From: Candidatus Gastranaerophilales bacterium | GTDB lineage: Bacteria; Cyanobacteriota; Vampirovibrionia; Gastranaerophilales; Gastranaerophilaceae | NCBI GenBank assembly: GCA_944325625.1 | Contig: CALVAP010000015.1 | Location: 1-64,000 of the forward strand | Reading direction: 5' to 3' | DNA length: 64,000 nt | Part shown: one piece after another, positions 1-64,000 of the stretch | Numbering within the stretch: the first letter of the stretch is position 1 | How the letters are laid out: every line of letters begins with the position of its first letter | Notes under the pieces: generated by a model | Told to the model about the DNA's origin: nothing | The model's input: the letters and a program-made list of their open reading frames with translations, nothing else | The model's database searches: none | Translations under genes and position numbers: made by a program

Positions 1-541
1 CAAGATTTAATTTATGTGTTCTTTTAGCATTTTGTTTTATTTTATCAAGATTCTCATATTGTTTAAGTTCATTTGCTAAATTAGATTTTGTATAAATTGT
101 TGCAAGCCCTGCTTTTAAGACCTCTTGTTCATAGTTCTTACACTTGCCATGCCTGTTACAATCATAATATATAGACATCAAGTGCCTATTATTCTTATCG
201 AACTTTTCTTTTGCTGTATATTCTACTTTTACAGATTTATTTAGTAATTCTTTCTTGGCAAATTCTTTACCATAATACCCAAGCCCTAAAGCTTCATCTT
301 GAGTTAGGTTATAGAGTTTCATCTGCCAGTTAAGACCATCATTGATTTTTGTTTCAAAAGTATCGATTCCATTGATACGAACTTTTTCGTCCTGTTCAGC
401 AATTTTGTTGTCATTGAAATCAACGTATACTGTATCACCGTCAATTACTTTTATTACTTTATGAAAAATGGTTTCTGCAGATGCGAGGTTAGGTATTAAT
501 ACAAATGTAAAAAATATTGGTATTATTAAAAACTTTTTCAT
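1..541 (-). CDS. Secreted thermonuclease-like (SNase domain) protein, 3' end outside window
   Basis: Reading the minus strand from the ATG at 539-541 gives 180 codons without a stop, running off the left edge. Residues 1-22 are a Sec signal peptide (lysines, hydrophobic core, ASA cleavage site). The rest matches the staphylococcal nuclease fold: IDGDT at 33-37 supplies metal-binding aspartates, VRINGID at 54-60 and E63 correspond to the catalytic Arg and Glu, and DKNNRHL at 115-121 supplies the second catalytic Arg (R119). It is therefore probably an active Ca2+-dependent exported nuclease acting on DNA or RNA. It is transcribed away from the polysaccharide genes. The C-terminus cannot be judged. 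Confidence 0.85.
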   Translation of the reverse strand, partial: MKKFLIIPIFFTFVLIPNLASAETIFHKVIKVIDGDTVYVDFNDNKIAEQDEKVRINGIDTFETKINDGLNWQMKLYNLTQDEALGLGYYGKEFAKKELLNKSVKVEYTAKEKFDKNNRHLMSIYYDCNRHGKCKNYEQEVLKAGLATIYTKSNLANELKQYENLDKIKQNAKRTHKLNL

Positions 542-815
542 TATCTATAATTATACATAAAAATGGACTATATGTATTTTAAGGGATATTAAGAAAATTG
601 TAACATTTTTACATGTAAAATTAATAATAATTATTCCCTCTAAAGTCTTTGCAGTAAGCAATTTTCTTCTTTGAGGTTGTATATAATTGTTAAAAAATAC
701 AACATAAGGGGTGGCTAATATATTTTTTTTTTTATTTGTGTTATCATTCCCCTAGTGACAAGCTCAAGTAAAGCTTGAAAATAGTGATTTATTTAATTTT
801 TTGAAGTACAATAAG
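542..815. other. Divergent intergenic region before the polysaccharide operon
   Basis: No gene is seen. It separates the leftward nuclease from the rightward operon and must hold both promoters, but I cannot place a convincing -35/-10 pair. Visible elements are an inverted repeat GTTGTAT/ATACAAC around 676-704, an uninterrupted T11 tract at 723-733, and AGGGG/CCCCT arms on either side of that tract. Confidence 0.5.
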
Positions 816-1883
816 ATGTTAAAAGGCAAAAGAATAGGGATACCGAGGGCAATTTCATATTATAATAATTATCCGTTTTACTACGGATTTTTTAGTGGAC
901 TTGGATTTGAGGTAGTTGTCTCAGACAAGACGACGAGTGGACTTATCAACAAGGGCAGTGCGTGCGTTGTTTCTGATACTTGTTTGCCGATAAAGGTTTA
1001 TGTCGGGCATGTTATAAATTTGTTGGAAAAGGGCTGCGATACTATTTTTGTCCCTTCTTTACAATCTACTGGGCATAAAATTAATAATTGTAGCAAAGTT
1101 AGGGGGCTGCCTGAAATTATCAGAAATGTTGTTAACCGTTCTTTTAATATGATAGAGCCGACTTTAGATAAAACTGAAGGGCTTGGTTTAAAGTCGTTCT
1201 GTACTGATGCAGCAAATCAGTTAGGAATTTATGATGAGGACTTGATTTCTTCAGCGATGAAGAAAGGTTGGCAAACATATAATAATTTCTTGCAAATGGC
1301 GAAATCAGGAATTCCGCATCAAGAAGCGATAAAAAATGCGGTAAGTGGAAGGTTTAGCCTGAAAAATATGGATGTTGTTAAGCCCTTATCGGTTGTAATA
1401 ATGGGACATGGTTACAATCTTTTTGATGAAAGAATTTCTATGAATATTCTCAAGAAGCTAGAAAAAATGGGGGTAAAAGTTTATACAGGTTTGAATGTTT
1501 CAAAAGAAGATGCAATTAGTGCAATTCATAACATAGGAGAGATTCAATACTGGGCAAACGAATTGGATTTAACAGGAGCTGCTGCTTATTATATGCAAAA
1601 TCGCAGAGTAGACGGGATTATAGCTCTAACGGCATTTGGTTGTGGACCTGATTCTTTGATGGTTGATGAAATCCAATATCATGCAAGAAACAAGAATATT
1701 CCAATGGTTGTATTAACTATTGATGAACATACAGGAGAGGCTGGCTTTGTAACACGACTTGAGGCTTTTATTGATATGTTAAGTCGTAGAAAGAAAAAAT
1801 TGATGAGCAAGACGGCACATCTAAAGCTTCTGCCGGAAAAAACGTCAGAAAAGAAAGAAACAAAGGTTTTGACAAGAGCATAG
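816..1883 (+). CDS. CoA-dehydratase-activase-associated protein (DUF2229/HGD-D-like), no ATPase domain
   Basis: The N-terminus (GKRIGIPRAISYYNNYPF) and the CLPIKVYVGH segment match the DUF2229 module of 2-hydroxyacyl-CoA dehydratase activases. The C-terminal part, with FGCGPDS and then TIDEHTGEAGFVTRLEAF, matches the HGD-D-like end of those large proteins. The ASKHA-type ATPase domain that normally precedes these modules is absent. Cysteines in CLPIK, NNCSK and GCGPD could hold an Fe-S cluster. A TTG at 801 is an alternative start, but the ATG at 816 begins exactly at the conserved region. It is first in the run and has a paralogue at 2940. Substrate unknown. Confidence 0.7.
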   Translation: MLKGKRIGIPRAISYYNNYPFYYGFFSGLGFEVVVSDKTTSGLINKGSACVVSDTCLPIKVYVGHVINLLEKGCDTIFVPSLQSTGHKINNCSKVRGLPEIIRNVVNRSFNMIEPTLDKTEGLGLKSFCTDAANQLGIYDEDLISSAMKKGWQTYNNFLQMAKSGIPHQEAIKNAVSGRFSLKNMDVVKPLSVVIMGHGYNLFDERISMNILKKLEKMGVKVYTGLNVSKEDAISAIHNIGEIQYWANELDLTGAAAYYMQNRRVDGIIALTAFGCGPDSLMVDEIQYHARNKNIPMVVLTIDEHTGEAGFVTRLEAFIDMLSRRKKKLMSKTAHLKLLPEKTSEKKETKVLTRA

Positions 1884-1887
1884 CGTA

Positions 1888-2931
1888 ATGACTAATTTTG
1901 CCACTAAAAAGTTATATAAATACTTAGGAGGTATACACATCCATTCTAAATACTCGGATGGAACAGGTGATATCGATGCTATTACCAAGGCAGCTAAAAA
2001 GGCGGGTTTGGCTTGGATTATAGTCACGGATCATAATAATATTGATGTTCCGGAGGGTATTATAAATGGGGTATATGTGATTAAGGGTGTAGAGATATCG
2101 CCACCAAGTAGCAATCATTATTTAGCTTTAGGAGTTAATAATATTATTGATTATGAGCAGGAACCGCAGAGGTTTGTAGAAGAAGTAAGGGAACAAGGCG
2201 GTATCGGTTTTGTGGCTCATCCGGATGAATCTGACAAACGTAAAAATAAATATTCGCCAATAAAATGGTTAGATAAAAAAATAATTCCCGATGGAATTGA
2301 AATATGGAATTGGTTTTCGGTATGGGCGGATAATTATACGGATAAAAATATTTTTGCGCAGATATATTCATTCTTATTTAAAGACAGGTTGATTACCAAA
2401 CCTTATACAGAAACGTTGTCTTGGTGGGATGATTTAAACAATACATCTGATGAAGTTGTTCCGGCAATAGGTGGTATTGATGTTCATGCGTTAAAAATTG
2501 CTAAGCATATTTTTCCTGTAAAAGTTTTTCCTTACAAATCTATGTTCAAAACGATAACAAATATAATTACGTTAAAGGAAAAATTGTCTGATGATTTCAA
2601 GACCGCAAAATCTCAGATACTTGAAGCAATAAGACTTGGAAATAATTTGATAGTAAACAGGAAAATTACAAAAGCTCTTCCAGAGGTTACGATTTCTAAT
2701 TCGAAAGAAACAGTTTGTGAGGGAGAAACGATAGAGCTGGATGATTTTACATATATTCGCATCAAGCTAGGCAAAAAATTTGAAGTACGTTTGCTATGTA
2801 ACGGTGAAGTTATATGGGAAAATAAAGCAAAAGAGGTTGAAATACCTCTTCTGCAAAGGGGAAAATTCAGAATAGAAGCAAGGTTGAATAAGCTGGGATA
2901 CGCCTATTCAAACCCGATAATAGTTAGGTAA
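1888..2931 (+). CDS. PHP-domain phosphoesterase-like protein
   Basis: The N-terminal 200 residues are a PHP metal-dependent hydrolase domain: GIHIHSKYSDG at 15-25 is the first metal motif, TDHNN at 47-51 the second, followed by GVEIS, FVAHPDE and GGIDVHA. Standalone PHP proteins hydrolyse phosphoesters such as nucleotides or histidinol phosphate. The C-terminal 90 residues look like a small beta-rich domain (surface charged, 'VTISNSKETVCEGE' style) rather than enzyme. It starts four bases after the preceding stop and sits between the two activase-like paralogues, so it is probably co-transcribed with them. Exact substrate cannot be read from sequence. Confidence 0.8.
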   Translation: MTNFATKKLYKYLGGIHIHSKYSDGTGDIDAITKAAKKAGLAWIIVTDHNNIDVPEGIINGVYVIKGVEISPPSSNHYLALGVNNIIDYEQEPQRFVEEVREQGGIGFVAHPDESDKRKNKYSPIKWLDKKIIPDGIEIWNWFSVWADNYTDKNIFAQIYSFLFKDRLITKPYTETLSWWDDLNNTSDEVVPAIGGIDVHALKIAKHIFPVKVFPYKSMFKTITNIITLKEKLSDDFKTAKSQILEAIRLGNNLIVNRKITKALPEVTISNSKETVCEGETIELDDFTYIRIKLGKKFEVRLLCNGEVIWENKAKEVEIPLLQRGKFRIEARLNKLGYAYSNPIIVR

Positions 2932-2939
2932 ATAAACAG

Positions 2940-4133
2940 ATGCAGGCTAATATAGAGAAAGAATTACAAACGAATAAATTTTCTCAAATGGATGATACTA
3001 TCAAGGCAAAGGATAGAATCATAGCTTGGCCGCGTATGGGAAGAATTGATATTCCGTTAAAAGCTTTGTTGTTGACATTGGGGGCTAAGGTTGTTATACC
3101 ACCTGCCAACAGTAATGAGGTTTTAGAACTTGGAGTAAAGAACAGTATTGAGGGCATTTGTCTACCATATAAATTAAATCTTGCAAACTATATAATGGCG
3201 CTGGAAAACGGAGCAAATACGTTAATGATGTTTCAAGCTCCGGGGTCTTGTAGGTTGGGTAACTATACCAAAATGGCGCAAAAAACGCTCAAAAAAATGG
3301 GTTACGAGTTTGATATGGTAATTTTTGATATGTATAAGAGCAAAATGAAGCAGACGCTACAAGCTTTTTGGCATGTTACGAGATGTATTAATCCGTTTAA
3401 ATATTACAAAGCATTTAGTTTAGGATTTAATAAATTTTTTGCGATAGATGAAGCAGAAAAGCAGATGTTTTACTATCGTCCGCGAGAGCTTAGAAAAGGT
3501 GAAGCGGAAAGGTATTACAATAAGTGGTTAAAGATTATAGATGGGACAAATACAATAATTGGGGCAAAATCCTTAGTAAAAAAAATTCGAAAAGATTTTA
3601 AAAACATTGAAATAGATAGAAAAAAAGATATTCCTGTAGTATACTTATTGGGAGAATTTTTTGTCTTATTGGACCCATATACCAATCAAAATATAGAAAA
3701 AGTCCTCGGAGAAATGGGGATAGAAGTTCAAAGACAGATTATGTTCAGCGGTTGGTTAGAACATGTATTAAAGCCATCATTTTTTTACAAGAAGGAATCG
3801 CATAGAGAAAGATGCGTAAGATATGCCAAAGAATACATGAAAAGAGCAATCGGTGGGGAATGTATAGAAACAATAGGAGATACAGTATATGCGGCAAAAA
3901 ATGGGATTGATGGTGTAATTCATCTTATGCCGTTTTCTTGTATGCCGGAAATTGTTTCACAGAATATATTGTCAAAAGTTTCGAAGAATGAAGATATTCC
4001 AATTTTGTCATTAGTTTTGGACGAACAGACGGGAAAAACGGGGTATGTAACAAGAGTTGAAGCATTTGTTGACTTGGTAAAAAGGAAGAGAGTTAGAAAA
4101 GAGCACCCACAAGCAGAGAGGATAAAGTTATAA
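2940..4133 (+). CDS. Second CoA-dehydratase-activase-associated protein, no ATPase domain
   Basis: A paralogue of the gene at 816, better conserved at the C-terminus: MPFSCMPE is followed by LVLDEQTGKTGYVTRVEAF, the same D-E-x-T-G-x-x-G-[FY]-V-T-R-[LV]-E-A-F signature. Its N-terminal half has WPRMGRIDIPLKALL, GICLPYKLNLANYI and APGSCRLGNY, with cysteines where this family binds [4Fe-4S]. No nucleotide-binding motif is present. The stop codon overlaps the start of the following radical SAM gene (TAATG), implying translational coupling. Together with the first copy it may form a heteromeric Fe-S complex; this is inference. Confidence 0.7.
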   Translation: MQANIEKELQTNKFSQMDDTIKAKDRIIAWPRMGRIDIPLKALLLTLGAKVVIPPANSNEVLELGVKNSIEGICLPYKLNLANYIMALENGANTLMMFQAPGSCRLGNYTKMAQKTLKKMGYEFDMVIFDMYKSKMKQTLQAFWHVTRCINPFKYYKAFSLGFNKFFAIDEAEKQMFYYRPRELRKGEAERYYNKWLKIIDGTNTIIGAKSLVKKIRKDFKNIEIDRKKDIPVVYLLGEFFVLLDPYTNQNIEKVLGEMGIEVQRQIMFSGWLEHVLKPSFFYKKESHRERCVRYAKEYMKRAIGGECIETIGDTVYAAKNGIDGVIHLMPFSCMPEIVSQNILSKVSKNEDIPILSLVLDEQTGKTGYVTRVEAFVDLVKRKRVRKEHPQAERIKL

Positions 4134-5188
4134 TGAAGAACGAATCAAGAAACAGAATGACATTTGAAAGGCTAAAATATTACAGACACCTTGGTGGTGG
4201 CGCAATTGAATGTTTGATAAGCAGGTTTTCAAAGAACCCAAAACCGTTATGTTTCTCTCTGATGGTAACGAGTAAGTGTAATTGTAATTGTGATTTTTGT
4301 TTTTGGAAACATAAAAAAGAGAATGATGATATGTCTTGTGAAGAAATTACAAGACTTTTAACGGAAGCCGGAAAAATGGGCTATATGGATAGTATTCTAT
4401 GGGGTGGCGAGCCGCTTTTAAGACAAGACTTTACAGAAATTTGTAAGGCTTCTCATGATGCAGGACTTTATACTAAGATTGCAACGAATGGTTGGTTTTT
4501 GGAAACAAATCCGGGATTTGGGCAGTATACGGATTTGATGTTTGTATCATTAGATGCAATAGGAAAAGCGCACGATGATATTCGTCATATGCCGGGTATA
4601 TGTGATAAAGTAATGAGCGGGATTGAATATCACAAAATTCATTCGCCCAAAATGAGAATCTACGTTTGTTGCACCGTATCAACGCAAACTAATTTTGAGC
4701 AAATTAAAGAAGTAGCTCAATATTGCAAGGATGCTGATATTTTATTGTATTTTACGGTAAATAAAGCTGCATCAAGACCCGAAGAAGCTCAAAATGTTGT
4801 GGAAACAGAACTTGAAAATGAGCAGTTGTCAGAAATATTTGTTAAGATTAAGGAGCTTAAAAAACAAGGTTATCCGATAAGAAACTCGTATTATTTTATG
4901 GATTATATTATCAACAAAAAAACTTATTACGAATGTCATTGGCCAAGAATAGCTACGGTAATATATTCAAACGGGGAAATGCTAAGGTGCTATGACAGAA
5001 AACCATTCATTAGTGTTAAGGGCAGAGCGTTGAAGGAAGTTATTAAAGACCCATTGTTCATAGAAACGGTTAATAAATGTAAAGATTGCAAATTAGCATG
5101 TGTAGGAAATTATGCACTTGATGCATCGGGACTGTGGAAGATGGAATGGCCTGCAATTAAATCCCTAATGGAAATTGCTATAACTTAA
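4133..5188 (+). CDS. Radical SAM protein with C-terminal cysteine cluster
   Basis: C49, C53 and C56 form the CxxxCxxC [4Fe-4S] site of radical SAM enzymes (context SKCNCNCDFCFWKHK). GGEPLLRQDF follows as the SAM-binding GGEP motif. Near the end, C316, C319 and C323 (CKDCKLAC) resemble a shortened SPASM auxiliary-cluster region. The ATG overlaps the preceding stop codon and the next gene starts ten bases downstream after AAGGAGAAGG, so it sits firmly in the operon. A role in modifying a lipid, sugar or peptide of the surface polysaccharide pathway is possible; the substrate is unknown. Confidence 0.85.
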   Translation: MKNESRNRMTFERLKYYRHLGGGAIECLISRFSKNPKPLCFSLMVTSKCNCNCDFCFWKHKKENDDMSCEEITRLLTEAGKMGYMDSILWGGEPLLRQDFTEICKASHDAGLYTKIATNGWFLETNPGFGQYTDLMFVSLDAIGKAHDDIRHMPGICDKVMSGIEYHKIHSPKMRIYVCCTVSTQTNFEQIKEVAQYCKDADILLYFTVNKAASRPEEAQNVVETELENEQLSEIFVKIKELKKQGYPIRNSYYFMDYIINKKTYYECHWPRIATVIYSNGEMLRCYDRKPFISVKGRALKEVIKDPLFIETVNKCKDCKLACVGNYALDASGLWKMEWPAIKSLMEIAIT

Positions 5189-5198
5189 GGAGAAGGTA

Positions 5199-7751
5199 AT
5201 GAAGAAATATATAGTATCGTTTATATTGTTAGCGTTTGCGATGACAACGATGCCGACAGAGGCAAGACGGTTTGTTTCGCCGGCGGAGAAGGCAAAAATT
5301 GAGGCTGAAAAAACTCAAAATCAAGCAAGTAATATGCAGGTTGGTGCATTGCAGCCCATCTCGCAGCAAACAACACAAACATTAGGGGCATTTGATAATA
5401 CAGAGATTATTTATTCCGAAGATATTGTGAAGCCGCAAAGAGGTGCGGATGCCTTTGTAAATAAATATAGAGTAGGTGAAAGAGCCTATAACGATACAAT
5501 GATGAGTCCGATTGAGGAAATGTTCAACGGAAAAGATGTTGAAGTTACAGGTACAATATTGAAGCAAGTCGGTTATGATTTGTTTAAAATGACATCCTCT
5601 TCGGCCTCAACAGCAGGAAAATATGATAACAATTACAAATTAAGTATTGGAGAAAAAATTACTGCTTATTTGCAAGGGGACTCTGTTGATGTTATGGCAA
5701 TTTCAGGAGCGACATTGCTTAATCCCACAACAACAACGTCAGTTGATTCCAAGGGGAATGTTTTTATCCAAGGAATAGGAATGGTTCCTGCTGAGGGAAA
5801 AACAATTGGTGCGGTTGAGAATGCGCTTAATAAGCTGGCATCTTCTAAATACAAAAGTTTAAAGGTTCATCTAAATGTTGCGACAGGTCAAGAGTTTTCT
5901 GTTTTTGTTTTTGGGCAGGTAAATAGACCTGGGAAAGTGCTTGTCGGTAACAATTCAACGGTATTTGATGTTTTGAATATGGCAGGTGGTGTTAAAAAGA
6001 CAGGGACATTAAGAAATATCACATACACTACAAGTAATGCAAAGCCCAAAAGTGTGGACTTGTACAAGACAATTTTTTCAGGAGAAAATGACGGTATAAT
6101 AGTAAGACCAAATGATAAAATATTTGTTAACAAGATTGGTAATGTTGTGGCTATAAAAAATGGAGTAATTGAACCGGGGATTTATGAAATAAAAGATAAA
6201 GAAGATATTCAAAAGGTAGTAAAATATGCCGGAGGATTCTCGCCTACAACGCAAATTTCTGAGGTAACACTTATTGGCTTTAATAAGGAACAAAGTCAGA
6301 AAACTGCTCAAAATATTGAATGGAATAAAGCAAAAAATATAGTATTGAATAGTGGAGATTCTATCGAATTTAGAGAATTATATAATAATGTAGAAAATAT
6401 TGTAACGATACAAGGAAACATAAAGCATCCTGCTACGTATGCATATACTCAAGGGATGAGGTTATCAAATATATTAAAAAGCGAAGATGAACTTTTGGAA
6501 GAAACGTTTTTAAACCAAGCGGTAATAAGAAGAATATCAGGAAAAGATAACACGGTAGAAACGATTCCTGTTTTTTTGAAAGATTTCTTTGGAGGAGTTA
6601 GCGATCCCGTATTACAACCAAGGGATGTGATTACAATATACAAGAATACAAATTCTGAGTTTGTGGATATTTATGGATGTATAAATCAACCTAAGCATCT
6701 TGCATACATAGATGGATTAACTCTTGATGATGTAATGACAGATATTCGTTTTATGGAAACAAATGTAAAAGAAGAACACCCCGACGAACAGCAAGTTGCA
6801 TACAAAAAGAAAGCAAATGAGGATATAGTTCTAACAGCAGGAACAAGCAATGATAACAGACTTATTCCGGCTGAAAATGTTGCTGTAGAAATTACTAATG
6901 AAAACGGGAATACAACGTTATATTATATGTATGACATAATGATTAATTCGGATAGAATTAAGGAAATACCAATTCAACCGAATGATAAAATCTTTTTCCG
7001 AACACTTAGAGATAATGAATCAATTAAATATGTAAAGATATCGGGATTTGTAGAACGTCCAGGAGTTTATACAAGTATAGAAGGTAAAAAGCTTGTAGAT
7101 ATGATAGAAATGGCAGGCGGATTAACAAAAGATGCAGATTTAAGAGGCATTGTATATAAAAGGGCAAATTTACAAGGCAAGCAGCTAAGTATAGCTCGTA
7201 AGAATAATGATAGAGACATTAGATTGTTAGAGGGAAGAGTTGCAAGTGCCTACAAGGCAACAGAAGCAGATCAACAAAATAAAATAGAGATGATTTCTAT
7301 GCTTAAAAGCGAGGATAAGGAACTACAAAAACGTTATAATGGACAAATAGCATTGAATATAAAAAATAATGATTTGGAAAAGGTAAGGGATATAGACAAC
7401 ATAGAAGTTCAGGATGGCGATGATATATACATCCCCCGAATGAATAACCAAGTTAGTGTTATGGGTGAGGTCTATAACGAGCAATCTTTTGCTTATCGAA
7501 AAGGAAGTAATATTGCCACTTATATAAAAGAAGTTGGGGGGTATACTCCAAATGCAAATAAATTCAGGATTTATAAAGTTAGTGTAAACGGCAGAGCTGA
7601 AAAGGTTGGTAAATACAGCAGTGTTGAGCCTGGAGATGTAATAGTTGTACCACGAAAAATTGCAGGAAATGATTGGTTAACGCCGGTATGTGATACATTG
7701 AGGGGTATAGCATCACTTGTTACCAGTGCATTTGTTGTTACTAAGATATAG
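5199..7751 (+). CDS. Polysaccharide export protein with multiple SLBB repeats (Wza-like)
   Basis: An outer-membrane exporter candidate for capsule or exopolysaccharide. Residues 1-22 are a Sec signal peptide without a lipobox cysteine. A Poly_export domain lies at about 145-230 (YKLSIGEKITAYLQGDSVDV, then SVDSKGNVFIQGIG). SLBB-like beta-grasp repeats start near residues 230, 323, 400, 487, 612 and 752, each with the V-x-G-x-[IV]-x-x-P pattern or a degenerate form. The last 25 residues form an amphipathic helix, as in the C-terminal helix with which Wza spans the outer membrane. At 850 residues it is more than twice the length of Wza because of the repeats. RBS AAGGAGAAGG. Confidence 0.88.
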   Translation: MKKYIVSFILLAFAMTTMPTEARRFVSPAEKAKIEAEKTQNQASNMQVGALQPISQQTTQTLGAFDNTEIIYSEDIVKPQRGADAFVNKYRVGERAYNDTMMSPIEEMFNGKDVEVTGTILKQVGYDLFKMTSSSASTAGKYDNNYKLSIGEKITAYLQGDSVDVMAISGATLLNPTTTTSVDSKGNVFIQGIGMVPAEGKTIGAVENALNKLASSKYKSLKVHLNVATGQEFSVFVFGQVNRPGKVLVGNNSTVFDVLNMAGGVKKTGTLRNITYTTSNAKPKSVDLYKTIFSGENDGIIVRPNDKIFVNKIGNVVAIKNGVIEPGIYEIKDKEDIQKVVKYAGGFSPTTQISEVTLIGFNKEQSQKTAQNIEWNKAKNIVLNSGDSIEFRELYNNVENIVTIQGNIKHPATYAYTQGMRLSNILKSEDELLEETFLNQAVIRRISGKDNTVETIPVFLKDFFGGVSDPVLQPRDVITIYKNTNSEFVDIYGCINQPKHLAYIDGLTLDDVMTDIRFMETNVKEEHPDEQQVAYKKKANEDIVLTAGTSNDNRLIPAENVAVEITNENGNTTLYYMYDIMINSDRIKEIPIQPNDKIFFRTLRDNESIKYVKISGFVERPGVYTSIEGKKLVDMIEMAGGLTKDADLRGIVYKRANLQGKQLSIARKNNDRDIRLLEGRVASAYKATEADQQNKIEMISMLKSEDKELQKRYNGQIALNIKNNDLEKVRDIDNIEVQDGDDIYIPRMNNQVSVMGEVYNEQSFAYRKGSNIATYIKEVGGYTPNANKFRIYKVSVNGRAEKVGKYSSVEPGDVIVVPRKIAGNDWLTPVCDTLRGIASLVTSAFVVTKI

Positions 7752-7762
7752 GAATTGAATGT

Positions 7763-8689
7763 ATGAAGGTACTTATAACCGGCGGATTTGGTTTCATAGG
7801 GTCACATGTTACAGATATTATGTTAAAGAATAATATTGAGGTTGTCATTATAGATAACTTGTCTAGCGGAACACTGTCAAATATTCCTAAATTTGATATG
7901 ACTAAATTTTATCAGCTGGATATTGCCCAAGATGATATTGAGTGTGTATTTGCCAAGGAAAAACCTGATTATTGTATTCATCTTGCAGCGCAAACAAGTG
8001 TAGCATATTCAATTTTACATACCAAGGAAGATGCGATAATGAACATTATTAGTTCAATAAAAGTATTGGATTTGTGTAAAAAATATAATATTAAAAAGTT
8101 TATCACGGCGTCATCGGCAGCGGTTTATGGAGTTCCTCAGTATTTGCCCATTGATGAAGAGCATCCGACCAAGCCTATTTCTAATTATGGTTTATCAAAA
8201 CTTACTATGGAAAAATATATTGAATTATCCGGCGTTCCGTACATAATATTCAGATTTGCAAATGTTTATGGGCCTCGTCAGGTTAGCTCGAAGGAAAGCG
8301 GGGTTGTGGCTATATTTAATGACGAGATGATTAAGAATGGAGAGATTAACATATATGGAGATGGAAACCAAATTAGAGATTTTGTTTATGTTGAAGATAT
8401 AGCAAATATATGTTATGAGGCGATAAAAGATAATGTCGTTAATGAAATAATAAATGTTTCCTGTAATAGAGGTGTTAGCGTAAATGACTTGTATATTCAA
8501 ATGGCACAAATTTATAATTATTACCGCACTCCGATACATATGTCAGAGCGCTCTGGTGATATAAGAGATAGTGTATTGTCTAATAAAAAGGCTTGTGAAT
8601 TATTCAAAAATTTTACTAATGTGTCATTAGAACAGGGATTATTAAACCTCAAAAAAGCCAATTGCGAAGGAGAAATTAGTCCATGTTAA
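7763..8689 (+). CDS. NAD-dependent nucleotide-sugar epimerase/dehydratase
   Basis: Extended short-chain dehydrogenase. GGFGFIGSH at 7-15 is the NAD-binding GxxGxxG loop, D36-N37 follow at the end of beta-2, SSAAVYG carries the catalytic serine and YGLSKLTME the Y-x3-K pair. Length (308 residues) and the N-V-Y-G-P-R-Q motif fit UDP-glucose 4-epimerase-like enzymes. It would supply a sugar nucleotide to the glycosyltransferases downstream. The last seven bases overlap the sugar transferase gene. Confidence 0.9.
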   Translation: MKVLITGGFGFIGSHVTDIMLKNNIEVVIIDNLSSGTLSNIPKFDMTKFYQLDIAQDDIECVFAKEKPDYCIHLAAQTSVAYSILHTKEDAIMNIISSIKVLDLCKKYNIKKFITASSAAVYGVPQYLPIDEEHPTKPISNYGLSKLTMEKYIELSGVPYIIFRFANVYGPRQVSSKESGVVAIFNDEMIKNGEINIYGDGNQIRDFVYVEDIANICYEAIKDNVVNEIINVSCNRGVSVNDLYIQMAQIYNYYRTPIHMSERSGDIRDSVLSNKKACELFKNFTNVSLEQGLLNLKKANCEGEISPC

Positions 8690-10056
8690 AAGCACTTTCT
8701 CGTTCGGTAATTATAATGTTTATGTTTGATATACTAGTTTTTGGGCTAGCTAGCTTTTTGAGTTGTCAACTGCTGAATATTGTTGGCGTTTCTCGAATTG
8801 TTGCCGTTGTATTAACTACCTTAACCGGAATGGTCGTTTTATACTTAAAAGCTAATTATAAAATTAGGGAGTTTAATATAAATAAAAAAAATGTTTACTT
8901 ATTGTTTGAAGGGGTTTTAATGGCGCATATTCCTTCAGCAATAGCTTTATTCTTTCTATTACCGCAGAAGCAAATGCTTTTATTTTTAATAGCAAATATC
9001 ATAACTGTGTTCCTGATTTTGGAGCTTTACAGGTTATTATTTCATTTGTATTTGTTTAGGATAAAGCCAAAGAAAAACATTTTGATAATAGGCAGTGATA
9101 AGAGAGCCAAGCTTATAGCGGACGAAATTATTAATAAAAAAGCATTAATGATGAAGGTAGCGGGATTTATTCAAGACCCCCAGAGTGATGAAGAAATGAT
9201 TTTGGATACCAAAATTCCAATATACAAAAATCTTGATGATATAAACAAAATTATTAAGGAAAGCAATATTGATATTGTTATAGTTGCTATTCAAAGAAGA
9301 ATGGAAGAAAGTATATTAACTAGTTTGAAGATAGGAATTCCGAGAAGAGTTAGAGTTTACAAATTACAAGATTTCTACGAGTTGGTTACTGGCAAATATT
9401 ATGTAGATAGGATATCAATTAACGAATTATTCTATACTTATATGAATAAGCGCTCGTTGGTGTATGATGTTTGTAAAAGGACATTTGACATAATAGCGTC
9501 GGCAATAATATTATTGGTTACTTGTCCAATATTGATATATATAGGTCTTAGGGTAAAGTATACAGATGGTGGGGCTGCAATATATACCCAGAACCGAGTA
9601 GGACAAGATGGAAGGGTTTTTAAGGCGTATAAATTGAGAACAATGTATTTGAATGATTACGTTCCGACGTCCGAAAACTTGTCTAATGCAGATAAGCAAG
9701 ATAGTGATGATAGAGTAATACCTTTTTGTAGATTTGTGAGAAAAGCACGTTTTGATGAAATACCGCAAATGGTTAATATATTAAAGGGTGAAATGTCAAT
9801 TGTAGGACCTAGAACCGAGTGGGAAGATTTGGTGAAAGTATACTCAGAGCAAATTCCTTACCATAATTGCAGGCATTGGGTCAAAACAGGTTGGACCGGA
9901 TGGGCACAGATTAATCAGGGGCATTTATTTTCGAGTGATGCAGAAGCAGAAAAGCTACAATACGACTTATATTATTTGAAACATAGGAATGTGTTTTGGG
10001 AAATATGTATTCTTGTAAAAGCTGTGTTTTTAGCATTAGGGGGAAGACATGGCTAG
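8683..10056 (+). CDS. Undecaprenyl-phosphate sugar phosphotransferase (initiating glycosyltransferase, WcaJ-type)
   Basis: It probably transfers a sugar-1-phosphate to undecaprenyl phosphate and so starts repeat-unit synthesis at the inner membrane. Four hydrophobic segments (about 1-125) are followed by a Rossmann-like CoA-binding region (NILIIGSDKRAKLIADE), then the bacterial sugar transferase domain from about residue 260: CKRTFDIIAS, the re-entrant hydrophobic helix, QNRVGQDG, KLRTMY, FDEIPQMVNILKGEMSIVGP and GWTGWAQINQG. The overlap with the upstream gene and the seven-base overlap with the acyltransferase indicate coupling. Confidence 0.93.
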   Translation: MLKALSRSVIIMFMFDILVFGLASFLSCQLLNIVGVSRIVAVVLTTLTGMVVLYLKANYKIREFNINKKNVYLLFEGVLMAHIPSAIALFFLLPQKQMLLFLIANIITVFLILELYRLLFHLYLFRIKPKKNILIIGSDKRAKLIADEIINKKALMMKVAGFIQDPQSDEEMILDTKIPIYKNLDDINKIIKESNIDIVIVAIQRRMEESILTSLKIGIPRRVRVYKLQDFYELVTGKYYVDRISINELFYTYMNKRSLVYDVCKRTFDIIASAIILLVTCPILIYIGLRVKYTDGGAAIYTQNRVGQDGRVFKAYKLRTMYLNDYVPTSENLSNADKQDSDDRVIPFCRFVRKARFDEIPQMVNILKGEMSIVGPRTEWEDLVKVYSEQIPYHNCRHWVKTGWTGWAQINQGHLFSSDAEAEKLQYDLYYLKHRNVFWEICILVKAVFLALGGRHG

Positions 10057-10711
10057 TATAAAATTTTGGAATAAGCGGAATTTCAATAGAAGGTACCCCA
10101 AGGACTACGGATTTATAAGGACGTTGTATATAACACTATTTTTATATTTAGTAGTGTGGCCGGCGGGTTTGATTTTTTATGGAACGAGAATCAAACGAGA
10201 GACGAGTTTGGAATGGGGAAAAAGGTATATTTTTACATCAAATCATCAGTCCTATATAGATGCGCCATTAATTTCGATGGTGGCAAATCGACCTGTTGCG
10301 TATATGGCAAAAGAGGAGTTGTTTAACCATAAAAGTTTATTAATACAGTTTTTGGTGGTAAGTTTGGGCTCGTTTGCGGTAAATAGGGAGAAGCCCGAAA
10401 AAGCAACAATGAAAACGTTATTTGATATAATAAAACACACAAAATGGTCGATAGGAATATTTCCGGAAGGTCAGCAGGCAAAGGAAAACCATAATTTTGA
10501 TGGAGTTAAAGGCGGATTTGTAAGTATAGCAAAGATGGCAAAAATGGATGTAGTGCCGATAGCGATATGCGGATTTACGGGGTATTCTGTCGTTCCGTTT
10601 AGTAAAAGAATAACATTAAAGGTAGGCAAACCGATCTCTTACGAATTGTCGGAAGAAGAAATCTTGCAAAGGTGGAAAGACTTTATGAATAAAGAGGTTG
10701 AAGGTGAGTAA
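10049..10711 (+). CDS. 1-acyl-glycerol-3-phosphate acyltransferase family (PlsC-like)
   Basis: N65-H66-x4-D71 (NHQSYID) is the catalytic HX4D motif and FPEG near residue 138 is the phosphate-binding motif of the PlsC family. One N-terminal hydrophobic segment (about 25-48) would anchor it in the inner membrane. Membership of a polysaccharide operon suggests it either makes phosphatidic acid for a lipid anchor or acylates a glycan intermediate. Lysophosphatidate acyltransferase activity is known for the family; the actual acceptor here is inference. Confidence 0.9.
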   Translation: MASIKFWNKRNFNRRYPKDYGFIRTLYITLFLYLVVWPAGLIFYGTRIKRETSLEWGKRYIFTSNHQSYIDAPLISMVANRPVAYMAKEELFNHKSLLIQFLVVSLGSFAVNREKPEKATMKTLFDIIKHTKWSIGIFPEGQQAKENHNFDGVKGGFVSIAKMAKMDVVPIAICGFTGYSVVPFSKRITLKVGKPISYELSEEEILQRWKDFMNKEVEGE

Positions 10712-11825
10712 GAATAATAATAAAATCAAAATTACTCATGTTACGAGATACGCTTATCCTCATATAGGGGGGATTGAAGCAGTTATTTCTCAGATAAATG
10801 ATGCTTTATCAAATGAAGAATTTGAAAAAGAAGTTTTATGTTGTTCAAATAATGAAAAGTCATCTTTTGAAAATGGAGTAAAATATAATCGTTGTAGATT
10901 TTTATTTGAATTTGCAGCGAATACAATATCGCCGGAATTTATATGGAAGTTGTCAAAAGTAGATACTGATATACTTCATTATCATATGCCTTTTATTTTT
11001 GCTGTAATAGCTCATTTCATTGCACGACCAAAATACAAAAAATTATACATAACTTATCATAGTGATATTATTGGCTATGAAAAAATAATGAAACCTTTTT
11101 GGTTTATATACAAAAAATTTATAGAACAAGTCGATAAAATACATGTATTATCTCCAAATATTATTGAAGCATCTAAAATAATAAATCCATATAAAGGTAA
11201 ATGTGTAGTAATACCTCAAGGAATTAATTTAGAAGATAAAAGTGATGGGAAAAAAGTAAATCAAATAAAAGAAAAATATAACGGAAAGAAAATTCTATTT
11301 TCGTTAGGCAGATTAATTAAATATAAAGGTTTTATTTATGGTATTGAGGCGATGAAAAAGGTTGATAATGCCGTATATTTAATTGGAGGTAGTGGACCAT
11401 TAAAAAAAGATTTTGAAAATTATATAAAAGAAAATCAATTAGAAGGTAAAGTTATTTTATTAGGTAGAGTTGATAACGAAGAGTTAGATAATTATTATAA
11501 AGCTTGTGATATATATCTATTCCCATCGGTTATGCAGAGTGAAGCTTTTGGTATTGTTCAGTTAGAAGCAATGAAATATGGAAAACCTGTAATTAATACC
11601 AATTTAGGTACGGGGGTAAATTATGTATCTATTCATGACAAAACTGGATTGACAGTCGAACCTAAAAATTCTAAAGAATTAGCTTTGGCTATAAATAAAT
11701 TATTAAATGATGATAAATTAAGAGAAACATTAGGACAAAATGCAAGAAAACGTTGTGAGAATCTATTTGTGATTAATAAAAAGTTTATGCAATTTAATAA
11801 ATTGTACGGTGAAATAAAAAAATGA
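10704..11825 (+). CDS. Glycosyltransferase family 4 protein
   Basis: GT-B fold retaining glycosyltransferase. GGIEAVISQI near the N-terminus is the GT4 glycine-rich loop, and the C-terminal Rossmann half carries FSLGRLIKYKGF and the EX7E element in EAFGIVQLEAMKYGKPVI. I chose GTG at 10704 because AAAGAGG at 10691-10697 lies six bases upstream; a TTG at 10698 would have no ribosome-binding site. From here the base composition drops sharply (15 G+C of 60 in the line beginning 11461). Substrate unknown. Confidence 0.9.
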   Translation: MSKNNNKIKITHVTRYAYPHIGGIEAVISQINDALSNEEFEKEVLCCSNNEKSSFENGVKYNRCRFLFEFAANTISPEFIWKLSKVDTDILHYHMPFIFAVIAHFIARPKYKKLYITYHSDIIGYEKIMKPFWFIYKKFIEQVDKIHVLSPNIIEASKIINPYKGKCVVIPQGINLEDKSDGKKVNQIKEKYNGKKILFSLGRLIKYKGFIYGIEAMKKVDNAVYLIGGSGPLKKDFENYIKENQLEGKVILLGRVDNEELDNYYKACDIYLFPSVMQSEAFGIVQLEAMKYGKPVINTNLGTGVNYVSIHDKTGLTVEPKNSKELALAINKLLNDDKLRETLGQNARKRCENLFVINKKFMQFNKLYGEIKK

Positions 11826-13048
11826 GAATATTAATAGTAAATTCTTTTTTCTTTTTAAAAACTGGCGCCGATAAAATTGCTTATGAAACATATAAAATAT
11901 TGAAAGAAGAAGGGCAAGAAGTGTTTTATTGGGCAATGAATAAAGGTCCTTATTTTGAACCGGATTATGAATATTCAAAATACTTTACACCGTATTATTT
12001 TGGAATTAAAGATTATTTAAAAAATCCGATAAAGTACTACTATAACTATAGAGCTCTACAAGATTTAAACAAATTTATCGATTTAATAAAACCAGATGTA
12101 ATTCATTATCATAGTTTTTGGTGTATATCAACTTTAGTTTTTAAAGCTAATTCGAAAATTCCTAAAGTTTTAACGCATCATGATGCAAGATGTTGTCCTA
12201 TGATAACATTGATGTATAGAAATAAAACTTTTTGTAACAAAATGTATTGTAAAAATGGAAATTTTTGGCCTTGCATTATTAATAGATGTGGGAAAAATAA
12301 TAATATAGAGGAATCTATACGAAAGGCATTGGCAACATATATTATAGTTAAACATCAAAAAAATATAGATAAATTTATAGTACCTTCAAAGGCGTTAAAA
12401 GAAAAATTAATTGAAGGTAATATTGGAATTACTGAACATAATACTATTGTTATAAATAATAGTTTGTGCAGTGACGAGTTAAATAAAGATCCAAATTATA
12501 ATAATAAAGGATTCTTTCTTTATATAGGTCGGTTATCACCTGAAAAAGGTGTACATTATTTATTGGAAGCTCTGAAAGATTTACCAAGAGAAATCAAGTT
12601 AAAGATAGCAGGAACAGGATCAGAAGAAAATAAGTTAATGAAATATGCACTAGACAACAACTTGGACAATGTTGAATTTTTAGGTTTTAAAAATAGGGAA
12701 GAAATCAAAGATTTATATCAAAACTGTATTTCAACAATTTTACCTAGTAATTGTTTTGATAATTTTCCAACAACAAATTTAGAAAGTTTTGCTAATGGAA
12801 AACCAGTTATAGCTAGTAATATTGGAGGAATTCCTGAACAAGTTGAGCATAATATAACAGGATTATTATTTGAACCAGGAAATGTCGAACAATTAAAAGA
12901 ATGTGTTTTTAAATATTGGAACAATCCTGAATTAGTTGTCGAACATGGTAAAAATGCACGAGAAAAGGCCATTTATCATTACACACCAAAAAGATATTAT
13001 CTTGAATTAATGAACGTTTACAAGGAAGTAATAGATGAACGAAAATAA
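11822..13048 (+). CDS. Glycosyltransferase family 4 protein
   Basis: A second GT-B enzyme, starting on the ATGA overlap with the preceding gene. It has TGADKIAYETYKIL near the N-terminus, LYIGRLSPEKGVHYLLEAL at the start of the nucleotide-sugar-binding half, and NFPTTNLESFANGKPVIASN as the EX7E-type donor motif. A cysteine-rich stretch in the middle (CCPMITL, CNKMYCKNGNFWPC) is typical of a subgroup of these transferases and could bind a metal. It presumably adds one sugar of the repeat unit on the cytoplasmic face. Confidence 0.9.
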   Translation: MRILIVNSFFFLKTGADKIAYETYKILKEEGQEVFYWAMNKGPYFEPDYEYSKYFTPYYFGIKDYLKNPIKYYYNYRALQDLNKFIDLIKPDVIHYHSFWCISTLVFKANSKIPKVLTHHDARCCPMITLMYRNKTFCNKMYCKNGNFWPCIINRCGKNNNIEESIRKALATYIIVKHQKNIDKFIVPSKALKEKLIEGNIGITEHNTIVINNSLCSDELNKDPNYNNKGFFLYIGRLSPEKGVHYLLEALKDLPREIKLKIAGTGSEENKLMKYALDNNLDNVEFLGFKNREEIKDLYQNCISTILPSNCFDNFPTTNLESFANGKPVIASNIGGIPEQVEHNITGLLFEPGNVEQLKECVFKYWNNPELVVEHGKNAREKAIYHYTPKRYYLELMNVYKEVIDERK

Positions 13049-14258
13049 ATATTTATTAAATAAAAAATGTAAATTTTCTATATCTGTAGAGTATATTTGT
13101 GCTTTTTTAGTTATTGTTTTTTGTAATTGTTGGTATAAGGCTTTAAAGCCAGCGCCTTTGTATTATTTTTTAATTATGTCATTGATTGGTATCCCCTATG
13201 TATTATACAAATATAGAAAAATTAAAATTTCCTGTACTCAAATATTATCTTTAATCTGTTTTATTTATTTTCTCATAACATCTGTGTTAATTCATTATAA
13301 AACAGATATTGGTATGGCATCACACTCTACAGTTTGTTTTGTATTCTATTTTCTATCAATATTTTTTATGAAATATTTAACCAAAGACAAAGTGTTAAAT
13401 ATAACAAAATACTTATGCATAGTTTCTTTTTTGTATATTTCATTGGAAACTTTTATAAGAATCATTTTCCCAAAAAATGCTGTTGGAGATTGTATTGAAC
13501 TTAGCATGGATAGTCCATATTGGGCATTTAAGTTTAATTCTTTTATGTTTGTGGATTCAAATTTTGTAGCTTTAGTATTACTTGTTATGGTGTTTCTTTC
13601 TTTTTATATGTATAAATATGTAACAAAAGATGGTTTTTATAAACTTATGACAATAGCATTTTTAATACTATCTATACTAACTGTTTCTAGAGCTGCATAT
13701 ATAGCTATAATTATTTCTTTCGCAATATTTTGTGGGATTGATTTTTGTAAAAAACATTTAATTATTTCAAAAAGGAAAAAACGTATAACATTAAAAATGT
13801 TATTATTTATATTTTCTTCCGTAATATCGTTTTTTTTATTTTTCTATGGTATGTATTTATTCTTATCTGATGATAGTTTTATGACAAAAATCCAAATTAT
13901 TATTGATTTATGGGAATATATTCAGAAAGTTTCATTATGGAATTTATTAATTGGTAGTGGTTCCAATCTTGGTATATCAATACAATATTTTGGACGTTTT
14001 ACGCATGCATTAATACCATCATATATAGTTTGGTATGGTTTTGTAGGTACTTCGTTGGTTATGTTTCTTTGGTTTTCAATCATAAGAGATACTAGATTTA
14101 AGTCTTTAATAATTATGGTGCCAACATTATTAATAGGTATTGCGTTAACAATGTCTATAATACATGTTTTTTATGTTGCATTAGCAATAATGACATATTT
14201 TGAAAAAATATTGCCAGAAAGAGAATCAAAAGAAAGATTAATTGTTAAAAATAATTAA
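13035..14258 (+). CDS. O-antigen polymerase/ligase-like membrane protein (Wzy-type)
   Basis: A 407-residue protein made almost entirely of hydrophobic segments (about ten) with one longer periplasmic loop around residues 265-310, the architecture of Wzy polymerases and O-antigen ligases. The short SRAAYIAI motif around residue 220 matches the conserved S-R element of that superfamily. Being the only such protein between the glycosyltransferases and the flippase makes repeat-unit polymerase the likeliest role. Wzy proteins are poorly conserved, so the call rests on topology and position. It overlaps the upstream gene by 14 bases. Confidence 0.75.
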   Translation: MNENKYLLNKKCKFSISVEYICAFLVIVFCNCWYKALKPAPLYYFLIMSLIGIPYVLYKYRKIKISCTQILSLICFIYFLITSVLIHYKTDIGMASHSTVCFVFYFLSIFFMKYLTKDKVLNITKYLCIVSFLYISLETFIRIIFPKNAVGDCIELSMDSPYWAFKFNSFMFVDSNFVALVLLVMVFLSFYMYKYVTKDGFYKLMTIAFLILSILTVSRAAYIAIIISFAIFCGIDFCKKHLIISKRKKRITLKMLLFIFSSVISFFLFFYGMYLFLSDDSFMTKIQIIIDLWEYIQKVSLWNLLIGSGSNLGISIQYFGRFTHALIPSYIVWYGFVGTSLVMFLWFSIIRDTRFKSLIIMVPTLLIGIALTMSIIHVFYVALAIMTYFEKILPERESKERLIVKNN

Positions 14259-14275
14259 AAAAGAAAAGGAGAGAG

Positions 14276-15268
14276 ATGAATTTAATATCAATAGCAATGG
14301 CCACTTATAATGGGGAAGAATACTTAAGATTACAATTAGATTCTATATTAAATCAAACTTATAAAAATATTGAAATTGTAATATGTGATGATTGTTCTAC
14401 TGATGGTACTTTAAAAATACTTAATGAATATGAAAAAAAATACTTAAATATTCATGTGTATAAAAATGAAGCCAATTTAGGATTTGTAAAAAATTTTGAA
14501 AAAGCTATCTCTTTATGTAATGGAGAATATGTAGCCCTAGCAGATCAGGATGATATATGGTTACCAGAGAAGCTTGAAGTTTTATATAATAGTATTGAAA
14601 AGTATTCAGTAATTTGTAGTAGCTATAAAATAATTGATGATAAAAATAATATAATAAGTGAAAACCATAGTCATAGAATAGATACACGTAAGAAAATTGT
14701 TAAAAATAGGCTTGATAAGTTCAAAACATTATTGTTTACTAATTTTGTAACAGGTTGTACTATACTTATGAAAAGAGATTTTATAAACAAGATATTCCCG
14801 TTACCGACTAATTGTTATCATGATTGGTGGATTGGTCTAATAGCAAGTTATTATAAAGAACTAAAATATATAGATATACCACTGATTCTATATAGACATC
14901 ATGATAATAATGAAACTTCAACATTAAGAATTTCTAAAAAAATACCTGAAATATTTAAAGCTATATATATTTTTTATAACAAACATTATCAAAAATCCAA
15001 AATAAAAAAATGTAATGACGCTATAAATGTTCTTCAAAATTTAATTAATTATGTATATTTAGAAGACAATATATTGAATTATATACATAACATCATATGT
15101 TTAAATAAATCCATCTTAAATTTTAAATTTACATTAAACGATTTTAAATTAATTTGGTTTGAATATGTAAATTTAAAATATATTTCTTCAAAGTGGAATT
15201 ATTTTTTATTTTCTATTATTTTAAGATTTGTTTTGATAAGAAACAGAGAAAGTGCATATGCAAAGTGA
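14276..15268 (+). CDS. Glycosyltransferase family 2 protein
   Basis: GT-A fold. SIAMATYNGEEYL opens the domain, VICDDCSTDGT gives the nucleotide-binding aspartates and ALADQDDIW is the metal-binding DxD region, as in rhamnosyltransferase-like GT2 enzymes. The end (YHDWWIGLIA, then LYRHHDNNETS) matches the same subgroup, in which HDWW holds the probable base. Start ATG has AAAGGAGAGAG directly upstream. The C-terminal 90 residues are AT-driven (Lys/Asn/Ile rich). Confidence 0.92.
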   Translation: MNLISIAMATYNGEEYLRLQLDSILNQTYKNIEIVICDDCSTDGTLKILNEYEKKYLNIHVYKNEANLGFVKNFEKAISLCNGEYVALADQDDIWLPEKLEVLYNSIEKYSVICSSYKIIDDKNNIISENHSHRIDTRKKIVKNRLDKFKTLLFTNFVTGCTILMKRDFINKIFPLPTNCYHDWWIGLIASYYKELKYIDIPLILYRHHDNNETSTLRISKKIPEIFKAIYIFYNKHYQKSKIKKCNDAINVLQNLINYVYLEDNILNYIHNIICLNKSILNFKFTLNDFKLIWFEYVNLKYISSKWNYFLFSIILRFVLIRNRESAYAK

Positions 15269-15408
15269 GTTCTTTTATTACAAAAAAACATTATCCTAAA
15301 CAAATTTTTATAATAAAATTTATTTATGTATTTTTATATCTGATTGATTGGATTGTGCTAAGAAATAAAGATAGTAAAGATTTATTAAAAGAGGTTATAA
15401 TGTTATGA
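15265..15408 (+). CDS. Possible small membrane peptide, 47 residues
   Basis: The 136 bases between the GT2 stop and the pyruvyltransferase start form an open frame that begins with GTG overlapping the GT2 stop (GTGA) and ends on the ATGA overlap with the next gene. The peptide would have a hydrophobic centre (FIIKFIYVFLYLIDWIVL) flanked by lysines. Such paired overlaps are usual for translationally coupled genes, yet no homology is recognised and there is no separate ribosome-binding site. It may instead be leftover sequence from cassette shuffling. Confidence 0.35.
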   Translation: MSSFITKKHYPKQIFIIKFIYVFLYLIDWIVLRNKDSKDLLKEVIML

Positions 15409-16619
15409 AAAATGTTGATATATTTAATTTTTGGTGGGTATCAAATTATGGGGCTTTATTAACGGCATATGCTCTTCAATCTTTAGTAAATAAACTTGGA
15501 TATAATCCACTATTAATTAACAATTCATACAGACATAATGAACTTATTAGTGAGAATTTTGCTAAAAATTTTGAACAATTTTATTTAAAAACATCAAATA
15601 AAGTTTCTCTATATAGTGATTTGAATTGCCTGAACCAAAAATCTAATATATTTATTACTGGCTCAGATCAGATTTTAAGGCCAACAGCCGCTAGAGAACG
15701 ATTATCACAATATTTACAGGATTTCGTTTCTATAAACTCAAAAAAAATTACTATGGCAGCAAGCTTTGCCGTAGACAAAAAAACACTACTTGAAGAAACT
15801 AATTCTCAAATACTTGAAAACATGAAAATATCATTAAAATCATTTGATTTTATATCTGTAAGAGAAAAATCTGGTGTGGAAATTTGCAAAGACTTATTTG
15901 ATGTTGATGCAGAATGGATTATTGACCCTGTATTTATAATGAATAAATCTAACTATGATGCATTAATAAAAAACTCTACAAAAGATTTTTCCTATAAAAT
16001 TGTTAGCTATGTCTTAGATCCAAATAAAGAATATGAGAAAGCATATAAATATCTTGAAAAAAAATATAACAAAAAAATTCTAAAAACAGCTTATTCAGAT
16101 ATATCAGTTGAAGATTGGCTAGCATCAATAAAAAATTGTGAATTTTTAATCACAGATTCCTTCCATGGGATGTGCTTCGCTATAATTTTCAATAAACCAT
16201 TTATATGTATTACTAATCCAAAACGTGGTGCAACAAGATTTGAATCTATTTTAGAAATGTTAAAGATTGAAAATCAATGTATAGATAATATTGATGCAAC
16301 ATATGAAAAAGACTGCATCTTTAAAATTAATTATGAAAAAGTTAATCAAAGAATTGAAGAAGAAGCTCAAAAGGGACTCGATTTTCTAAAAAGGGCTCTT
16401 GAAGCTCCAGTTGGTAAAAAAGAAGAAAAAATTGAAGCTAAAATACACTTTTTAGAAAATAAAATATACGAATTAGAACAACAAGCGAATTCAAAATATC
16501 AAGTAAAAGAAGAGTTGTGGAATTTATGGTTGATAATATTTCATAAATATTTACCAAAACCTATAAAAATTATAATTAGATTTGCAAGGGACTTTGTTAA
16601 CGGTGATAAACAGTATTAA
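15405..16619 (+). CDS. Polysaccharide pyruvyltransferase family protein
   Basis: Family signs are WVSNYGALLTAYALQ at the N-terminus, FITGSDQILRP, MAASFAVD, SVREKSGVEIC, the strand-loop WIIDPVFI and the ITDSFHGMCFAIIF signature with conserved Asp-Ser-Phe-His-Gly. Known members transfer pyruvate from phosphoenolpyruvate to a sugar, adding negative charge to the polymer. The last 60 residues (from about 345) form a charged coiled-coil-like helix, and there is an AAAAGAGG ribosome-binding site before the ATG. Confidence 0.9.
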   Translation: MKNVDIFNFWWVSNYGALLTAYALQSLVNKLGYNPLLINNSYRHNELISENFAKNFEQFYLKTSNKVSLYSDLNCLNQKSNIFITGSDQILRPTAARERLSQYLQDFVSINSKKITMAASFAVDKKTLLEETNSQILENMKISLKSFDFISVREKSGVEICKDLFDVDAEWIIDPVFIMNKSNYDALIKNSTKDFSYKIVSYVLDPNKEYEKAYKYLEKKYNKKILKTAYSDISVEDWLASIKNCEFLITDSFHGMCFAIIFNKPFICITNPKRGATRFESILEMLKIENQCIDNIDATYEKDCIFKINYEKVNQRIEEEAQKGLDFLKRALEAPVGKKEEKIEAKIHFLENKIYELEQQANSKYQVKEELWNLWLIIFHKYLPKPIKIIIRFARDFVNGDKQY

Positions 16620-17814
16620 AAAAATATTTAATAGCCACTTATATGCAATGTCACTTTATTCTAGACAAATTGCTGGAACTGTTGTTCTGTTTATTATTGC
16701 TAGGTATTTGTCCGTATACGATTTTGGGCTGTTTTCTAGTTATAAAAACATCGCAATATTCTGTTTTATGTTCGCTAATTTGGAATATGCAAATTATATA
16801 CTTGTTTCCTCACAAGCCAATGTAAAAGAAGTAAAACTAAAAATCTCATTATTCCTGTTAAATGCTATTTTTATTGGATTATTAATTATATTAGGTTCAA
16901 CCTTCTTTCACCTAGATAGTCACATATTATTTTGTTTGGTAGTAATAAGAACATTTTTTGATGGAACTTTTTTTGCTTTAATTCTTCCCTACTTTCAAGC
17001 AACAAAGACTTTTAATACTATTGCAAAAATCAATATTGTATATGCGATATGTATTACTTTAATAGCAATATTTTCATACATTTTTAAACTTTCTTTATAT
17101 AAATTTTTATTATTAAATATATGTCTAGGTTTAATTAATTTTATCCAGTGTTCATACTTTGCAGAAATCAATTACTTTTTAGTTTTTAATCATATTAAAA
17201 GATTTTGTCAAATGGTTGATAAAAGTATTTGGGCTTATATTGGAGTTAGTATAGCATCTTTTTTATATAACCAACTATCATCTCTATATGTTTCGACATA
17301 TTTGCCCAAAGAAGAGGCAGCGCTATATTTCTCAGCGTTTACGATCGCCTGTGTAATTGGGCTAATAATCTCAGCACAAATACAGAAAATGATACCTGAG
17401 TTGATTAATAATAGTATTGAGAACGTAAAATTAATACTCAAGAAAAATTTAAAAATAATGTTGATTGTCACAAGCGGATTATTTATATTTATGCTTTTAT
17501 TCGGAAAAATACTATTATTGCTTTTATATGGACAAAATTACTATATAAATGCTTATCCAATACTTTTAATCCTAATGTTTGGAAATATTTGTGTTGCAGA
17601 AGCTGCTGTATATGGGGCATACATAACTGCTAGTGGAAATCAAAAAAGAAAAATTCCAATGCAGCTAGAAGCAACGTCTTTAACCGTTTTGGGCTTAATA
17701 TTGTTACATAAATTTGGAATATATGGAGCTGCTTGTTCATTTTTATTTGCCGCAATTTATGTTTCTTATCGTTATACAACTTTTACTATAAAATTAATAA
17801 AAGCTATCGAATAG
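16603..17814 (+). CDS. Oligosaccharide flippase (Wzx-type, MATE/MOP superfamily)
   Basis: About twelve hydrophobic segments over some 400 residues, with the RYLSVYDFGLFSS element typical of the first helices of Wzx proteins (polar, D-F-G-L). It would move undecaprenyl-linked repeat units to the periplasmic side for polymerisation. GTG at 16603 is preferred as start because AAGGGA lies upstream; a TTG at 16582 has no such site. The gene overlaps the end of the pyruvyltransferase by 17 bases. The sequence is rich in Ile, Phe and Leu and low in G+C, like its neighbours. Confidence 0.85.
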   Translation: MINSIKKIFNSHLYAMSLYSRQIAGTVVLFIIARYLSVYDFGLFSSYKNIAIFCFMFANLEYANYILVSSQANVKEVKLKISLFLLNAIFIGLLIILGSTFFHLDSHILFCLVVIRTFFDGTFFALILPYFQATKTFNTIAKINIVYAICITLIAIFSYIFKLSLYKFLLLNICLGLINFIQCSYFAEINYFLVFNHIKRFCQMVDKSIWAYIGVSIASFLYNQLSSLYVSTYLPKEEAALYFSAFTIACVIGLIISAQIQKMIPELINNSIENVKLILKKNLKIMLIVTSGLFIFMLLFGKILLLLLYGQNYYINAYPILLILMFGNICVAEAAVYGAYITASGNQKRKIPMQLEATSLTVLGLILLHKFGIYGAACSFLFAAIYVSYRYTTFTIKLIKAIE

Positions 17815-17838
17815 TTAACAAATAATCAAGGAGATATT

Positions 17839-18786
17839 ATGAAAGAACTTTTAAGAAAACTAAAAAAAATATACTTAGGACTTATTTATTCTATCCATTA
17901 TCTGATTAAATTTTTTGTATTCGTTTGTCTGGATTTTAACAAAGAAAAAAGCTTTGAAACAAAGCTTTTACTTGCTGTACATAGCATTGAAAAAGGGTTT
18001 GGCATTCAAAACACTAGAAATGAATTCGGCAAATGTAATATAGAGATATTACAAAAAACTATTGTTAGTTATGAAAAAAAAGGATATAAAAAAGATGGGT
18101 TTGCTTATCTGTCAGCTCTAAGTATTTTAGAAACCTACATAAAATATCATTTAGATAGAAATATTCACGATAGTTATATAGAGTCCTTAGTATCTTTTAT
18201 AAAAGAACGAAATTTTCGAAGTATACCTACTGGATTTAAAATTATCAATAACCAAAATACACCTAACGATTATCTAGGTCTTATTAAGGCTAGACACAGT
18301 ATAAGAGCTTTTAGCGATAAACATGTAGATGAAGATGTAATAATAAATTGTATTAAATTAGCGCAAACGGCTCCATCTGCTTGTAATAGGCAAACAGTTA
18401 AAGTTTATTATACTATGAATAAAAAGAAAATAGATTCAATAGGAGAATTAATGGCTGGAAACAAAGGGTTTACCAATGTTAATAATTATTTAGTTATAAC
18501 TTCTGATGTTTCGGCATATACGTACTGGGAAAATGGTCAATGGATGACAAATGCAGGTATTTTTATATATTCTTTAGTTTTGGCATTAGAATACTACAAT
18601 ATAGGAAATTGTATTTTACAATGGATTAATAATCTTAAAAAAGATAAAATTTTAAGAAAAGTTTTAAATATTCCTACTAATGAAAGTATTGTAGCGAGTA
18701 TTGCTATTGGGCATAAAAAGGATGAATATAAAATTTTATACGCTTCAAGAAAAGATATTAATGATATACTAGTAAAAGTTGTTTAA
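17839..18786 (+). CDS. Nitroreductase-family protein with N-terminal extension
   Basis: From about residue 150 the protein has nitroreductase features: ARHSIRAFSDKHVDEDVI contains the R-S-I-R FMN-binding motif, APSACNRQTVKVY is the substrate-side loop, and the C-terminal LQWINNL...IPTNESIVASIAIGHK covers the second FMN region. The first 140 residues (LLAVHSIEKGFG, a helical extension) are characteristic of a subgroup found in polysaccharide gene clusters. An FMN-dependent redox step on a glycan or lipid intermediate is plausible, but no substrate is known to me. RBS AAGGAGA. Confidence 0.82.
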   Translation: MKELLRKLKKIYLGLIYSIHYLIKFFVFVCLDFNKEKSFETKLLLAVHSIEKGFGIQNTRNEFGKCNIEILQKTIVSYEKKGYKKDGFAYLSALSILETYIKYHLDRNIHDSYIESLVSFIKERNFRSIPTGFKIINNQNTPNDYLGLIKARHSIRAFSDKHVDEDVIINCIKLAQTAPSACNRQTVKVYYTMNKKKIDSIGELMAGNKGFTNVNNYLVITSDVSAYTYWENGQWMTNAGIFIYSLVLALEYYNIGNCILQWINNLKKDKILRKVLNIPTNESIVASIAIGHKKDEYKILYASRKDINDILVKVV

Positions 18787-18809
18787 ACATATTATACAAG
18801 GAGAGATTA

Positions 18810-20162
18810 ATGCAAAATTATGATTATACGCAAGAACTCGATGAAGAATTAACCATAGATTTGAAGAAAATCTTTTGTACACTTTGGAGTAGAAAAATAC
18901 TTATTGTAAAGGTTTTTCTTTGTGTTTTAGCTTTTTTTATTGTTCTTAACTTCATTTATCCAAAGAAGTACAAAGTAGAAGCTGATTTGTACATCAATAA
19001 GGCCAATAACTCCAATATGATGGAAATAAATCCTTATGTGCTGGAAGAGTTGGGTGCCGGCGGAGGTGGAATGGCTGCTTTGATGAGTGGTGGTGGTGGG
19101 CTCACTAACGAATTGGAGCTTATTCAGTCACCTTTAGTTATTGATAATGTTATCAAAGAAAATCACCTTGTTTATAAAAAGAAGTATGGTTTTCTCCCGA
19201 ACAAAAAAGAAGGAGAATATATCTCAACAACAGCATTCTTAAAGAAAAACATTTCTTTTGAAAACAAAAAAGGGACTAATGTTATAACTATTGAATATAA
19301 AAATTCAAAGCCAGAATTAGCGTACAATGTAGTAAACTCAATAATTACGAATTATATAGCTTTACATAAAGAATTGCATAGTGAAAAATCAAAATCAGAC
19401 AAGAAGATTATTGAAAAGCAATACAACTTAGCAAGAAAATCCTTTGAGTCTACGGTCAAAAAAACAGACGGGTTACCCGAACAAGCATTGGCAACATCAG
19501 GTCAACTTTCGGCTATGTCTGCTTTTTCGCATTCTGCTCAAAAGGCTTTATCTAATCTAAAAGGACAAGTTATAAGAGGAGAAAAAGCCAAGTTGGATTT
19601 GACGGAAGAGGCCAGCAAGGTTGCTTCTTTATCGTCAAAACTTGAATGGGCAAAAATGGTTGAGGAAATGTCTGATTCTTCTAAAGTACTTATTTTGAAA
19701 GAACCCCAAAAATTAAGAGAATTTGAGTATGCATCACCTAAGTTATTAACAAATATTTTATTAGGTATTGTTTTGGGTTTAATTGCGTCATTATTGGCGG
19801 TTATTTTTGCCGAGAATACAGATAAAAAATTAACATATTCAATGCTTGGTGAAAATATAATTTATGACGGTGAAGATGATTTTACGGATATAAAAGTTCA
19901 ACTGTTAGCTAACAAAGATACGAAAATTTCTTGTATTCTGTTTGAGGAATTAAGCTCATTTATGTCTTCACAGTTAAAAGATTTTTCTAATTTAAGCTTT
20001 ATTAAGGCAGATATTTCATCTGAGTTTGTAGATAAGCTAAATCACGCAAAAGATGTTGTTTTGTTTTGCTCAATAAATAAGACAAATGCAAAATTTTATA
20101 AACAAATTAAGCTGATGCTTAATGAGATGAACAAAAATATAGTTTTGGAAGTTTTAGTGTAA
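18810..20162 (+). CDS. Polysaccharide co-polymerase (Wzz/BY-kinase type) with degenerate kinase domain
   Basis: Controls chain length in Wzx/Wzy systems. Transmembrane segments lie at about 30-50 and 312-332 and enclose a periplasmic domain with a Gly-rich region (around residues 82-98) and coiled-coil helices. The cytoplasmic tail (about 335-450) resembles the end of a bacterial tyrosine kinase: AKDVVLFCSINKT aligns with the usual ADxVLLVVRxGKT, followed by an amphipathic helix and a final strand. No Walker A or Walker B sequence is present, and there is no tyrosine-rich tail. It is therefore a catalytically dead kinase-like module. RBS AAGGAGAG. Confidence 0.85.
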   Translation: MQNYDYTQELDEELTIDLKKIFCTLWSRKILIVKVFLCVLAFFIVLNFIYPKKYKVEADLYINKANNSNMMEINPYVLEELGAGGGGMAALMSGGGGLTNELELIQSPLVIDNVIKENHLVYKKKYGFLPNKKEGEYISTTAFLKKNISFENKKGTNVITIEYKNSKPELAYNVVNSIITNYIALHKELHSEKSKSDKKIIEKQYNLARKSFESTVKKTDGLPEQALATSGQLSAMSAFSHSAQKALSNLKGQVIRGEKAKLDLTEEASKVASLSSKLEWAKMVEEMSDSSKVLILKEPQKLREFEYASPKLLTNILLGIVLGLIASLLAVIFAENTDKKLTYSMLGENIIYDGEDDFTDIKVQLLANKDTKISCILFEELSSFMSSQLKDFSNLSFIKADISSEFVDKLNHAKDVVLFCSINKTNAKFYKQIKLMLNEMNKNIVLEVLV

Positions 20163-20172
20163 AGGAGATATT

Positions 20173-21693
20173 ATGGGACCGAAAGTAGAAAAACAAACTA
20201 CCGTGTGGCAGTCAAACTCAATGGGTAGTTTTGATGGAATAAAATTGAAGTTTAATAATTTTATTATTGATCAAACTATAAACTATCTTGGCAAAAATTA
20301 CAGTAAAGAAAAATTAATTAATCTTGCCAAGATTTTTGAGAAGATATCGGGTTCAAAAGGTGGAATTAACCACGCAAGAAGGATGCAATGGTTGTTTGAA
20401 ACTGAGCATCCACACTTGTTTTGGTGGAAAAAGATTTTGACAGAATTACATCCAAATTGCAGAAACAAATGGATTAAAAATTTCTTTGTTAACGGATATT
20501 ATGGCGATAACTTGAGAAAGCGTTCGGAGTTTAATGCGCGAAACGGTTTTTTCCCACCGACAGTTTTGTTGGCAAGTATTACCAAAAATTGTAATTTTAA
20601 TTGCAAAGGTTGTTGGGCACATGAGTATGACGTAAGAAAAGATTTAACAAAAGAAAAGTGGCAACAAATTTTTAGAGAAGCTCGTGATGAGATGGGCATT
20701 CATATTTTCCCGATAGTAGGTGGTGAGCCATTTTGTCGTAAGGAATTTTTGGAACTCGCTGAGGAATTTAGTGATTGTACATTCATAACATTTACCAATG
20801 GCTCTTTAATAACGGAAGAAACCGTAAAAAAACTACAGAAATTGGGTAATGTGCAGCCAATGTTTTCGCTCTGGGGATTAAAAGAGACGAATGATAAGTT
20901 CCGAGGTGAAGGCTGTTTTGATATGGTTATGGAAAAAATGGATATGCTCAAAAAAGCAGGTATCTTTTTTGGTGCATCTGTCACAGCCACAAGGGATAAT
21001 TGTGATTCTGTAACATCTGATGAGTTTATGAAAATGCTTTCCGATAAGGGGTGTTTGTGGAGTTGGTTCTTCCATTATGTGCCTGTTGGTGAAAGTCCGA
21101 ATGTTGATTTGGTTCCTGATGCTAAACAGAGACAACAAATTTTGAAGGCTGTTTATAATGCAAGAAATACTCTACCTATGATGACCGTTGATTTTTGGGG
21201 TGATGGTCCCGAGATGATGGGCTGTATTGCAGGTGGAAGACAATATATTCACGTGAACCCAAAAGGTGATGTTGAACCTTGTACTTTTGTTCATTTAGCA
21301 ACTCATAATGTAAACGATTGTACATTAACAGAGGCTCTTGCTGCTCCTTTTATGCGAGCTATAAGGGATAATATACCTTATGAAGACGGCAATATGCTAA
21401 GACCCTGTATGATTGTGGATAGACCTGAGATGTTGAGAAAATATTATGAGGAGTTCAAACCTTACGAAACTCACGCTAATGCGGCTGATTATTTAACCAA
21501 TCCGGAAATTACATCTAAAATAGATAAATATTCAAAGGATGTAAAGGAAATCTTAGATGAAGATTGGAGAAATAACCTATGGATGACTATTTTCCCGCTT
21601 GAGGGCGAATATTATGTGGATAGAGATACTTTCTGTTCTAAGGAAAAACCGGTAAATAAATGTAGTGGACATTGTGCCGGTTGCGGAAAATAA
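20173..21693 (+). CDS. Radical SAM protein with cysteine-rich C-terminus
   Basis: ITKNCNFNCKGCWAHEY contains the CxxxCxxC [4Fe-4S] site (near residue 140), and VGGEPFCRKEF is the GGEP SAM-binding motif. CTFVH near 375 and CMIVD near 415 may hold an auxiliary cluster. The last 20 residues carry four cysteines (C-x8-C-x3-C-x2-C). It is unlike the radical SAM protein at 4133: 506 residues, with a 130-residue N-terminal domain. It is followed after one base by a PAP2 phosphatase and then a lipid kinase, suggesting lipid or lipid-anchor chemistry. The composition returns here to that of the flanks. Confidence 0.85.
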   Translation: MGPKVEKQTTVWQSNSMGSFDGIKLKFNNFIIDQTINYLGKNYSKEKLINLAKIFEKISGSKGGINHARRMQWLFETEHPHLFWWKKILTELHPNCRNKWIKNFFVNGYYGDNLRKRSEFNARNGFFPPTVLLASITKNCNFNCKGCWAHEYDVRKDLTKEKWQQIFREARDEMGIHIFPIVGGEPFCRKEFLELAEEFSDCTFITFTNGSLITEETVKKLQKLGNVQPMFSLWGLKETNDKFRGEGCFDMVMEKMDMLKKAGIFFGASVTATRDNCDSVTSDEFMKMLSDKGCLWSWFFHYVPVGESPNVDLVPDAKQRQQILKAVYNARNTLPMMTVDFWGDGPEMMGCIAGGRQYIHVNPKGDVEPCTFVHLATHNVNDCTLTEALAAPFMRAIRDNIPYEDGNMLRPCMIVDRPEMLRKYYEEFKPYETHANAADYLTNPEITSKIDKYSKDVKEILDEDWRNNLWMTIFPLEGEYYVDRDTFCSKEKPVNKCSGHCAGCGK

Positions 21694-21694
21694 C

Positions 21695-22285
21695 ATGAAG
21701 AAAATATCAATATCGCTTTTGCTTTTTGCGATTTTTACTTTGTTGGTAATGCTCTGTCCTAAGATAACCTCTTGGGATAGGGTGATTATCATGCAGATTC
21801 AATCATTACTTGACAGTATTCCAGTGTGGATTCCAAAATCTTTTGATAGAACATTATATGGGTTTATGGTTGTTGTTCCTGTAGTAAGCTTTGTATTGTA
21901 CTTTATTAAAAATAAAAAATGGTTAGATGCAATACTTATTGGTGCTGCGCCGCTTTGTACTTTTGGATTAAATAGTATTTTAAAAGAAATAGTTCAACGT
22001 CCCAGACCCCCATATGATTTGCAAATGATTCATTTGGAAAGTTTTAGCTATGTTTCATCGCACACATTAATTACTTTTTGTGTTTGGGCTGTGGTTATTT
22101 ATTATGTTTATAAGTTAAATTTTCCGATGAAAAAGCTAATTGCCGTGCTAGGTTTAGCTTGGAGTGTATTAATAGGTTTTAGTCGATGCTGGCTTGGAGT
22201 TCATAATCCTTCTGATGTAATTGGGGCTTATTTATTGGGGCTTTTGTTGTTCTCGATATTTCTTAAGATTAAGGAGCGAGAATGA
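21695..22285 (+). CDS. PAP2-family membrane phosphatase
   Basis: The three phosphatase motifs are visible: K-x6-R-P in KEIVQRPRPP, S-S-H-T in place of PSGH, and S-R-x5-H-x3-D in SRCWLGVHNPSD. Six hydrophobic segments fit the family. Members dephosphorylate undecaprenyl pyrophosphate, phosphatidic acid or lipid A. ATG at 21695 begins right after the upstream stop; a GTG at 21665 lies inside that gene and would add non-hydrophobic residues, so I do not use it. The next gene overlaps by four bases (ATGA). Confidence 0.9.
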   Translation: MKKISISLLLFAIFTLLVMLCPKITSWDRVIIMQIQSLLDSIPVWIPKSFDRTLYGFMVVVPVVSFVLYFIKNKKWLDAILIGAAPLCTFGLNSILKEIVQRPRPPYDLQMIHLESFSYVSSHTLITFCVWAVVIYYVYKLNFPMKKLIAVLGLAWSVLIGFSRCWLGVHNPSDVIGAYLLGLLLFSIFLKIKERE

Positions 22286-23223
22286 AAAATGTCTTAGTTG
22301 TATATAATAACAATGCAGGACGAAAAAAAGGAATTATGTATAAGAAAAAATTGCATAAATACCTTTTAAAAGAAGCCGTAGTGTTTAAATTTGTGACTTT
22401 GGATGAGTTAAGGGATGTTGATATAACGCCATATGAGACAATAGTAGCAATGGGTGGAGATGGAACGGTAAATGCGGTAATTCCATTTGTTATAAATGAT
22501 AAGGATAAGACTTTGGGGATAATTCCCTGCGGAACAGCAAATCTTTTGGCGGAAAAGCTGGGAATATCTGCTAATTTTAATAAGGCTTTGAAGGTTTTTA
22601 AAGTTGGGGTTAAAACAAAAATCGATGTTTTAAAAATAAATGATGAGCCTTGTATTCTCAGAATGGGGTTGGGATATGACGCTGATATTATATGCAAAAC
22701 TCCACAATCATTAAAACATAAGTTTGGTTATTTTGCTTATTTTGTTGCCGGCTTTTTGTTTGCATTAAGACTTAAGAAAAAGGCGTATTTGATTGAAGTC
22801 GATGAGCAAAAATTAGTCGTAAGTGCAAGTTGTATAATAGTTGCCAACGCTTCTAATATGTATAGAAATTTGGTTTCGGTTTCAAAAGGTTGTGCCTTAG
22901 ATGATAATTTGATGGATGTTTTTATACTCAAAACAACAAATCCGATTTTATTCTTTTTAGAACTTATAAAAATGATACTTTTGCGACATAAAAATAATAA
23001 AAATGCTATGTATTTTAAGACAAATAAACTTTCAATCAAGAATAAGTGGATGAATGCTCATATTGATGGTGAAAAGAAAGTTCTTAAAGAGGGAATAAAT
23101 GTTGATATTGAAAAATTATCAGTAAATGTGATTTGTCAGATTTCAAGCAAAAAACGAGCTAATACCCCAAAAAAGGTGCAAGGAAGTTTAGCAGAAAAGC
23201 GTTCTGTATTAAGTTATAAATAA
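22282..23223 (+). CDS. Diacylglycerol/lipid kinase family protein (YegS/DagK-like)
   Basis: VVYNNNAGRKKG at the N-terminus, VAMGGDGTVNAVIP with the nucleotide-binding GGDGT signature, and IPCGTANLLAEKLGI identify the DAG-kinase catalytic fold. AHIDGEKK near the C-terminus matches the D-G-E motif of the second domain. It would phosphorylate diacylglycerol or a related lipid and feed phosphatidic acid back to the pathway used by the upstream PAP2 and PlsC-like proteins. Last gene of the rightward run; the weak inverted repeat AGATAAAAT/ATTTTATCT downstream (23229-23259) overlaps the end of the facing gene. Confidence 0.93.
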   Translation: MKNVLVVYNNNAGRKKGIMYKKKLHKYLLKEAVVFKFVTLDELRDVDITPYETIVAMGGDGTVNAVIPFVINDKDKTLGIIPCGTANLLAEKLGISANFNKALKVFKVGVKTKIDVLKINDEPCILRMGLGYDADIICKTPQSLKHKFGYFAYFVAGFLFALRLKKKAYLIEVDEQKLVVSASCIIVANASNMYRNLVSVSKGCALDDNLMDVFILKTTNPILFFLELIKMILLRHKNNKNAMYFKTNKLSIKNKWMNAHIDGEKKVLKEGINVDIEKLSVNVICQISSKKRANTPKKVQGSLAEKRSVLSYK

Positions 23224-23243
23224 TTTAAAGATAAAATCTTATA

Positions 23244-24056
23244 TTATTTAATTTTATCTATAATGTTTAAATCCGCTTCTTTGTATGTATCTAATTTCCC
23301 AACAAGTTGTTTTAGACTTTTGGTAAACGGACTGTTTTTTTCTCCACCTACATCGTTATGGAAAAATAGTTTGCCGTTGGTTCTAACCGTAGATAATAAA
23401 TTTTTTAGGACTTCGTTATATCTGTTAAAACACCCAGGTGTTATAAAAAATTCAGGTATACCGGGGCAAACATATTGATATTTAGGACCTTTTCCTTTGC
23501 CTACATAGTAGAAAACGTTGTTGCAAAATGTAAGGTCATATTTGTTATGATTTACCGCACTGTCTACAAAGTCCTCAAGCTGATGTCCAAGGTATTTTGA
23601 ATCCGATTTTTTTAATATGCTTGTAAATTGTTCATATATTTCTTCTTTCTCTTTTGGTGCAAGTCCTCTAAACAAATGTTTTAGATATGCAGAGCCTCGT
23701 TTTTCTATTTCATCTAAAAGAACCTTTGAATGACCGACATCGGCAGCACGCTGAATATCAATAAAATCAACTTCTCCCAGTACATCCTTTAGGCTTTTGC
23801 CGGACTTTCTGGCTGTCAGAAAAATTTGTGTTAAGTAAGTTAACGGCTCTATTCCATTTTTACCAAGTCCTATAAATGCAATATTACTTTTTTGACCTTT
23901 TTTGATATTATCTGCTATTACTTTATCAATGTGTACTAAATCTCCGGGGTTACGAAATAATTTTTCAAATCCTACACTATCCATTGTTTTGCCAAGCATT
24001 TTTGATGCAAATTCGCTAGCTTTTACAATGGTTTCGCCTCCTATTTTCTGTATCAT
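23244..24056 (-). CDS. Hypothetical protein with methyltransferase-like C-terminal half
   Basis: 270 residues, no signal peptide, no membrane segment; strong RBS AAGGAGA before ATG. Residues 160-250 read YDLTFCNNVFYYVG, then YNEVLKNLLSTVRTNGKLFFHND, which follows the strand order of SAM methyltransferases of the CheR type (F-D-x-I-x-C-R-N-V then an L-x-x-G-G-x-L strand). The N-terminal SAM-binding G-x-G loop is only suggested by IAFIGLGKNG near residue 60. It faces the end of the polysaccharide run. Function unproven; methyltransferase fold is inference. Confidence 0.5.
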   Translation of the reverse strand: MIQKIGGETIVKASEFASKMLGKTMDSVGFEKLFRNPGDLVHIDKVIADNIKKGQKSNIAFIGLGKNGIEPLTYLTQIFLTARKSGKSLKDVLGEVDFIDIQRAADVGHSKVLLDEIEKRGSAYLKHLFRGLAPKEKEEIYEQFTSILKKSDSKYLGHQLEDFVDSAVNHNKYDLTFCNNVFYYVGKGKGPKYQYVCPGIPEFFITPGCFNRYNEVLKNLLSTVRTNGKLFFHNDVGGEKNSPFTKSLKQLVGKLDTYKEADLNIIDKIK

Positions 24057-24166
24057 AATTTCTCCTTACTTATTCTTATATATTCAATAAAAATTTTTTT
24101 TAAAACCAATTGACTTTTTGTGTAGCTAATGTAAACAAAGATTAACATATTTTCTTGATTTACTTA

Positions 24167-24175
24167 TGCTATAAT
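24167..24175 (+). promoter_or_regulatory. Extended -10 promoter
   Basis: TGCTATAAT lies 21 bases upstream of the ATG at 24197. No -35 box is seen at the right distance. The same TG-N-TA[TA]AAT form precedes six other genes here. Confidence 0.6.
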
Positions 24176-24196
24176 ACTCTTGGGCAAAGGTTTCGT

Positions 24197-24850
24197 ATGA
24201 AAAGGTTATTAGTTTTATTTTTATTTCTTTTATTGGTTTTGGCAAACTTTACTCAAGCTCAGGAAAATTTTTCACCAATAGAATTGGATAAATCTGATAT
24301 TGAGTCAAGTCTACTTCCCGTATTGATAAGGAATAGTAATACGGAAGAAATTTTTGATTTAAGAGTTGAGAAAATATCGCCAATATCAGGCAACTCCATC
24401 AAAATACAACAATCTCAAGATTTTTATTCAGCCAAGCAAAAAAGTTTTGTAAGGCAAAAAACGATAGATGATTTTACCCTTGGAGTAAAGACAGATACTA
24501 CAATTTTGCCTGATTCATATAAGGGGGTTAACACATTTTTCACCACTTATAGTCGGGATGATTTTTCTTTTAACACTTCATATTCTAACGACTCAACCGC
24601 ATCATTTCAAAAAAGAACAAAAGGAACATTGAGTTTTTCTCCACAGTATCGGGTTAATAAGTTTCTAACGCTTAAAACGGCGCATTCTAGTGATTTTATG
24701 AACAGAGCACAAAAAAACGAGGTCATTTTAAACATAAAACCAATGAAAGAAGATAGATTAAATCTTAATTTTGGTTTAGGCCAAACTCTATTTCAATCTG
24801 AGAGAAGGGCTCGACCTCAGATGAATTTTTCTACAGATTTCAGGTTTTAG
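24197..24850 (+). CDS. Exported hypothetical protein, beta-rich, possibly outer membrane
   Basis: 217 residues from the ATG at 24197 (AAAGG 6 bases upstream; an upstream in-frame ATG at 24155 would precede the promoter). Residues 1-22 are a Sec signal peptide ending AQA. The mature part begins with a charged segment and then has alternating short beta-strands (TKGTLSFSPQYRV, LTLKTAHSSDF, EVILNIKPM, LNLNFGLGQTL) ending in NFSTDFRF. A terminal Phe on an amphipathic strand is the usual recognition signal of BAM-inserted outer-membrane proteins. About eight strands are visible. No family recognised. Confidence 0.65.
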   Translation: MKRLLVLFLFLLLVLANFTQAQENFSPIELDKSDIESSLLPVLIRNSNTEEIFDLRVEKISPISGNSIKIQQSQDFYSAKQKSFVRQKTIDDFTLGVKTDTTILPDSYKGVNTFFTTYSRDDFSFNTSYSNDSTASFQKRTKGTLSFSPQYRVNKFLTLKTAHSSDFMNRAQKNEVILNIKPMKEDRLNLNFGLGQTLFQSERRARPQMNFSTDFRF

Positions 24851-24879
24851 ATTTTAGATTTTAGTTGAGGTTTTAACCT

Positions 24880-25578
24880 CTATTGTAAAAAATCTTGCCA
24901 GTAATTTTTCCCACTTTGATCAGGGTTGATATTTAAAGCGGCATAATGTGCGCAACCAAATCCAAGGTAGGCGATGCCATGAGCTGGCTGATTAAATGAA
25001 CATCGATTTAGGCTTCCAGAATCTTTTTCAGGTTGAAGTTTGTTATCAGATGTTATTATGAATGTAAATAAATCATATCCGAGCTTATTCGGACCTCTTG
25101 AAGTCCCATTTGTATCTACATAATATCTGCCTTCGTAGTAGTTAATTCCTCCTGTCCATATTGATATTCCATTAGGAAGCATGATTGTTTTTTGAGTGAA
25201 TGCATCCGCATCTATATGAGCACCATTTTTACCATTCAGAACTTTGTATTCTTTATTATCCTCCCATCGCCTGTTACCAGAGCAGATTATATAATGTCCA
25301 TCACATATTCTCGCATCCTTAAAGTATTTAGCAAAATCTTCTATTTGCTTTGTAGCTTTTTCTTGGTTTCTTTCTTTCACATAGTCTTCGTGGGGCAAAA
25401 TGCCGTCAGCGAGCATGTTTTGGTGTGCATTCATTAGCAGTGAGTATGCTTTTTTAAACTGGACTTCCAACGTTTTCTTTTGCAATTTGCTTACGAGCGT
25501 GGGTAGTGTCAACACTGCAATAATGCCTATAATGCTCAATGTTATTAGTACTTCAGAAATAGTAAAAGCTTTTTTCAT
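24880..25578 (-). CDS. Pilin-like secreted protein with class III (prepilin) leader
   Basis: MKKA precedes FTISEVLITLSIIGIIAVLT, a prepilin-type processing site with Ala instead of Gly at -1 and Glu at +5, followed by the hydrophobic N-terminal helix. The globular part carries D-T-N-G-T-S-R-G-P-N-K-L-G-Y-D-L-F-T-F, the motif shared with the two other pilin-like genes here, and four cysteines in two pairs (CDGHYIIC and near the end). It would be processed by a prepilin peptidase and exported by a type II/IV-pilus-like machine, neither of which is in the window. Divergent from an XRE regulator 92 bases away. Confidence 0.85.
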   Translation of the reverse strand: MKKAFTISEVLITLSIIGIIAVLTLPTLVSKLQKKTLEVQFKKAYSLLMNAHQNMLADGILPHEDYVKERNQEKATKQIEDFAKYFKDARICDGHYIICSGNRRWEDNKEYKVLNGKNGAHIDADAFTQKTIMLPNGISIWTGGINYYEGRYYVDTNGTSRGPNKLGYDLFTFIITSDNKLQPEKDSGSLNRCSFNQPAHGIAYLGFGCAHYAALNINPDQSGKNYWQDFLQ

Positions 25579-25597
25579 CATTTATTGCCTCTTCTGT

Positions 25598-25667
25598 GTC
25601 CCCATATATGGGACGCGATGTTAAACATTATACTCTATAATTCCAAATGTGGGACATAGTGTTAAGT
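25598..25667. promoter_or_regulatory. Operator candidates between pilin gene and XRE regulator
   Basis: GTCCC-N7-GGGAC at 25598-25614 is an exact palindrome. A related half-palindrome, TTCC-AAATGT-GGGAC, ends at 25655. Each is followed by a similar tail (GGGAC-N4-TGTTAA at 25610-25624 and 25651-25665), so the two sites are direct repeats 41 bases apart, about four helical turns. They fill the space between the two divergent genes and are probably bound by the adjacent XRE protein. Confidence 0.55.
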
Positions 25668-25670
25668 TTT

Positions 25671-25946
25671 ATGAATGATTTAGAAAAGAAGTATTGTATT
25701 GAATTTGGTAAAGCACTAAAGGCATTGCGGGTGGAGTGTGCGAAGAAGTCTTCTCGCTTGTTTGCCTATGAAAATGAAATACCAAAGTCTACTTTGTGGC
25801 GAATAGAGCAGGGAGAAAATGAGCCTCAGCTAATAACGCTAAAAAAAATAGCAGAAGGATTTGGTTGGTCATTGTCTGAATTGTTTTTACATATTGAAGA
25901 AAAGCTTCCAAAGGATATAAAAATATTTGAAGAAGAACACTATTAG
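25671..25946 (+). CDS. XRE-family helix-turn-helix transcriptional regulator
   Basis: FGKALKALRVE starts the Cro/CI-type domain, PKSTLWRIEQGENEPQLITLKKIAEGF gives the recognition helix and the conserved E-x-G-x-x-x-P region, and SLSELFLHIEE closes it. About 91 residues, nothing but the DNA-binding domain and a short acidic tail. Start uncertain: ATG at 25671 is preferred because the alternative at 25647 overlaps the operator repeat; neither has a clear ribosome-binding site. It probably regulates itself and the divergent pilin-like gene. Confidence 0.85.
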   Translation: MNDLEKKYCIEFGKALKALRVECAKKSSRLFAYENEIPKSTLWRIEQGENEPQLITLKKIAEGFGWSLSELFLHIEEKLPKDIKIFEEEHY

Positions 25947-26045
25947 TTGAAACATGTTTGGCGTTTGTAAATAGTTTGTTTGAAAATAGCAACATATTTT
26001 TTTTTGAGTTTTTATTTCAAGTGTAATATTAAAGGAAGGTCAGTA

Positions 26046-27299
26046 TTGTCATATCAGGTTTTTGAAAATATAAATAGAGGCTATGGTGCTTCTACAAGTT
26101 TGCCATTAAACAGTAAGCCCAGCACACCCAAGAGACATGTTCATGCCAATGCGCTTGGTAAGGACGAAGTTATTTTGTCTGGTGAAAAGTCTAAGGACAA
26201 GCAAGGACAAAAAGATTTCTCAATGAAGGAAGGGGGGCTTGTTGCAGCATTGGGAGCTACTATAGGTTTAGTCGTAGCTTGGGTAAAGAAGCGGAATATT
26301 CCCAAAATAAAACAGCTCGCAGAGCATATTGAATTTACCAAGGCAGAAACAATAAAAGATGCTATAGCTTTTGGTAAAAAGCACTTGGGTATAGAGAAAT
26401 ACTCTAATTTTAGTGATAATGATTTAAATGTTATTAATTGGATAAACGAAGGGCTTGTGAGCGCATGTAATAAGATGCGAGGCAAGTTGAAAATGCCCAA
26501 ATTGATTCATATTGGTGATGAACTTTCGGATATATCTAATCCGTTAGCGGCGGAGAATAAACATGGAATTCTCTTGCTTAACAAGAAATTTTTTAATGAT
26601 ATAGACGCTGCTGTTAATATAGCTATAAATAACGCTTCAGATTTGCTATTTTCAAAGAACAATAAAATTCCACTTTATTTGAATAGGCAAAAAGCGCTGA
26701 AATTGTACGAGCGTATTTCACAGTTTAAGCAAGGCAAACTATCTACTCTGGGGCAAAAAGTTATGCTATTAGATGACATGCTGAAATTAGCGGATGAGGT
26801 CGGTTTTATGCAAACGCATCCTCTTGAAAAGATAAAAGCTATTATTGATATGCCACAGTGGAGCAGTATACAAAAAAGGCTTAGGGATGATATACCTGAG
26901 GTTGATGTATTAGAGAAATTATCTGTGGATGATCAATATATGTGTCTTATGAAAATCATGTGCCAAATGAAGAAAAACGGGGTTGATGTTGGGGCAAATG
27001 GCGTTGAGTCAAGTCCATTTAGGTGTATATATCACGAGTTAGGGCATTTACAAGATATTGAAACTAGAGTTATGTCTAAGGATGGATTTAAAAATCCATC
27101 CGAATATCCTAAAGAACTTGTAGATTGGTTAAGTAATGAAGAATATATGAAAACGGCGTCGAAAGTTTCTCAATATTCTTGTTCCGGTCCTGCGGAATTT
27201 ATAGCAGAAACATATGCGCAGCTGATTAGTTCTCATAAATTGCCTGATGATGTTATGGCTTTATACAAAAAAATGAATGGACCGATTGTCCCTGTTTAG
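26046..27299 (+). CDS. Putative zinc metalloprotease (HELGH motif)
   Basis: H330-E-L-G-H334 is a zincin active site, and E384 with E388 in AEFIAE lie 50 residues later, the spacing of gluzincins in which such a Glu is the third zinc ligand. A hydrophobic Gly-rich segment (GGLVAALGATIGLVVAWV, about 62-80) could be a membrane anchor; there is no N-terminal signal peptide. TTG at 26046 is chosen because GGAAGG lies 6-7 bases upstream; an earlier TTG at 25980 has none. Substrate unknown. It converges with the CHAP protein gene. Confidence 0.6.
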   Translation: MSYQVFENINRGYGASTSLPLNSKPSTPKRHVHANALGKDEVILSGEKSKDKQGQKDFSMKEGGLVAALGATIGLVVAWVKKRNIPKIKQLAEHIEFTKAETIKDAIAFGKKHLGIEKYSNFSDNDLNVINWINEGLVSACNKMRGKLKMPKLIHIGDELSDISNPLAAENKHGILLLNKKFFNDIDAAVNIAINNASDLLFSKNNKIPLYLNRQKALKLYERISQFKQGKLSTLGQKVMLLDDMLKLADEVGFMQTHPLEKIKAIIDMPQWSSIQKRLRDDIPEVDVLEKLSVDDQYMCLMKIMCQMKKNGVDVGANGVESSPFRCIYHELGHLQDIETRVMSKDGFKNPSEYPKELVDWLSNEEYMKTASKVSQYSCSGPAEFIAETYAQLISSHKLPDDVMALYKKMNGPIVPV

Positions 27300-27302
27300 A
27301 GG

Positions 27303-29012
27303 CTAAAATTGGGAATTTTGCCAGTCTGTCATTCTAACCCAGCCGGAAATTTTGTTATAACCAGCGCTTCCGGGTCGGTAAGTTCTTTCGGCAACGCGAT
27401 TACCCGAGTTGCCTTCAATTGTGTGAATGGTTCCATCAGCATCTACCCCTGTAACCATACCAACGTGAGAGGTGCCGTTCTTCTGTATCATTAAGTCACC
27501 GGCTTGTGGCGTGTAATATCCCATTGGACTGTAATAGCCTGCATTTTGTGCTTTTTGCATAATACCTGATACACTTGCATCATAGCCAAAAGTTCCACCA
27601 TTGTCGGAGTTTTGCCCTGCACCATATATCCACGATACGAAGCTTCCGCACCAAGGTTGACCGTTTGCAGCGCCGTTTCTATATTTGTCTATCTCTGCGC
27701 CATCATTGTTTCCGGTTGCTTCGTGGACTCCTTTTTCCAGTTCTTCTTGTGCCAGTTGGAGTGCATTTTGGACAAATTTTGAGCCTGTCATTGACGCGGC
27801 TTGTCCTGTTCTCGTTCCAATTTCTGCGTTATAATTTTTTGCCTGTTCACGCTTTGAATTTATTTCGTTCTCGACTTTTGATACATCTTTATCTCTTTGT
27901 TCTTCTATTGCTTTTATTTCTGTTTCTATATTTTTCAACTTTTCTTCAAGCTCAGGGTTTTGTTTATTGATTTCTTCTTGAAGTTCTGATAGTTCTTTTG
28001 TCTTAGTTTCTTTTAATTCCTTTTGCTCTTTTATTTCTTGTTCATATTGTTTAATTTTTTCGTTTTCTTGTGCAATTTTTTCCTTGAGCGACTTTATTTG
28101 TTCTTTGATTTCAGCTTTTCTTTGAGCGTTAGCGGCGTTTATTTCTTCGTTATCAGTATTTGTTTGAAGAGCATTAAGTTCCGCGTTAAGATTAGCGAGG
28201 GAGCTTTCGTTTTTATGTATTTCTGATTTTTCGTCAGAAATATTTCTTTCGTTCTCGCTAATTTTTTCGTCACATTCTTTTATCTCATCTTTTTTATTGG
28301 TATATTTTTCACCGAGTTCACCAAGTTTTTCTTTGTTTTCTTCTACAAGTTTATTAATTTCCTCGTTTTTTTCATCGATTTCTTTTTGTGCATCACTTAT
28401 TATTTCGTTTTTCTTTTTTTCAAGTTCAGGAATTTCCTTGTTTTCAATATTATCAAGTTTTTGTTTGGTAGAATATTGTTGCGGTGATGAAATTGTAGAG
28501 CCGTTGTGTGCACGAGAGCCGTAGTTTTGATAGTTATGACCACCAATGTTTCTTGTGTAGTTTTGCATTGCCTGTTGATTTGCAAGTTGAGCATTTATTA
28601 GTCCTGCTTGTATCATTGCATCAAAATCATCAAGCAGCTTTTTGTCAGAAACTGCGGTAAGTGCAAGATGTAGGTCATAGCCTGAGATGTCATCTTTGTT
28701 TTTATCCGCACCGGAGATTTCATTTATTTCGTTTTCATCAATTTTACCGTCGCCATTTTTATCAAAGTAATCAAATACGTTTTCTACTCCCATTTCGTTT
28801 ATATTTTGGTAGAAAACGCTGTTTTTACCGCCATTTTTAATACCGTTTGCTACATCGTTTTTAAAGGTGTTCAGATCTTTTCCTACGAATATACTTGCAT
28901 TTACGGAACCTTTGAATGGGTTTGAAACTCTGCTTTCTTTATCGATTTTGTCAGAGTTAAGTGCGTTTGTTATAAATCCTGATATTTTATTAAAGAATGA
29001 TTCTATGGACAT
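27303..29012 (-). CDS. EF-hand / coiled-coil / CHAP amidase-domain protein
   Basis: Three parts are visible. Around residues 83-94, DKNGDGKIDENE is a canonical EF-hand calcium loop, with a second degenerate one just after (DKNKDDISGYD). Residues 190-415 are an uninterrupted heptad-like Lys/Glu coiled coil. The C-terminal 130 residues form a CHAP peptidoglycan-hydrolase domain: Cys in GQPWCGSFVSW (about 453), His in TSHVGMV (about 516) and Asn in EGNSG. No signal peptide or membrane segment is visible, so the route to the cell wall is unclear. At 569 residues, unusually built for this enzyme class. Confidence 0.8.
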   Translation of the reverse strand: MSIESFFNKISGFITNALNSDKIDKESRVSNPFKGSVNASIFVGKDLNTFKNDVANGIKNGGKNSVFYQNINEMGVENVFDYFDKNGDGKIDENEINEISGADKNKDDISGYDLHLALTAVSDKKLLDDFDAMIQAGLINAQLANQQAMQNYTRNIGGHNYQNYGSRAHNGSTISSPQQYSTKQKLDNIENKEIPELEKKKNEIISDAQKEIDEKNEEINKLVEENKEKLGELGEKYTNKKDEIKECDEKISENERNISDEKSEIHKNESSLANLNAELNALQTNTDNEEINAANAQRKAEIKEQIKSLKEKIAQENEKIKQYEQEIKEQKELKETKTKELSELQEEINKQNPELEEKLKNIETEIKAIEEQRDKDVSKVENEINSKREQAKNYNAEIGTRTGQAASMTGSKFVQNALQLAQEELEKGVHEATGNNDGAEIDKYRNGAANGQPWCGSFVSWIYGAGQNSDNGGTFGYDASVSGIMQKAQNAGYYSPMGYYTPQAGDLMIQKNGTSHVGMVTGVDADGTIHTIEGNSGNRVAERTYRPGSAGYNKISGWVRMTDWQNSQF

Positions 29013-29149
29013 AGTGCTCTCTCTTGTCTTATATATATAAAGTATGACTTTATTGTATAAGTGCTATTTAACATTATAGATTTTACAATGCTTAATATTT
29101 TACAAGTTTAATGTTTGGTGTGTAAATAATTCCAATTTTTAAAGTTTTT

Positions 29150-29158
29150 TGCTAAAAT
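29150..29158 (+). promoter_or_regulatory. Extended -10 promoter of trpB
   Basis: TGCTAAAAT, 28 bases before the trpB start and preceded by T-rich sequence, with no evident -35. Confidence 0.55.
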
Positions 29159-29186
29159 CCTGATATGAGAAACAGTTGGAGATGTT

Positions 29187-30386
29187 ATGTTCGTAAAAAA
29201 TTTAAAATACAATTTACCTGATAAAGACGGATTTTTTGGAGAGTTCGGAGGAGCGTTTGTTCCGGATGAGTTTAAAAAAGTTCTTGATAATTTGGATGCA
29301 GAGTTTGAAAAGGCTAAGAATGATGAAGCGTTTTTGACAAATCTTTATGAGCTGTTAAAGGATTATTCTGGCAGACCGACCCCGTTATATTTTGCTAAAA
29401 ATTTAACGAATTATTATGGTAAAGCAAAAATATATCTTAAGCGGGAAGATTTGAACCACACTGGGGCACACAAGATAAATAATGTGTTGGGACAAGCACT
29501 ACTGGCAAAAAGAATGGGAGCAAAACGTGTTATTGCAGAAACAGGAGCAGGGCAGCATGGTGTGGCAACTGCAACCGCTGCAACGCTTTTGGGTTTGGAT
29601 TGTACAGTTTTTATGGGCGAAAAGGACATCGTGCGTCAGCATTTGAATGTTGAACGTATGAAGCTTTTGGGTGCTAAGGTTCATTCGGTTGATACCGGAT
29701 CAAAAACACTTTCTGATGCGTGTGATGCGGCTATTGATTATTGGATTAGACATGCTGATGAGGTATTTTATATTCTCGGTTCGGCTGTTGGTCCTAATCC
29801 TTATCCGAAAATGGTTAGGTTTTTTCAGTCGGTAATTGGTGCGGAAATTAAGCAGCAAATATTGGAGAAAGAAGGCAGGTTGCCTGATTATGTTTTGGCA
29901 TGTATAGGTGGCGGAAGTAACGCAATAGGTGCGTTTCACGCCTTCATGGATGACGATGTCAATCTTATAGGTTTAGAAGCAGCGGGAGAAGGTATTGATA
30001 CGGGGAAAACGGCTGCAAGTCTAACTGTTGGCAAAAAAATGATTTTGCATGGAAAAAGGCAGTATGTTTTATGTGATGAGAACGGAAAGGTTAAGGAATC
30101 GTATTCTATTTCAGCAGGGCTTGATTATCCGGGTTGCGGGCCGGAGCATTGTTATCTGAAAGATAGCGGACGTGCAAAATATTATCCGATAACAGACGAT
30201 GAGGCAGTTGCTGCTTTTGCAAGACTTTCTAAGTTAGAAGGGATAATTCCAGCAATAGAGTCATCGCACGCGGTTGCGTATTTAGAAAAGCTTATGCCTC
30301 AAACAACACCAGAGCAGATTGTTGTTGTGAATATTTCCGGTCGTGGTGATAAAGATACGGAAAGGCTGTTACAATTGCTCGTATAA
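29187..30386 (+). CDS. trpB: Tryptophan synthase beta chain
   Basis: Condenses indole with L-serine to tryptophan using pyridoxal phosphate. REDLNHTGAHKINNVLGQAL contains the PLP lysine (HKINN), ETGAGQHGVATAT is the conserved substrate loop and CIGGGSNAIG the phosphate-binding GGGSN motif. Full length for the TrpB1 class (399 residues). No trpA or other trp gene is next to it: it stands alone between the CHAP gene and a pilin gene. RBS GGAGATG. A partner alpha subunit must be elsewhere, or the enzyme salvages indole. Confidence 0.96.
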   Translation: MFVKNLKYNLPDKDGFFGEFGGAFVPDEFKKVLDNLDAEFEKAKNDEAFLTNLYELLKDYSGRPTPLYFAKNLTNYYGKAKIYLKREDLNHTGAHKINNVLGQALLAKRMGAKRVIAETGAGQHGVATATAATLLGLDCTVFMGEKDIVRQHLNVERMKLLGAKVHSVDTGSKTLSDACDAAIDYWIRHADEVFYILGSAVGPNPYPKMVRFFQSVIGAEIKQQILEKEGRLPDYVLACIGGGSNAIGAFHAFMDDDVNLIGLEAAGEGIDTGKTAASLTVGKKMILHGKRQYVLCDENGKVKESYSISAGLDYPGCGPEHCYLKDSGRAKYYPITDDEAVAAFARLSKLEGIIPAIESSHAVAYLEKLMPQTTPEQIVVVNISGRGDKDTERLLQLLV

Positions 30387-30401
30387 AAGGGTTATAATGC
30401 T

Positions 30402-31106
30402 CTACCAAGGGTAATTGGGTGGAATTTTCCAACCATTCATCTGGATTGCAGCTCCGCAGGATGCTCCACTGTAAAGTGAATTTGTTTTGTTGCAATCTTT
30501 CTCGAGTATTGTTTCAACAGTCTTGAAATTGCCCGGATTTCTCATAATCAGTTTGTTTTTATTGATTTGAAATGAAAATATATCTTTGCCATAGGTATTT
30601 GGGTTCTTTGTTCCGTTTAAGTCCACGTATAATATTGGTTCAGGATTTGCCCAACCAGTCATATCTATTTGGGCAATCATTCCATTGTTAAACTGAATAA
30701 TATTTTCCCAGCTGTAATTGTATGTGTAACCTCTTGACACCTCGTTTCCTGTTACATCGTATCTGGGACAACGATATCCGCCAGAGCAGTGTCTGACTTG
30801 CTCTCTTGAAATGTAGCTGTATTTTGCGTCTTTAAAGTAGGGGGTAATGTGATTTGCTACAGCCTCTCTGTAGTTATTTATGGACAAATTAGGGTTTGGG
30901 ATATCCCATTCGCTAATTGGACCATTGTCATTTATTGACTCGTTGATTCCTTGTGAAAGCATTGAAAAAGCTTGTTTTAGCCGAACCTCTGTTAGGTGTT
31001 TATTATATTTTGATATTAGATTTGGTATTGTCAAAGCTGCTATAACTCCTACTATTGCAAGAGTTATCAGAGTTTCAGAAAGAGTAAATGCTTTATTCTG
31101 TTTCAT
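30402..31106 (-). CDS. Pilin-like secreted protein with class III (prepilin) leader
   Basis: MKQNKA precedes FTLSETLITLAIVGVIAALT: Ala at -1, Glu at +5, then the hydrophobic helix. The globular part has VDLNGTKNPNTYGKDIFSFQI, the same D-x-N-G-x3-P-N-x2-G-x-D-x-F-x-F motif as the genes at 24880 and 44403, a cysteine pair (HCSGGYRC), a second pair near the end, and the tail NGWKIPPNYPW. ATG at 31106 is preferred because GAGG lies five bases upstream; a GTG at 31112 overlaps that site. Divergent from an XRE regulator and convergent with trpB. Confidence 0.85.
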   Translation of the reverse strand: MKQNKAFTLSETLITLAIVGVIAALTIPNLISKYNKHLTEVRLKQAFSMLSQGINESINDNGPISEWDIPNPNLSINNYREAVANHITPYFKDAKYSYISREQVRHCSGGYRCPRYDVTGNEVSRGYTYNYSWENIIQFNNGMIAQIDMTGWANPEPILYVDLNGTKNPNTYGKDIFSFQINKNKLIMRNPGNFKTVETILEKDCNKTNSLYSGASCGAAIQMNGWKIPPNYPW

Positions 31107-31155
31107 AGCCACCTCGGGTATTTACTTTTTTGCAACTTGAGTAATATTACCATGT

Positions 31156-31182
31156 GTTCTTGTTTTAGAACAACCGTTCTAA
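31156..31182. promoter_or_regulatory. Operator candidate between second pilin gene and its XRE regulator
   Basis: TTAGAAC-AACC-GTTCTAA (31165-31182) is a perfect inverted repeat. A third half-site, GTTCT at 31156-31160, pairs with the AGAAC of the same element at 31167-31171, so half-sites alternate GTTCT, AGAAC, GTTCT. The sequence differs from the GTCCC/GGGAC sites at 25598, consistent with each regulator having its own operator. Confidence 0.6.
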
Positions 31183-31203
31183 TATTAACACAATAATATA
31201 TAT

Positions 31204-31467
31204 ATGCCAAGTAATAAACAAATTTTGCAAAATATTCTCGCAAAAATAATAAAGGACTTGCGAGTTAGGCAGGGTAAATCAATAAGTTTGATATCAAATG
31301 AGATTGGTTTGGCGAAGTCATTGTGGTCTGATTTGGAAAAGGGGATAAAAGATCCGCAGTTTTCAACGTTATGGCGAATGGCAGAGGCGTTGGATGTACC
31401 CCTTTCGCAATTGATAAAAGATATTGAGATTGCGGTTCAGGATAGAGTAAGTTTTATTGAAGAATAA
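31204..31467 (+). CDS. XRE-family helix-turn-helix transcriptional regulator
   Basis: An 87-residue single-domain Cro/CI-type repressor: IIKDLRVRQGKSISLISNEIG, SLWSDLEKGIKDPQFSTLWRMAEAL and LSQLIKDIE align position by position with the regulator at 25671 (shared L-R-V, E-x-G-x-x-x-P-Q, T-L-x-x-x-A-E, L-S-x-L). No ribosome-binding site precedes the ATG, so the message may be leaderless. It is transcribed away from the pilin-like gene, with the palindromic operator between them. Confidence 0.87.
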   Translation: MPSNKQILQNILAKIIKDLRVRQGKSISLISNEIGLAKSLWSDLEKGIKDPQFSTLWRMAEALDVPLSQLIKDIEIAVQDRVSFIEE

Positions 31468-31487
31468 GTATGTGGGCAAAAATAAAA

Positions 31488-31560
31488 AGCCGATGGTGGG
31501 ATTCGAACCCGCGACCTACTCATTACGAATGAGTTGCTCTACCGGCTGAGCTACATCGGC
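31488..31560 (-). tRNA. tRNA-Thr (CGT anticodon)
   Basis: On the minus strand: acceptor stem GCCGATG/CATCGGC, D-arm AGCTCAGCCGGTAGAGC, anticodon loop TTCGTAA giving CGT, T-arm with GGTTCGAATCC. 73 bases, discriminator T, CCA not encoded. Confidence 0.95.
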
Positions 31561-31684
31561 TTATTGTCTTATGATAACTCGATAACCCTATAAAATCAAG
31601 TTTTTTGTTCTTTTTCCTGGCTTTAATATGCTTAGAAAGTAAAAAGTTTTTTTAATGAAAAATATCTTATCAAAAATTCGCTTA

Positions 31685-31693
31685 TGGTAAAAT
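31685..31693 (+). promoter_or_regulatory. Extended -10 promoter of the permease gene
   Basis: TGGTAAAAT, 32 bases before the ATG at 31726; same form as the other extended -10 sites. Confidence 0.5.
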
Positions 31694-31725
31694 AATTTTA
31701 TTAGCCACTTAAAAGAGAAGATAAA

Positions 31726-33147
31726 ATGTCGGAAAACTTGAAAAGAACGCTAAATCTAAAAGATGCAATTTCTGTAGTTGCAGGTTCTATGATTGGTTGC
31801 GGAATTTTTATAGTTTCTGCAGATATAGCAAGACAAGTTAATTCTGCTTGGCTTTTGATGCTTATATGGATAATTGCGGGTTTTACAACGATATGCGGAG
31901 CTCTTTGTTATGGCGAACTTTCGGCTACTATCCCTGCTGAGGGGGGACAGTATATTTATTTGAAAAAGATTTTTAGTGAAAAACTTGCGTTTTTATACGG
32001 TTGGACGCTTTTTCTTGTAATTCAAACAGGTACGCTGGCTGCTGTAGATATTGCTTTTGCTAAGTTTGTCGGTATTGTTGTACCTGCTATAAGTTCACAA
32101 AATTTTTTATTTTCTTTGGGTGGGTATCATTTTTCAACGCAGCAATTGTTTGCAATGTTGAGTGTGATTCTCATTACTTATATTAACTCACGAGGGATTA
32201 AGCATGGTGTATTTACACAAAATCTTTTTACGGTGACGAAAGTATTTTCGATGATAGCAATAATCAGTTGTGGTCTGTTTTTTGGCTTAAACTTTGATGT
32301 TATAATGGAGAATTTTTCTGTACCAGCTAATACTGTAGCTTTGAACTTTTCAACAATAAAAGTCCTTGCTATAGCTGTTGTTGGCGCATTGTTTGCTTCA
32401 ATAACCTGGAACAATGTCACTTTTATAACTTCTGAGATAAAAAAACCCGAAAAAAATATCCCCAAGGCATTAATGATAGGGACTGGATTAGTGATTACGC
32501 TTTATTTGTTTATAAATATGATTTATCTTGGGGTAATGCCTTTGGAAATAATTAAGCATGCACCGGAAGATATAGTTGCAGCAGAGTTAATAAATCAAAT
32601 TTTTGGTACTGCAGGAATGGTTGTGATTTCTGCAATAGTTGCAATTTCTGCTTTTGGCTGTGCCAATGGAATGGTTTTAACCGGTTCAAGAGTATACTAC
32701 AAAATGGCAAAAGATAGGTTATTTTTCAGACGGCTGGCATATATTGACAGAAAAACAAGAGTTCCTGTTAATTCCTTGTGGCTTCAGTGTGGTTGGGTTT
32801 GTTTGTTGATATTGTGGGGTAATTATTCTCAGTTGTTAGATTATGTGATATACGCGTCATTAATTTTTTATGCAGTTACAATTTTTGGTATATTTAAGAT
32901 GCGAAAAATGTATTCACATACCAAGCCTTCATATCGTGTAAACACGATTATTCCGGTTGCATTTTTGATAATAAGTTCATTAATAATAGTATTTCTTACT
33001 TTGTACAAACCACTTTACACCGTACCAGGTTTGCTGATTACTATAATGGGGTTGCCTGTTTATTATGTGTGGTCAAAGGTAAGAAAAGAGCACGCCCCTG
33101 TATCAAATCCCGCACATGCCATACGACAATATAATGAGATAAAGTAG
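31726..33147 (+). CDS. APC-superfamily amino acid permease
   Basis: Twelve or so hydrophobic segments over 473 residues. NLKDAISVVAGSMIGCGIFIVSAD carries the G-S-x-I-G-x-G-I-F substrate-binding break of transmembrane helix 1 in the amino acid/polyamine/organocation family, and FASITWNNVTFITSEIKKPEKNIPKAL is the conserved helix 6 and following loop with E-x-K-x-P. Inner-membrane secondary transporter, possibly an exchanger. Substrate cannot be told from sequence. RBS AAGAGAAG. Confidence 0.9.
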   Translation: MSENLKRTLNLKDAISVVAGSMIGCGIFIVSADIARQVNSAWLLMLIWIIAGFTTICGALCYGELSATIPAEGGQYIYLKKIFSEKLAFLYGWTLFLVIQTGTLAAVDIAFAKFVGIVVPAISSQNFLFSLGGYHFSTQQLFAMLSVILITYINSRGIKHGVFTQNLFTVTKVFSMIAIISCGLFFGLNFDVIMENFSVPANTVALNFSTIKVLAIAVVGALFASITWNNVTFITSEIKKPEKNIPKALMIGTGLVITLYLFINMIYLGVMPLEIIKHAPEDIVAAELINQIFGTAGMVVISAIVAISAFGCANGMVLTGSRVYYKMAKDRLFFRRLAYIDRKTRVPVNSLWLQCGWVCLLILWGNYSQLLDYVIYASLIFYAVTIFGIFKMRKMYSHTKPSYRVNTIIPVAFLIISSLIIVFLTLYKPLYTVPGLLITIMGLPVYYVWSKVRKEHAPVSNPAHAIRQYNEIK

Positions 33148-33149
33148 CC

Positions 33150-33467
33150 TTAGGACAGAGTTTCTTTATCAATCCAGTTTAAGTATTCTTTGTTTGCATC
33201 GGAGATATCGAAAGAAATAATTTCAGGAAGATTGTACGTGTGCATTTGAATAATACGGCTTCTAACCTGCTCAAATAAAGCTTTTTTAGTTTTAATAAGC
33301 ATAAGAGCTTCTTCTTCCTCGGAAATTTCGCTATTCCAACGGTAGATAGAAATTAATTTAGGTACGATGTTGACGCAAGCTGCTATGCCATCGTTAATCA
33401 ATTGGCGTGCAATTTGTTTCCCCTGTTTTTTGTCCTCAACTGTGCATAATACAAGAATATAATCCAT
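33150..33467 (-). CDS. cutA: Divalent-cation tolerance protein CutA
   Basis: Small trimeric cytoplasmic protein. VLCTVEDKKQGKQIARQLINDGIAACVNIVP, SIYRWNSEI with the conserved Y-x-W, EEALMLIKT and MHTYNLPEIISF (H-x-Y-x-x-P-E) are all present. 105 residues from ATG at 33467, chosen for the GGAGGTAAGGTT ribosome-binding site; an upstream ATG at 33488 would overlap it. Metal binding is proposed for the family; its exact role is not settled. Confidence 0.94.
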   Translation of the reverse strand: MDYILVLCTVEDKKQGKQIARQLINDGIAACVNIVPKLISIYRWNSEISEEEEALMLIKTKKALFEQVRSRIIQMHTYNLPEIISFDISDANKEYLNWIDKETLS

Positions 33468-33548
33468 AACCTTACCTCCGCAGAACAATTATAAATGTGG
33501 ATTTAATTTTTGGCAATATATTTTGGTTGAATATTAGGTTAAAAACAG

Positions 33549-33574
33549 AAAAAAGGCGACGTTCGTCAGCCTTT
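33549..33574 (-). terminator. Rho-independent terminator after tRNA-Asn
   Basis: Minus strand: AAAGGC, bulged T, GAC, four-base loop, GTC, GCCTTT and then a run of six Ts. It lies 12 bases beyond the tRNA 3' end. Confidence 0.75.
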
Positions 33575-33585
33575 GCAATAAAAAA

Positions 33586-33657
33586 CTCCTCGGGTGGGAC
33601 TCGAACCTACAACCTATCGGTTAACAGCCGATTGCTCTGCCATTGAGCTACCGAGGA
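33586..33657 (-). tRNA. tRNA-Asn (GTT anticodon)
   Basis: Minus strand: acceptor TCCTCGG/CCGAGGA, D-arm AGCTCAATGGCAGAGC, anticodon stem ATCGG/CCGAT with loop CTGTTAA (GTT), T-arm GGTTCGAGTCC. 72 bases, discriminator G, CCA not encoded. Confidence 0.95.
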
Positions 33658-33766
33658 ATATCTACATGACTATAATAACAAAAAAATTTTTCTTGTAAAG
33701 CACTTTTTCAAATTTCTTTTTATTTGTAAGTGTTTTGGGATATTTTAAGAAATGCTAAGTAGACTA

Positions 33767-33795
33767 TTGACAAATTTGATAGCCTCTGATAGAAT
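33767..33795 (+). promoter_or_regulatory. Sigma-70-type promoter
   Basis: TTGACA at 33767-33772, 17-base spacer, TAGAAT at 33790-33795. It is correctly placed for the gene at 33890 and leaves a leader of roughly 90 bases. Confidence 0.65.
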
Positions 33796-33889
33796 GTTAA
33801 AAATTTACAAAAACCCAATTGTAAGTTTTCTAAAATGTATTTCTAATGAGAGATATAACAGAATAACGAAGTAGTTTAGGTAGCAAACT

Positions 33890-34426
33890 ATGTCAATCAG
33901 TGTAACAAAAAATCAACAACAAAATAGTTTTAATCCGTTTAAATGGGCAGTTGCAGGGGCAGCTGCAGGTTACATTGCTAAAGATTTGATGCCTATATCA
34001 AAAGCAGAGAAAGAATATTTTCAGTTTGACCAGTTCATTACTGATAGAAAATCATCAGTAAAAAACGCTGTAGCTCAAGAGTTAGACAATATTAGAGAAA
34101 TAATAAAACACGGAACGACAGATGAGGGGTATGATGCATATGTTAAATTTGTTGATCCGCCAAAAAATGCACAAGGAAGAGAAGAGTATATAAAAGACGT
34201 AGTTTCCAAACTTCCTGATGATGCAAGAGCAACGTTTGAAAGATTAAGAAGACAAGTTGATGAAAAGGTTCGTGAAGTTAAAAAGACGCACAATTTTATG
34301 TTTGAAGCAGCAATAAAAAAACTCAGACCTGCAGCTGGGTATGCTTTTGTTGGAGCGTTGTTGTCAACAGGTGCGGCATTTGTCAGTTATGTTCTTTCTA
34401 AGATGGCAAATACTTCGCAAAACTAA
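33890..34426 (+). CDS. Hypothetical protein with two hydrophobic Gly/Ala segments
   Basis: 178 residues, not recognised. Segment 1 (about 18-32, KWAVAGAAAGYIAKDL) and segment 2 (about 149-170, GYAFVGALLSTGAAFVSYVL) are Gly/Ala-rich potential membrane helices flanking a charged helical middle (PDDARATFERLRRQVDEKV). No signal peptide. The preceding promoter is one of the best in the window, so it is probably well expressed. The same style of Gly/Ala hydrophobic segment occurs in the proteins at 48903 and 52333. Confidence 0.7.
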   Translation: MSISVTKNQQQNSFNPFKWAVAGAAAGYIAKDLMPISKAEKEYFQFDQFITDRKSSVKNAVAQELDNIREIIKHGTTDEGYDAYVKFVDPPKNAQGREEYIKDVVSKLPDDARATFERLRRQVDEKVREVKKTHNFMFEAAIKKLRPAAGYAFVGALLSTGAAFVSYVLSKMANTSQN

Positions 34427-34486
34427 CTTTTGTAGTTAGGTATATCTATTTTTGGAACTTTACAACCATATAGTCGTCCAATCCCA

Positions 34487-34511
34487 TATAGCCTTAAAGG
34501 CTAATGCTATA
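34487..34511 (+). other. Overlapping inverted repeats ahead of the sigma factor gene
   Basis: TAGCCTT-A-AAGGCTA (34489-34503) is a perfect repeat; TATAGC (34487-34492) can alternatively pair with GCTATA (34506-34511). The two pairings exclude each other and end seven bases before the GGAGG ribosome-binding site at 34519-34523. Confidence 0.4.
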
Positions 34512-34530
34512 GAGAGTTGGAGGATTAGTT

Positions 34531-35499
34531 TTGAACTACAATAAAAAATGTTCAATGGTAGAGCCTTTAGTAGATGAAGATAGAGATTTAGCAAGGATTG
34601 TCGATTTTCTGGATGATGAAGGATTTGAGGGGGAGGAACCTGTAACTTTTAATGCTATTGCTCACAAGGATGATATTTTACAAATATATTTAAAAGATAT
34701 TGGAAAGTATAAACTCTTAAAGCGTGATGACGAAAGAGAGCTGGGCAGGATTATAAAAACAGGAAAAAAGAAAGAAGCCGATTATGCTATGAAGAAGCTT
34801 ATTCAGGCGAACTTGAGGTTAGTGGTAAGTATAGCAAAGAAATATGTTGGTCATGGAATATTATTTATGGATTTGGTGCAAGAAGGTTCCTTAGGGCTAA
34901 TCAAAGCGGCAGAGAAATTTGATTATTCAAAAGGGTTTAAGTTTTCCACATATGCGACCTGGTGGATAAAACAGGCGATAGTGAGGGCAATAGCAAATAG
35001 TTCGCGAACAATCAGGCTACCTGTATATATGGCGGATAAAATAAGACAGGTTAAAAAGGCTATAGTCGAGATGTCTTTTTCGACTGGTCGTGAGCCGACA
35101 GACGAGGAGCTTGCGTTAGAGTTAAATATGCCCTTAAAGAAATTACAAGCTGTAAAAAGGGCAATGATACCCGCTCCGCTTAGTTTGGATGTGCCAATAG
35201 CAGAAGATTTGTGTTTAGAAGATTATATAGCAGATGATTCGTACAGGGCGCCAGAAGTAGTGGTTGAGAAAGATTGCTTGAAGTCTGATGTTATGAAATG
35301 CTTGGAGATGCTATCAGAGAGAGAGCAAAAAATATTGATAAGCAGATTTGGGCTATGTGGTAACCGTGTAAAAACGCTTGGTGAATTAGGTAAACAGTTT
35401 AATTTTTCCAAAGAAAGAATAAGACAGCTCGAAAGCGGTATCTTAAAGAAAATAAAGTACATGAAAGAGGTTTCACATCTTAAAGATTATCTAAATTAG
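34531..35499 (+). CDS. Sigma-70 family RNA polymerase sigma factor (group 2 type)
   Basis: Region 1.2 ([17 protein letters not shown]), region 2 ([23 protein letters not shown], then [13 protein letters not shown], the -10-reading helix), region 3 and region 4 ([15 protein letters not shown] and [16 protein letters not shown], the -35-reading helix-turn-helix) are all present. Only 322 residues with a short acidic N-terminus and no region 1.1 or long spacer, so it resembles alternative RpoD-like sigma factors rather than the primary one. The start is TTG at 34531 with GGAGG seven bases upstream. Confidence 0.93.
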
Positions 35500-35560
35500 G
35501 GGTTGAAATTCTGACGATAAATTGTTATTATAATGATAGAAAACATTTATTGAGGAAGGC

Positions 35561-35893
35561 ATGTACACAGACTATCTAAAAATTGAAAGCGGAAGAAAAA
35601 ATGACAAAAAAGAACTGGAACTGGGCATAAATTATGGCTATATAGATAGAGTTGCAGCAGTTTTTGATTTTCGACACAGCATGCCTCAGAATGTAACGGG
35701 TTATAAGCTATCTTTGGATATAGAAAACACAGACAAAGCTACTTTATGTGAGTTGGAAAAGTTAATTTCATCAGAGAATAAGATTATAAATGCTATTATA
35801 TCGTTGGATGGAATAATCTCGAAGGGAAAAGCTAAGATAGCGCAAATGTTCTCATTTGACGGTGTTTCATATGATGTAGAGATAACAAATTAA
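35561..35893 (+). CDS. Hypothetical protein
   Basis: 110 residues, no signal peptide or membrane segment, family not recognised. Alternating short strands and helices (NYGYIDRVAAVFDF, GYKLSLDIE, LEKLISSENKIINAIISL, IAQMFSFDGVSYDVEI) suggest one small alpha/beta domain. RBS GAGGAAGG. It is followed immediately by a strong terminator, which makes it a defined transcription unit, possibly with the sigma factor gene 61 bases upstream. Confidence 0.65.
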   Translation: MYTDYLKIESGRKNDKKELELGINYGYIDRVAAVFDFRHSMPQNVTGYKLSLDIENTDKATLCELEKLISSENKIINAIISLDGIISKGKAKIAQMFSFDGVSYDVEITN

Positions 35894-35917
35894 AACCGAG
35901 CGATTGCTCGGTTTTTT
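35892..35917 (+). terminator. Rho-independent terminator
   Basis: AAAACCGAGC-GATT-GCTCGGTTTT, perfect ten-base stem and T run, overlapping the stop codon of the gene at 35561. Confidence 0.92.
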
Positions 35918-35974
35918 GTAGAAACTGTGATTTCTTAACAAAACTTAGAAGCATGGCTTAAATTGGCATGGTTA

Positions 35975-35983
35975 TGCTAAAAT
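35975..35983 (+). promoter_or_regulatory. Extended -10 promoter of the gatC-aroH operon
   Basis: TGCTAAAAT, 25 bases before the gatC ATG and 57 bases after the preceding terminator. It is the only clear promoter for the eight genes that follow. Confidence 0.6.
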
Positions 35984-36008
35984 TTTGTAAGGAAAGAGGA
36001 TATGTGAA

Positions 36009-36290
36009 ATGATAGAAATTAAAGATGTAGAGCATGTTGCAAAGTTGGCAAGGCTTGAGCTGACAGAAGAGGAAAAAAAGAAATTTTCAAATCAGTTGAG
36101 CAGTATATTGGAATATGTGGAAGAGATGAACGAAGTAGACACAACTGATGTTGAACCGATGTCGCATGCAATCCATTTTGTAAATGTAATGAGAGAAGAT
36201 GAAGTAAAATACGAGCAAACAAAAGAAGAATTGATGGAAAATGCGCCATTTGAGGAGGACGGATTTTTCAGAGTTCCAAAAATCAATTAG
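36009..36290 (+). CDS. gatC: Asp/Glu-tRNA amidotransferase subunit C
   Basis: The small subunit of GatCAB, which amidates Glu-tRNA(Gln) or Asp-tRNA(Asn). VEHVAKLARLELTEEEKKKFSNQLSSILEYVEEMNEVDT and the later MREDEV are family signatures. 93 residues, full length. gatA and gatB are not adjacent. RBS AAGGAAAGAGGA. First gene of a compact operon for nucleotide, amino acid and translation functions. Confidence 0.95.
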   Translation: MIEIKDVEHVAKLARLELTEEEKKKFSNQLSSILEYVEEMNEVDTTDVEPMSHAIHFVNVMREDEVKYEQTKEELMENAPFEEDGFFRVPKIN

Positions 36291-36313
36291 ACTTAAAAAG
36301 ATAGTGGGGAAGA

Positions 36314-37936
36314 ATGACAAAGTATATATTTGTAACAGGGGGAGTAGTATCATCGCTTGGAAAAGGGATAGTTGCAGCGTCATTGGGAAAACTTTTGACG
36401 GCTAGGGGCTATTCTGTAGTTATACAAAAGTTCGACCCTTATATAAATGTTGATCCGGGAACGATGAGTCCGTTTCAGCATGGAGAAGTTTTTGTAACGG
36501 ATGATGGAGCAGAAACTGATTTAGACTTAGGTCATTACGAGAGATTTACGGGAACAAATCTTGGTAAGATTAATAACGTCACCTCAGGAAGCGTATATCA
36601 GACAGTAATAAAAAAAGAGAGAAGGGGAGATTATTTAGGGGCTACGGTTCAGACAATTCCTCATATTACAAACGAAATTAAATCAAGATTGAAGAAGGCA
36701 ACAACTCAGTTCAAGCCTGATTTTTTGATAGCAGAAATCGGGGGCACAATAGGAGATATTGAGGGATTACCTTTTATAGAGGCAATAAGACAATTTCGTT
36801 CGGAAGTGGGCTTTGGAAACAGCATCTCAATCCATGTAACGCTTATACCATATTTACAAGCTGCAGGAGAGATGAAGACTAAACCATCCCAACATAGTGT
36901 TACAACTCTCAGAAGTTATGGAATACAGCCTGAAATATTAGTTTGTAGAACGTCAAAATCTATTCCCAAAAAAGAAATTGAGAAGCTGGCGCTTTTCTGT
37001 TCTGTGCCCAAGGAAGCAGTTATTGAGTGTAAAGACTTAAAGAGTATTTATGAAGTACCGTTGGCATTAGAGGAGCAAAATCTTGCATCTGTGGTACTGT
37101 CAAGATTACAAATGAAAGATAAAACACCAAAGCTTGAAGAGTGGAGAAAGCTTGTAGAAAAGATAAAAAACCCGCAAAAGACTTTTAATGTTGTTATAGC
37201 CGGTAAGTATACAAAGTTGAGTGATGCCTACATATCTGTTGTTGAATCATTAAAACACGCAGGTTATGCGCACAGTGCACAAATTAATATCAAATGGGTG
37301 TCTGCGGATGAGTGTATAGATGAAGCAAAAGCAAAAGAAGCGATGAAAGATGCAGATGCACTTGTTGTTCCGGGCGGATTTGGAGTTAGAGGAATAGAAG
37401 GTAAGCTTAATGTTATAAGAATAGCCAGAGAAAAGAATATTCCATTTTTAGGTCTGTGCCTGGGAATGCAGTGTGCAGTAATAGAGTATGCAAGAAATGT
37501 TGTTGGTTGGAAAGATGCGAATTCAACCGAATTTGAAGAGGGAACAACGCACCCTGTGATAGACCTTATGTTGGAGCAAAAGAATGTAGAGGGATATGGC
37601 GGAACGATGCGTTTAGGTCAATACGAATGTCGATTGACAAAAGGGACAAAGGCACAAAAAGCTTATGGAAAAGATGTTATTTTTGAGCGTCATAGACACA
37701 GATATGAAGTAAATCATGAGCTAAGAAAGCAAATATCTGATGCGGGATTAGTTTTTTCAGGCATGTCCCCTGATGGGATGCTAGCGGAAATAGTGGAACT
37801 TCCGCAAAATGATTGGTTTGTGGCGTGTCAGTTTCATCCGGAGTTCAAATCCAGACCCGAAAAACCGCATCCGCTTTTTAAAGGTTTAATTTCTGCCGTT
37901 GACAAGCAGAAAAGTTCAAAAAATCAGGTTAAGTAA
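36314..37936 (+). CDS. pyrG: CTP synthase
   Basis: Makes CTP from UTP, ATP and glutamine. The N-terminal amidoligase half begins FVTGGVVSSLGKGIVAASLG (P-loop) and has the CTP/UTP-binding EIGGTIGDIEGLPF. The glutaminase half has PGGFGVRG, the nucleophile in GLCLGMQCAVIEYARNV and the His-Glu pair in CQFHPEFKSRP. 540 residues, normal length, all key residues present. Confidence 0.97.
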   Translation: MTKYIFVTGGVVSSLGKGIVAASLGKLLTARGYSVVIQKFDPYINVDPGTMSPFQHGEVFVTDDGAETDLDLGHYERFTGTNLGKINNVTSGSVYQTVIKKERRGDYLGATVQTIPHITNEIKSRLKKATTQFKPDFLIAEIGGTIGDIEGLPFIEAIRQFRSEVGFGNSISIHVTLIPYLQAAGEMKTKPSQHSVTTLRSYGIQPEILVCRTSKSIPKKEIEKLALFCSVPKEAVIECKDLKSIYEVPLALEEQNLASVVLSRLQMKDKTPKLEEWRKLVEKIKNPQKTFNVVIAGKYTKLSDAYISVVESLKHAGYAHSAQINIKWVSADECIDEAKAKEAMKDADALVVPGGFGVRGIEGKLNVIRIAREKNIPFLGLCLGMQCAVIEYARNVVGWKDANSTEFEEGTTHPVIDLMLEQKNVEGYGGTMRLGQYECRLTKGTKAQKAYGKDVIFERHRHRYEVNHELRKQISDAGLVFSGMSPDGMLAEIVELPQNDWFVACQFHPEFKSRPEKPHPLFKGLISAVDKQKSSKNQVK

Positions 37937-37971
37937 ATAATAATAGTAAATAAAGATAAAGAGGTAATGAG

Positions 37972-39348
37972 ATGGAAAAAGTATCAAGACAACACCCAAA
38001 AGAACAAGATAAAATACAAAGACGCTCAAATTTTGATGCAGTAGAGGAGAATTTGACAGCAGAACAGGTAAAACTGGAAGCGTCAAGATGTTTGAGTTGT
38101 AAAAATGCCAGATGTGTTCAGGGCTGTCCTGTAAATATAAATATACCGGGATTTATAAGTGCTTTGAAGGAGGATAATCTTGAAAAAGCAGGTGATGTAA
38201 TAAGAGAAACCAGCTTGTTACCGTCTGTATGTGGAAGAGTCTGTCCGCAAGAGCGTCAGTGCGAAGGGAAATGCGTATTGGGAATAAAAGGCGAGCCGGT
38301 TGCTATTGGTGCATTGGAAAGATATGTAGGCGATAATACAGCAATGAAAATAGGTGAAATTAAGCCAACAGGTAAAAAAGTTGCAGTAGTCGGTTCTGGT
38401 TGTGCAGGGATAACAGCAGCAGCGGACTTAAGAAAGGCAGGACACGAGGTTGTAGTGTTTGAAGCGTTGCATAAACTTGGCGGCGTATTAAGATATGGCA
38501 TTCCACCGTTTAGACTTCCTCGAACAGTTTTAGATAGAGAAATAGATACATTAAAAAGCATTGGTGTAAAATTTGAAACGAACGTTATTGTTGGAAAATC
38601 GATAACAATTAATCAACTTAAAGAAGATGGTTTTGATGCTATATTTATATGTTCAGGTGCCGGTTTGCCAAAGATGATGGGGATTCCGGGCGAAAATTTA
38701 AACGGAGTATATTCGGCAAATGAATTTTTGACCAGAGTAAACCTAATGGGTGCGAACAAAGCAGAAACCCCGACCCCACTTCGAGTAGGCAAGAAAGCAG
38801 CAATAATTGGCGGAGGAAACGTAGCTATGGATGCTGCAAGAACAGCTGTAAGGGTAGGTTTTGAAGAGGTTTCAATTTTATATAGAAGAACAGAAGCCGA
38901 GCTTCCTGCGAGATTGGAAGAAATTCGTCACGCTAAAGAAGAAGGGGTTGCATTCAAATTTTTGCATGCACCTGCAGAAATATATGGCGAAGACGGATAT
39001 GTAAAAGGCATGAGGTTTGATATTATGGAGTTGGGAGAACCTGATGAATCAGGAAGAAGAAGACCAGTTCCGACCGGTAAGAGTGAAGACATGGACTTTG
39101 ATACGGTAATAGTTGCACTTGGAACCGGACCAAATCCGATTATCCAAAAATCGGCAGAAAGCGAAGGATTAAAGATAGAGACAGACAGAAAAGGTTACAT
39201 AGTTGTGCAAGAGGACACAAGAGAAACATCGCTGGAAAATGTATATGCAGGAGGCGATGTAGCACCGGTAGGTGAATCAAATGCTATAAATGCGATGGGA
39301 GCAGGAAAGAGAGCAGCAGCAGCGATTAATGAACTTCTTGCCCAATAA
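37972..39348 (+). CDS. gltD: NADPH-dependent glutamate synthase small-subunit-like protein
   Basis: An Fe-S flavoprotein that passes electrons from NADPH. CLSCKNARCVQGCPVNI and CGRVCPQERQCEGKC are the two N-terminal cysteine clusters; VAVVGSGCAGITAAADLRKAG binds FAD and AAIIGGGNVAMDAARTAVR binds NADPH; YAGGDVAPVGESNAINAM is the C-terminal FAD signature. Full length (458). There is no gltB next to it, so either the large subunit is elsewhere or it acts as a stand-alone GltA/NfnB-type reductase. RBS AAAGAGG. Confidence 0.92.
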   Translation: MEKVSRQHPKEQDKIQRRSNFDAVEENLTAEQVKLEASRCLSCKNARCVQGCPVNINIPGFISALKEDNLEKAGDVIRETSLLPSVCGRVCPQERQCEGKCVLGIKGEPVAIGALERYVGDNTAMKIGEIKPTGKKVAVVGSGCAGITAAADLRKAGHEVVVFEALHKLGGVLRYGIPPFRLPRTVLDREIDTLKSIGVKFETNVIVGKSITINQLKEDGFDAIFICSGAGLPKMMGIPGENLNGVYSANEFLTRVNLMGANKAETPTPLRVGKKAAIIGGGNVAMDAARTAVRVGFEEVSILYRRTEAELPARLEEIRHAKEEGVAFKFLHAPAEIYGEDGYVKGMRFDIMELGEPDESGRRRPVPTGKSEDMDFDTVIVALGTGPNPIIQKSAESEGLKIETDRKGYIVVQEDTRETSLENVYAGGDVAPVGESNAINAMGAGKRAAAAINELLAQ

Positions 39349-39363
39349 TAGAAAGAGGTGCAA

Positions 39364-40599
39364 ATGGAACTCGATATTATAAAAAGTACGGATTCAGAGG
39401 TTGCAGAGCTTATTGAAAAAGAGCTTGAGCGGCAGAGAAATACGTTGGAATTGATAGCCAGCGAGAATTTTACATCGAAAGCTGTAATGGCGGCTTGCGG
39501 GACTGTACTGACTAATAAATACGCAGAAGGTAAACCGCATAAAAGGTTTTATAACGGATGTGAAAATGTAGATGCAATAGAAGAACTGGCTCAGAAACGT
39601 TGTTGTGAGTTGTTTGGAGTTGAGCATGCAAATGTGCAGCCACATTCCGGAGCGCAGGCGAATATGGCAGTTTTTCTTTATGCATTAAAGCCCGGTGATA
39701 CGGTTTTGGGGATGGACTTATCGAATGGCGGACATTTAAGCCATGGCTCGCCGGTTAATTTTTCGGGGATGTATTTTAACATTGTAAGCTATGGAGTTAA
39801 TGAGAATGGCGAAATAGATTACGAAGACGTTGAGAAAAAAGCACTTGAGTGCAAGCCCAAAATGATAATTTGTGGAGCATCTAACTATTCCAAGATAATA
39901 GACTTTAAGCGGTTTAAAGAAATAGCAGATAAAGTAGGCGCATATTTAATGGCGGATATAGCGCATATAGCAGCGTTAGTAGCGACGGGTGAGCATCCTT
40001 CGCCAGCAGAATATGCTGATTTTGTAACGACAACGACGCATAAAACGCTGAGAGGTCCAAGGGGCGGTATAGTGATGTGCAAACAAGAGCACGCCTTGGG
40101 CATAGATAAGGCTGTTTTTCCGGGGATACAAGGCGGTCCTTTAGAGCACATAATAGCTGCAAAAGCGGTTGCACTAAAAGAGGCACTAAAACCTGAGTTT
40201 AAAGAGTATGCAAAGCAGATTATAAAAAATGCTAAAGCACTTGCAGATTCACTTATGTCTAATGGAATGGATATTATTGGCAATGGTACGGAAAATCACT
40301 TGATGACGTTAGATTTAAGAAAATATGGAAAAACAGGAAAAGATATAGCAAATGTGTTGGAGGAAGTTGGAATAACCGCAAACAAAAACACGGTGCCCAA
40401 TGACCCGCAAAGTCCTTTTGTAACCAGTGGAATAAGACTTGGTGTTCCTGCTTTGACAACACGTGGTTTGAAAGAAGATGATATGAAAGAAGTTGGCGAG
40501 ATTATAGCTTTGGCAGTATTGAATTCAGATGACAAAGAAAAGCTTGCGCAGTTGCGAGAACGTTCTCAAAAACTTTGTGACAAGTATCCTTTATATTAA
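39364..40599 (+). CDS. glyA: Serine hydroxymethyltransferase
   Basis: Interconverts serine and glycine with tetrahydrofolate. [42 protein letters not shown] and the PLP-lysine motif [15 protein letters not shown] are present. 411 residues from ATG at 39364, placed by AGAGG five bases upstream; a GTG at 39358 is inside that site. It supplies one-carbon units, which fits the formyltransferase gene downstream. Confidence 0.97.
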
Positions 40600-40611
40600 A
40601 GAGGCAGAAAA

Positions 40612-41649
40612 ATGACGCTTTTACAATTATCAGATGCTCATATAGTAGGAACAATTATTTCGTATTTGCTTGGGGTTTTTATAGTCCCGTTGGTCATTTC
40701 TTTTTCAAAGAAGAAGGGGCTGGTAGACAATCCCGGTGAAAGAAAAATACATGACCATCCAGTCTCAAGGCTTGGAGGTGTTTCTATTTGGGTTAGCACT
40801 ATGCTTACTTTTTTAGTGTTAGTAATTTTGAGTTTTTATCCAAAAGGTTCGTTGCTTTCAGGGATTTTGTTGGGCGGATCATTGATGTTCTTTTTAGGAC
40901 TCGTGGATGATGTATATTGTCTTAATGCTAAATTCAAATTGCTTATACAGGTTTCTATTGCGACGATAGTGTATTTGTTGGGGATAAGAATAGATACAAT
41001 TTATAATCCCTTTGGGGATTTGATTCAGTTGAATATGTTGATTTCATACATTCTTACAATACTATGGATTGTTGGGATAAGCAATGCAGTTAATTTTATA
41101 GACGGTATAGACGGTTTGGCGGGCTCGATAATAACAATAAGTGCAGTTACATTGGGAGTTATATCGGTTACGGTTGCGCCAACTAATGTTTCGTCTTTGA
41201 TTGCCTTCATTTTAGCAGGTTCAATGCTTGCGTTTTTGACATATAATTTTAATCCGGCAAAGATTTTTATGGGAGATTCCGGTGCGCTTTTTGGCGGATT
41301 TATGCTGGCGGTTTTGTCTATAACGGGCGTGATAAACAATGATACAATTGCAATGTATGTTCCAATATTAATTTTATCAGTACCGATTATGGATATTACG
41401 TTTTCAAGTCTGAGGAGAATTGCAAAAGGGAAATCACCATTTGTTGCGGATAGTGAGCATATTCATCATAAACTGTTGCATGCCGGATTGTCGCAGAACA
41501 AAACGGTTCTTGTTTTGGCAATAGTAGCAATAATTTCAGGTGCTTTGGCATCGCTTGTAATCAATACATCAATCCTTAAATACTTCTTGTATGCGGTGGC
41601 TGTGTCTGTTATATTATTGTTGTTGAGTTTTTTCGCGAAACAGAAGTAA
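40612..41649 (+). CDS. Undecaprenyl-phosphate N-acetylhexosamine 1-phosphate transferase (WecA/TagO/MraY family)
   Basis: About ten membrane segments with the family motifs: DNPGERKIHDHPVSRLGG, GLVDDVYCLNAKFKL (the DDx region), NAVNFIDGIDGLAG, FMGDSGALFGGF and the final HIHHKLLHAG. The H-I-H-H element points to the WecA/TagO branch rather than MraY. It loads a sugar phosphate on undecaprenyl phosphate, the first step of a cell-surface glycan, and is separate from the sugar transferase at 8683. RBS AGAGGCAG. Confidence 0.92.
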   Translation: MTLLQLSDAHIVGTIISYLLGVFIVPLVISFSKKKGLVDNPGERKIHDHPVSRLGGVSIWVSTMLTFLVLVILSFYPKGSLLSGILLGGSLMFFLGLVDDVYCLNAKFKLLIQVSIATIVYLLGIRIDTIYNPFGDLIQLNMLISYILTILWIVGISNAVNFIDGIDGLAGSIITISAVTLGVISVTVAPTNVSSLIAFILAGSMLAFLTYNFNPAKIFMGDSGALFGGFMLAVLSITGVINNDTIAMYVPILILSVPIMDITFSSLRRIAKGKSPFVADSEHIHHKLLHAGLSQNKTVLVLAIVAIISGALASLVINTSILKYFLYAVAVSVILLLLSFFAKQK

Positions 41650-41661
41650 TAGGAATGAGAA

Positions 41662-42237
41662 ATGGCTATAAAAAAGATTGTAAAATACGGAGATGATTTT
41701 CTAAGACAACCTTCAAAAGAGGTTCATAAAGTATCGAAAAAGGTACAGGATTTAATCCGTGATTTGCTAGATACGATGTATGCGAGCAATGGAGTAGGTT
41801 TGGCAGCTCCTCAGATTGGAGAACATTTAAGGGTATTCGTTATTGATACTTCGACAAATGATGAACCGCTTAACCCTATAGTTTTTATAAATCCTAAAAT
41901 AATAAAGAAATCAGGTGCAGTGGTTAGTCATGAAGGTTGTTTGAGCTTTCCGGAAGCATATACTGATGTTAGAAGATACAAAAATGTCATGGTGAAAGCT
42001 CTTGATAGACATGGAAAACCCTTTGTATTGGAGGCAAAAGATGGAAGTCTTTTGGCAAGAGCAATACAGCATGAGTTTGATCATTTGGAAGGTATTTTGT
42101 TTATAGACCATGTGAGAAACAGATTTGAAGCAGATAAAGTTTTAATGGAGCATGGATTGCCGCCGGTAGAGGAAGATAAATTATTGGACGAGGCGGAGAT
42201 GGAAGAAATGTTAAAAGAGGACGGTACTGTTGATTAA
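41662..42237 (+). CDS. def: Peptide deformylase
   Basis: Removes formyl from nascent N-terminal methionine. The three motifs are GVGLAAPQIG, EGCLSFPE (Cys metal ligand) and QHEFDHLEG (HEXXH metal site). 191 residues with an acidic tail. Its end overlaps fmt by eight bases, the common def-fmt pairing. Confidence 0.97.
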   Translation: MAIKKIVKYGDDFLRQPSKEVHKVSKKVQDLIRDLLDTMYASNGVGLAAPQIGEHLRVFVIDTSTNDEPLNPIVFINPKIIKKSGAVVSHEGCLSFPEAYTDVRRYKNVMVKALDRHGKPFVLEAKDGSLLARAIQHEFDHLEGILFIDHVRNRFEADKVLMEHGLPPVEEDKLLDEAEMEEMLKEDGTVD

Positions 42238-43171
42238 GGTAGTATTTTTAGGAACGCCAAAAATAGCAGTCAAGTCGTTGGAGTATTTAATAAATTCACC
42301 GGAAATAGAAGTCTGTGCTATAGTAACACAGCAGGATAAGCCTTGCGGACGAGGTCACAAGCTTAGTTGTCCGCCGGTAAAAGAGATAGCACAAAAGTAC
42401 GGAATAGAAGTCCTCCAGCCAAAATCGATTAGAAAAGAACCCGAAATTATAGCAAAATTGAAGTCAAAGGAGCCTGATTTCTTTGTAACATTTGCGTTCG
42501 GGCAAATTTTATCGCAAGAAGTTTTAGATATACCAAAATATGCAACAGTGAACCTGCATGCATCATTGTTGCCAAAATATAGAGGCGCCAATCCTATCCA
42601 GCGCTGTATATACAACGGTGATAGCATAACCGGTATAACCACCATGATTACGGTCTTAGAGCTGGATGCCGGTGATATTTGTATGTGTGAAGAAATTGAG
42701 ATATTACCGAGAATGACAGATATGGAACTGGCTGAAATTATTTCAGAAAAATCTCCAAAAATGATAGAGGAAACTCTAAAAGGTCTTAAAACAGGTAGCC
42801 TGACGCCCCAAAAACAGGATGAAACTCAAGTTACCTTTGCAAATAAGTTCATAAAACAGGATGGAAAGATAGATTTTGATAAAACTGCAAGGGAAATAGT
42901 AAATCAGATAAGAGCTATGTATTCTTGGCCAAATGCTTATACATATTACAAAAATAAGATGATAAAGATATTAAAGGCACAAGCAATTCCATATGAAGGT
43001 TGTGAAAATGCAGCAGCTGTAATATCAGTGAATAAAGAAGGAATAGAGGTTTGTGCCGGCGGTGATAAGCTCTTAATAGAGCTGGTAAAACCTGAAGGTA
43101 AAGGGTTAATGAGTGCATATTCGTGGGCAAACGGTTCAGGAATTAAGGCAGGAGACAAGTTTGGAGAGTAG
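42230..43171 (+). CDS. fmt: Methionyl-tRNA formyltransferase
   Basis: Formylates initiator Met-tRNA with 10-formyl-THF. VVFLGTPKIAVKSLEYL, VTQQDKPCGRGHKL, VNLHASLLPKYRGANPIQRCI (catalytic Asn/His) and LELDAGDIC are present. 313 residues, full length with C-terminal tRNA-binding domain. It starts at TTG 42230 with AGAGG nine bases upstream. Confidence 0.96.
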   Translation: MIKVVFLGTPKIAVKSLEYLINSPEIEVCAIVTQQDKPCGRGHKLSCPPVKEIAQKYGIEVLQPKSIRKEPEIIAKLKSKEPDFFVTFAFGQILSQEVLDIPKYATVNLHASLLPKYRGANPIQRCIYNGDSITGITTMITVLELDAGDICMCEEIEILPRMTDMELAEIISEKSPKMIEETLKGLKTGSLTPQKQDETQVTFANKFIKQDGKIDFDKTAREIVNQIRAMYSWPNAYTYYKNKMIKILKAQAIPYEGCENAAAVISVNKEGIEVCAGGDKLLIELVKPEGKGLMSAYSWANGSGIKAGDKFGE

Positions 43172-43172
43172 C

Positions 43173-43541
43173 ATGGGAATTGTTGCAATACGAGGAGCTA
43201 TAACTGTAGATGAAAATACGCAAGAAGCAATAAAAAATGCGACAGTAGAGTTATTTCAAGAAGTAATGTCACAAAATAAGCTGCAAACTGAAGATGTTTT
43301 GTACATAAACTTTTCAGCGACGAAAGATATAACAAAAGTTTATCCTGCAAAATTCATAAGAACTGAACTTGGGATTTCGACAATACCAATGATGTGCTAC
43401 CAAGAAATGGGAGTAGAAGGGTCTTTGCAGATGTGCCTCAGATTATTAATTGTAGTAAATACAATTAATGACAAATATAAAGTGAAGCATGTTTATTTAA
43501 AAGGGGCAAAAGTTTTGCGCCCGGATATTGCCAACAGTTAA
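43173..43541 (+). CDS. aroH: Monofunctional chorismate mutase (AroH class)
   Basis: Converts chorismate to prephenate. Resembles the small Bacillus subtilis AroH: VAIRGAITVDENTQEAI, INFSATKDITKVYPAKFIR, MMCYQEMGVEGSLQMCLRLL and HVYLKGAKVLRPD correspond to the trimeric beta-barrel fold with its active-site Arg, Glu and Cys. 122 residues from ATG 43173, one base after the fmt stop and with GGAGA upstream. Last gene of the operon; no other shikimate gene is here. Confidence 0.92.
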   Translation: MGIVAIRGAITVDENTQEAIKNATVELFQEVMSQNKLQTEDVLYINFSATKDITKVYPAKFIRTELGISTIPMMCYQEMGVEGSLQMCLRLLIVVNTINDKYKVKHVYLKGAKVLRPDIANS

Positions 43542-43551
43542 GCTATTCTAT

Positions 43552-43576
43552 AAAAAAATAGGGGCATAAGCCCCTA
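43552..43576 (-). terminator. Rho-independent terminator facing left
   Basis: Minus strand: TAGGGGC-TTAT-GCCCCTA followed by seven Ts. On the plus strand the stem is followed by GCTGTC, so it does not serve aroH well. Confidence 0.75.
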
Positions 43577-43785
43577 GCTGTCTGGAATTAAGAATAGTTG
43601 GAAGTATGAAAAAGATTAATTATATATAACAATATTTTAGGTGTTAGTGCAATTACCCAGTGGTTTATAGTTAAATTGCTCTTTAGGCTAGCTCTAGCGA
43701 CCAAACTAAAATAGTGCCTGTAAAGAATAAGTGTATACTTTGCACTAATTGCGAAACGTAATAAATAAAAGGATTTTGAGCCATT
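43552..43785 (-). ncRNA. Candidate structured small RNA
   Basis: Plus-strand TTAGTGCAA (43644-43652) pairs exactly with TTGCACTAA (43740-43748). Inside and on the same axis are TTTAG/CTAAA (43682-43686 with 43706-43710) and a tip hairpin GGCTA-GCTC-TAGC. TAGTGC at 43712-43717 offers a competing partner. On the minus strand a possible promoter (TTGTCA, 17 bases, TATTAA at about 43815-43788) precedes this, and the terminator at 43552-43576 follows, giving an RNA near 230 bases. It matches no RNA family I can name. Orientation and existence are inference. Confidence 0.4.
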
Positions 43786-43808
43786 GTTAATAAACTTAAT
43801 ATTAGTAC

Positions 43809-43837
43809 TTGACAAAAAAATATATATGTTGCATAAT
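43809..43837 (+). promoter_or_regulatory. Sigma-70-type promoter
   Basis: TTGACA (43809-43814), 17-base spacer, CATAAT (43832-43837). It drives the gene at 43904 with a leader of about 60 bases. The best -35/-10 match in the window. Confidence 0.8.
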
Positions 43838-43903
43838 GAAAGTGTTGAATGAAGTGTAAATAAAACACTTAATCAAAACAAAAGAGAACTTGGTAGAAAG
43901 AAA

Positions 43904-44266
43904 ATGAAAGTAAATGCAATAACTAACAATAGAATAGAAAATAAAAGAACATTCAGAGGATATTCTGACCCTGGAGTGTATGCATTCAGCTCACAGTTTG
44001 GTTCAGCAAAAGACGCAGAAAAGTTCTTAAAATCTGTTAGAGCAGCAAAAAGACAAGATGCGGTATCAACAAACTTTATAACCGCTTTTATAAATAAACT
44101 GACACTCGCAGGTGAAATTCTTGGATTTCGTAATCTAAGAGAGGCAGCAGAGATAATGCAAACACCTGAACACAAAGCAATCGTAGCAAAGATAGACAAG
44201 GGCGTAGATGCAATGCTCGAAGCTACAGGCTACAGCAGTTCTAAGGCAATAAACTTAGTCGCATAA
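43904..44266 (+). CDS. Small hypothetical protein
   Basis: 120 residues, basic, no signal peptide, not recognised. It starts MKVNAITNNRIENKRTFRGY, a short polar N-terminus seen in other lineage-type small proteins here, followed by helices (SAKDAEKFLKSVRAAK, FITAFINKLTLAGEILGF). Own promoter and own terminator, so it is a monocistronic unit and probably highly expressed. The 3' third ends in LEATGYSSSKAINLVA. Function unknown. Confidence 0.7.
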   Translation: MKVNAITNNRIENKRTFRGYSDPGVYAFSSQFGSAKDAEKFLKSVRAAKRQDAVSTNFITAFINKLTLAGEILGFRNLREAAEIMQTPEHKAIVAKIDKGVDAMLEATGYSSSKAINLVA

Positions 44267-44315
44267 CATTTATAACACAATGACCATATAGCACGAAATC
44301 AAAATAATAAGCATC

Positions 44316-44343
44316 ACCATAACGAGAGTTATGGTTTTTTTTT
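44316..44343 (+). terminator. Rho-independent terminator
   Basis: ACCATAAC-GAGA-GTTATGGT and a run of eight or nine Ts, 50 bases after the stop of the gene at 43904. Confidence 0.92.
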
Positions 44344-44354
44344 AGATTAACAAC

Positions 44355-44384
44355 AATGCGAAAGTTTAGAAAAACTTTCGCATT
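44355..44384 (-). terminator. Hairpin downstream of the third pilin gene
   Basis: AATGCGAAAGTTT and AAACTTTCGCATT form a perfect 13-base stem with a four-base loop, 18 bases beyond the pilin stop. The T run on the minus strand is poor, so termination is likely but not typical. Confidence 0.55.
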
Positions 44385-44402
44385 AAAACAAAAAGAGAGA
44401 GG

Positions 44403-45202
44403 TTAATAGTTCATCGCCCCTTCTTCAAGCACCCGACCGGTGCATTTTGCTGCTTCGCCCCCCCAAATGTTTTTTCCATCTCTATTAACAATCTCAGTGG
44501 TACAGAGTGGTGAACTCGGGTTATTGTTCCAGTAGTCGGGATCATAGCCCTGATATTTAGCATATAATTTTGAGCCATAAGGCATAACAGTACCTTGCGC
44601 TACACCGTTTTGGTTATATGCTGCTATCTCAAATTCAAAAATATCTCTACCCCACTGATTAGGACCTTTTTTGCCGTTGATATCAGTTGTAATAAAGGGA
44701 CCATGATATCCCCACGCCATTCCGTCCGCAGTAACAAAAACTTGGGACTCTGTACTTAGTATTGGACCTCCGTTTTCATTTAACTCAACACAATCTTCCC
44801 AGTTGTTGCTATTACAAGTTTTAACAACTTTCATATATTTATTTATAATAATGGGCCAATTTTTTACCGAATCATCATAGTGATCTAGGTTATCTATTAA
44901 TTGTTCTTCATCATGTATAGCCAAAGATATGACATTAGAAACAGTAGAATAGGCTTTTTTAAGTCCAGTAACATAAGGATGTTTTTGATACTTAGAAACA
45001 AGAGTAGGGATAGTCATAGCAGCAATGACACCGATAATGGTTAAAGTGATAAGAGTTTCAGCCAAGGTAAAAGCACGCTTAGTGTGATGCCCAAAAAGCC
45101 TAAAAGCCTTATTAGAAGCTAACTTCTGGGGAGGGGGGGGGCGCTTAGCGGCACAGTTTGTGCGATTTCGACATTTTTAACTATGTAGCTGTCAAAATTC
45201 AT
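44403..45202 (-). CDS. Phase-variable pilin-like secreted protein, out of frame in this sequence (G9 tract)
   Basis: The pilin frame reads K-R-A then FTLAETLITLTIIGVIAAMT (Ala at -1, Glu at +5), four cysteines and TDINGKKGPNQWGRDIFEFEI. In that frame the only start codon (TTG 45065) lies after the processing site, so it cannot make a prepilin. ATG 45202 has an excellent site (GGAGG, nine bases upstream) but is out of frame. The two frames are joined by a tract of nine Gs at 45133-45141: ten Gs would give one continuous 266-codon ORF with a 44-residue proline-rich leader. Probably a slipped-strand ON/OFF switch, here OFF; a sequencing indel is the alternative. Confidence 0.8.
45133..45141 (-). 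repeat. Homopolymeric G9 tract, likely phase-variation switch
   Basis: Nine Gs on the plus strand (Cs in the coding strand), separated by one A from four more (45128-45131). It is exceptional in this AT-rich window and lies exactly where the start frame and the pilin frame must be joined. Gain of one base or loss of two restores the frame. Confidence 0.75.
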
Positions 45203-45330
45203 AAAATATTGCCTCCTATAATTATGTACATATCCAACATATATGATTTTACAAAATTATGGAATAAATTGCAATAAATTTTACAGAAACTTGGTGGGGT
45301 AGATTGCAAATTAAGGTATCAAAAATAAAA

Positions 45331-45351
45331 GCTGTATCTGAATGATACAGC
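45331..45351 (-). terminator. Rho-independent terminator
   Basis: Minus strand: GCTGTATC-ATTCA-GATACAGC and then TTTTATTTTT. It serves the gene at 45404. Confidence 0.8.
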
Positions 45352-45403
45352 GAAAAAAGGAGTGGACTATGAGTTTTGAAATTAGCTAGAATTAGTGTAT
45401 TGG

Positions 45404-45667
45404 CTAAATTTTCATATCGAAGTTTGGTTTTTCTGTAACGTCACGCATAATTGCCCCGAGGTTATATGCTTGGCGGTTATACTGATTGATTTGCTCTGTG
45501 ACATCGCCATTAAATACCTGCTCATTTTTTTCAAGATAATCAAAAATTGGTGTCCAAAGGCTGGAAACCTGATTTTCGAGAGTTTTTTGAGCCTCTTGAA
45601 GTGTTCTTGTAGGAACTTTTACATTAAGACCAAAAGGCAGGTTAAATAGTCCGTCTGTCACTTTCAT
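45404..45667 (-). CDS. Small hypothetical protein
   Basis: 87 residues, no signal peptide, not recognised. LFNLPFGLNVKVP is followed by a helical stretch (TLQEAQKTLENQVSSLW) and Gln/Asn-rich helices. GGAG lies only two bases before the ATG at 45667, so GTG at 45661, eight bases from it, may be the real start. A good terminator follows, supporting a real small gene. Confidence 0.6.
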   Translation of the reverse strand: MKVTDGLFNLPFGLNVKVPTRTLQEAQKTLENQVSSLWTPIFDYLEKNEQVFNGDVTEQINQYNRQAYNLGAIMRDVTEKPNFDMKI

Positions 45668-45950
45668 TACTCCGCTAATCTGATACTAATAACTTCGGCA
45701 CTAACCGTTAAATCTTTAATTATTTTTTTAAATTTGTAAATGAAATGTTACAAATTATCTATTTTCATTGTTTGGAAGATATATTCATTCACATTATTGC
45801 TTATTTTTTAATAGCTCTTTTGTAGTGTAGAGTTGTAGTACTTTTTGGCATTTTTTTCGCATATAAATAAATGTAAACTGAAATTGGAACGACGTATATG
45901 TTTTTTTTCACGTCCTTCGGTTTTAGAGTAGTAGACTTTGGAGATTTGCT

Positions 45951-46259
45951 ATGTTAACAGAAAAATTTCAGGAAGAACTTAATAATAGAAAGCAAATTGA
46001 AGTTAAGGATGTAAACAAAGACATGGTGAGCTGGCTGGAGGATTTGGCTGAAGAAGTTAACTGCCGTGTCGACCGAAAAGAGTGGAAAAGCAAGTATAAC
46101 AGTTATGTTGTATACGATTATGAGCCGTTTTGTTCTGACGGATTTGAGATTAATTTGTTTTTGTCCTCAACAAGTCGTGCTCATTTGAACTTTCTAAAAT
46201 ATCTTTATGATAATAAAGTTAGCACTCTTAAGTATCTAGACAGTTGTATTAAAAAATAA
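45951..46259 (+). CDS. Small hypothetical protein
   Basis: 102 residues, soluble, not recognised. NKDMVSWLEDLAEEVNCRVD, then VVYDYEPFCSDGFEINLFLS and a C-terminal helix suggest one compact alpha/beta domain. RBS TTTGGAGAT. It is followed by a clear terminator, so it is monocistronic. The 283 bases upstream hold no other gene; I see only AT-rich sequence with T runs there. Confidence 0.65.
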   Translation: MLTEKFQEELNNRKQIEVKDVNKDMVSWLEDLAEEVNCRVDRKEWKSKYNSYVVYDYEPFCSDGFEINLFLSSTSRAHLNFLKYLYDNKVSTLKYLDSCIKK

Positions 46260-46275
46260 TACAGCTTTTTGATTG

Positions 46276-46298
46276 TGCCGCCTAAAAGGCGGCATTTT
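46276..46298 (+). terminator. Rho-independent terminator
   Basis: TGCCGCC-TAAAA-GGCGGCA-TTTT, 17 bases after the stop of the gene at 45951. Confidence 0.88.
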
Positions 46299-46363
46299 AG
46301 ATTTTAATTGCTATAGAGCTAAAAATATGTTAATCTTGAAGTATTAGCTTAGTGAGGATTGTT

Positions 46364-46717
46364 ATGAAGAAAGTTTTTTCAGGATTGATATTAGTCTTAT
46401 TTGCTGCCACATCTGTTTTGGCCGCTGATACCACCTATTCAACAAGAAAACAAAAAAAAGAACAAAAAGTGAAAGCGCCTGTGAATTTGTATGTTCCGCC
46501 TGTTTCTCAGTCTAATCCTCAGACTATGCAAGGTCTTTATGGGCAAAATTTTGTTCCACAGGTTAATTTTCAACCGGGTGGTAACTCAGGTGTACAGATA
46601 AATACTCCTTATTTTGAACGACAAAATGATACTTCTGAGATTACACAACCAAATGGTACATCTTCGAATAACTATTTGGACAACTCAAGTGAAAATCCAT
46701 ATGAAACAAGGTATTAG
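46364..46717 (+). CDS. Exported low-complexity hypothetical protein
   Basis: 117 residues. Residues 1-21 are a Sec signal peptide (MKKVFSGLILVLFAATSVLAA). The mature part is Gln/Asn/Pro/Ser-rich without predicted secondary structure (VPPVSQSNPQTMQ, FQPGGNSGVQINTPYFE) and ends NPYETRY. GTGAGGA before ATG 46364 sets the start; an upstream GTG is part of that site. Probably a small periplasmic or surface protein; no family recognised. Confidence 0.7.
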   Translation: MKKVFSGLILVLFAATSVLAADTTYSTRKQKKEQKVKAPVNLYVPPVSQSNPQTMQGLYGQNFVPQVNFQPGGNSGVQINTPYFERQNDTSEITQPNGTSSNNYLDNSSENPYETRY

Positions 46718-46756
46718 CGTTTAACCTTGAGATAATTTGCTAACTACATTTTTATA

Positions 46757-46786
46757 CAAAAAAAAAGACAACCGGGAAGTTGTCTT
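46757..46786 (-). terminator. Rho-independent terminator
   Basis: Minus strand: AAGACAAC-TTCCCG-GTTGTCTT followed by a run of Ts. It ends the gene at 46814. Confidence 0.9.
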
Positions 46787-46813
46787 GTAAACAAGTAAGT
46801 AAAAAGTGGAACG

Positions 46814-47338
46814 TTATGCCAGTCTAAATATGCTGGCGTTTTGGGAGTCTTCTTCTTCATCACTGTCCACACTAAGAGTTATGAAGGTGAAAGGATTTGA
46901 ACCTTTTTTCTCACCTGTCATGTCTGTTATTTCGGAGGTAGTAGATGATGCAGGGAGCGCAAAAACTTCTCTTGCATTGAGGTCTTGTTGTTTTGTTTCC
47001 TGCGGAACATTTACTTTACCATCCATATTGTTTGGCATGGCATATGTGCCAAGTGCTGCCGCTTTGTTTAGATATTGAATGCTTGCAACTATTGCTTGAT
47101 TTTGTTGAAAGTTCGTGTCTAAACCGGCATTTCTTACCGAGATTTGCTGAATTTGTTCTATTGAAAGCTTTGAGCTGTACAAATCAGCACCAAGTGACGG
47201 TCTGTTGAACTTTGAATAGTCCACTTTAAAATTATTTTGGACATCTTTTTTCTCTGCGTTTGCAAAAATCTGACTTGCAACTTCATTTATTGCAGCAGAG
47301 TCTATTGCAGATATCCCTTTGTTGATGCCAAAGTTCAT
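46814..47338 (-). CDS. Hypothetical protein
   Basis: 174 residues, no signal peptide and no membrane segment, not recognised. The N-terminal half is helical (INEVASQIFANAEKKD, LSIEQIQQISVRNAG, NQAIVASIQYLNKAAALG); the C-terminal half is Ser/Thr/Glu-rich and ends in an acidic patch (VDSDEEEDSQN). RBS AAGGGGAACG on the minus strand. Own terminator. The N-terminal style (MNFGINKGISAID) resembles other cytosolic-looking hypotheticals in the window. Confidence 0.7.
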   Translation of the reverse strand: MNFGINKGISAIDSAAINEVASQIFANAEKKDVQNNFKVDYSKFNRPSLGADLYSSKLSIEQIQQISVRNAGLDTNFQQNQAIVASIQYLNKAAALGTYAMPNNMDGKVNVPQETKQQDLNAREVFALPASSTTSEITDMTGEKKGSNPFTFITLSVDSDEEEDSQNASIFRLA

Positions 47339-47520
47339 CGTCGTCGTTCCCCTTTTCAGACTTTACTTTTACTTACTTACTCACTTAGATTCAACCGATA
47401 CTTACTTGGTTTTCTCCTTGTAATTTATAATTCGGCTTGGATAAAAAAATCTTTAGAATTTAGAGGCTTTTTGTTACAAAATATTTACAATAAAAATAAT
47501 GTTTTTGTGTAATCCCTAGT

Positions 47521-48807
47521 CTAATCAACGACTTCTGCGTACATTTTTTCGTTAATAAAGTTTGTTAAAAGGCATTTCTGCATTGTGTTGCATACGTTTT
47601 TGGGAGATTGGGTGTATACTGTAATATAATTTTCGCTTAATCCTTTATAAAGTCCTGTTTTGGGACAAGGTTTTTTTTCAAACATTATCTGATGTTGAGT
47701 TTTAAGATTTTTATTAAGAAAATCTTTGTATTTTGTATCCATAATGTTTTTTAAGATATTGGCTCTTTGAAGTTTTATTTCCTGTTTTATTTGGTTCGAC
47801 ATTTGAGCAGCAAGCGTGTTTTTTCGTCTACTGTATGGAAAAACATGTGCAGTAGTGAGTTTTGATTTAAGGATGTTTTGGCAAGTCGTTTCGAAATCTT
47901 TATCTGTTTCATCAGGAAACCCCACAATTATATCGCTGCCAACAAATGGAAGCGTGAAGCTCTCATTTATCATTTCAATTTGTTCCAGATAATGTTCAAC
48001 GCTATAGTGTCTATTCATCGCCTTTAGGGTTTTATTGCAGGCAGATTGCAGCGAAAGATGAAAATGCGGACAAAACTTTTTTGATTGTGATAGATGATTG
48101 ATCAGTCCTTCTGTTATTTCAAGCGGATTTAGAGAACCGAGGCGAAAACGCTTTATTTCTGAATTTTCAACTAAATCGATAAGATCAATAAGGCTGCTTT
48201 TAGGATTGTGGTCCAAACCCCATTGACCAATGTGAATTCCGGTCAGTACAAGCTCTTGAAATCCGTGCTCGGTATAGATTTGTAATTGTTCTTTTATGTC
48301 TTTAATTTGTGCACTTCTTGACTTACCTCTTGCTCTCCAGATTGTGCAATATGAGCATCTGTTATTGCATCCGTCTTGTATTTTTAGGTAGGCACGTGTT
48401 TTTGTCGGATTTTTAATTCTTTTGTATAAAAATTTGTTTTGTGCAAATATGTCAGAAACATTAACTTTTTTCGACTGTTTTAGATAATAAGTGATGTTCA
48501 TTTTTTCAGTATTGCCCAAGACCATATCTATAAAATCGTAATTTTGAATTGTTGAAGCTTCAAGCTGGGCAAAGCATCCTGTTAAAACAGTAAAATTTTC
48601 GGGATTGTCTTTTTTCGCCTTTCTTAAAATTCTTATTGCCTCATTATCTGCGTTAGATGTTACGGAGCAAGAGTTCAGGATAAAAAGGTCGGCTTCTTTT
48701 TCGTTCTTTGCTTTTAGCATACCAAGATTTTCAAGGTCTTCTGCTATCAAATTTGATTCAATTTGATTGGTTTTGCAGCCTAGGGTTTTTATGTAATAAT
48801 ATTTCAT
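47521..48807 (-). CDS. mtaB: tRNA t6A37 methylthiotransferase-like protein (MtaB)
   Basis: A radical SAM methylthiotransferase that converts t6A37 to ms2t6A37 in tRNA. The N-terminal UPF0004 domain has cysteines in KTLGCKTNQIE, LNSCSVTSNAD and VLTGCFAQ (first [4Fe-4S] cluster); the radical SAM cluster is CNNRCSYCTIWRARGKSRS. QDGCNNRCSYCTI and the R-A-R-G-x-S-R-S motif favour MtaB over MiaB/RimO. 428 residues; the TRAM end is short. Single gene, no operon partner. Confidence 0.92.
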   Translation of the reverse strand: MKYYYIKTLGCKTNQIESNLIAEDLENLGMLKAKNEKEADLFILNSCSVTSNADNEAIRILRKAKKDNPENFTVLTGCFAQLEASTIQNYDFIDMVLGNTEKMNITYYLKQSKKVNVSDIFAQNKFLYKRIKNPTKTRAYLKIQDGCNNRCSYCTIWRARGKSRSAQIKDIKEQLQIYTEHGFQELVLTGIHIGQWGLDHNPKSSLIDLIDLVENSEIKRFRLGSLNPLEITEGLINHLSQSKKFCPHFHLSLQSACNKTLKAMNRHYSVEHYLEQIEMINESFTLPFVGSDIIVGFPDETDKDFETTCQNILKSKLTTAHVFPYSRRKNTLAAQMSNQIKQEIKLQRANILKNIMDTKYKDFLNKNLKTQHQIMFEKKPCPKTGLYKGLSENYITVYTQSPKNVCNTMQKCLLTNFINEKMYAEVVD

Positions 48808-48902
48808 TGTAACAATTTATTAATAATATCGATATCACTAGCAAAAAAAAGTATTTTGACGAGTTATACTGGTAGTGAAATTGTGTAACAAAGGTGGGGA
48901 AA

Positions 48903-49898
48903 ATGCAACCAGTAAGTTTGGCTTATAACCAAAACGAGTATAGAGTTAACCCGATACGTTCTAATGAATCACGCATGCCGCGTCGGGAAAGAGCATATGT
49001 GGAAAATTATGGACAAGATGGAGAAAGTCTTGGAAAAGCATATCAACAAGCAGTTCTAATTGCTAATATGAAGGATGAACAACTTCTTTCTTTAGCAAAA
49101 GCAGACGCAAACAAAGATAAAAAATACAAGCTTGGCACGTATACTGCAGCACTTGTTGGTGTGCCTGTGGTTGATACATTTGTAAGTGGTGCGCTGAGCG
49201 AAGCTCCAAAGCTTTCGGGAAAATTGGGAACAATGGGCAAAGTTGCTGCCGGTTGGGGTGGTGCTTTTATGTTAGCCGGTTTGTACAACGGATTTGTAGA
49301 CAAAGTTTCCGCAGTTTCTCCGGTTGTAAAGAATTTTGAAGAAAAACATCCAGTAATTGCTTCTCTGCTTTCATTAGCAGGATTTGCGGCTGTGTTAGTT
49401 GGGGCGCATAAAGGTATTGGTAAAGCTTCAGAGGTATTCGTTAATAAATTCCCTAAAATTGCGGAAAGCATGTCTAATTTAAAAAGCAGTGTAGCTGATA
49501 CTATAAACAATTCAAAGTTTAATGAAAAGATTGTTCAACCGGCAAAGACAAAAATTGTTGAACTTGCTCAAAAATATCCGAAGACGGCAAGAACAACCAT
49601 TGGTGCAGCTGTGTTGAGTGTGCCGTTTATGGTTATGGGTACTTTGTTCAAGTTGTTTACAGAGAAGTACGAAAAAGCAGAACAGGTTAAGGATACTTAC
49701 AAAAAATTGGCGGAAGCAAGAGACATCAATAGACTGGTTCTCAACAAAATAAATAGCGGGATTGTGGATGAGCCGATTGTAAATCTTGCAAATCTGGAAG
49801 CAGAAAGGGAGCTTGATGAAGCTAAGCAAGATATAGAGAATGCAGAATGCGAAGTTGAAGAAGATGAATACGATTCAGATAATGGGCATTTTGACTAA
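48903..49898 (+). CDS. Hypothetical membrane-associated protein
   Basis: 331 residues, not recognised. Three or four hydrophobic Gly/Ala/Val stretches (TAALVGVPVVDTFVSGAL, AAGWGGAFMLAGLYNGFV, IASLLSLAGFAAVLVGAH, TIGAAVLSVPFMVMGTLF) separated by basic helices; the tail is strongly acidic (ECEVEEDEYDSDNGHFD). No signal peptide. ATG 48903 follows AAGGTGGGG; a GTG at 48894 lies inside that site. A strong terminator follows. Similar N-terminal style to the proteins at 33890 and 52333. Confidence 0.7.
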   Translation: MQPVSLAYNQNEYRVNPIRSNESRMPRRERAYVENYGQDGESLGKAYQQAVLIANMKDEQLLSLAKADANKDKKYKLGTYTAALVGVPVVDTFVSGALSEAPKLSGKLGTMGKVAAGWGGAFMLAGLYNGFVDKVSAVSPVVKNFEEKHPVIASLLSLAGFAAVLVGAHKGIGKASEVFVNKFPKIAESMSNLKSSVADTINNSKFNEKIVQPAKTKIVELAQKYPKTARTTIGAAVLSVPFMVMGTLFKLFTEKYEKAEQVKDTYKKLAEARDINRLVLNKINSGIVDEPIVNLANLEAERELDEAKQDIENAECEVEEDEYDSDNGHFD

Positions 49899-49917
49899 GT
49901 AAAAATATTGCAAAAAA

Positions 49918-49943
49918 GAGCCGTGATAAACGGCTCTTTTTTT
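49918..49943 (+). terminator. Rho-independent terminator
   Basis: GAGCCGT-GATAA-ACGGCTC and seven Ts, 20 bases after the stop of the gene at 48903. Confidence 0.93.
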
Positions 49944-50012
49944 GTATATAAGAGAGAAAAGAGTATTGCACTTGACTATAAAAAATTCTTGTGATAACGT
50001 TTAATCAGAAGA

Positions 50013-50084
50013 GGGCTTGTGGCGCAGCGGTAGCGCAGAGGACTCATAATCCTTTGGTCGCTGGTTCGAATCCAGCCGGGCCCA
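50013..50084 (+). tRNA. tRNA with CAT anticodon (Ile2 or elongator Met)
   Basis: Acceptor GGGCTTG/CGGGCCC (two G-T pairs), D-arm GGCGCAGCGGTAGCGC, anticodon loop CTCATAA, T-arm GGTTCGAATCC; 72 bases, discriminator A. The anticodon-arm and variable region (ACTCATAATC then TTGGTCGCTGG) resemble bacterial tRNA-Ile2, which is read as AUA after lysidine modification, but elongator Met cannot be excluded. Not an initiator by its acceptor pairing. Confidence 0.9.
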
Positions 50085-50092
50085 TTTTAATC

Positions 50093-50126
50093 AGGAAAAA
50101 GAGCTATTGTTGGCTCTTTTCCTTTT
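50093..50126 (+). terminator. Rho-independent terminator after the tRNA
   Basis: AGGAAAAAGAGC and GCTCTTTTCC pair with one bulged A around an eight-base loop, followed by TTTT. It lies 8 bases beyond the tRNA. Confidence 0.75.
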
Positions 50127-50299
50127 ATGGAGAGTGTAGTAGGTCATAGATATTTTTATAACAGATGTTTAGGGTTTTTATAGCTTCTCCGCGAGTAGTA
50201 ATGTGTTAAGCAAGCTAACTAAAGATTAAGAATTCGGACTTGAGTATGATAAAGTTAAAATATCTTTTCACCATTGAAAAATTCTTTTTCGCAAATTTT

Positions 50300-50308
50300 T
50301 GTTATAAT
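50300..50308 (+). promoter_or_regulatory. Extended -10 promoter
   Basis: TGTTATAAT, 19 bases before the ATG at 50328; a TTGAAA at 50274 is too far away (23 bases) to be a normal -35. The 170 bases between the preceding terminator and this site hold no gene. Confidence 0.55.
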
Positions 50309-50327
50309 TTTGTGTGGGGCAAATATA

Positions 50328-51536
50328 ATGGATAAGAAACTTTTAAAAAAATATTTAAAAGAGTTTACAAGTGGTAAACGCACATATATTTGGGGGGCAA
50401 GTTCGTTCCTAAAAAAAATATTCAAAGAGTTGAATTCTAAAGATTATAACATCATTGGAATTATTGATAAAGATTCTACTAAAGAGGGAAAACACTTCTG
50501 TGGATATCAAATATTTGGGGCTAATAGAGTAAAAGAGCTTAAGCCGGAACGAATAATTAACGCCGCGAAAAATTATCCGTATTTGTCACAACAAATCAAA
50601 AAAGATTTGGAGGAAATAGGGATTAATTGTGAGGTTTTTTCTCTGGATTATTTTGTGAAAAAATCGACTCCAGTCAGGCTTAATCCGATTTTATTCTTTT
50701 TAAAATCAAATAAAGAAAAATTGAACTACATTGTAGAAGAAAGTAAGAAGCTCTACTATTATGATTCTGCCATCAGAAGTATGCTTCGACCGGATGAAAA
50801 AAGAATATTGCATATGCTTGCTAAGTATTATTACAGTGGACGAGGTGCAATTTTTGATGCGGGAATATTTCTAGGAGGGTGTACAGAGGCTTTTTGTAAT
50901 GGATTAAATGAAAATAAAAGGGTGAAACCTAATAATCAGATATGGGCATATGAGTATGGAAACTGTAGTCCTGATGTAAATTTTGAGGTGGATGGAGCAT
51001 ATACATTTGAATTTCTCCAAAACAGCTATCCTAATAAAAAAATAAATTATGACTTTACAAATATAGTTAGAGAGAATTTGGAAGGTTTAAACAAGCCAAG
51101 TTGCTATCAACTTTATTTGGGTGATATCAACGTTCAGCCTTATCCAAATAAAATAGAGATAATGTTTTTGGATGTATGTAAGTGCCCAAGGACGAACTTT
51201 GCGATGCAAAAACTTTTTAGTCGTCTTATACCAAATAAATCGGTGGTTATACAGCAGGATTATATTTTTAGTGCTTGTCCTTGGCTTAGAATTACTATGG
51301 GTTATCTCAAAGACTATTTTGAATTTATAGGTGCGACAAAAGTTAATAGTGCATTGTTTTTATTGAAAAAAGAAATCCCTGCTGAAATCCTAAATGTGGA
51401 CCCATATGAGAAGTTCGACTATGAAAAGCTGGTTGAATTGCATAATTACTATAATCAGTATTTGAATCAAGAACAATCGGATATGATAGTTAAGGCTGTT
51501 GAATTCATAAAAAGAGATAAAAATATCCGCGAATAG
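50328..51536 (+). CDS. Two-domain protein: Rossmann-like N-terminus and SAM methyltransferase (TylF-like) C-terminus
   Basis: Residues 20-115 form a Rossmann-type unit (RTYIWGASSFLKKIFKEL, IIGIIDKDSTKEG, ERIINAAKNYPYL) like the nucleotide-binding part of PglD/NeuD-type or sugar-modifying proteins. Residues 175-390 resemble macrocin O-methyltransferase: GAIFDAGIFLGGCTEAF is the SAM-binding loop, IWAYEYGN follows, and MFLDVCKCPRTNF with SVVIQQDYIF correspond to the metal-binding L-F-I-D and D-D-Y elements. It may methylate a sugar or lipid. ATG 50328 follows GGGGC; an upstream ATG at 50274 precedes the promoter. Confidence 0.7.
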   Translation: MDKKLLKKYLKEFTSGKRTYIWGASSFLKKIFKELNSKDYNIIGIIDKDSTKEGKHFCGYQIFGANRVKELKPERIINAAKNYPYLSQQIKKDLEEIGINCEVFSLDYFVKKSTPVRLNPILFFLKSNKEKLNYIVEESKKLYYYDSAIRSMLRPDEKRILHMLAKYYYSGRGAIFDAGIFLGGCTEAFCNGLNENKRVKPNNQIWAYEYGNCSPDVNFEVDGAYTFEFLQNSYPNKKINYDFTNIVRENLEGLNKPSCYQLYLGDINVQPYPNKIEIMFLDVCKCPRTNFAMQKLFSRLIPNKSVVIQQDYIFSACPWLRITMGYLKDYFEFIGATKVNSALFLLKKEIPAEILNVDPYEKFDYEKLVELHNYYNQYLNQEQSDMIVKAVEFIKRDKNIRE

Positions 51537-51611
51537 TTTTTAGCTTCCATTAATCAAGCTTGAAAAACACATTTACCCATGATATTTTTAAACAGCGAGG
51601 AAGGGTATTAG

Positions 51612-52265
51612 ATGATATTAAAAGCAATTAAACAAATCATAGAAGATATTCATACGATATACAAGAATGATCCCGCTGCTGCAAATATTTTCGAAGTTTT
51701 ATTTTGCTACCCGGGATTGCATGCGTTAATTGCGCATAGAATTGCACACAAATTGAGATACTGGAAAATACCGTTTATACCAAGATTAATTTCTCAAATA
51801 ATGAGGTTCTTTACGGGAATAGAAATACACCCCGGTGCGACAATAGGGAGAAGGTTGTTTATTGACCATGGCATGGGCATAGTAATAGGGGAAACGACCA
51901 TAATAGGTAATGATGTATTGATATACCAACAGGTTACACTGGGAGGCACGTCAATGACCCATGGTAAACGTCACCCTACAATTGGTAATAATATTGTAAT
52001 AGGTGCAGGTGCAAAAGTTTTGGGAAACATTAAAATAGGTGATAATTCCAGAATAGGTGCAGGTTCCGTAGTGATAGATGATGTTCCTGAAAATTCTACA
52101 GTAGTAGGAATTCCTGGAAAAATTGTTCATCAAAGAATTATGGTAGACGGACAATTACAGCACAATAGAATCCCTGATCCTGTTACGTGTTCTCTTAATA
52201 GAATGAAGTATGAACTTGTTGATTTAAGACAGCAGTTAGAAGAACTTAAAAATGCAAATAATTAA
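51612..52265 (+). CDS. cysE: Serine O-acetyltransferase
   Basis: Makes O-acetylserine for cysteine synthesis. The helical N-terminus ([27 protein letters not shown]) is followed by the left-handed beta-helix of hexapeptide repeats: [19 protein letters not shown] (catalytic His and Asp), [41 protein letters not shown] and [16 protein letters not shown]. 217 residues, the short (EpsC-type) form. RBS GAGGAAGGG. Single gene. Confidence 0.95.
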
Positions 52266-52306
52266 ATAAATTAGAGGGAGCCCCAACTGAATGAAGCTCC
52301 CCCTAA
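52262..52306 (-). terminator. Hairpin terminator
   Basis: Minus strand: TTAGGGGGAGC and GCTCCCTCTAA pair (one mismatch) around a 14-base loop, then TTTATTT. It lies between two convergent genes and can serve both. Confidence 0.65.
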
Positions 52307-52332
52307 CCTAGAGTTTAGTTCAATTTAAAGGC

Positions 52333-53223
52333 TTAAAGAGAAATATTTCTTGTGAGTCCCCCAATAATAGCTCCAATAATAGCACCGTATTTGCCTCCTT
52401 TTTTTGCACCTATAAGGGCTCCTGCACCGGCACCTGTTATGGCTCCGCCCAAGGCTCCTCCTGTACGACTCATGGCTGCATTACCACGGTCACGATCTAA
52501 TCCGGCAATTTCTTCTTTAAGCATATCTGAATCTTTTGTGTCACCAAACAATCCAAAGGTTAGTCCTTTTTTAAGACCTTGAGCAAATGAGCCGGAAAGG
52601 TTTGCATCTACGTCTGCAAGTAGGTCGCTTCCTGTAACTTGAGCGTAAAATTCTCTTGCTTTTGCATTCATTTCTTTGTCACTGAGTGGTTCTTGTGCAT
52701 ATGTTCCGTCAGCTTTCCTTACCATTTTTTGGTACTGTGGTATTTTGCCAAGTTCTGCCTTTAATTCGTTGAACATAGTCATAACTTCATCTTTTCTATT
52801 ATCACGAATTACAAGTTGAAGATTCACCGTAGCAATTCTAGCGGCATCAAGAGGAGATTGCATAGCATTTTGTCTTTGAGCCCTGCCTATCTGGCGGTCT
52901 AGGGCTTGATCTTCTCTTCTTTGAGCAAGACTATAATTGATATCGCTAAACCTTTCTTGTCGTTGAGCGGCAGATTCCAGTCTGCTTTGGTACAGACTTG
53001 CCCTCTTGGCTTCGCGTTCTTCAGGTGTCATATTTGCCCATTCTCTACGTTCAGCTGCGCTCATACCGTAAATTCCATATTCATATGAAGGGTAGTCAGA
53101 GAATAAACTCATATCGGAAAACGTCCCTATGGTTGCGTCATAAAGTGCCCCACCATTGTTACCAAAGTAGTCACTTCCATATCCATACGCATTAAACGGA
53201 CTCAAGGCAAAAGAGTATGTCAT
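52333..53223 (-). CDS. Hypothetical protein with C-terminal glycine zipper
   Basis: 296 residues, not recognised. The N-terminus is Gly/Tyr/Ser-rich, then come helices with many Arg/Gln/Glu (SAAERREWANMTPEEREAKR). The last 40 residues form a Gly-zipper of the kind that inserts into membranes (GGALGGAITGAGAGALIGAK, then GGKYGAIIGAIIGG). ATG 53223 is set by GGAGG five bases upstream; a second ATG at 53235 overlaps that site. No signal peptide. A membrane-active or membrane-tethered protein is plausible; a function cannot be given. Confidence 0.7.
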   Translation of the reverse strand: MTYSFALSPFNAYGYGSDYFGNNGGALYDATIGTFSDMSLFSDYPSYEYGIYGMSAAERREWANMTPEEREAKRASLYQSRLESAAQRQERFSDINYSLAQRREDQALDRQIGRAQRQNAMQSPLDAARIATVNLQLVIRDNRKDEVMTMFNELKAELGKIPQYQKMVRKADGTYAQEPLSDKEMNAKAREFYAQVTGSDLLADVDANLSGSFAQGLKKGLTFGLFGDTKDSDMLKEEIAGLDRDRGNAAMSRTGGALGGAITGAGAGALIGAKKGGKYGAIIGAIIGGLTRNISL

Positions 53224-53343
53224 ACTAACCTCCATAAGCTAATTCTATCTAACCCTATTTTTATCAAAAATTTTCGCGTTCATAAATTGCGTTAGCCAAG
53301 TTGTTTTGTAATAAATCTTTACAAATATGAATATTCCATAATA

Positions 53344-53372
53344 TTTACTATTTTTTATATTTGAATTAAAAT
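53344..53372 (+). promoter_or_regulatory. Sigma-70-type promoter
   Basis: TTTACT, 17-base spacer, TAAAAT (53367-53372), 36 bases before the permease ATG. Confidence 0.5.
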
Positions 53373-53407
53373 TGTCAAAAGGGTATTTTTATTGAGGAGA
53401 CAAGATA

Positions 53408-54739
53408 ATGGAAGCATTACATGCTTTAGTAGCGCAGAACGCGGTTATGATTTCAGGTATAATTCTGCTTATTGCGTATATCTTTATCGCTACTGAAAAA
53501 ATTTCAAAAGTTACAGTTGCTCTTGTGGGAGCATCTATAACAATTTTATTGGGACTTGTTACGGCAAGTCGTGGTCAGGAGTCAATTCCTGTTCATTACT
53601 TTGCTAATTTTATAGATTTTAATGTTATTTTCTTACTTATAAGTATGATGATAATAGTCCATATATCATCACAGAGCGGGATGTTTAACTGGGTGGCTAA
53701 TGAGCTTTTACGGTTTACTAAAGGTCATCCTATTAAAATATTGATAGCGCTTGCAATTTTTACAGCTGTTGCTTCGGCATTTTTGGATAATGTTACTACT
53801 GTTATACTAATTATGCCTGTTACGTTTGTTATTGCAAAGGAACTGGAAATTGACCCTATTCCGTATTTAATGACAGAGATTTTAGCGTCCAATATAGGCG
53901 GAACAGCTACTCTTATTGGTGATCCACCAAATATTATTATCGGAAGTAAGGCTGGGTTATCTTTTATGGATTTTGTAAATGAGCTTACGGGAATTGTTGC
54001 TATAATTCTAGCCGTTACTGTTGCCATTTTGATTTTTGTTTTTAAATCAAAACTTAAGGCAACTCCCGAAAATATGAATAAAGTTGCAAACCTTGATAAT
54101 TCACACACAATAACTGATAAAAATCTTTTATTGCGTTCGGGCTTAACGCTTTTGGTCGTCATAGTAGGATTTATGCTTCATGATGTTACTCATATTGAAA
54201 CTTATCTTATGGCTATGATGGGGGCGAGTTTTTTACTTATATTTGAAAAACCCAAAGGAATACTTGAGTCTGTAGAATGGAATACAATTTTCTTTTTTGT
54301 AGGTTTGTTTATCATTATTGGCGGTTTAGAGGCTTCTGGTGGTATCAAGCTTATGGCCCAATGGTTATTGGATGTTACCAATGGTAGTGAAAAAGCTACT
54401 GCAATGATTATTTTGTGGGGGTCGGGTATTCTATCGGGTATTATAGACAACATCCCTTACACGGCGACTATGACACCTATGATTTATCAAATTCAGGTTA
54501 CTCAAGGTGTAGCTTATGCACATCCTTTATGGTGGTGTTTGGCGCTTGGTGCTTGTCTTGGAGGTAATGCTACAATTATTGGAGCTGCGGCTAATGTTAT
54601 TGTGTCCGAAACGGCAGCGTCTAAAGGGCATAAAATTACATTTATGCGTTATTTGAAGTACGGTTTGAGTATTATGTTTATTTCCTTGGTTTTGTCCTCA
54701 ATATACATATATTTTAGATTTTTATCAAATGTGGCGTAA
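53408..54739 (+). CDS. ArsB/NhaD/CitM-superfamily ion transporter
   Basis: Eleven or so hydrophobic segments in 443 residues. SAFLDNVTTVILIMPVTFVIAKEL and GGTATLIGDPPNIIIGSKAGLSF (the G-D-P-P-N motif) in the first half, and ILSGIIDNIPYTATMTPMI with ACLGGNATIIGAAANVIV in the second, are the inverted-repeat signatures of the IT superfamily. Members move arsenite, citrate, Na+/H+ or other anions; the substrate cannot be told here. RBS GAGGAGA. It ends in a strong terminator. Confidence 0.9.
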   Translation: MEALHALVAQNAVMISGIILLIAYIFIATEKISKVTVALVGASITILLGLVTASRGQESIPVHYFANFIDFNVIFLLISMMIIVHISSQSGMFNWVANELLRFTKGHPIKILIALAIFTAVASAFLDNVTTVILIMPVTFVIAKELEIDPIPYLMTEILASNIGGTATLIGDPPNIIIGSKAGLSFMDFVNELTGIVAIILAVTVAILIFVFKSKLKATPENMNKVANLDNSHTITDKNLLLRSGLTLLVVIVGFMLHDVTHIETYLMAMMGASFLLIFEKPKGILESVEWNTIFFFVGLFIIIGGLEASGGIKLMAQWLLDVTNGSEKATAMIILWGSGILSGIIDNIPYTATMTPMIYQIQVTQGVAYAHPLWWCLALGACLGGNATIIGAAANVIVSETAASKGHKITFMRYLKYGLSIMFISLVLSSIYIYFRFLSNVA

Positions 54740-54761
54740 TTATATGAGTTGCAAAATAGAG

Positions 54762-54789
54762 GCGGAGGGTGTTTTCCCTCCGCTTTTTT
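54762..54789 (+). terminator. Rho-independent terminator
   Basis: GCGGAGGG-TGTTTT-CCCTCCGC and six Ts, 23 bases after the permease stop. Confidence 0.93.
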
Positions 54790-54799
54790 GTTAAAATAT

Positions 54800-54808
54800 T
54801 GCTATAAT
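54800..54808 (+). promoter_or_regulatory. Extended -10 promoter
   Basis: TGCTATAAT, 54 bases before the ATG at 54863. Just 10 bases after the preceding terminator. Confidence 0.55.
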
Positions 54809-54862
54809 CTGATGTTATTGTATAATTATAAAAGTAGTTGTACACAGGAAATAGAAATATAA

Positions 54863-56215
54863 ATGGATATAGACAGTAGAATAATTTTTAATCTCTTTGT
54901 AGTTGTAATTTTATTATTGGCTAATGCCTTTTTTGTTGCTTCAGAATTTGCTTTGGTTAGTGTAAGACAAACCAGAATGATGCAACTGTCTAAAGAGGGC
55001 AATACGACGGCGACAATAGCAATACATGCGCTTGAGCATTTGGACAGGTATATTGCTGCGGTACAACTGGGTATAACTATTTCCAGTATTGGAATTGGTT
55101 GGGTTGGAGAAGGTGCTATTGCTAAACTTATTGAGCCTTTGTTTGGTTTTCTGCCATTTCTTGGTAAAAATATTGCAGTTCACTCGGTTTCTGTTACGAT
55201 TGCATTTTCACTGATAACATTACTTCATGTCGTTATTGGTGAGCTTATGCCAAAATCTATAGCTCTGCAGTATCCCGAAAGAACTGCTCTTTTTGTTACA
55301 CGCCCGATGGCTTTTATCACTAAGATTTTTACTCCGTTTATTTTTATATTGAACGGATTTGGTAATGTTTTGTTGAGATTATTGCACATCCCACCTGCTT
55401 CTTCTGTTCATTTATCACATTCAGCAGAGGAGTTGGAGTTGATTATTGATGCAAGTTGTAATGAGGGAATGCTTAATGAAACAGAAAAAGATATGTTGCA
55501 AAATGTTTTAAAGTTTTCGGATTTAGTAGCAAAGCAGATTATGGTGCCAAGACCTGATATGGTAGCTATTGAATCTGTTATGTCGCTTGAAGAAATTGAA
55601 AAAATAGTTTCTGAAAACCAATATACGAGATATCCTGTTTATGAAGAGGATTTGGACCATGTTACGGGTATTTTGCATGTAAAGGATTTGTATGCCTTTA
55701 GACGAGAAGATAACAAAGAGTTTAATATTCATGAGCTTTTACGTGAACCGCTTTTGGTTCCTGAAACTGTTAAGATGGATCAATTGGTTAGGGATTTTAA
55801 AACCACCAAAAACCAGCTTGCTATTGTTGTAGATGAGTTTGGCGGAACATCTGGTTTGATTACCCTTGAGGATGTTCTTGAGGAGATTTTTGGCGAAGTT
55901 CAAGATGAATTCGATGAAGAAGAAGCTGATATTAAGCAAGTCAGCGAAGATGAATATATTGCCAATGCTATGCTTCGACTGGATGAGTTAGAGGAATTTT
56001 TTGAACTCAACCATATTGATGAAGACGATGTTGATACTATAGCAGGTATTGTTGTTAAAGAATTGGGTAGAATTGCTGAGCTTAATGATACCGTTGTTTA
56101 TGAAGGGTTGGAGTTCACGGTTATAGAAATTGACGGTGCTCGCATTACTAAGTTGAAAATAAAAAAATTACCTCAGGCGATAGAGCCGCAAGAAGAGAAT
56201 GTCAATAAAGCTTAG
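54863..56215 (+). CDS. CNNM/HlyC-CorC family membrane protein
   Basis: An N-terminal DUF21 membrane domain with four hydrophobic segments (from ANAFFVASEFALVSVRQTRM; GITISSIGIGWVGEGAIA and IGELMPKSIAL are signature stretches), two CBS domains (QIMVPRPDMVAIE, HVTGILHVKDLYAF, FKTTKNQLAIVVDEFGGTSGLITLEDVLEEIFGE region) and a C-terminal CorC_HlyC domain (LDELEEFF, DTIAGIV). Probably Mg2+ or Co2+ homeostasis. 450 residues, full length. Confidence 0.93.
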   Translation: MDIDSRIIFNLFVVVILLLANAFFVASEFALVSVRQTRMMQLSKEGNTTATIAIHALEHLDRYIAAVQLGITISSIGIGWVGEGAIAKLIEPLFGFLPFLGKNIAVHSVSVTIAFSLITLLHVVIGELMPKSIALQYPERTALFVTRPMAFITKIFTPFIFILNGFGNVLLRLLHIPPASSVHLSHSAEELELIIDASCNEGMLNETEKDMLQNVLKFSDLVAKQIMVPRPDMVAIESVMSLEEIEKIVSENQYTRYPVYEEDLDHVTGILHVKDLYAFRREDNKEFNIHELLREPLLVPETVKMDQLVRDFKTTKNQLAIVVDEFGGTSGLITLEDVLEEIFGEVQDEFDEEEADIKQVSEDEYIANAMLRLDELEEFFELNHIDEDDVDTIAGIVVKELGRIAELNDTVVYEGLEFTVIEIDGARITKLKIKKLPQAIEPQEENVNKA

Positions 56216-56275
56216 CTTTCAATTTTTTTATTTTCGTGATAACCTGTTTTTACAAATAGACTTAAGGAGACTTTT

Positions 56276-56500
56276 ATGCAAACTTTTATATGGATTATTC
56301 AAATTATAGCAGCGGTGCTATTGATTGCGCTTGTGCTTATGCATTCACCTAAGGGGGATGGGATAGCTTCCTTTGGCGGAACTTCTCAGTTGTTTTCTTC
56401 TCAAAAAAATGCGGAAAAGGGATTGAATAAGCTTACAATGTATGTTTCTATAGTATTCATTGTATGTTCTTTTATACTTGCTTATTGTGTCGTTAAGTAG
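56276..56500 (+). CDS. secG: Preprotein translocase subunit SecG
   Basis: 74 residues, two transmembrane helices (4-22 and 51-71) joined by a loop with the family motif PKGDGIASFGGTSQLFSSQ. It supports SecYEG-dependent export. RBS TTAAGGAGA. Confidence 0.95.
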   Translation: MQTFIWIIQIIAAVLLIALVLMHSPKGDGIASFGGTSQLFSSQKNAEKGLNKLTMYVSIVFIVCSFILAYCVVK

Positions 56501-56521
56501 GCAGGCTTAAGAATATTTTTA

Positions 56522-56562
56522 AAGGCGCACAATCTATATATTAGATTGTGCGCCTTGTTTTT
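56522..56562. terminator. Bidirectional Rho-independent terminator
   Basis: AAGGCGCACAATCT and AGATTGTGCGCCTT form a 14-base stem with a seven-base loop between convergent secG and nadE. T run better on the plus side (GTTTTTA). Confidence 0.88.
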
Positions 56563-56571
56563 ATGTTACTT

Positions 56572-58083
56572 CTATCCTTTAAACATTGTTGTTAGGGGAA
56601 TGTTCCTGTCCAGTAAAGACTTTTTACTAATTTTTAGTGAATATGTAAACTGATTACGCTTAAATTCCATTATATTGAGTTTTCTTATTATGTCTTTTAC
56701 GAGGTTTTTGTCAAACTTTTCAGATATTTTTTCAATAGACTCTCCACATTCAATATACCGGAAAAGTATTTCATCTAATATTTCGTAATCCGGTAGGGTG
56801 TCTTGGTCTTTTTGGTTGGGTCTTAGTTCAGCCGAAGGTGCTTTTGTTATGATGTTTGTTGGAATAACTTCTTTGTCTTTGTTAATCCAACGGGAAATAG
56901 CATAGACTTCTTGCTTGTAAAGGTCTGCAATAAGATTTATTCCCCCGCAAGTGTCGCCATAGAGTGTGCAGTAGCCCATAGCGGCTTCGGATTTGTTGCC
57001 GGTTGAAACAAGTATTCTGTTTTCTCGATTTGAATAGGACATTAATATATTAGCTCGAAGCCTTGCTTGAAGGTTTTCTTCCGCTAAATCACAATATGAC
57101 TTGCCTTGAATTTCATTGATAAATGTGTCAAAGAGTGGTTTTATTGGGATTGTTTTGCATTCCATATTCAGATTTTTTGCTAGTTCGTAGGAATCTTTCC
57201 AGCTGCCTTCGGTTGAATATTTACTTGGCATTGTTATACCCAGTACATTTTGTGGACCTATTGCGTTACACATTATGACCGCCGTTAATGCAGAGTCTAT
57301 TCCTCCTGATAACCCTATTACTGCTTTTTCAAATTTGTTTATTCTACAAAACTCTTTAAAAGCAAAGCTTAGCGAGTTAAAAATTTCTTCCTCAATACTT
57401 ATTTGTAGTTTTATAAGTATTTCTGAGGCACTTGTATCAATTATTACGAGTTCTTGAGTTAGCCTCTTAGCATAGGCTAGTATTTTACCGTTTTCATTTG
57501 CTGCAAATGACCCTCCATCGAATATACTGTGTTGAGCAAGTCCGAGGTGGTTTAAGAATATTGTTTTTTTACCGTTTATTGGCTTAGTTTCTCGATTTTT
57601 GATAAATGGCGTTGAAGATAATTTTATAACCCAGTCTGCTTTTTCCTCTTTGTACTCATCATCACCTAACAAGGTCAAAAATTTAATTCCATCTTGTTCA
57701 AATATTTGCTTGGTGGATTGAGGTTTAAAGTATCTTTGTTTTTCGTAGGAAAGATTTTCTTCGGATGAAATTGTTGTTATTTTTCGGTTTTCAATAAGTA
57801 GAGCAGAGTTATAGAAATCTTTATCAAGTTTTTGAACTGTTCCAATCAAAATGGTAATTTGTTCGGAATAGGGAATTATTTCATCAAGAATTTTTGAGGA
57901 CTGTTCATAATATTCCTGAGAATATAAAAGGTCGTTTGCTCCATAAACGGTAATTGTTTGCTCGGGAAAGATTACTAGGTGAGCATGAGCATTTATAGCC
58001 AGTTTTATTTGATTTATTACATTTGTTTTATTGTTATCAAAGTCTCCAATTGTTAGATGTGTTTGTGCCAGTGCTATTTTCAT
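56572..58083 (-). CDS. nadE: NAD+ synthase with degenerate glutaminase domain
   Basis: The synthetase half is intact: VIGLSGGIDSALTAVI is the PP-loop, with STGNKSEAAMGYCTLYGD and KAPSAELRPNQKDQD. The N-terminal nitrilase-like half keeps the Glu (VIFPEQ), but the catalytic Cys is replaced (LLGDDE where LICED is expected) and no Cys occurs in the first 240 residues; the Lys element before the R-Y-F motif is lost too. The enzyme therefore probably uses free ammonia or an ammonia-donating partner. 503 residues. Last gene of the mur cluster, four bases after ftsQ. Confidence 0.93.
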   Translation of the reverse strand: MKIALAQTHLTIGDFDNNKTNVINQIKLAINAHAHLVIFPEQTITVYGANDLLYSQEYYEQSSKILDEIIPYSEQITILIGTVQKLDKDFYNSALLIENRKITTISSEENLSYEKQRYFKPQSTKQIFEQDGIKFLTLLGDDEYKEEKADWVIKLSSTPFIKNRETKPINGKKTIFLNHLGLAQHSIFDGGSFAANENGKILAYAKRLTQELVIIDTSASEILIKLQISIEEEIFNSLSFAFKEFCRINKFEKAVIGLSGGIDSALTAVIMCNAIGPQNVLGITMPSKYSTEGSWKDSYELAKNLNMECKTIPIKPLFDTFINEIQGKSYCDLAEENLQARLRANILMSYSNRENRILVSTGNKSEAAMGYCTLYGDTCGGINLIADLYKQEVYAISRWINKDKEVIPTNIITKAPSAELRPNQKDQDTLPDYEILDEILFRYIECGESIEKISEKFDKNLVKDIIRKLNIMEFKRNQFTYSLKISKKSLLDRNIPLTTMFKG

Positions 58084-58086
58084 ATT

Positions 58087-58959
58087 CTACTCCAGTTTGA
58101 TATAGTATGTTTCTTCCCATCTTAAGTCAATATATTTAACGGGTTTATCCATTTTTTTAACCTGTTCTAGTATCGGAGCTATTTCGCTGACGCGTTTTGG
58201 TGTTGTGCTGTTAAGTTCTCCGATACGTAATGTTGTTGTTTGAAGTTTTACATATATGTCTTTGGGGTCACGAAAATCCAGGTATGCGATTTTTTCTCCC
58301 GAATTTGCTTCTATCATTCTTGCAAGTTTTTCTATTCTGGAAACTTTTTTTTCATCCCAATTTCTATAATCGTCACCTCTGGTTCCATATGTCAAAACAA
58401 GATATGTCTTGTAGGAAGGATTAAGCGGCATATAATCTCGTCCTATAAGAACTCCACCTTGTGCAAAAAATGCGATTGGGGCAACATCTTCGCTAGGTGA
58501 AATTGTCAACACCGGAAGTCTTTCATCAACCATTACTACAAATCTTGCCGGCCACCAAAAACGTCGAATGTAGACATTTTTTATTGGGCGTAGCCTTTCT
58601 ACATTTTTTGCCAATTCTCTTGTATCCATCAGGAAGATTGGAACATGCTCAACTCCTGTTCTTCTCAGTTCATTGAGAATTTTGTAACTGGGAGTAATTT
58701 TATTCCCCATTATTTTGAGTGATTTATTTTCTATTGAATTAAATGCAGTAGCGCTGACGTACCACATCTTACAGTGATATAGCCTGTATCCTCCGTATAT
58801 CAGGATTGCAATTAAAACTATTCGTAAAAACATTCTGAGTCTGTTCAGCTTAATCTTGCTTCTACGAACATTTCGCTGAAGTTGATGGGCTTTAACCCTG
58901 CGCTGTATAGCTGCGTCGGGGTTGCGTGAGTATTCTTCTGTGTATTCTTCTTCACTCAT
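58087..58959 (-). CDS. ftsQ: Cell division protein FtsQ
   Basis: A short cytoplasmic N-terminus with many Arg/Lys, one membrane segment (about 44-62), then a POTRA domain (SIENKSLKIMGNKITPSYKILNEL) and the FtsQ/DivIB beta domain (VYIRRFWWPARFVVMVDERLPVL, and AFFAQGGVLIG). It links inner- and outer-membrane division steps through FtsL/FtsB. 290 residues. Position after ddl is the classic order. The start overlaps the ddl stop region with no gap. Confidence 0.9.
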   Translation of the reverse strand: MSEEEYTEEYSRNPDAAIQRRVKAHQLQRNVRRSKIKLNRLRMFLRIVLIAILIYGGYRLYHCKMWYVSATAFNSIENKSLKIMGNKITPSYKILNELRRTGVEHVPIFLMDTRELAKNVERLRPIKNVYIRRFWWPARFVVMVDERLPVLTISPSEDVAPIAFFAQGGVLIGRDYMPLNPSYKTYLVLTYGTRGDDYRNWDEKKVSRIEKLARMIEANSGEKIAYLDFRDPKDIYVKLQTTTLRIGELNSTTPKRVSEIAPILEQVKKMDKPVKYIDLRWEETYYIKLE

Positions 58960-59910
58960 CTATTTTTGTAATCCTGATGAATTAAGTATTAGCTGCACGA
59001 GTTGATCGTATGAAATTCCTATACATTTTGATTGCGCTGGTAGATCGCTCAGGTCGGTCATTCCAGGGCTGGTGTTTATTTCAAGAACGTATGGTATATC
59101 ATTTACTACATAAAAATCTACTCGTGATAATGAAGTACAACCGCATGCTTTGTGTGCTTTGATTGCTATATCTTTTATTTGCGCTGTTAGCGTTTCCGAA
59201 AATTCAGCAGGTAAAATAAATTCAGTCATACCTGCTGTATATTTTGCCTCATAGTCATACCATTCTGTTTTGGTACGAAATTCAAGAATTGCGGTAGCAA
59301 AAACTTCACCTCTGTCTTCAAGTACCCCAACTGTTGCACTTCTTCCGGTCAAAAACTCTTCAATCAATATGTCTTGATTTAGTTTTGAGGCTTCTTCATA
59401 TTTCGAGATAAGTTCTTCTTTATTGGAAACTTTATACATTCCGATGCTTGAACCTTCACAAACAGGTTTTATCATTAGAGGAAATTTTAGTGATTTTGTT
59501 TTTTCAAGAAGCTCATCACCCTTTTTTACGAATACGGAGTTTATTAATGGGATCCCTGCTGATTTAAGCATTTCTTTTGTGTAGTATTTGTTCATGCAAA
59601 GTGCAGAGGACATAACCCCACAACCAGTATATTTTATGCCAAGTATCTCAAGCAGACCTTGAATACAACCATCTTCGCCATATTTTCCGTGTAAGGCGTT
59701 GTATGCTATTTCTATTTTGTTATCCAAAAGATTTTGGGCTATATTTTTGTCTACATCAATCATTATAGCATTTTTGTAACCAAGTCGATGAAGCGCTGCA
59801 AGGCAATTTTTTCCTGAACGAAGTGAAACCTCTCTTTCGTTCGACATACCACCTGCAAGTACTGCTATATTTGTATTTTTATCTATTAATTGTTCAAAAA
59901 CTCTTTCCAT
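58960..59910 (-). CDS. ddl: D-alanine--D-alanine ligase
   Basis: Makes the D-Ala-D-Ala dipeptide for peptidoglycan. ATP-grasp family: VLAGGMSNEREVSLRSG, YNALHGKYGEDGCIQG, MIKPVCEGSSIGMYKV, RVDFYVVNDIPYVLEINTSPGMTDLS with the metal-binding Glu/Asn pair. 316 residues. Its 5' end overlaps murB by 25 bases. Confidence 0.96.
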   Translation of the reverse strand: MERVFEQLIDKNTNIAVLAGGMSNEREVSLRSGKNCLAALHRLGYKNAIMIDVDKNIAQNLLDNKIEIAYNALHGKYGEDGCIQGLLEILGIKYTGCGVMSSALCMNKYYTKEMLKSAGIPLINSVFVKKGDELLEKTKSLKFPLMIKPVCEGSSIGMYKVSNKEELISKYEEASKLNQDILIEEFLTGRSATVGVLEDRGEVFATAILEFRTKTEWYDYEAKYTAGMTEFILPAEFSETLTAQIKDIAIKAHKACGCTSLSRVDFYVVNDIPYVLEINTSPGMTDLSDLPAQSKCIGISYDQLVQLILNSSGLQK

Positions 59911-60785
59911 ATCTCTTTTTCAACCTCGTTCATTTCGCCTATAAACTTTATCTCCGGTATAAGTTTTATGCCGAATTTTTCTTTAACTTTATTATACATT
60001 TTTTTCATTAATAGGGAAACATCTTCACTTCTAGCTCCACCATTATTTATTATGAAATTTGCGTGGTTTTCAAATACTTGTACATTCCCGACACAAAGCT
60101 CTTTTGCTCCTGCAAGTTCTAATAATCTGCCTGCCGAGTTGTCTTTTGGGTTTTTAAAAACACTTCCGCAATTTGGTTTGCTAAGATTTGGCTGTTTATT
60201 TTTTCTAAATTCTTGATTGGCTTCCATTTTTGACAAAATTTCATTTTTGTCTTTGGGTGTTAGGTTGAACTCAACCTCCAGAACAATCAAGGGTTCTTGT
60301 TGAATTGTGGAGGTTCTATAACCAAAGCCCATATCATTCGGGTAGAGGGTTTTTATTTGCATTGAATTTAAGTCAAATACTTTTGCATAGGAAAATATGT
60401 CTGAAATACATTGTCCATGCGCCCCTGCATTCATACAGACAATGCCTCCTATGCTTCCCGGAAATCCGCACATGAATTCCATTCCGCTTAAGCCTGCTTG
60501 TGCGGCGGATTTTGCCACCAATGGCCCCATTGCTCCAGCCTGCGCTTTGATTGTTTTACCGCTTATTTCAAACTTATTTAGCTTTTTACTTATAATTACG
60601 TTGCCGTTAATGCCTTCTGAACTTATTAGTACGTTCGACATTCCACCAAGAATTATGGGGGCATCAATTGATTGGAGTAAGTTGGAAAACTCCTCAACTG
60701 TTTCAGGAAAATATACTTTTCTTGCATTACCTCCAATTTTAAAGCTTGTATAGTTCTTTAGTTCAAAATTTTCATATTCTTGCAT
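59886..60785 (-). CDS. murB: UDP-N-acetylenolpyruvoylglucosamine reductase
   Basis: A FAD-dependent enzyme that reduces the enolpyruvyl group to UDP-MurNAc. KNYTSFKIGGNARKVYFP opens the FAD domain; GGMSNVLISSEG, GFPGSIGGIVCMNAGAHG, PNCGSVFKNP (catalytic Ser region) and HANFIINNGGARSEDV follow. 299 residues, MurB type II-like (no Y-loop extension). Between murC and ddl. Confidence 0.96.
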   Translation of the reverse strand: MQEYENFELKNYTSFKIGGNARKVYFPETVEEFSNLLQSIDAPIILGGMSNVLISSEGINGNVIISKKLNKFEISGKTIKAQAGAMGPLVAKSAAQAGLSGMEFMCGFPGSIGGIVCMNAGAHGQCISDIFSYAKVFDLNSMQIKTLYPNDMGFGYRTSTIQQEPLIVLEVEFNLTPKDKNEILSKMEANQEFRKNKQPNLSKPNCGSVFKNPKDNSAGRLLELAGAKELCVGNVQVFENHANFIINNGGARSEDVSLLMKKMYNKVKEKFGIKLIPEIKFIGEMNEVEKEIWKEFLNN

Positions 60786-60801
60786 GTTTTTGAGATAGCT
60801 C

Positions 60802-62196
60802 CTAAAGTATTTCGGCTACTGCTTTGCCGAGTTTTGTAATGTCGCCCGCACCTAAAGTTATTGCTGTATCATTTTTCTTGAGTTCAGTTGCTACTTTATT
60901 TGTTATGTCAGAAATTTTGCCCCCGATATATATTACTGATTTTTCAGGAAAATTCTTTTTTAAATCTTTAGAAAATTCCTCAGAGGTGTGCCCCCCAATG
61001 GGTTCTTCGCTAGCCGCATAGGTATCTAGGACGATAACTTTATCCGCGTCATTGAAGGCTTTTAAGAACTCATCATATAAACCGTGTAATCTTGTATATC
61101 TGTGTGGCTGAAATATTGCCACTATTCGGCTTTTAGGATTACAAGTTCTTGCGCAATCGAGAGTTGCTTTTATTTCACTTGGATGGTGGGCGTAATCGTC
61201 TATAATTTTTATCCCTTTGACATCTGCAATTTGTTGATATCTTTGCCCCATTCCGGTAAAGTCTTTAAAATATTTAGCTGCTTCTTTGATATCAATTCCA
61301 GCCTCATTCAATGCTGCAGCAACAGCTAAGGCGTTACAGATATTATGTTTGCCATGAATTGACAAAAGTATTTCAGTTATAAATTCACCATTTTTGTATA
61401 AGCCAAAACTTGTTTTTCCGTCAATAAAACCTTGATTTTGAGCTGTGTACGTTGCATCTTTAAAGCCGTATGTGATGAAATGTTTATTTGGATTTCTTTT
61501 CATAAGCTCAACATTTCCATTGCAGTCTTTATTTATAACTATTTTTGCTTCACTGGGCAGATTGCTTAAAAATGTTGTGAATGTTGAAAGAAGGGAGTCC
61601 ATTCCATCTTTGTAAAAGTCTATGTGGTCGACTTCTATGTTGTTGATAACAATCACATCAGGTGAGTATTTTAAAATTGTTCCGTCAGATTCATCCAACT
61701 CTGCCGTAAAGTATTTTCCATCAGAGCTTTTAGCATTTGTCCCTATATCAAGAACTATGCCACCAACCACAAAAGAAGGCGAAAGTCCTGCTTTCTCCAT
61801 TACGTACGCGCTTAAACCGCTTGTTGTAGTTTTTCCGTGAGTTCCTGAGAAGCCGATGAATTTGCCTTTTTCTTTTTGAAAGTTTTCTGCTATAAATTTG
61901 AGTAAATCAGAACGGTGTAAAACCTTTAGCCCTAAGCTTTTTGCCTTTTTAAGTTCGGGATTACTCTCTTTTATTGCGCTGCTTGCTACAACGATTGAGT
62001 TTTCAGGCAGATTTGCTTCATTATGTCCTATAAAAACCTTTGCGCCAAGGTCTTTAACTTGATTAAAATACTTGCTTGCATATAGGTCCGAGCCGCTTAC
62101 ACTATAGCCTTCTTCTAACAGATACTTAGCAAGTCCACTCATACCTACTCCGCCTATTGCTATAAAATGAAAATTTTTTCTCTTTTTATCTTCCAT
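60802..62196 (-). CDS. murC: UDP-N-acetylmuramate--L-alanine ligase
   Basis: Adds L-Ala to UDP-MurNAc. HFIAIGGVGMSGLAKYLL, then the ATP P-loop GFSGTHGKTTTSGL, AELDESDGT, VINNIEVDHIDFY, HGKHNICNALA, IIDDYAHHPSEIKATLDCAR and IFQPHRYTRL are the Mur-ligase signatures. 464 residues. First gene of the leftward murC-murB-ddl-ftsQ-nadE operon; its promoter must lie in 62197-62300. Confidence 0.97.
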   Translation of the reverse strand: MEDKKRKNFHFIAIGGVGMSGLAKYLLEEGYSVSGSDLYASKYFNQVKDLGAKVFIGHNEANLPENSIVVASSAIKESNPELKKAKSLGLKVLHRSDLLKFIAENFQKEKGKFIGFSGTHGKTTTSGLSAYVMEKAGLSPSFVVGGIVLDIGTNAKSSDGKYFTAELDESDGTILKYSPDVIVINNIEVDHIDFYKDGMDSLLSTFTTFLSNLPSEAKIVINKDCNGNVELMKRNPNKHFITYGFKDATYTAQNQGFIDGKTSFGLYKNGEFITEILLSIHGKHNICNALAVAAALNEAGIDIKEAAKYFKDFTGMGQRYQQIADVKGIKIIDDYAHHPSEIKATLDCARTCNPKSRIVAIFQPHRYTRLHGLYDEFLKAFNDADKVIVLDTYAASEEPIGGHTSEEFSKDLKKNFPEKSVIYIGGKISDITNKVATELKKNDTAITLGAGDITKLGKAVAEIL

Positions 62197-62313
62197 TATT
62201 CTTCCCTCGCGTCTTACCCTATTTTAGTACAAACAAAGCGGAATTTCGGCTACATTAAACAATGTAAAATATAAAGTTTTTTTCTTCTTACATCTGGTAT
62301 TGTGAAAAAAAAA

Positions 62314-62322
62314 TGTTATAAT
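62314..62322 (+). promoter_or_regulatory. Extended -10 promoter
   Basis: TGTTATAAT, followed 22 bases later by ATG 62344. A possible TTGTGA lies too close to be a -35. Confidence 0.55.
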
Positions 62323-62343
62323 GGTAGTATGAAGGTTTTAAGT

Positions 62344-62586
62344 ATGTTAAAAAAATCCCTCTCTATACTCCTGCTTGCTATGATTACTCCTCTTTTTAGC
62401 GCCTGCCAAAAAGGAGAGATTGTCACATCTACAGGAAGTCTTGGACAGCGTGCTGAGAAGCTTAAGCATTTATTGCCAAATGACAAGCCTGCCCCTAAAG
62501 AAAGAAGTGGTGTAATTTATTTGGGTAGAGAGTATGAAAATAACCAATTTGGACCAGCAGCAGTGAAATTTGTTTTCGAAAGGTAA
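62344..62586 (+). CDS. Putative small lipoprotein
   Basis: 80 residues. MLKKSLSILLLAMITPLFSAC has a signal sequence and a lipobox-like F-S-A-C (Phe at -3 is unusual but tolerated). The mature chain is short and polar (KGEIVTSTGSLGQRAEK) and ends GPAAVKFVFER. AAGG eight bases upstream of ATG 62344 decides the start over earlier ATG 62329, which lies too close to the promoter. No family recognised. Confidence 0.6.
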   Translation: MLKKSLSILLLAMITPLFSACQKGEIVTSTGSLGQRAEKLKHLLPNDKPAPKERSGVIYLGREYENNQFGPAAVKFVFER

Positions 62587-62672
62587 TTAATGATATTTTT
62601 TCATAAAATCAACTAGACTTTTATTTTTTTTATTTTATTATATCTGTAGCACATAACACTAAGGAGTATTTA

Positions 62673-63026
62673 ATGAGCACATCTCATGGCAGTCTTGAAA
62701 ATATTATTTTAAACGCAGTTTGGTATATTGAAGAAAATAAGCTTTTTAAAGAGATTACTGTATCTGCGGTTTATGATTTGGTTCAGCGAACCGACAGTCC
62801 TAGAGCATATACAACGATAAAGACAGTTATGGATAGGTTGGTTGATAAAGGTGTTCTCGTTAGAAAAAAATCGGGGAAAAAGTTTTCCTATGAATCTGTG
62901 CAATCTCGTGCGCAAATGGCAAAAGAAGCCATATTAAAACTTGCCAGTGTTTACTTTAATGATGATTTAAAAAGATTAAACGAGGCTGTTAATACAGTAT
63001 GCAATTCTTCAAAAATTTATGTTTAA
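62673..63026 (+). CDS. BlaI/MecI/CopY-type winged-helix repressor
   Basis: A 117-residue winged helix: ENIILNAVWYIEENKLFKEITVSAVYDLVQ is the N-terminal helix-turn-helix start, YTTIKTVMDRLVDKGVLVRKKSGKKFSYE is the recognition helix and wing. The C-terminal helix would dimerise. Members repress beta-lactamase or copper genes and are inactivated by a BlaR1/MecR1 protease, which is not present here. It overlaps the next ORF by 28 bases. Confidence 0.88.
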   Translation: MSTSHGSLENIILNAVWYIEENKLFKEITVSAVYDLVQRTDSPRAYTTIKTVMDRLVDKGVLVRKKSGKKFSYESVQSRAQMAKEAILKLASVYFNDDLKRLNEAVNTVCNSSKIYV

Positions 63027-63454
63027 TACTTAGCAATTTTTTGCTGTGTATTCACAAAAAGTCTCTGGCAAAAGCTAATACCAAAAAGGATTATACCCTC
63101 GAGAGAAAGCAGGTCGCTGAAATAATAATGGACGTGCTTGTGGGTAAAATTACAGTGAGAGAGGGGATATTACGTTTTCCTAAGAACTGTGAAGACGATT
63201 GTCTTAGTGTTGCCTGGCATGCGCTTGTTCATTTTGAAGCGGATGAAGATATTGCAGCCAAAGATGACGTCTTTAGAGATGTACAAGTCGATTTTTTAGA
63301 GGGACTTTACAATATTCTGGTCGAAGGACATGATTTGCCTAAAAACTTGATTGCGGGATATAATAAGTACCATAGCGGTGTGGATACCTGTCAGTGTTCA
63401 GGGAGAGAATACTTTTGGCACGAGATGAAAAAAAATATTGTTATTCAAGATTAA
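62999..63454 (+). CDS. Hypothetical protein
   Basis: 151 residues, not recognised. From about residue 30 it is a soluble, acidic alpha-helical domain (ERKQVAEIIMDVLVGKITVREGILRFPKNCEDDCLSVAWHALVHFEADEDI) with several cysteines (CEDDC, CQCSG). The first 25 residues are hydrophobic-basic and could be artefactual; no good ribosome-binding site is seen before ATG 62999, and the true start may be nearer 63080. It overlaps both neighbours, suggesting a translationally coupled trio. Confidence 0.65.
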   Translation: MQFFKNLCLILSNFLLCIHKKSLAKANTKKDYTLERKQVAEIIMDVLVGKITVREGILRFPKNCEDDCLSVAWHALVHFEADEDIAAKDDVFRDVQVDFLEGLYNILVEGHDLPKNLIAGYNKYHSGVDTCQCSGREYFWHEMKKNIVIQD

Positions 63455-63966
63455 ATCATTCTCATAAGTCTCAGAGTACTTTGGAGTTTGCGTTAATTCT
63501 CCCTTTATTGGTATTGATGATTCTTGGTATTATGGAACTTGCTTTTTTATGGCATCAGCAAAATTCTCTTGAGCTTGCTGCGGATGAAATTGCTGCTAAT
63601 CTTGCACTTGTTGACGGATTTGGATGTTATATGTCTGAGGAGGCAAAAAATGTTATAACAAATAAGACTGCTTTTCTTCAAGAACGTAAAATTTCATTCT
63701 CATCTCAGATTACCAATAATGCTAACACTTATACTTCAAATGAAAGCTTTAAAGGAAAACCTTTTGTAGTTGTAAAAGTAGATTGTATTAAAAATTCAGC
63801 GTCTTCTGCTTCGAGTTCTTCTTTTAGTGTTCAACTTCAAGCTGTTCATAGACTTCACTTTTTTTCGGCAAGCTTACCGAATTTTCGCACCGGTTCACGA
63901 ATTACCATTATTCCTGATAATGTAACTTTAGTTTCGTCAAAAAAATCGGTTTTAACAAAAAATTAG
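63415..63966 (+). CDS. TadE-like pseudopilin
   Basis: QSTLEFALILPLLVLMILGIMELAF is the TadE/TadG N-terminal signature: a Glu in the helix, prepilin-like hydrophobic stretch, and a T-L-E-F processing region. The rest is a Ser-rich extracytoplasmic domain (SSASSSSFSVQLQAVHRLHFF). Proposed start TTG 63415, with GGGAGAG seven bases upstream; a GTG at 63394 has no such site. TadE proteins belong to tight-adherence pili. 183 residues. Confidence 0.75.
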   Translation: MARDEKKYCYSRLNHSHKSQSTLEFALILPLLVLMILGIMELAFLWHQQNSLELAADEIAANLALVDGFGCYMSEEAKNVITNKTAFLQERKISFSSQITNNANTYTSNESFKGKPFVVVKVDCIKNSASSASSSSFSVQLQAVHRLHFFSASLPNFRTGSRITIIPDNVTLVSSKKSVLTKN

Positions 63967-64000
63967 TTACAAATTTCTTCAGGCCTAGTTCCTGAGGTTA

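Follow-up and report, generated by a model that had tools for sequence, protein, structure and literature searches.

How does a cell read a gene whose start codon and protein-coding body lie in different frames? This question is raised by a type IV pilin-like gene on the minus strand of the window, i.e., the whole stretch of 64,000 nucleotides analyzed here, which belongs to contig C15 of a 1.70-Mb genome in 17 contigs (label G000; the own genome below). The gene has the following parts:

45212 to 45217, minus strand: Shine-Dalgarno sequence AGGAGG of the leader open reading frame (ORF), within a 5' region common to about 12 paralogues
45142 to 45202, minus strand: leader codons 5' of the tract, MNFDSYIVKNVEIAQTVPLS, with the start ATG at 45202
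45133 to 45141, minus strand: homopolymer tract, the putative switch, C9 on the coding strand (G9 on the plus strand)
45119 to 45202, minus strand: ORF of the OFF-state peptide, MNFDSYIVKNVEIAQTVPLSAPPLPRS plus a stop codon, at which the ATG frame ends
45072 to 45127, minus strand: basic remainder of the leader, read in the pilin frame (...RLFGHHTKRA) as far as the A/F site predicted for prepilin peptidase
44403 to 45071, minus strand: pilin-like body, FTLAETLITLTIIGVIAAMTIPTLV..., 222 amino acids plus stop
44357 to 44382, minus strand: inverted repeat TGCGAAAGTTT...AAACTTTCGCA 3' of the stop codon, read directly from the sequence, a possible terminator

An earlier note on this DNA had described a Shine-Dalgarno sequence and an ATG that read into nine identical bases, a pilin frame one base out of step, and the lack of a start codon in that frame, leaving the gene OFF as given. 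These statements hold. AGGAGG lies at 45217 to 45212 ahead of the ATG, which reads into C9 at 45141 to 45133; FTLAE begins 131 nt (2 mod 3) from the ATG, which puts the pilin frame (KRAFTLAETLITLTIIGVIAAMTIPTLV...) out of register with the ATG frame by one base; and the window pilin frame, from the stop that precedes it down to FTLAE (KCRNRTNCAAKRPPPPQKLASNKAFRLFGHHTKRA), is free of ATG, GTG, and TTG, the TTG at 45065 being the L codon of FTLAE itself. With a leader frame that stops soon after the tract and a pilin frame without a start, the assembled gene is OFF. The note had further proposed that either ten or seven bases would join the halves into a 266-codon ORF, which is correct for ten; seven bases join them too but give 265 codons. 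The tract is also part of a longer C-rich run interrupted by a single T (C9-T-C4, with the T at 45132 and CCCC at 45131 to 45128).

Both the family model and the predicted fold identify the body as a prepilin. It scores 21.7 bits against TIGR02532 (prepilin-type cleavage/methylation domain; cutoff, 16.3) and 20.9 bits against PF07963 (Pfam N_methyl), just below the cutoff of 21.2, and its N-terminal cleavage/methylation motif carries Glu at +5 and Ala at -1, where Gly is usual. The AlphaFold2 model of the body (mean pLDDT, 83.6) has a helix at 6 to 57 followed by a beta-rich head; a Foldseek search of the PDB gave no significant fold match, the best being the gonococcal pilin 2hi2 (E = 0.86; probability, 0.21). 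Secretion/pilus ATPases of family PF00437 are present. Pilins without a run are also encoded in the window (25042 to 25575 and 30912 to 31094), and these have ordinary short leaders, e.g., MKQNKA/F.

The window gene is one OFF copy among about 14 tract-bearing pilin-like genes of its own genome. When G/C runs of at least nine bases were counted, which is the threshold of PhasomeIt (PMC5953494), 16 were seen against 0.35 (independent bases) to 1.0 (first-order Markov) expected, and 14 of the 16 sit in leaders of type IV pilin-like genes. Run lengths across these 14 loci are 9 to 13; the window tract, C9 within the coding region, is at the short end, most paralogues having C11 to C13. Ten of the 14 genes, the window gene included, have a common leader (MNFDSYIVKNVEIAQTVPLS or near-identical) preceded by TATAGGAGGCAATATTTTATGAA..., which differs by few substitutions ahead of the other members, while the remaining four have other leaders, two of C type and two of G type. 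At each of the 14 loci, the tract as assembled leaves the start and the pilin frame unjoined (P = 0.003 if one-third were expected to be ON), and the two wrong frames, phase 1 and phase 2, have roughly equal shares. The flanking sequence is identical at five loci (CTAAGCTG[n]AGAAGTT), where n is 12, 12, 13, 13, and 13, and length changes between identical flanks are what DNA slippage makes. The common-leader ATG is in frame with the pilin body in two tractless family members, at C4:19429 and C1:184455.

Since its tract is short for the family and broken by a T, the window copy may be a slow switch or one almost fixed in the OFF state. A further common-leader copy, at C4:219966 (L325; G000:C4:219500-221000), has the interrupted run C6-T-C5 and is also OFF, its pilin ORF being intact and out of frame. 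Initiation at an alternative downstream start was considered and rejected, as most own-genome loci are without ATG, GTG, or TTG in the pilin frame after the tract and none has one with a Shine-Dalgarno sequence. One of the tract loci, L006 (G000:C7:63000-73000, about 4300 to 5170, minus strand), encodes a pilin-like protein (AFSIAEAMMTLLIFSIALA) with a G11 leader and an apparent GTG start and is OFF; its C-terminal region (...FFDDRKTCPDGWKAV...) is unrelated and by eye resembles a phage tail-collar type sequence. The sole own-genome runs of at least nine bases outside pilin leaders, at G000:C4:178889-178898 and G000:C16:36641-36649 (L004 and L011), look intergenic by eye.

Judged from their substitution ratios, the OFF genes are under purifying selection and are not dead. 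The bodies of the OFF paralogues have diverged by about 30% at the protein level, with intact ORFs and a median omega of 0.27, and the window body gives omega values of 0.23 to 0.41 against its paralogues (row L014 excluded). In the 20 leader codons before the run, the ratio of nonsynonymous to synonymous rates among paralogues is 0.12, and the leader is therefore translated in the ATG frame. Given that the ratios are low on both sides of the run, both halves are selected as protein, and these two frames can be joined only by a change in tract length (or by a frameshift). Rows L014 and L019 of the selection table were disregarded because a neighboring paralogue had been picked and L019 duplicates L016; the conclusion is independent of both.

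Similar genes are spread among relatives. A run of C9 or longer shortly before FTLAE was found in 42 of 383 genomes of the same family (9 of 41 genera), compared with 2 for a reversed control pattern. Among the matches listed in a scan of GTDB contigs, the named organisms are Candidatus Gastranaerophilales or Melainabacteria MAGs, and a record labeled "Fusobacterium sp. CAG:439" belongs in the same family; the arrangement may occur more widely than in the matches listed. The exact leader pattern had no match in the GTDB contigs, a set that may omit the own genome or very near records. Pilin genes with a C10 or G10 leader number in the dozens in genomes of relatives, and many further runs are G10 on the coding strand of other pilin genes with unrelated poly-Gly leaders. 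The stretches sampled from relatives were chosen around pilins, although much less so for G229:C2, G023:C4, and G091:C2 (the whole leading part of the contig). Within 240 kb of G229 not chosen for tracts, pilin leaders account for 10 of 14 runs of at least eight bases, and on contig C4 of G023 they account for 10 of 10; extrapolated from the 240-kb stretch, the 2.2-Mb G229 genome would hold very roughly 130 G/C runs. By strict motif, pilin-like genes number 27 in the own genome and up to 169 in G229. Counts of 101 to 169 were obtained in genomes of about 2 Mb (G012, G141, G315, and G229); G012, which is of another genus, has 106 such genes, and the C-tract scan had no match in it.

The earlier note had suggested counting tract lengths in related genomes. 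There they are not uniform (9, 10, 11, and 12 occur), and length predicts phase. Of the 117 loci sampled in relatives, with starts assigned by Shine-Dalgarno sequence plus ATG, 91 have a run of 10, and 86 of these lack one base to be in frame; with a run of 11 the gene is ON at 7 of 9 loci, and with a run of 12 at 0 of 3. Altogether, 13 of the 117 copies are ON. In G023, very similar leaders carry G10 in an OFF gene and G11 in an ON gene (L327 and L326, respectively), and neighboring paralogues with the same leader peptide have G10 and G12 (L330 and L329), the comparison being among paralogues.

Taken together, these observations are probably best explained by slipped-strand phase variation of an OFF-biased, multigene repertoire of type IV pilin-like proteins, with the switch placed in the leader. 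The contingency switch proposed in the earlier note thus gains support from paralogue tracts of 9 to 13 bases, their length polymorphism, the presence of both wrong frames, selection, and the relatives. Each gene has its own Shine-Dalgarno sequence, start codon, and leader (about 40 to 45 codons in the window family, shorter in relatives) with an internal homopolymer, G or C on the coding strand depending on the lineage. Replication slippage would lengthen or shorten the tract by one base; of every three lengths, only one joins the leader to the pilin frame, and at the others translation ends soon past the tract. In the ON state, prepilin peptidase would cut off the leader together with its variable poly-Pro or poly-Gly run, and since the run precedes the predicted cleavage site, the mature pilin should be unaffected by tract length. 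As switches of this kind would be independent, OFF-biased, and from a dozen up to dozens in number, each cell would make a different small, random subset of pilins. The tracts are presumably hypermutable and the switching reversible, and the repertoire may function in surface or antigenic variation.

The rarity of ON copies (0 of 14 and 13 of 117) weighs against this reading and means that selection or a mutational optimum must favor OFF; under slipped-strand switching, tracts would tend toward a mutational optimum that selection holds OFF, leaving each pilin ON in few cells. Two MutS-family proteins are present, so mismatch repair is not obviously lost, which counts against phase variation and leaves loss of mismatch repair unsupported as its cause. 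The lengths in genus g7 (C10 and phase 2 in 71 of 80 C-type loci) are likewise narrower than expected if tracts drifted freely, and the short, interrupted tract of the window copy is a further point against.

The narrow lengths in g7 bear on the alternative that survives best, namely programmed recoding at a slippery tract, in which RNA polymerase adds a base or the ribosome slips by -1, every cell makes some fraction of product from the phase-2 sequence, and phase 2 is the functional state. We consider this explanation unlikely, and we are just as doubtful of its corollary that whole clades make dozens of pilins only by recoding at a fixed C10 or G10, with a low random output set at the RNA level. 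Its main attraction is that phase 2 dominates over phase 1 in relatives (58/76; 74/80 at the C-type loci of g7, of which 71 are exactly C10; and 96/116 with a called start; P of about 1e-9), in C-type and G-type leaders alike and at tract lengths of 9, 10, and 11, including g54, where the modal length is 9 and the phase is again 2. Two g7 genes in which the tract is broken to CCCTCCCCCC (L321, G373:C3; L322, G354:C109) are also in phase 2, and the pilin ORF in G373 is intact. The single conserved frame relation that is nearly attained in g7 is nevertheless absent from the own genome, where phases 1 and 2 are similar in number and where neither a -1 shift nor a +1 insertion would rescue phase 1. 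Very similar leaders differ in tract length, giving in-frame copies, and both CCC and GGG runs are used. By eye, no conserved hairpin or Shine-Dalgarno-like stimulator is apparent 3' of the tract; AGAAG-TTAG-CTTCT follows it at several own-genome loci and is absent from L015, L016, and the relatives.

Similar numbers of the two wrong frames are expected under slippage but not from a fixed recoding signal, and poly-C as well as poly-G tracts on the coding strand fit a DNA-level property. On the strength of the mixed phases in the own genome, the occurrence of runs of either base, C or G, and the length variants that are in frame, we favor slipped-strand switching over recoding. Known programmed transcriptional slippage and -1 frameshifting (reviewed in PMC5009743) also join two overlapping frames at a homopolymer, with slippage usually at A or T runs (PMC3711429), whereas the runs described here are G/C, vary in length, occur in both wrong frames, and have in-frame relatives. 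Interrupted tracts in out-of-frame genes could mean that these genes became frozen OFF a short time ago, or could hint at recoding at the RNA level.

It is highly improbable that the OFF copies are silent cassettes that act mainly as gene-conversion donors for the tractless copies that are in frame, like pilS for pilE, with the tract serving to inactivate the donor or to promote recombination. Near-identical 5' ends, C-termini conserved around a variable center, and the two permanently in-frame family members would suit such an exchange, but every OFF copy keeps a Shine-Dalgarno sequence, an ATG, and a leader under purifying selection, none of which silent donors need, and in-frame tract copies exist in relatives. 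There is hardly any chance that assembly or base-calling error (the true tract being in frame) or simple decay to pseudogenes accounts for the data, since, error-prone as homopolymers are and much as C20 to C52 runs at contig ends (G144, G162, and G336) resemble sequencing artifacts, errors would be required at all 14 loci and in both directions, C10 recurs in many relatives' contigs that bear the names of short-read assemblers (NODE_, k127/k141), purifying selection acts on the ORFs, which are intact, and the T inside the window run makes a miscount there less likely. Contigs of G144, G162, G336, and G254 (e.g., L127 and L128) that end at or near C20 to C52 just 5' of pilin genes are probably assembly breaks or poly-G read artifacts at tracts, and these runs were discounted.

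The tract loci of Campylobacter jejuni are mostly glycan-modifying and other surface genes. Strain NCTC11168 has 29 poly-G/C loci of 7 or more (PMC4965091; for glycan-modifying and surface loci compare, in part, PMC8437040), and it resembles the present case in having many G/C tracts per genome whose in-frame length sets ON or OFF; in contrast, most tracts of one genome here serve a single protein family and show a strong OFF-by-one bias. Neisseria has 15 to 19 poly-G tracts per genome, among them the contingency loci pilC1 and pilC2 (PMC5953494), in which a G/C homopolymer within the reading frame likewise flips a type IV pilus component ON and OFF. A pilus-associated protein is encoded by the one or two pilC genes, whereas the present switches would act on pilin-like subunits, from a dozen copies up to dozens, with the tract ahead of the predicted prepilin cleavage site. 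The silent pilS donors of pilE and the multicopy opa genes, which switch via CTTCT pentamers (PMC5953494), also encode a set of variant surface proteins, few of them expressed together, although in the present family a Shine-Dalgarno sequence, a start codon, and a homopolymer of its own make every gene a full translation unit.

Homopolymer switching of pilus genes (Neisseria pilC) and large poly-G/C phasomes are thus already known; what is new is the host group and the concentration on pilin-like subunits, as well as the position of the tracts within the leader, their occurrence in either orientation, the copy number, and the OFF-by-one register. In the open-licence literature, we found no earlier report of phase variation in Gastranaerophilales or Melainabacteria, the match for Melainabacteria being a flagellin survey. 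If our reading is right, the pilin phasome of these uncultured gut bacteria related to cyanobacteria exceeds textbook sizes, with about 14 tract pilin genes in the own genome and very roughly 130 tracts in one relative, mostly pilin leaders where sampled, compared with the 15 to 19 of Neisseria and the 29 of C. jejuni. It would also suggest why such small genomes retain 27 to 169 pilin-like genes and would offer a testable model of single-cell surface variation (related to immunity, phage, or adhesion) in commensals. Annotation pipelines may label tract pilins pseudogenes or miss their starts. Two stretches of G229, L352 (G229:C2:220001-240000) and L345 (G229:C2:80001-100000), have C10/G10 runs in genes that do not encode pilins, one of them glycosyltransferase-like by eye and the other encoding a repeat-like protein of 303 amino acids; these may be other phase-variable genes.
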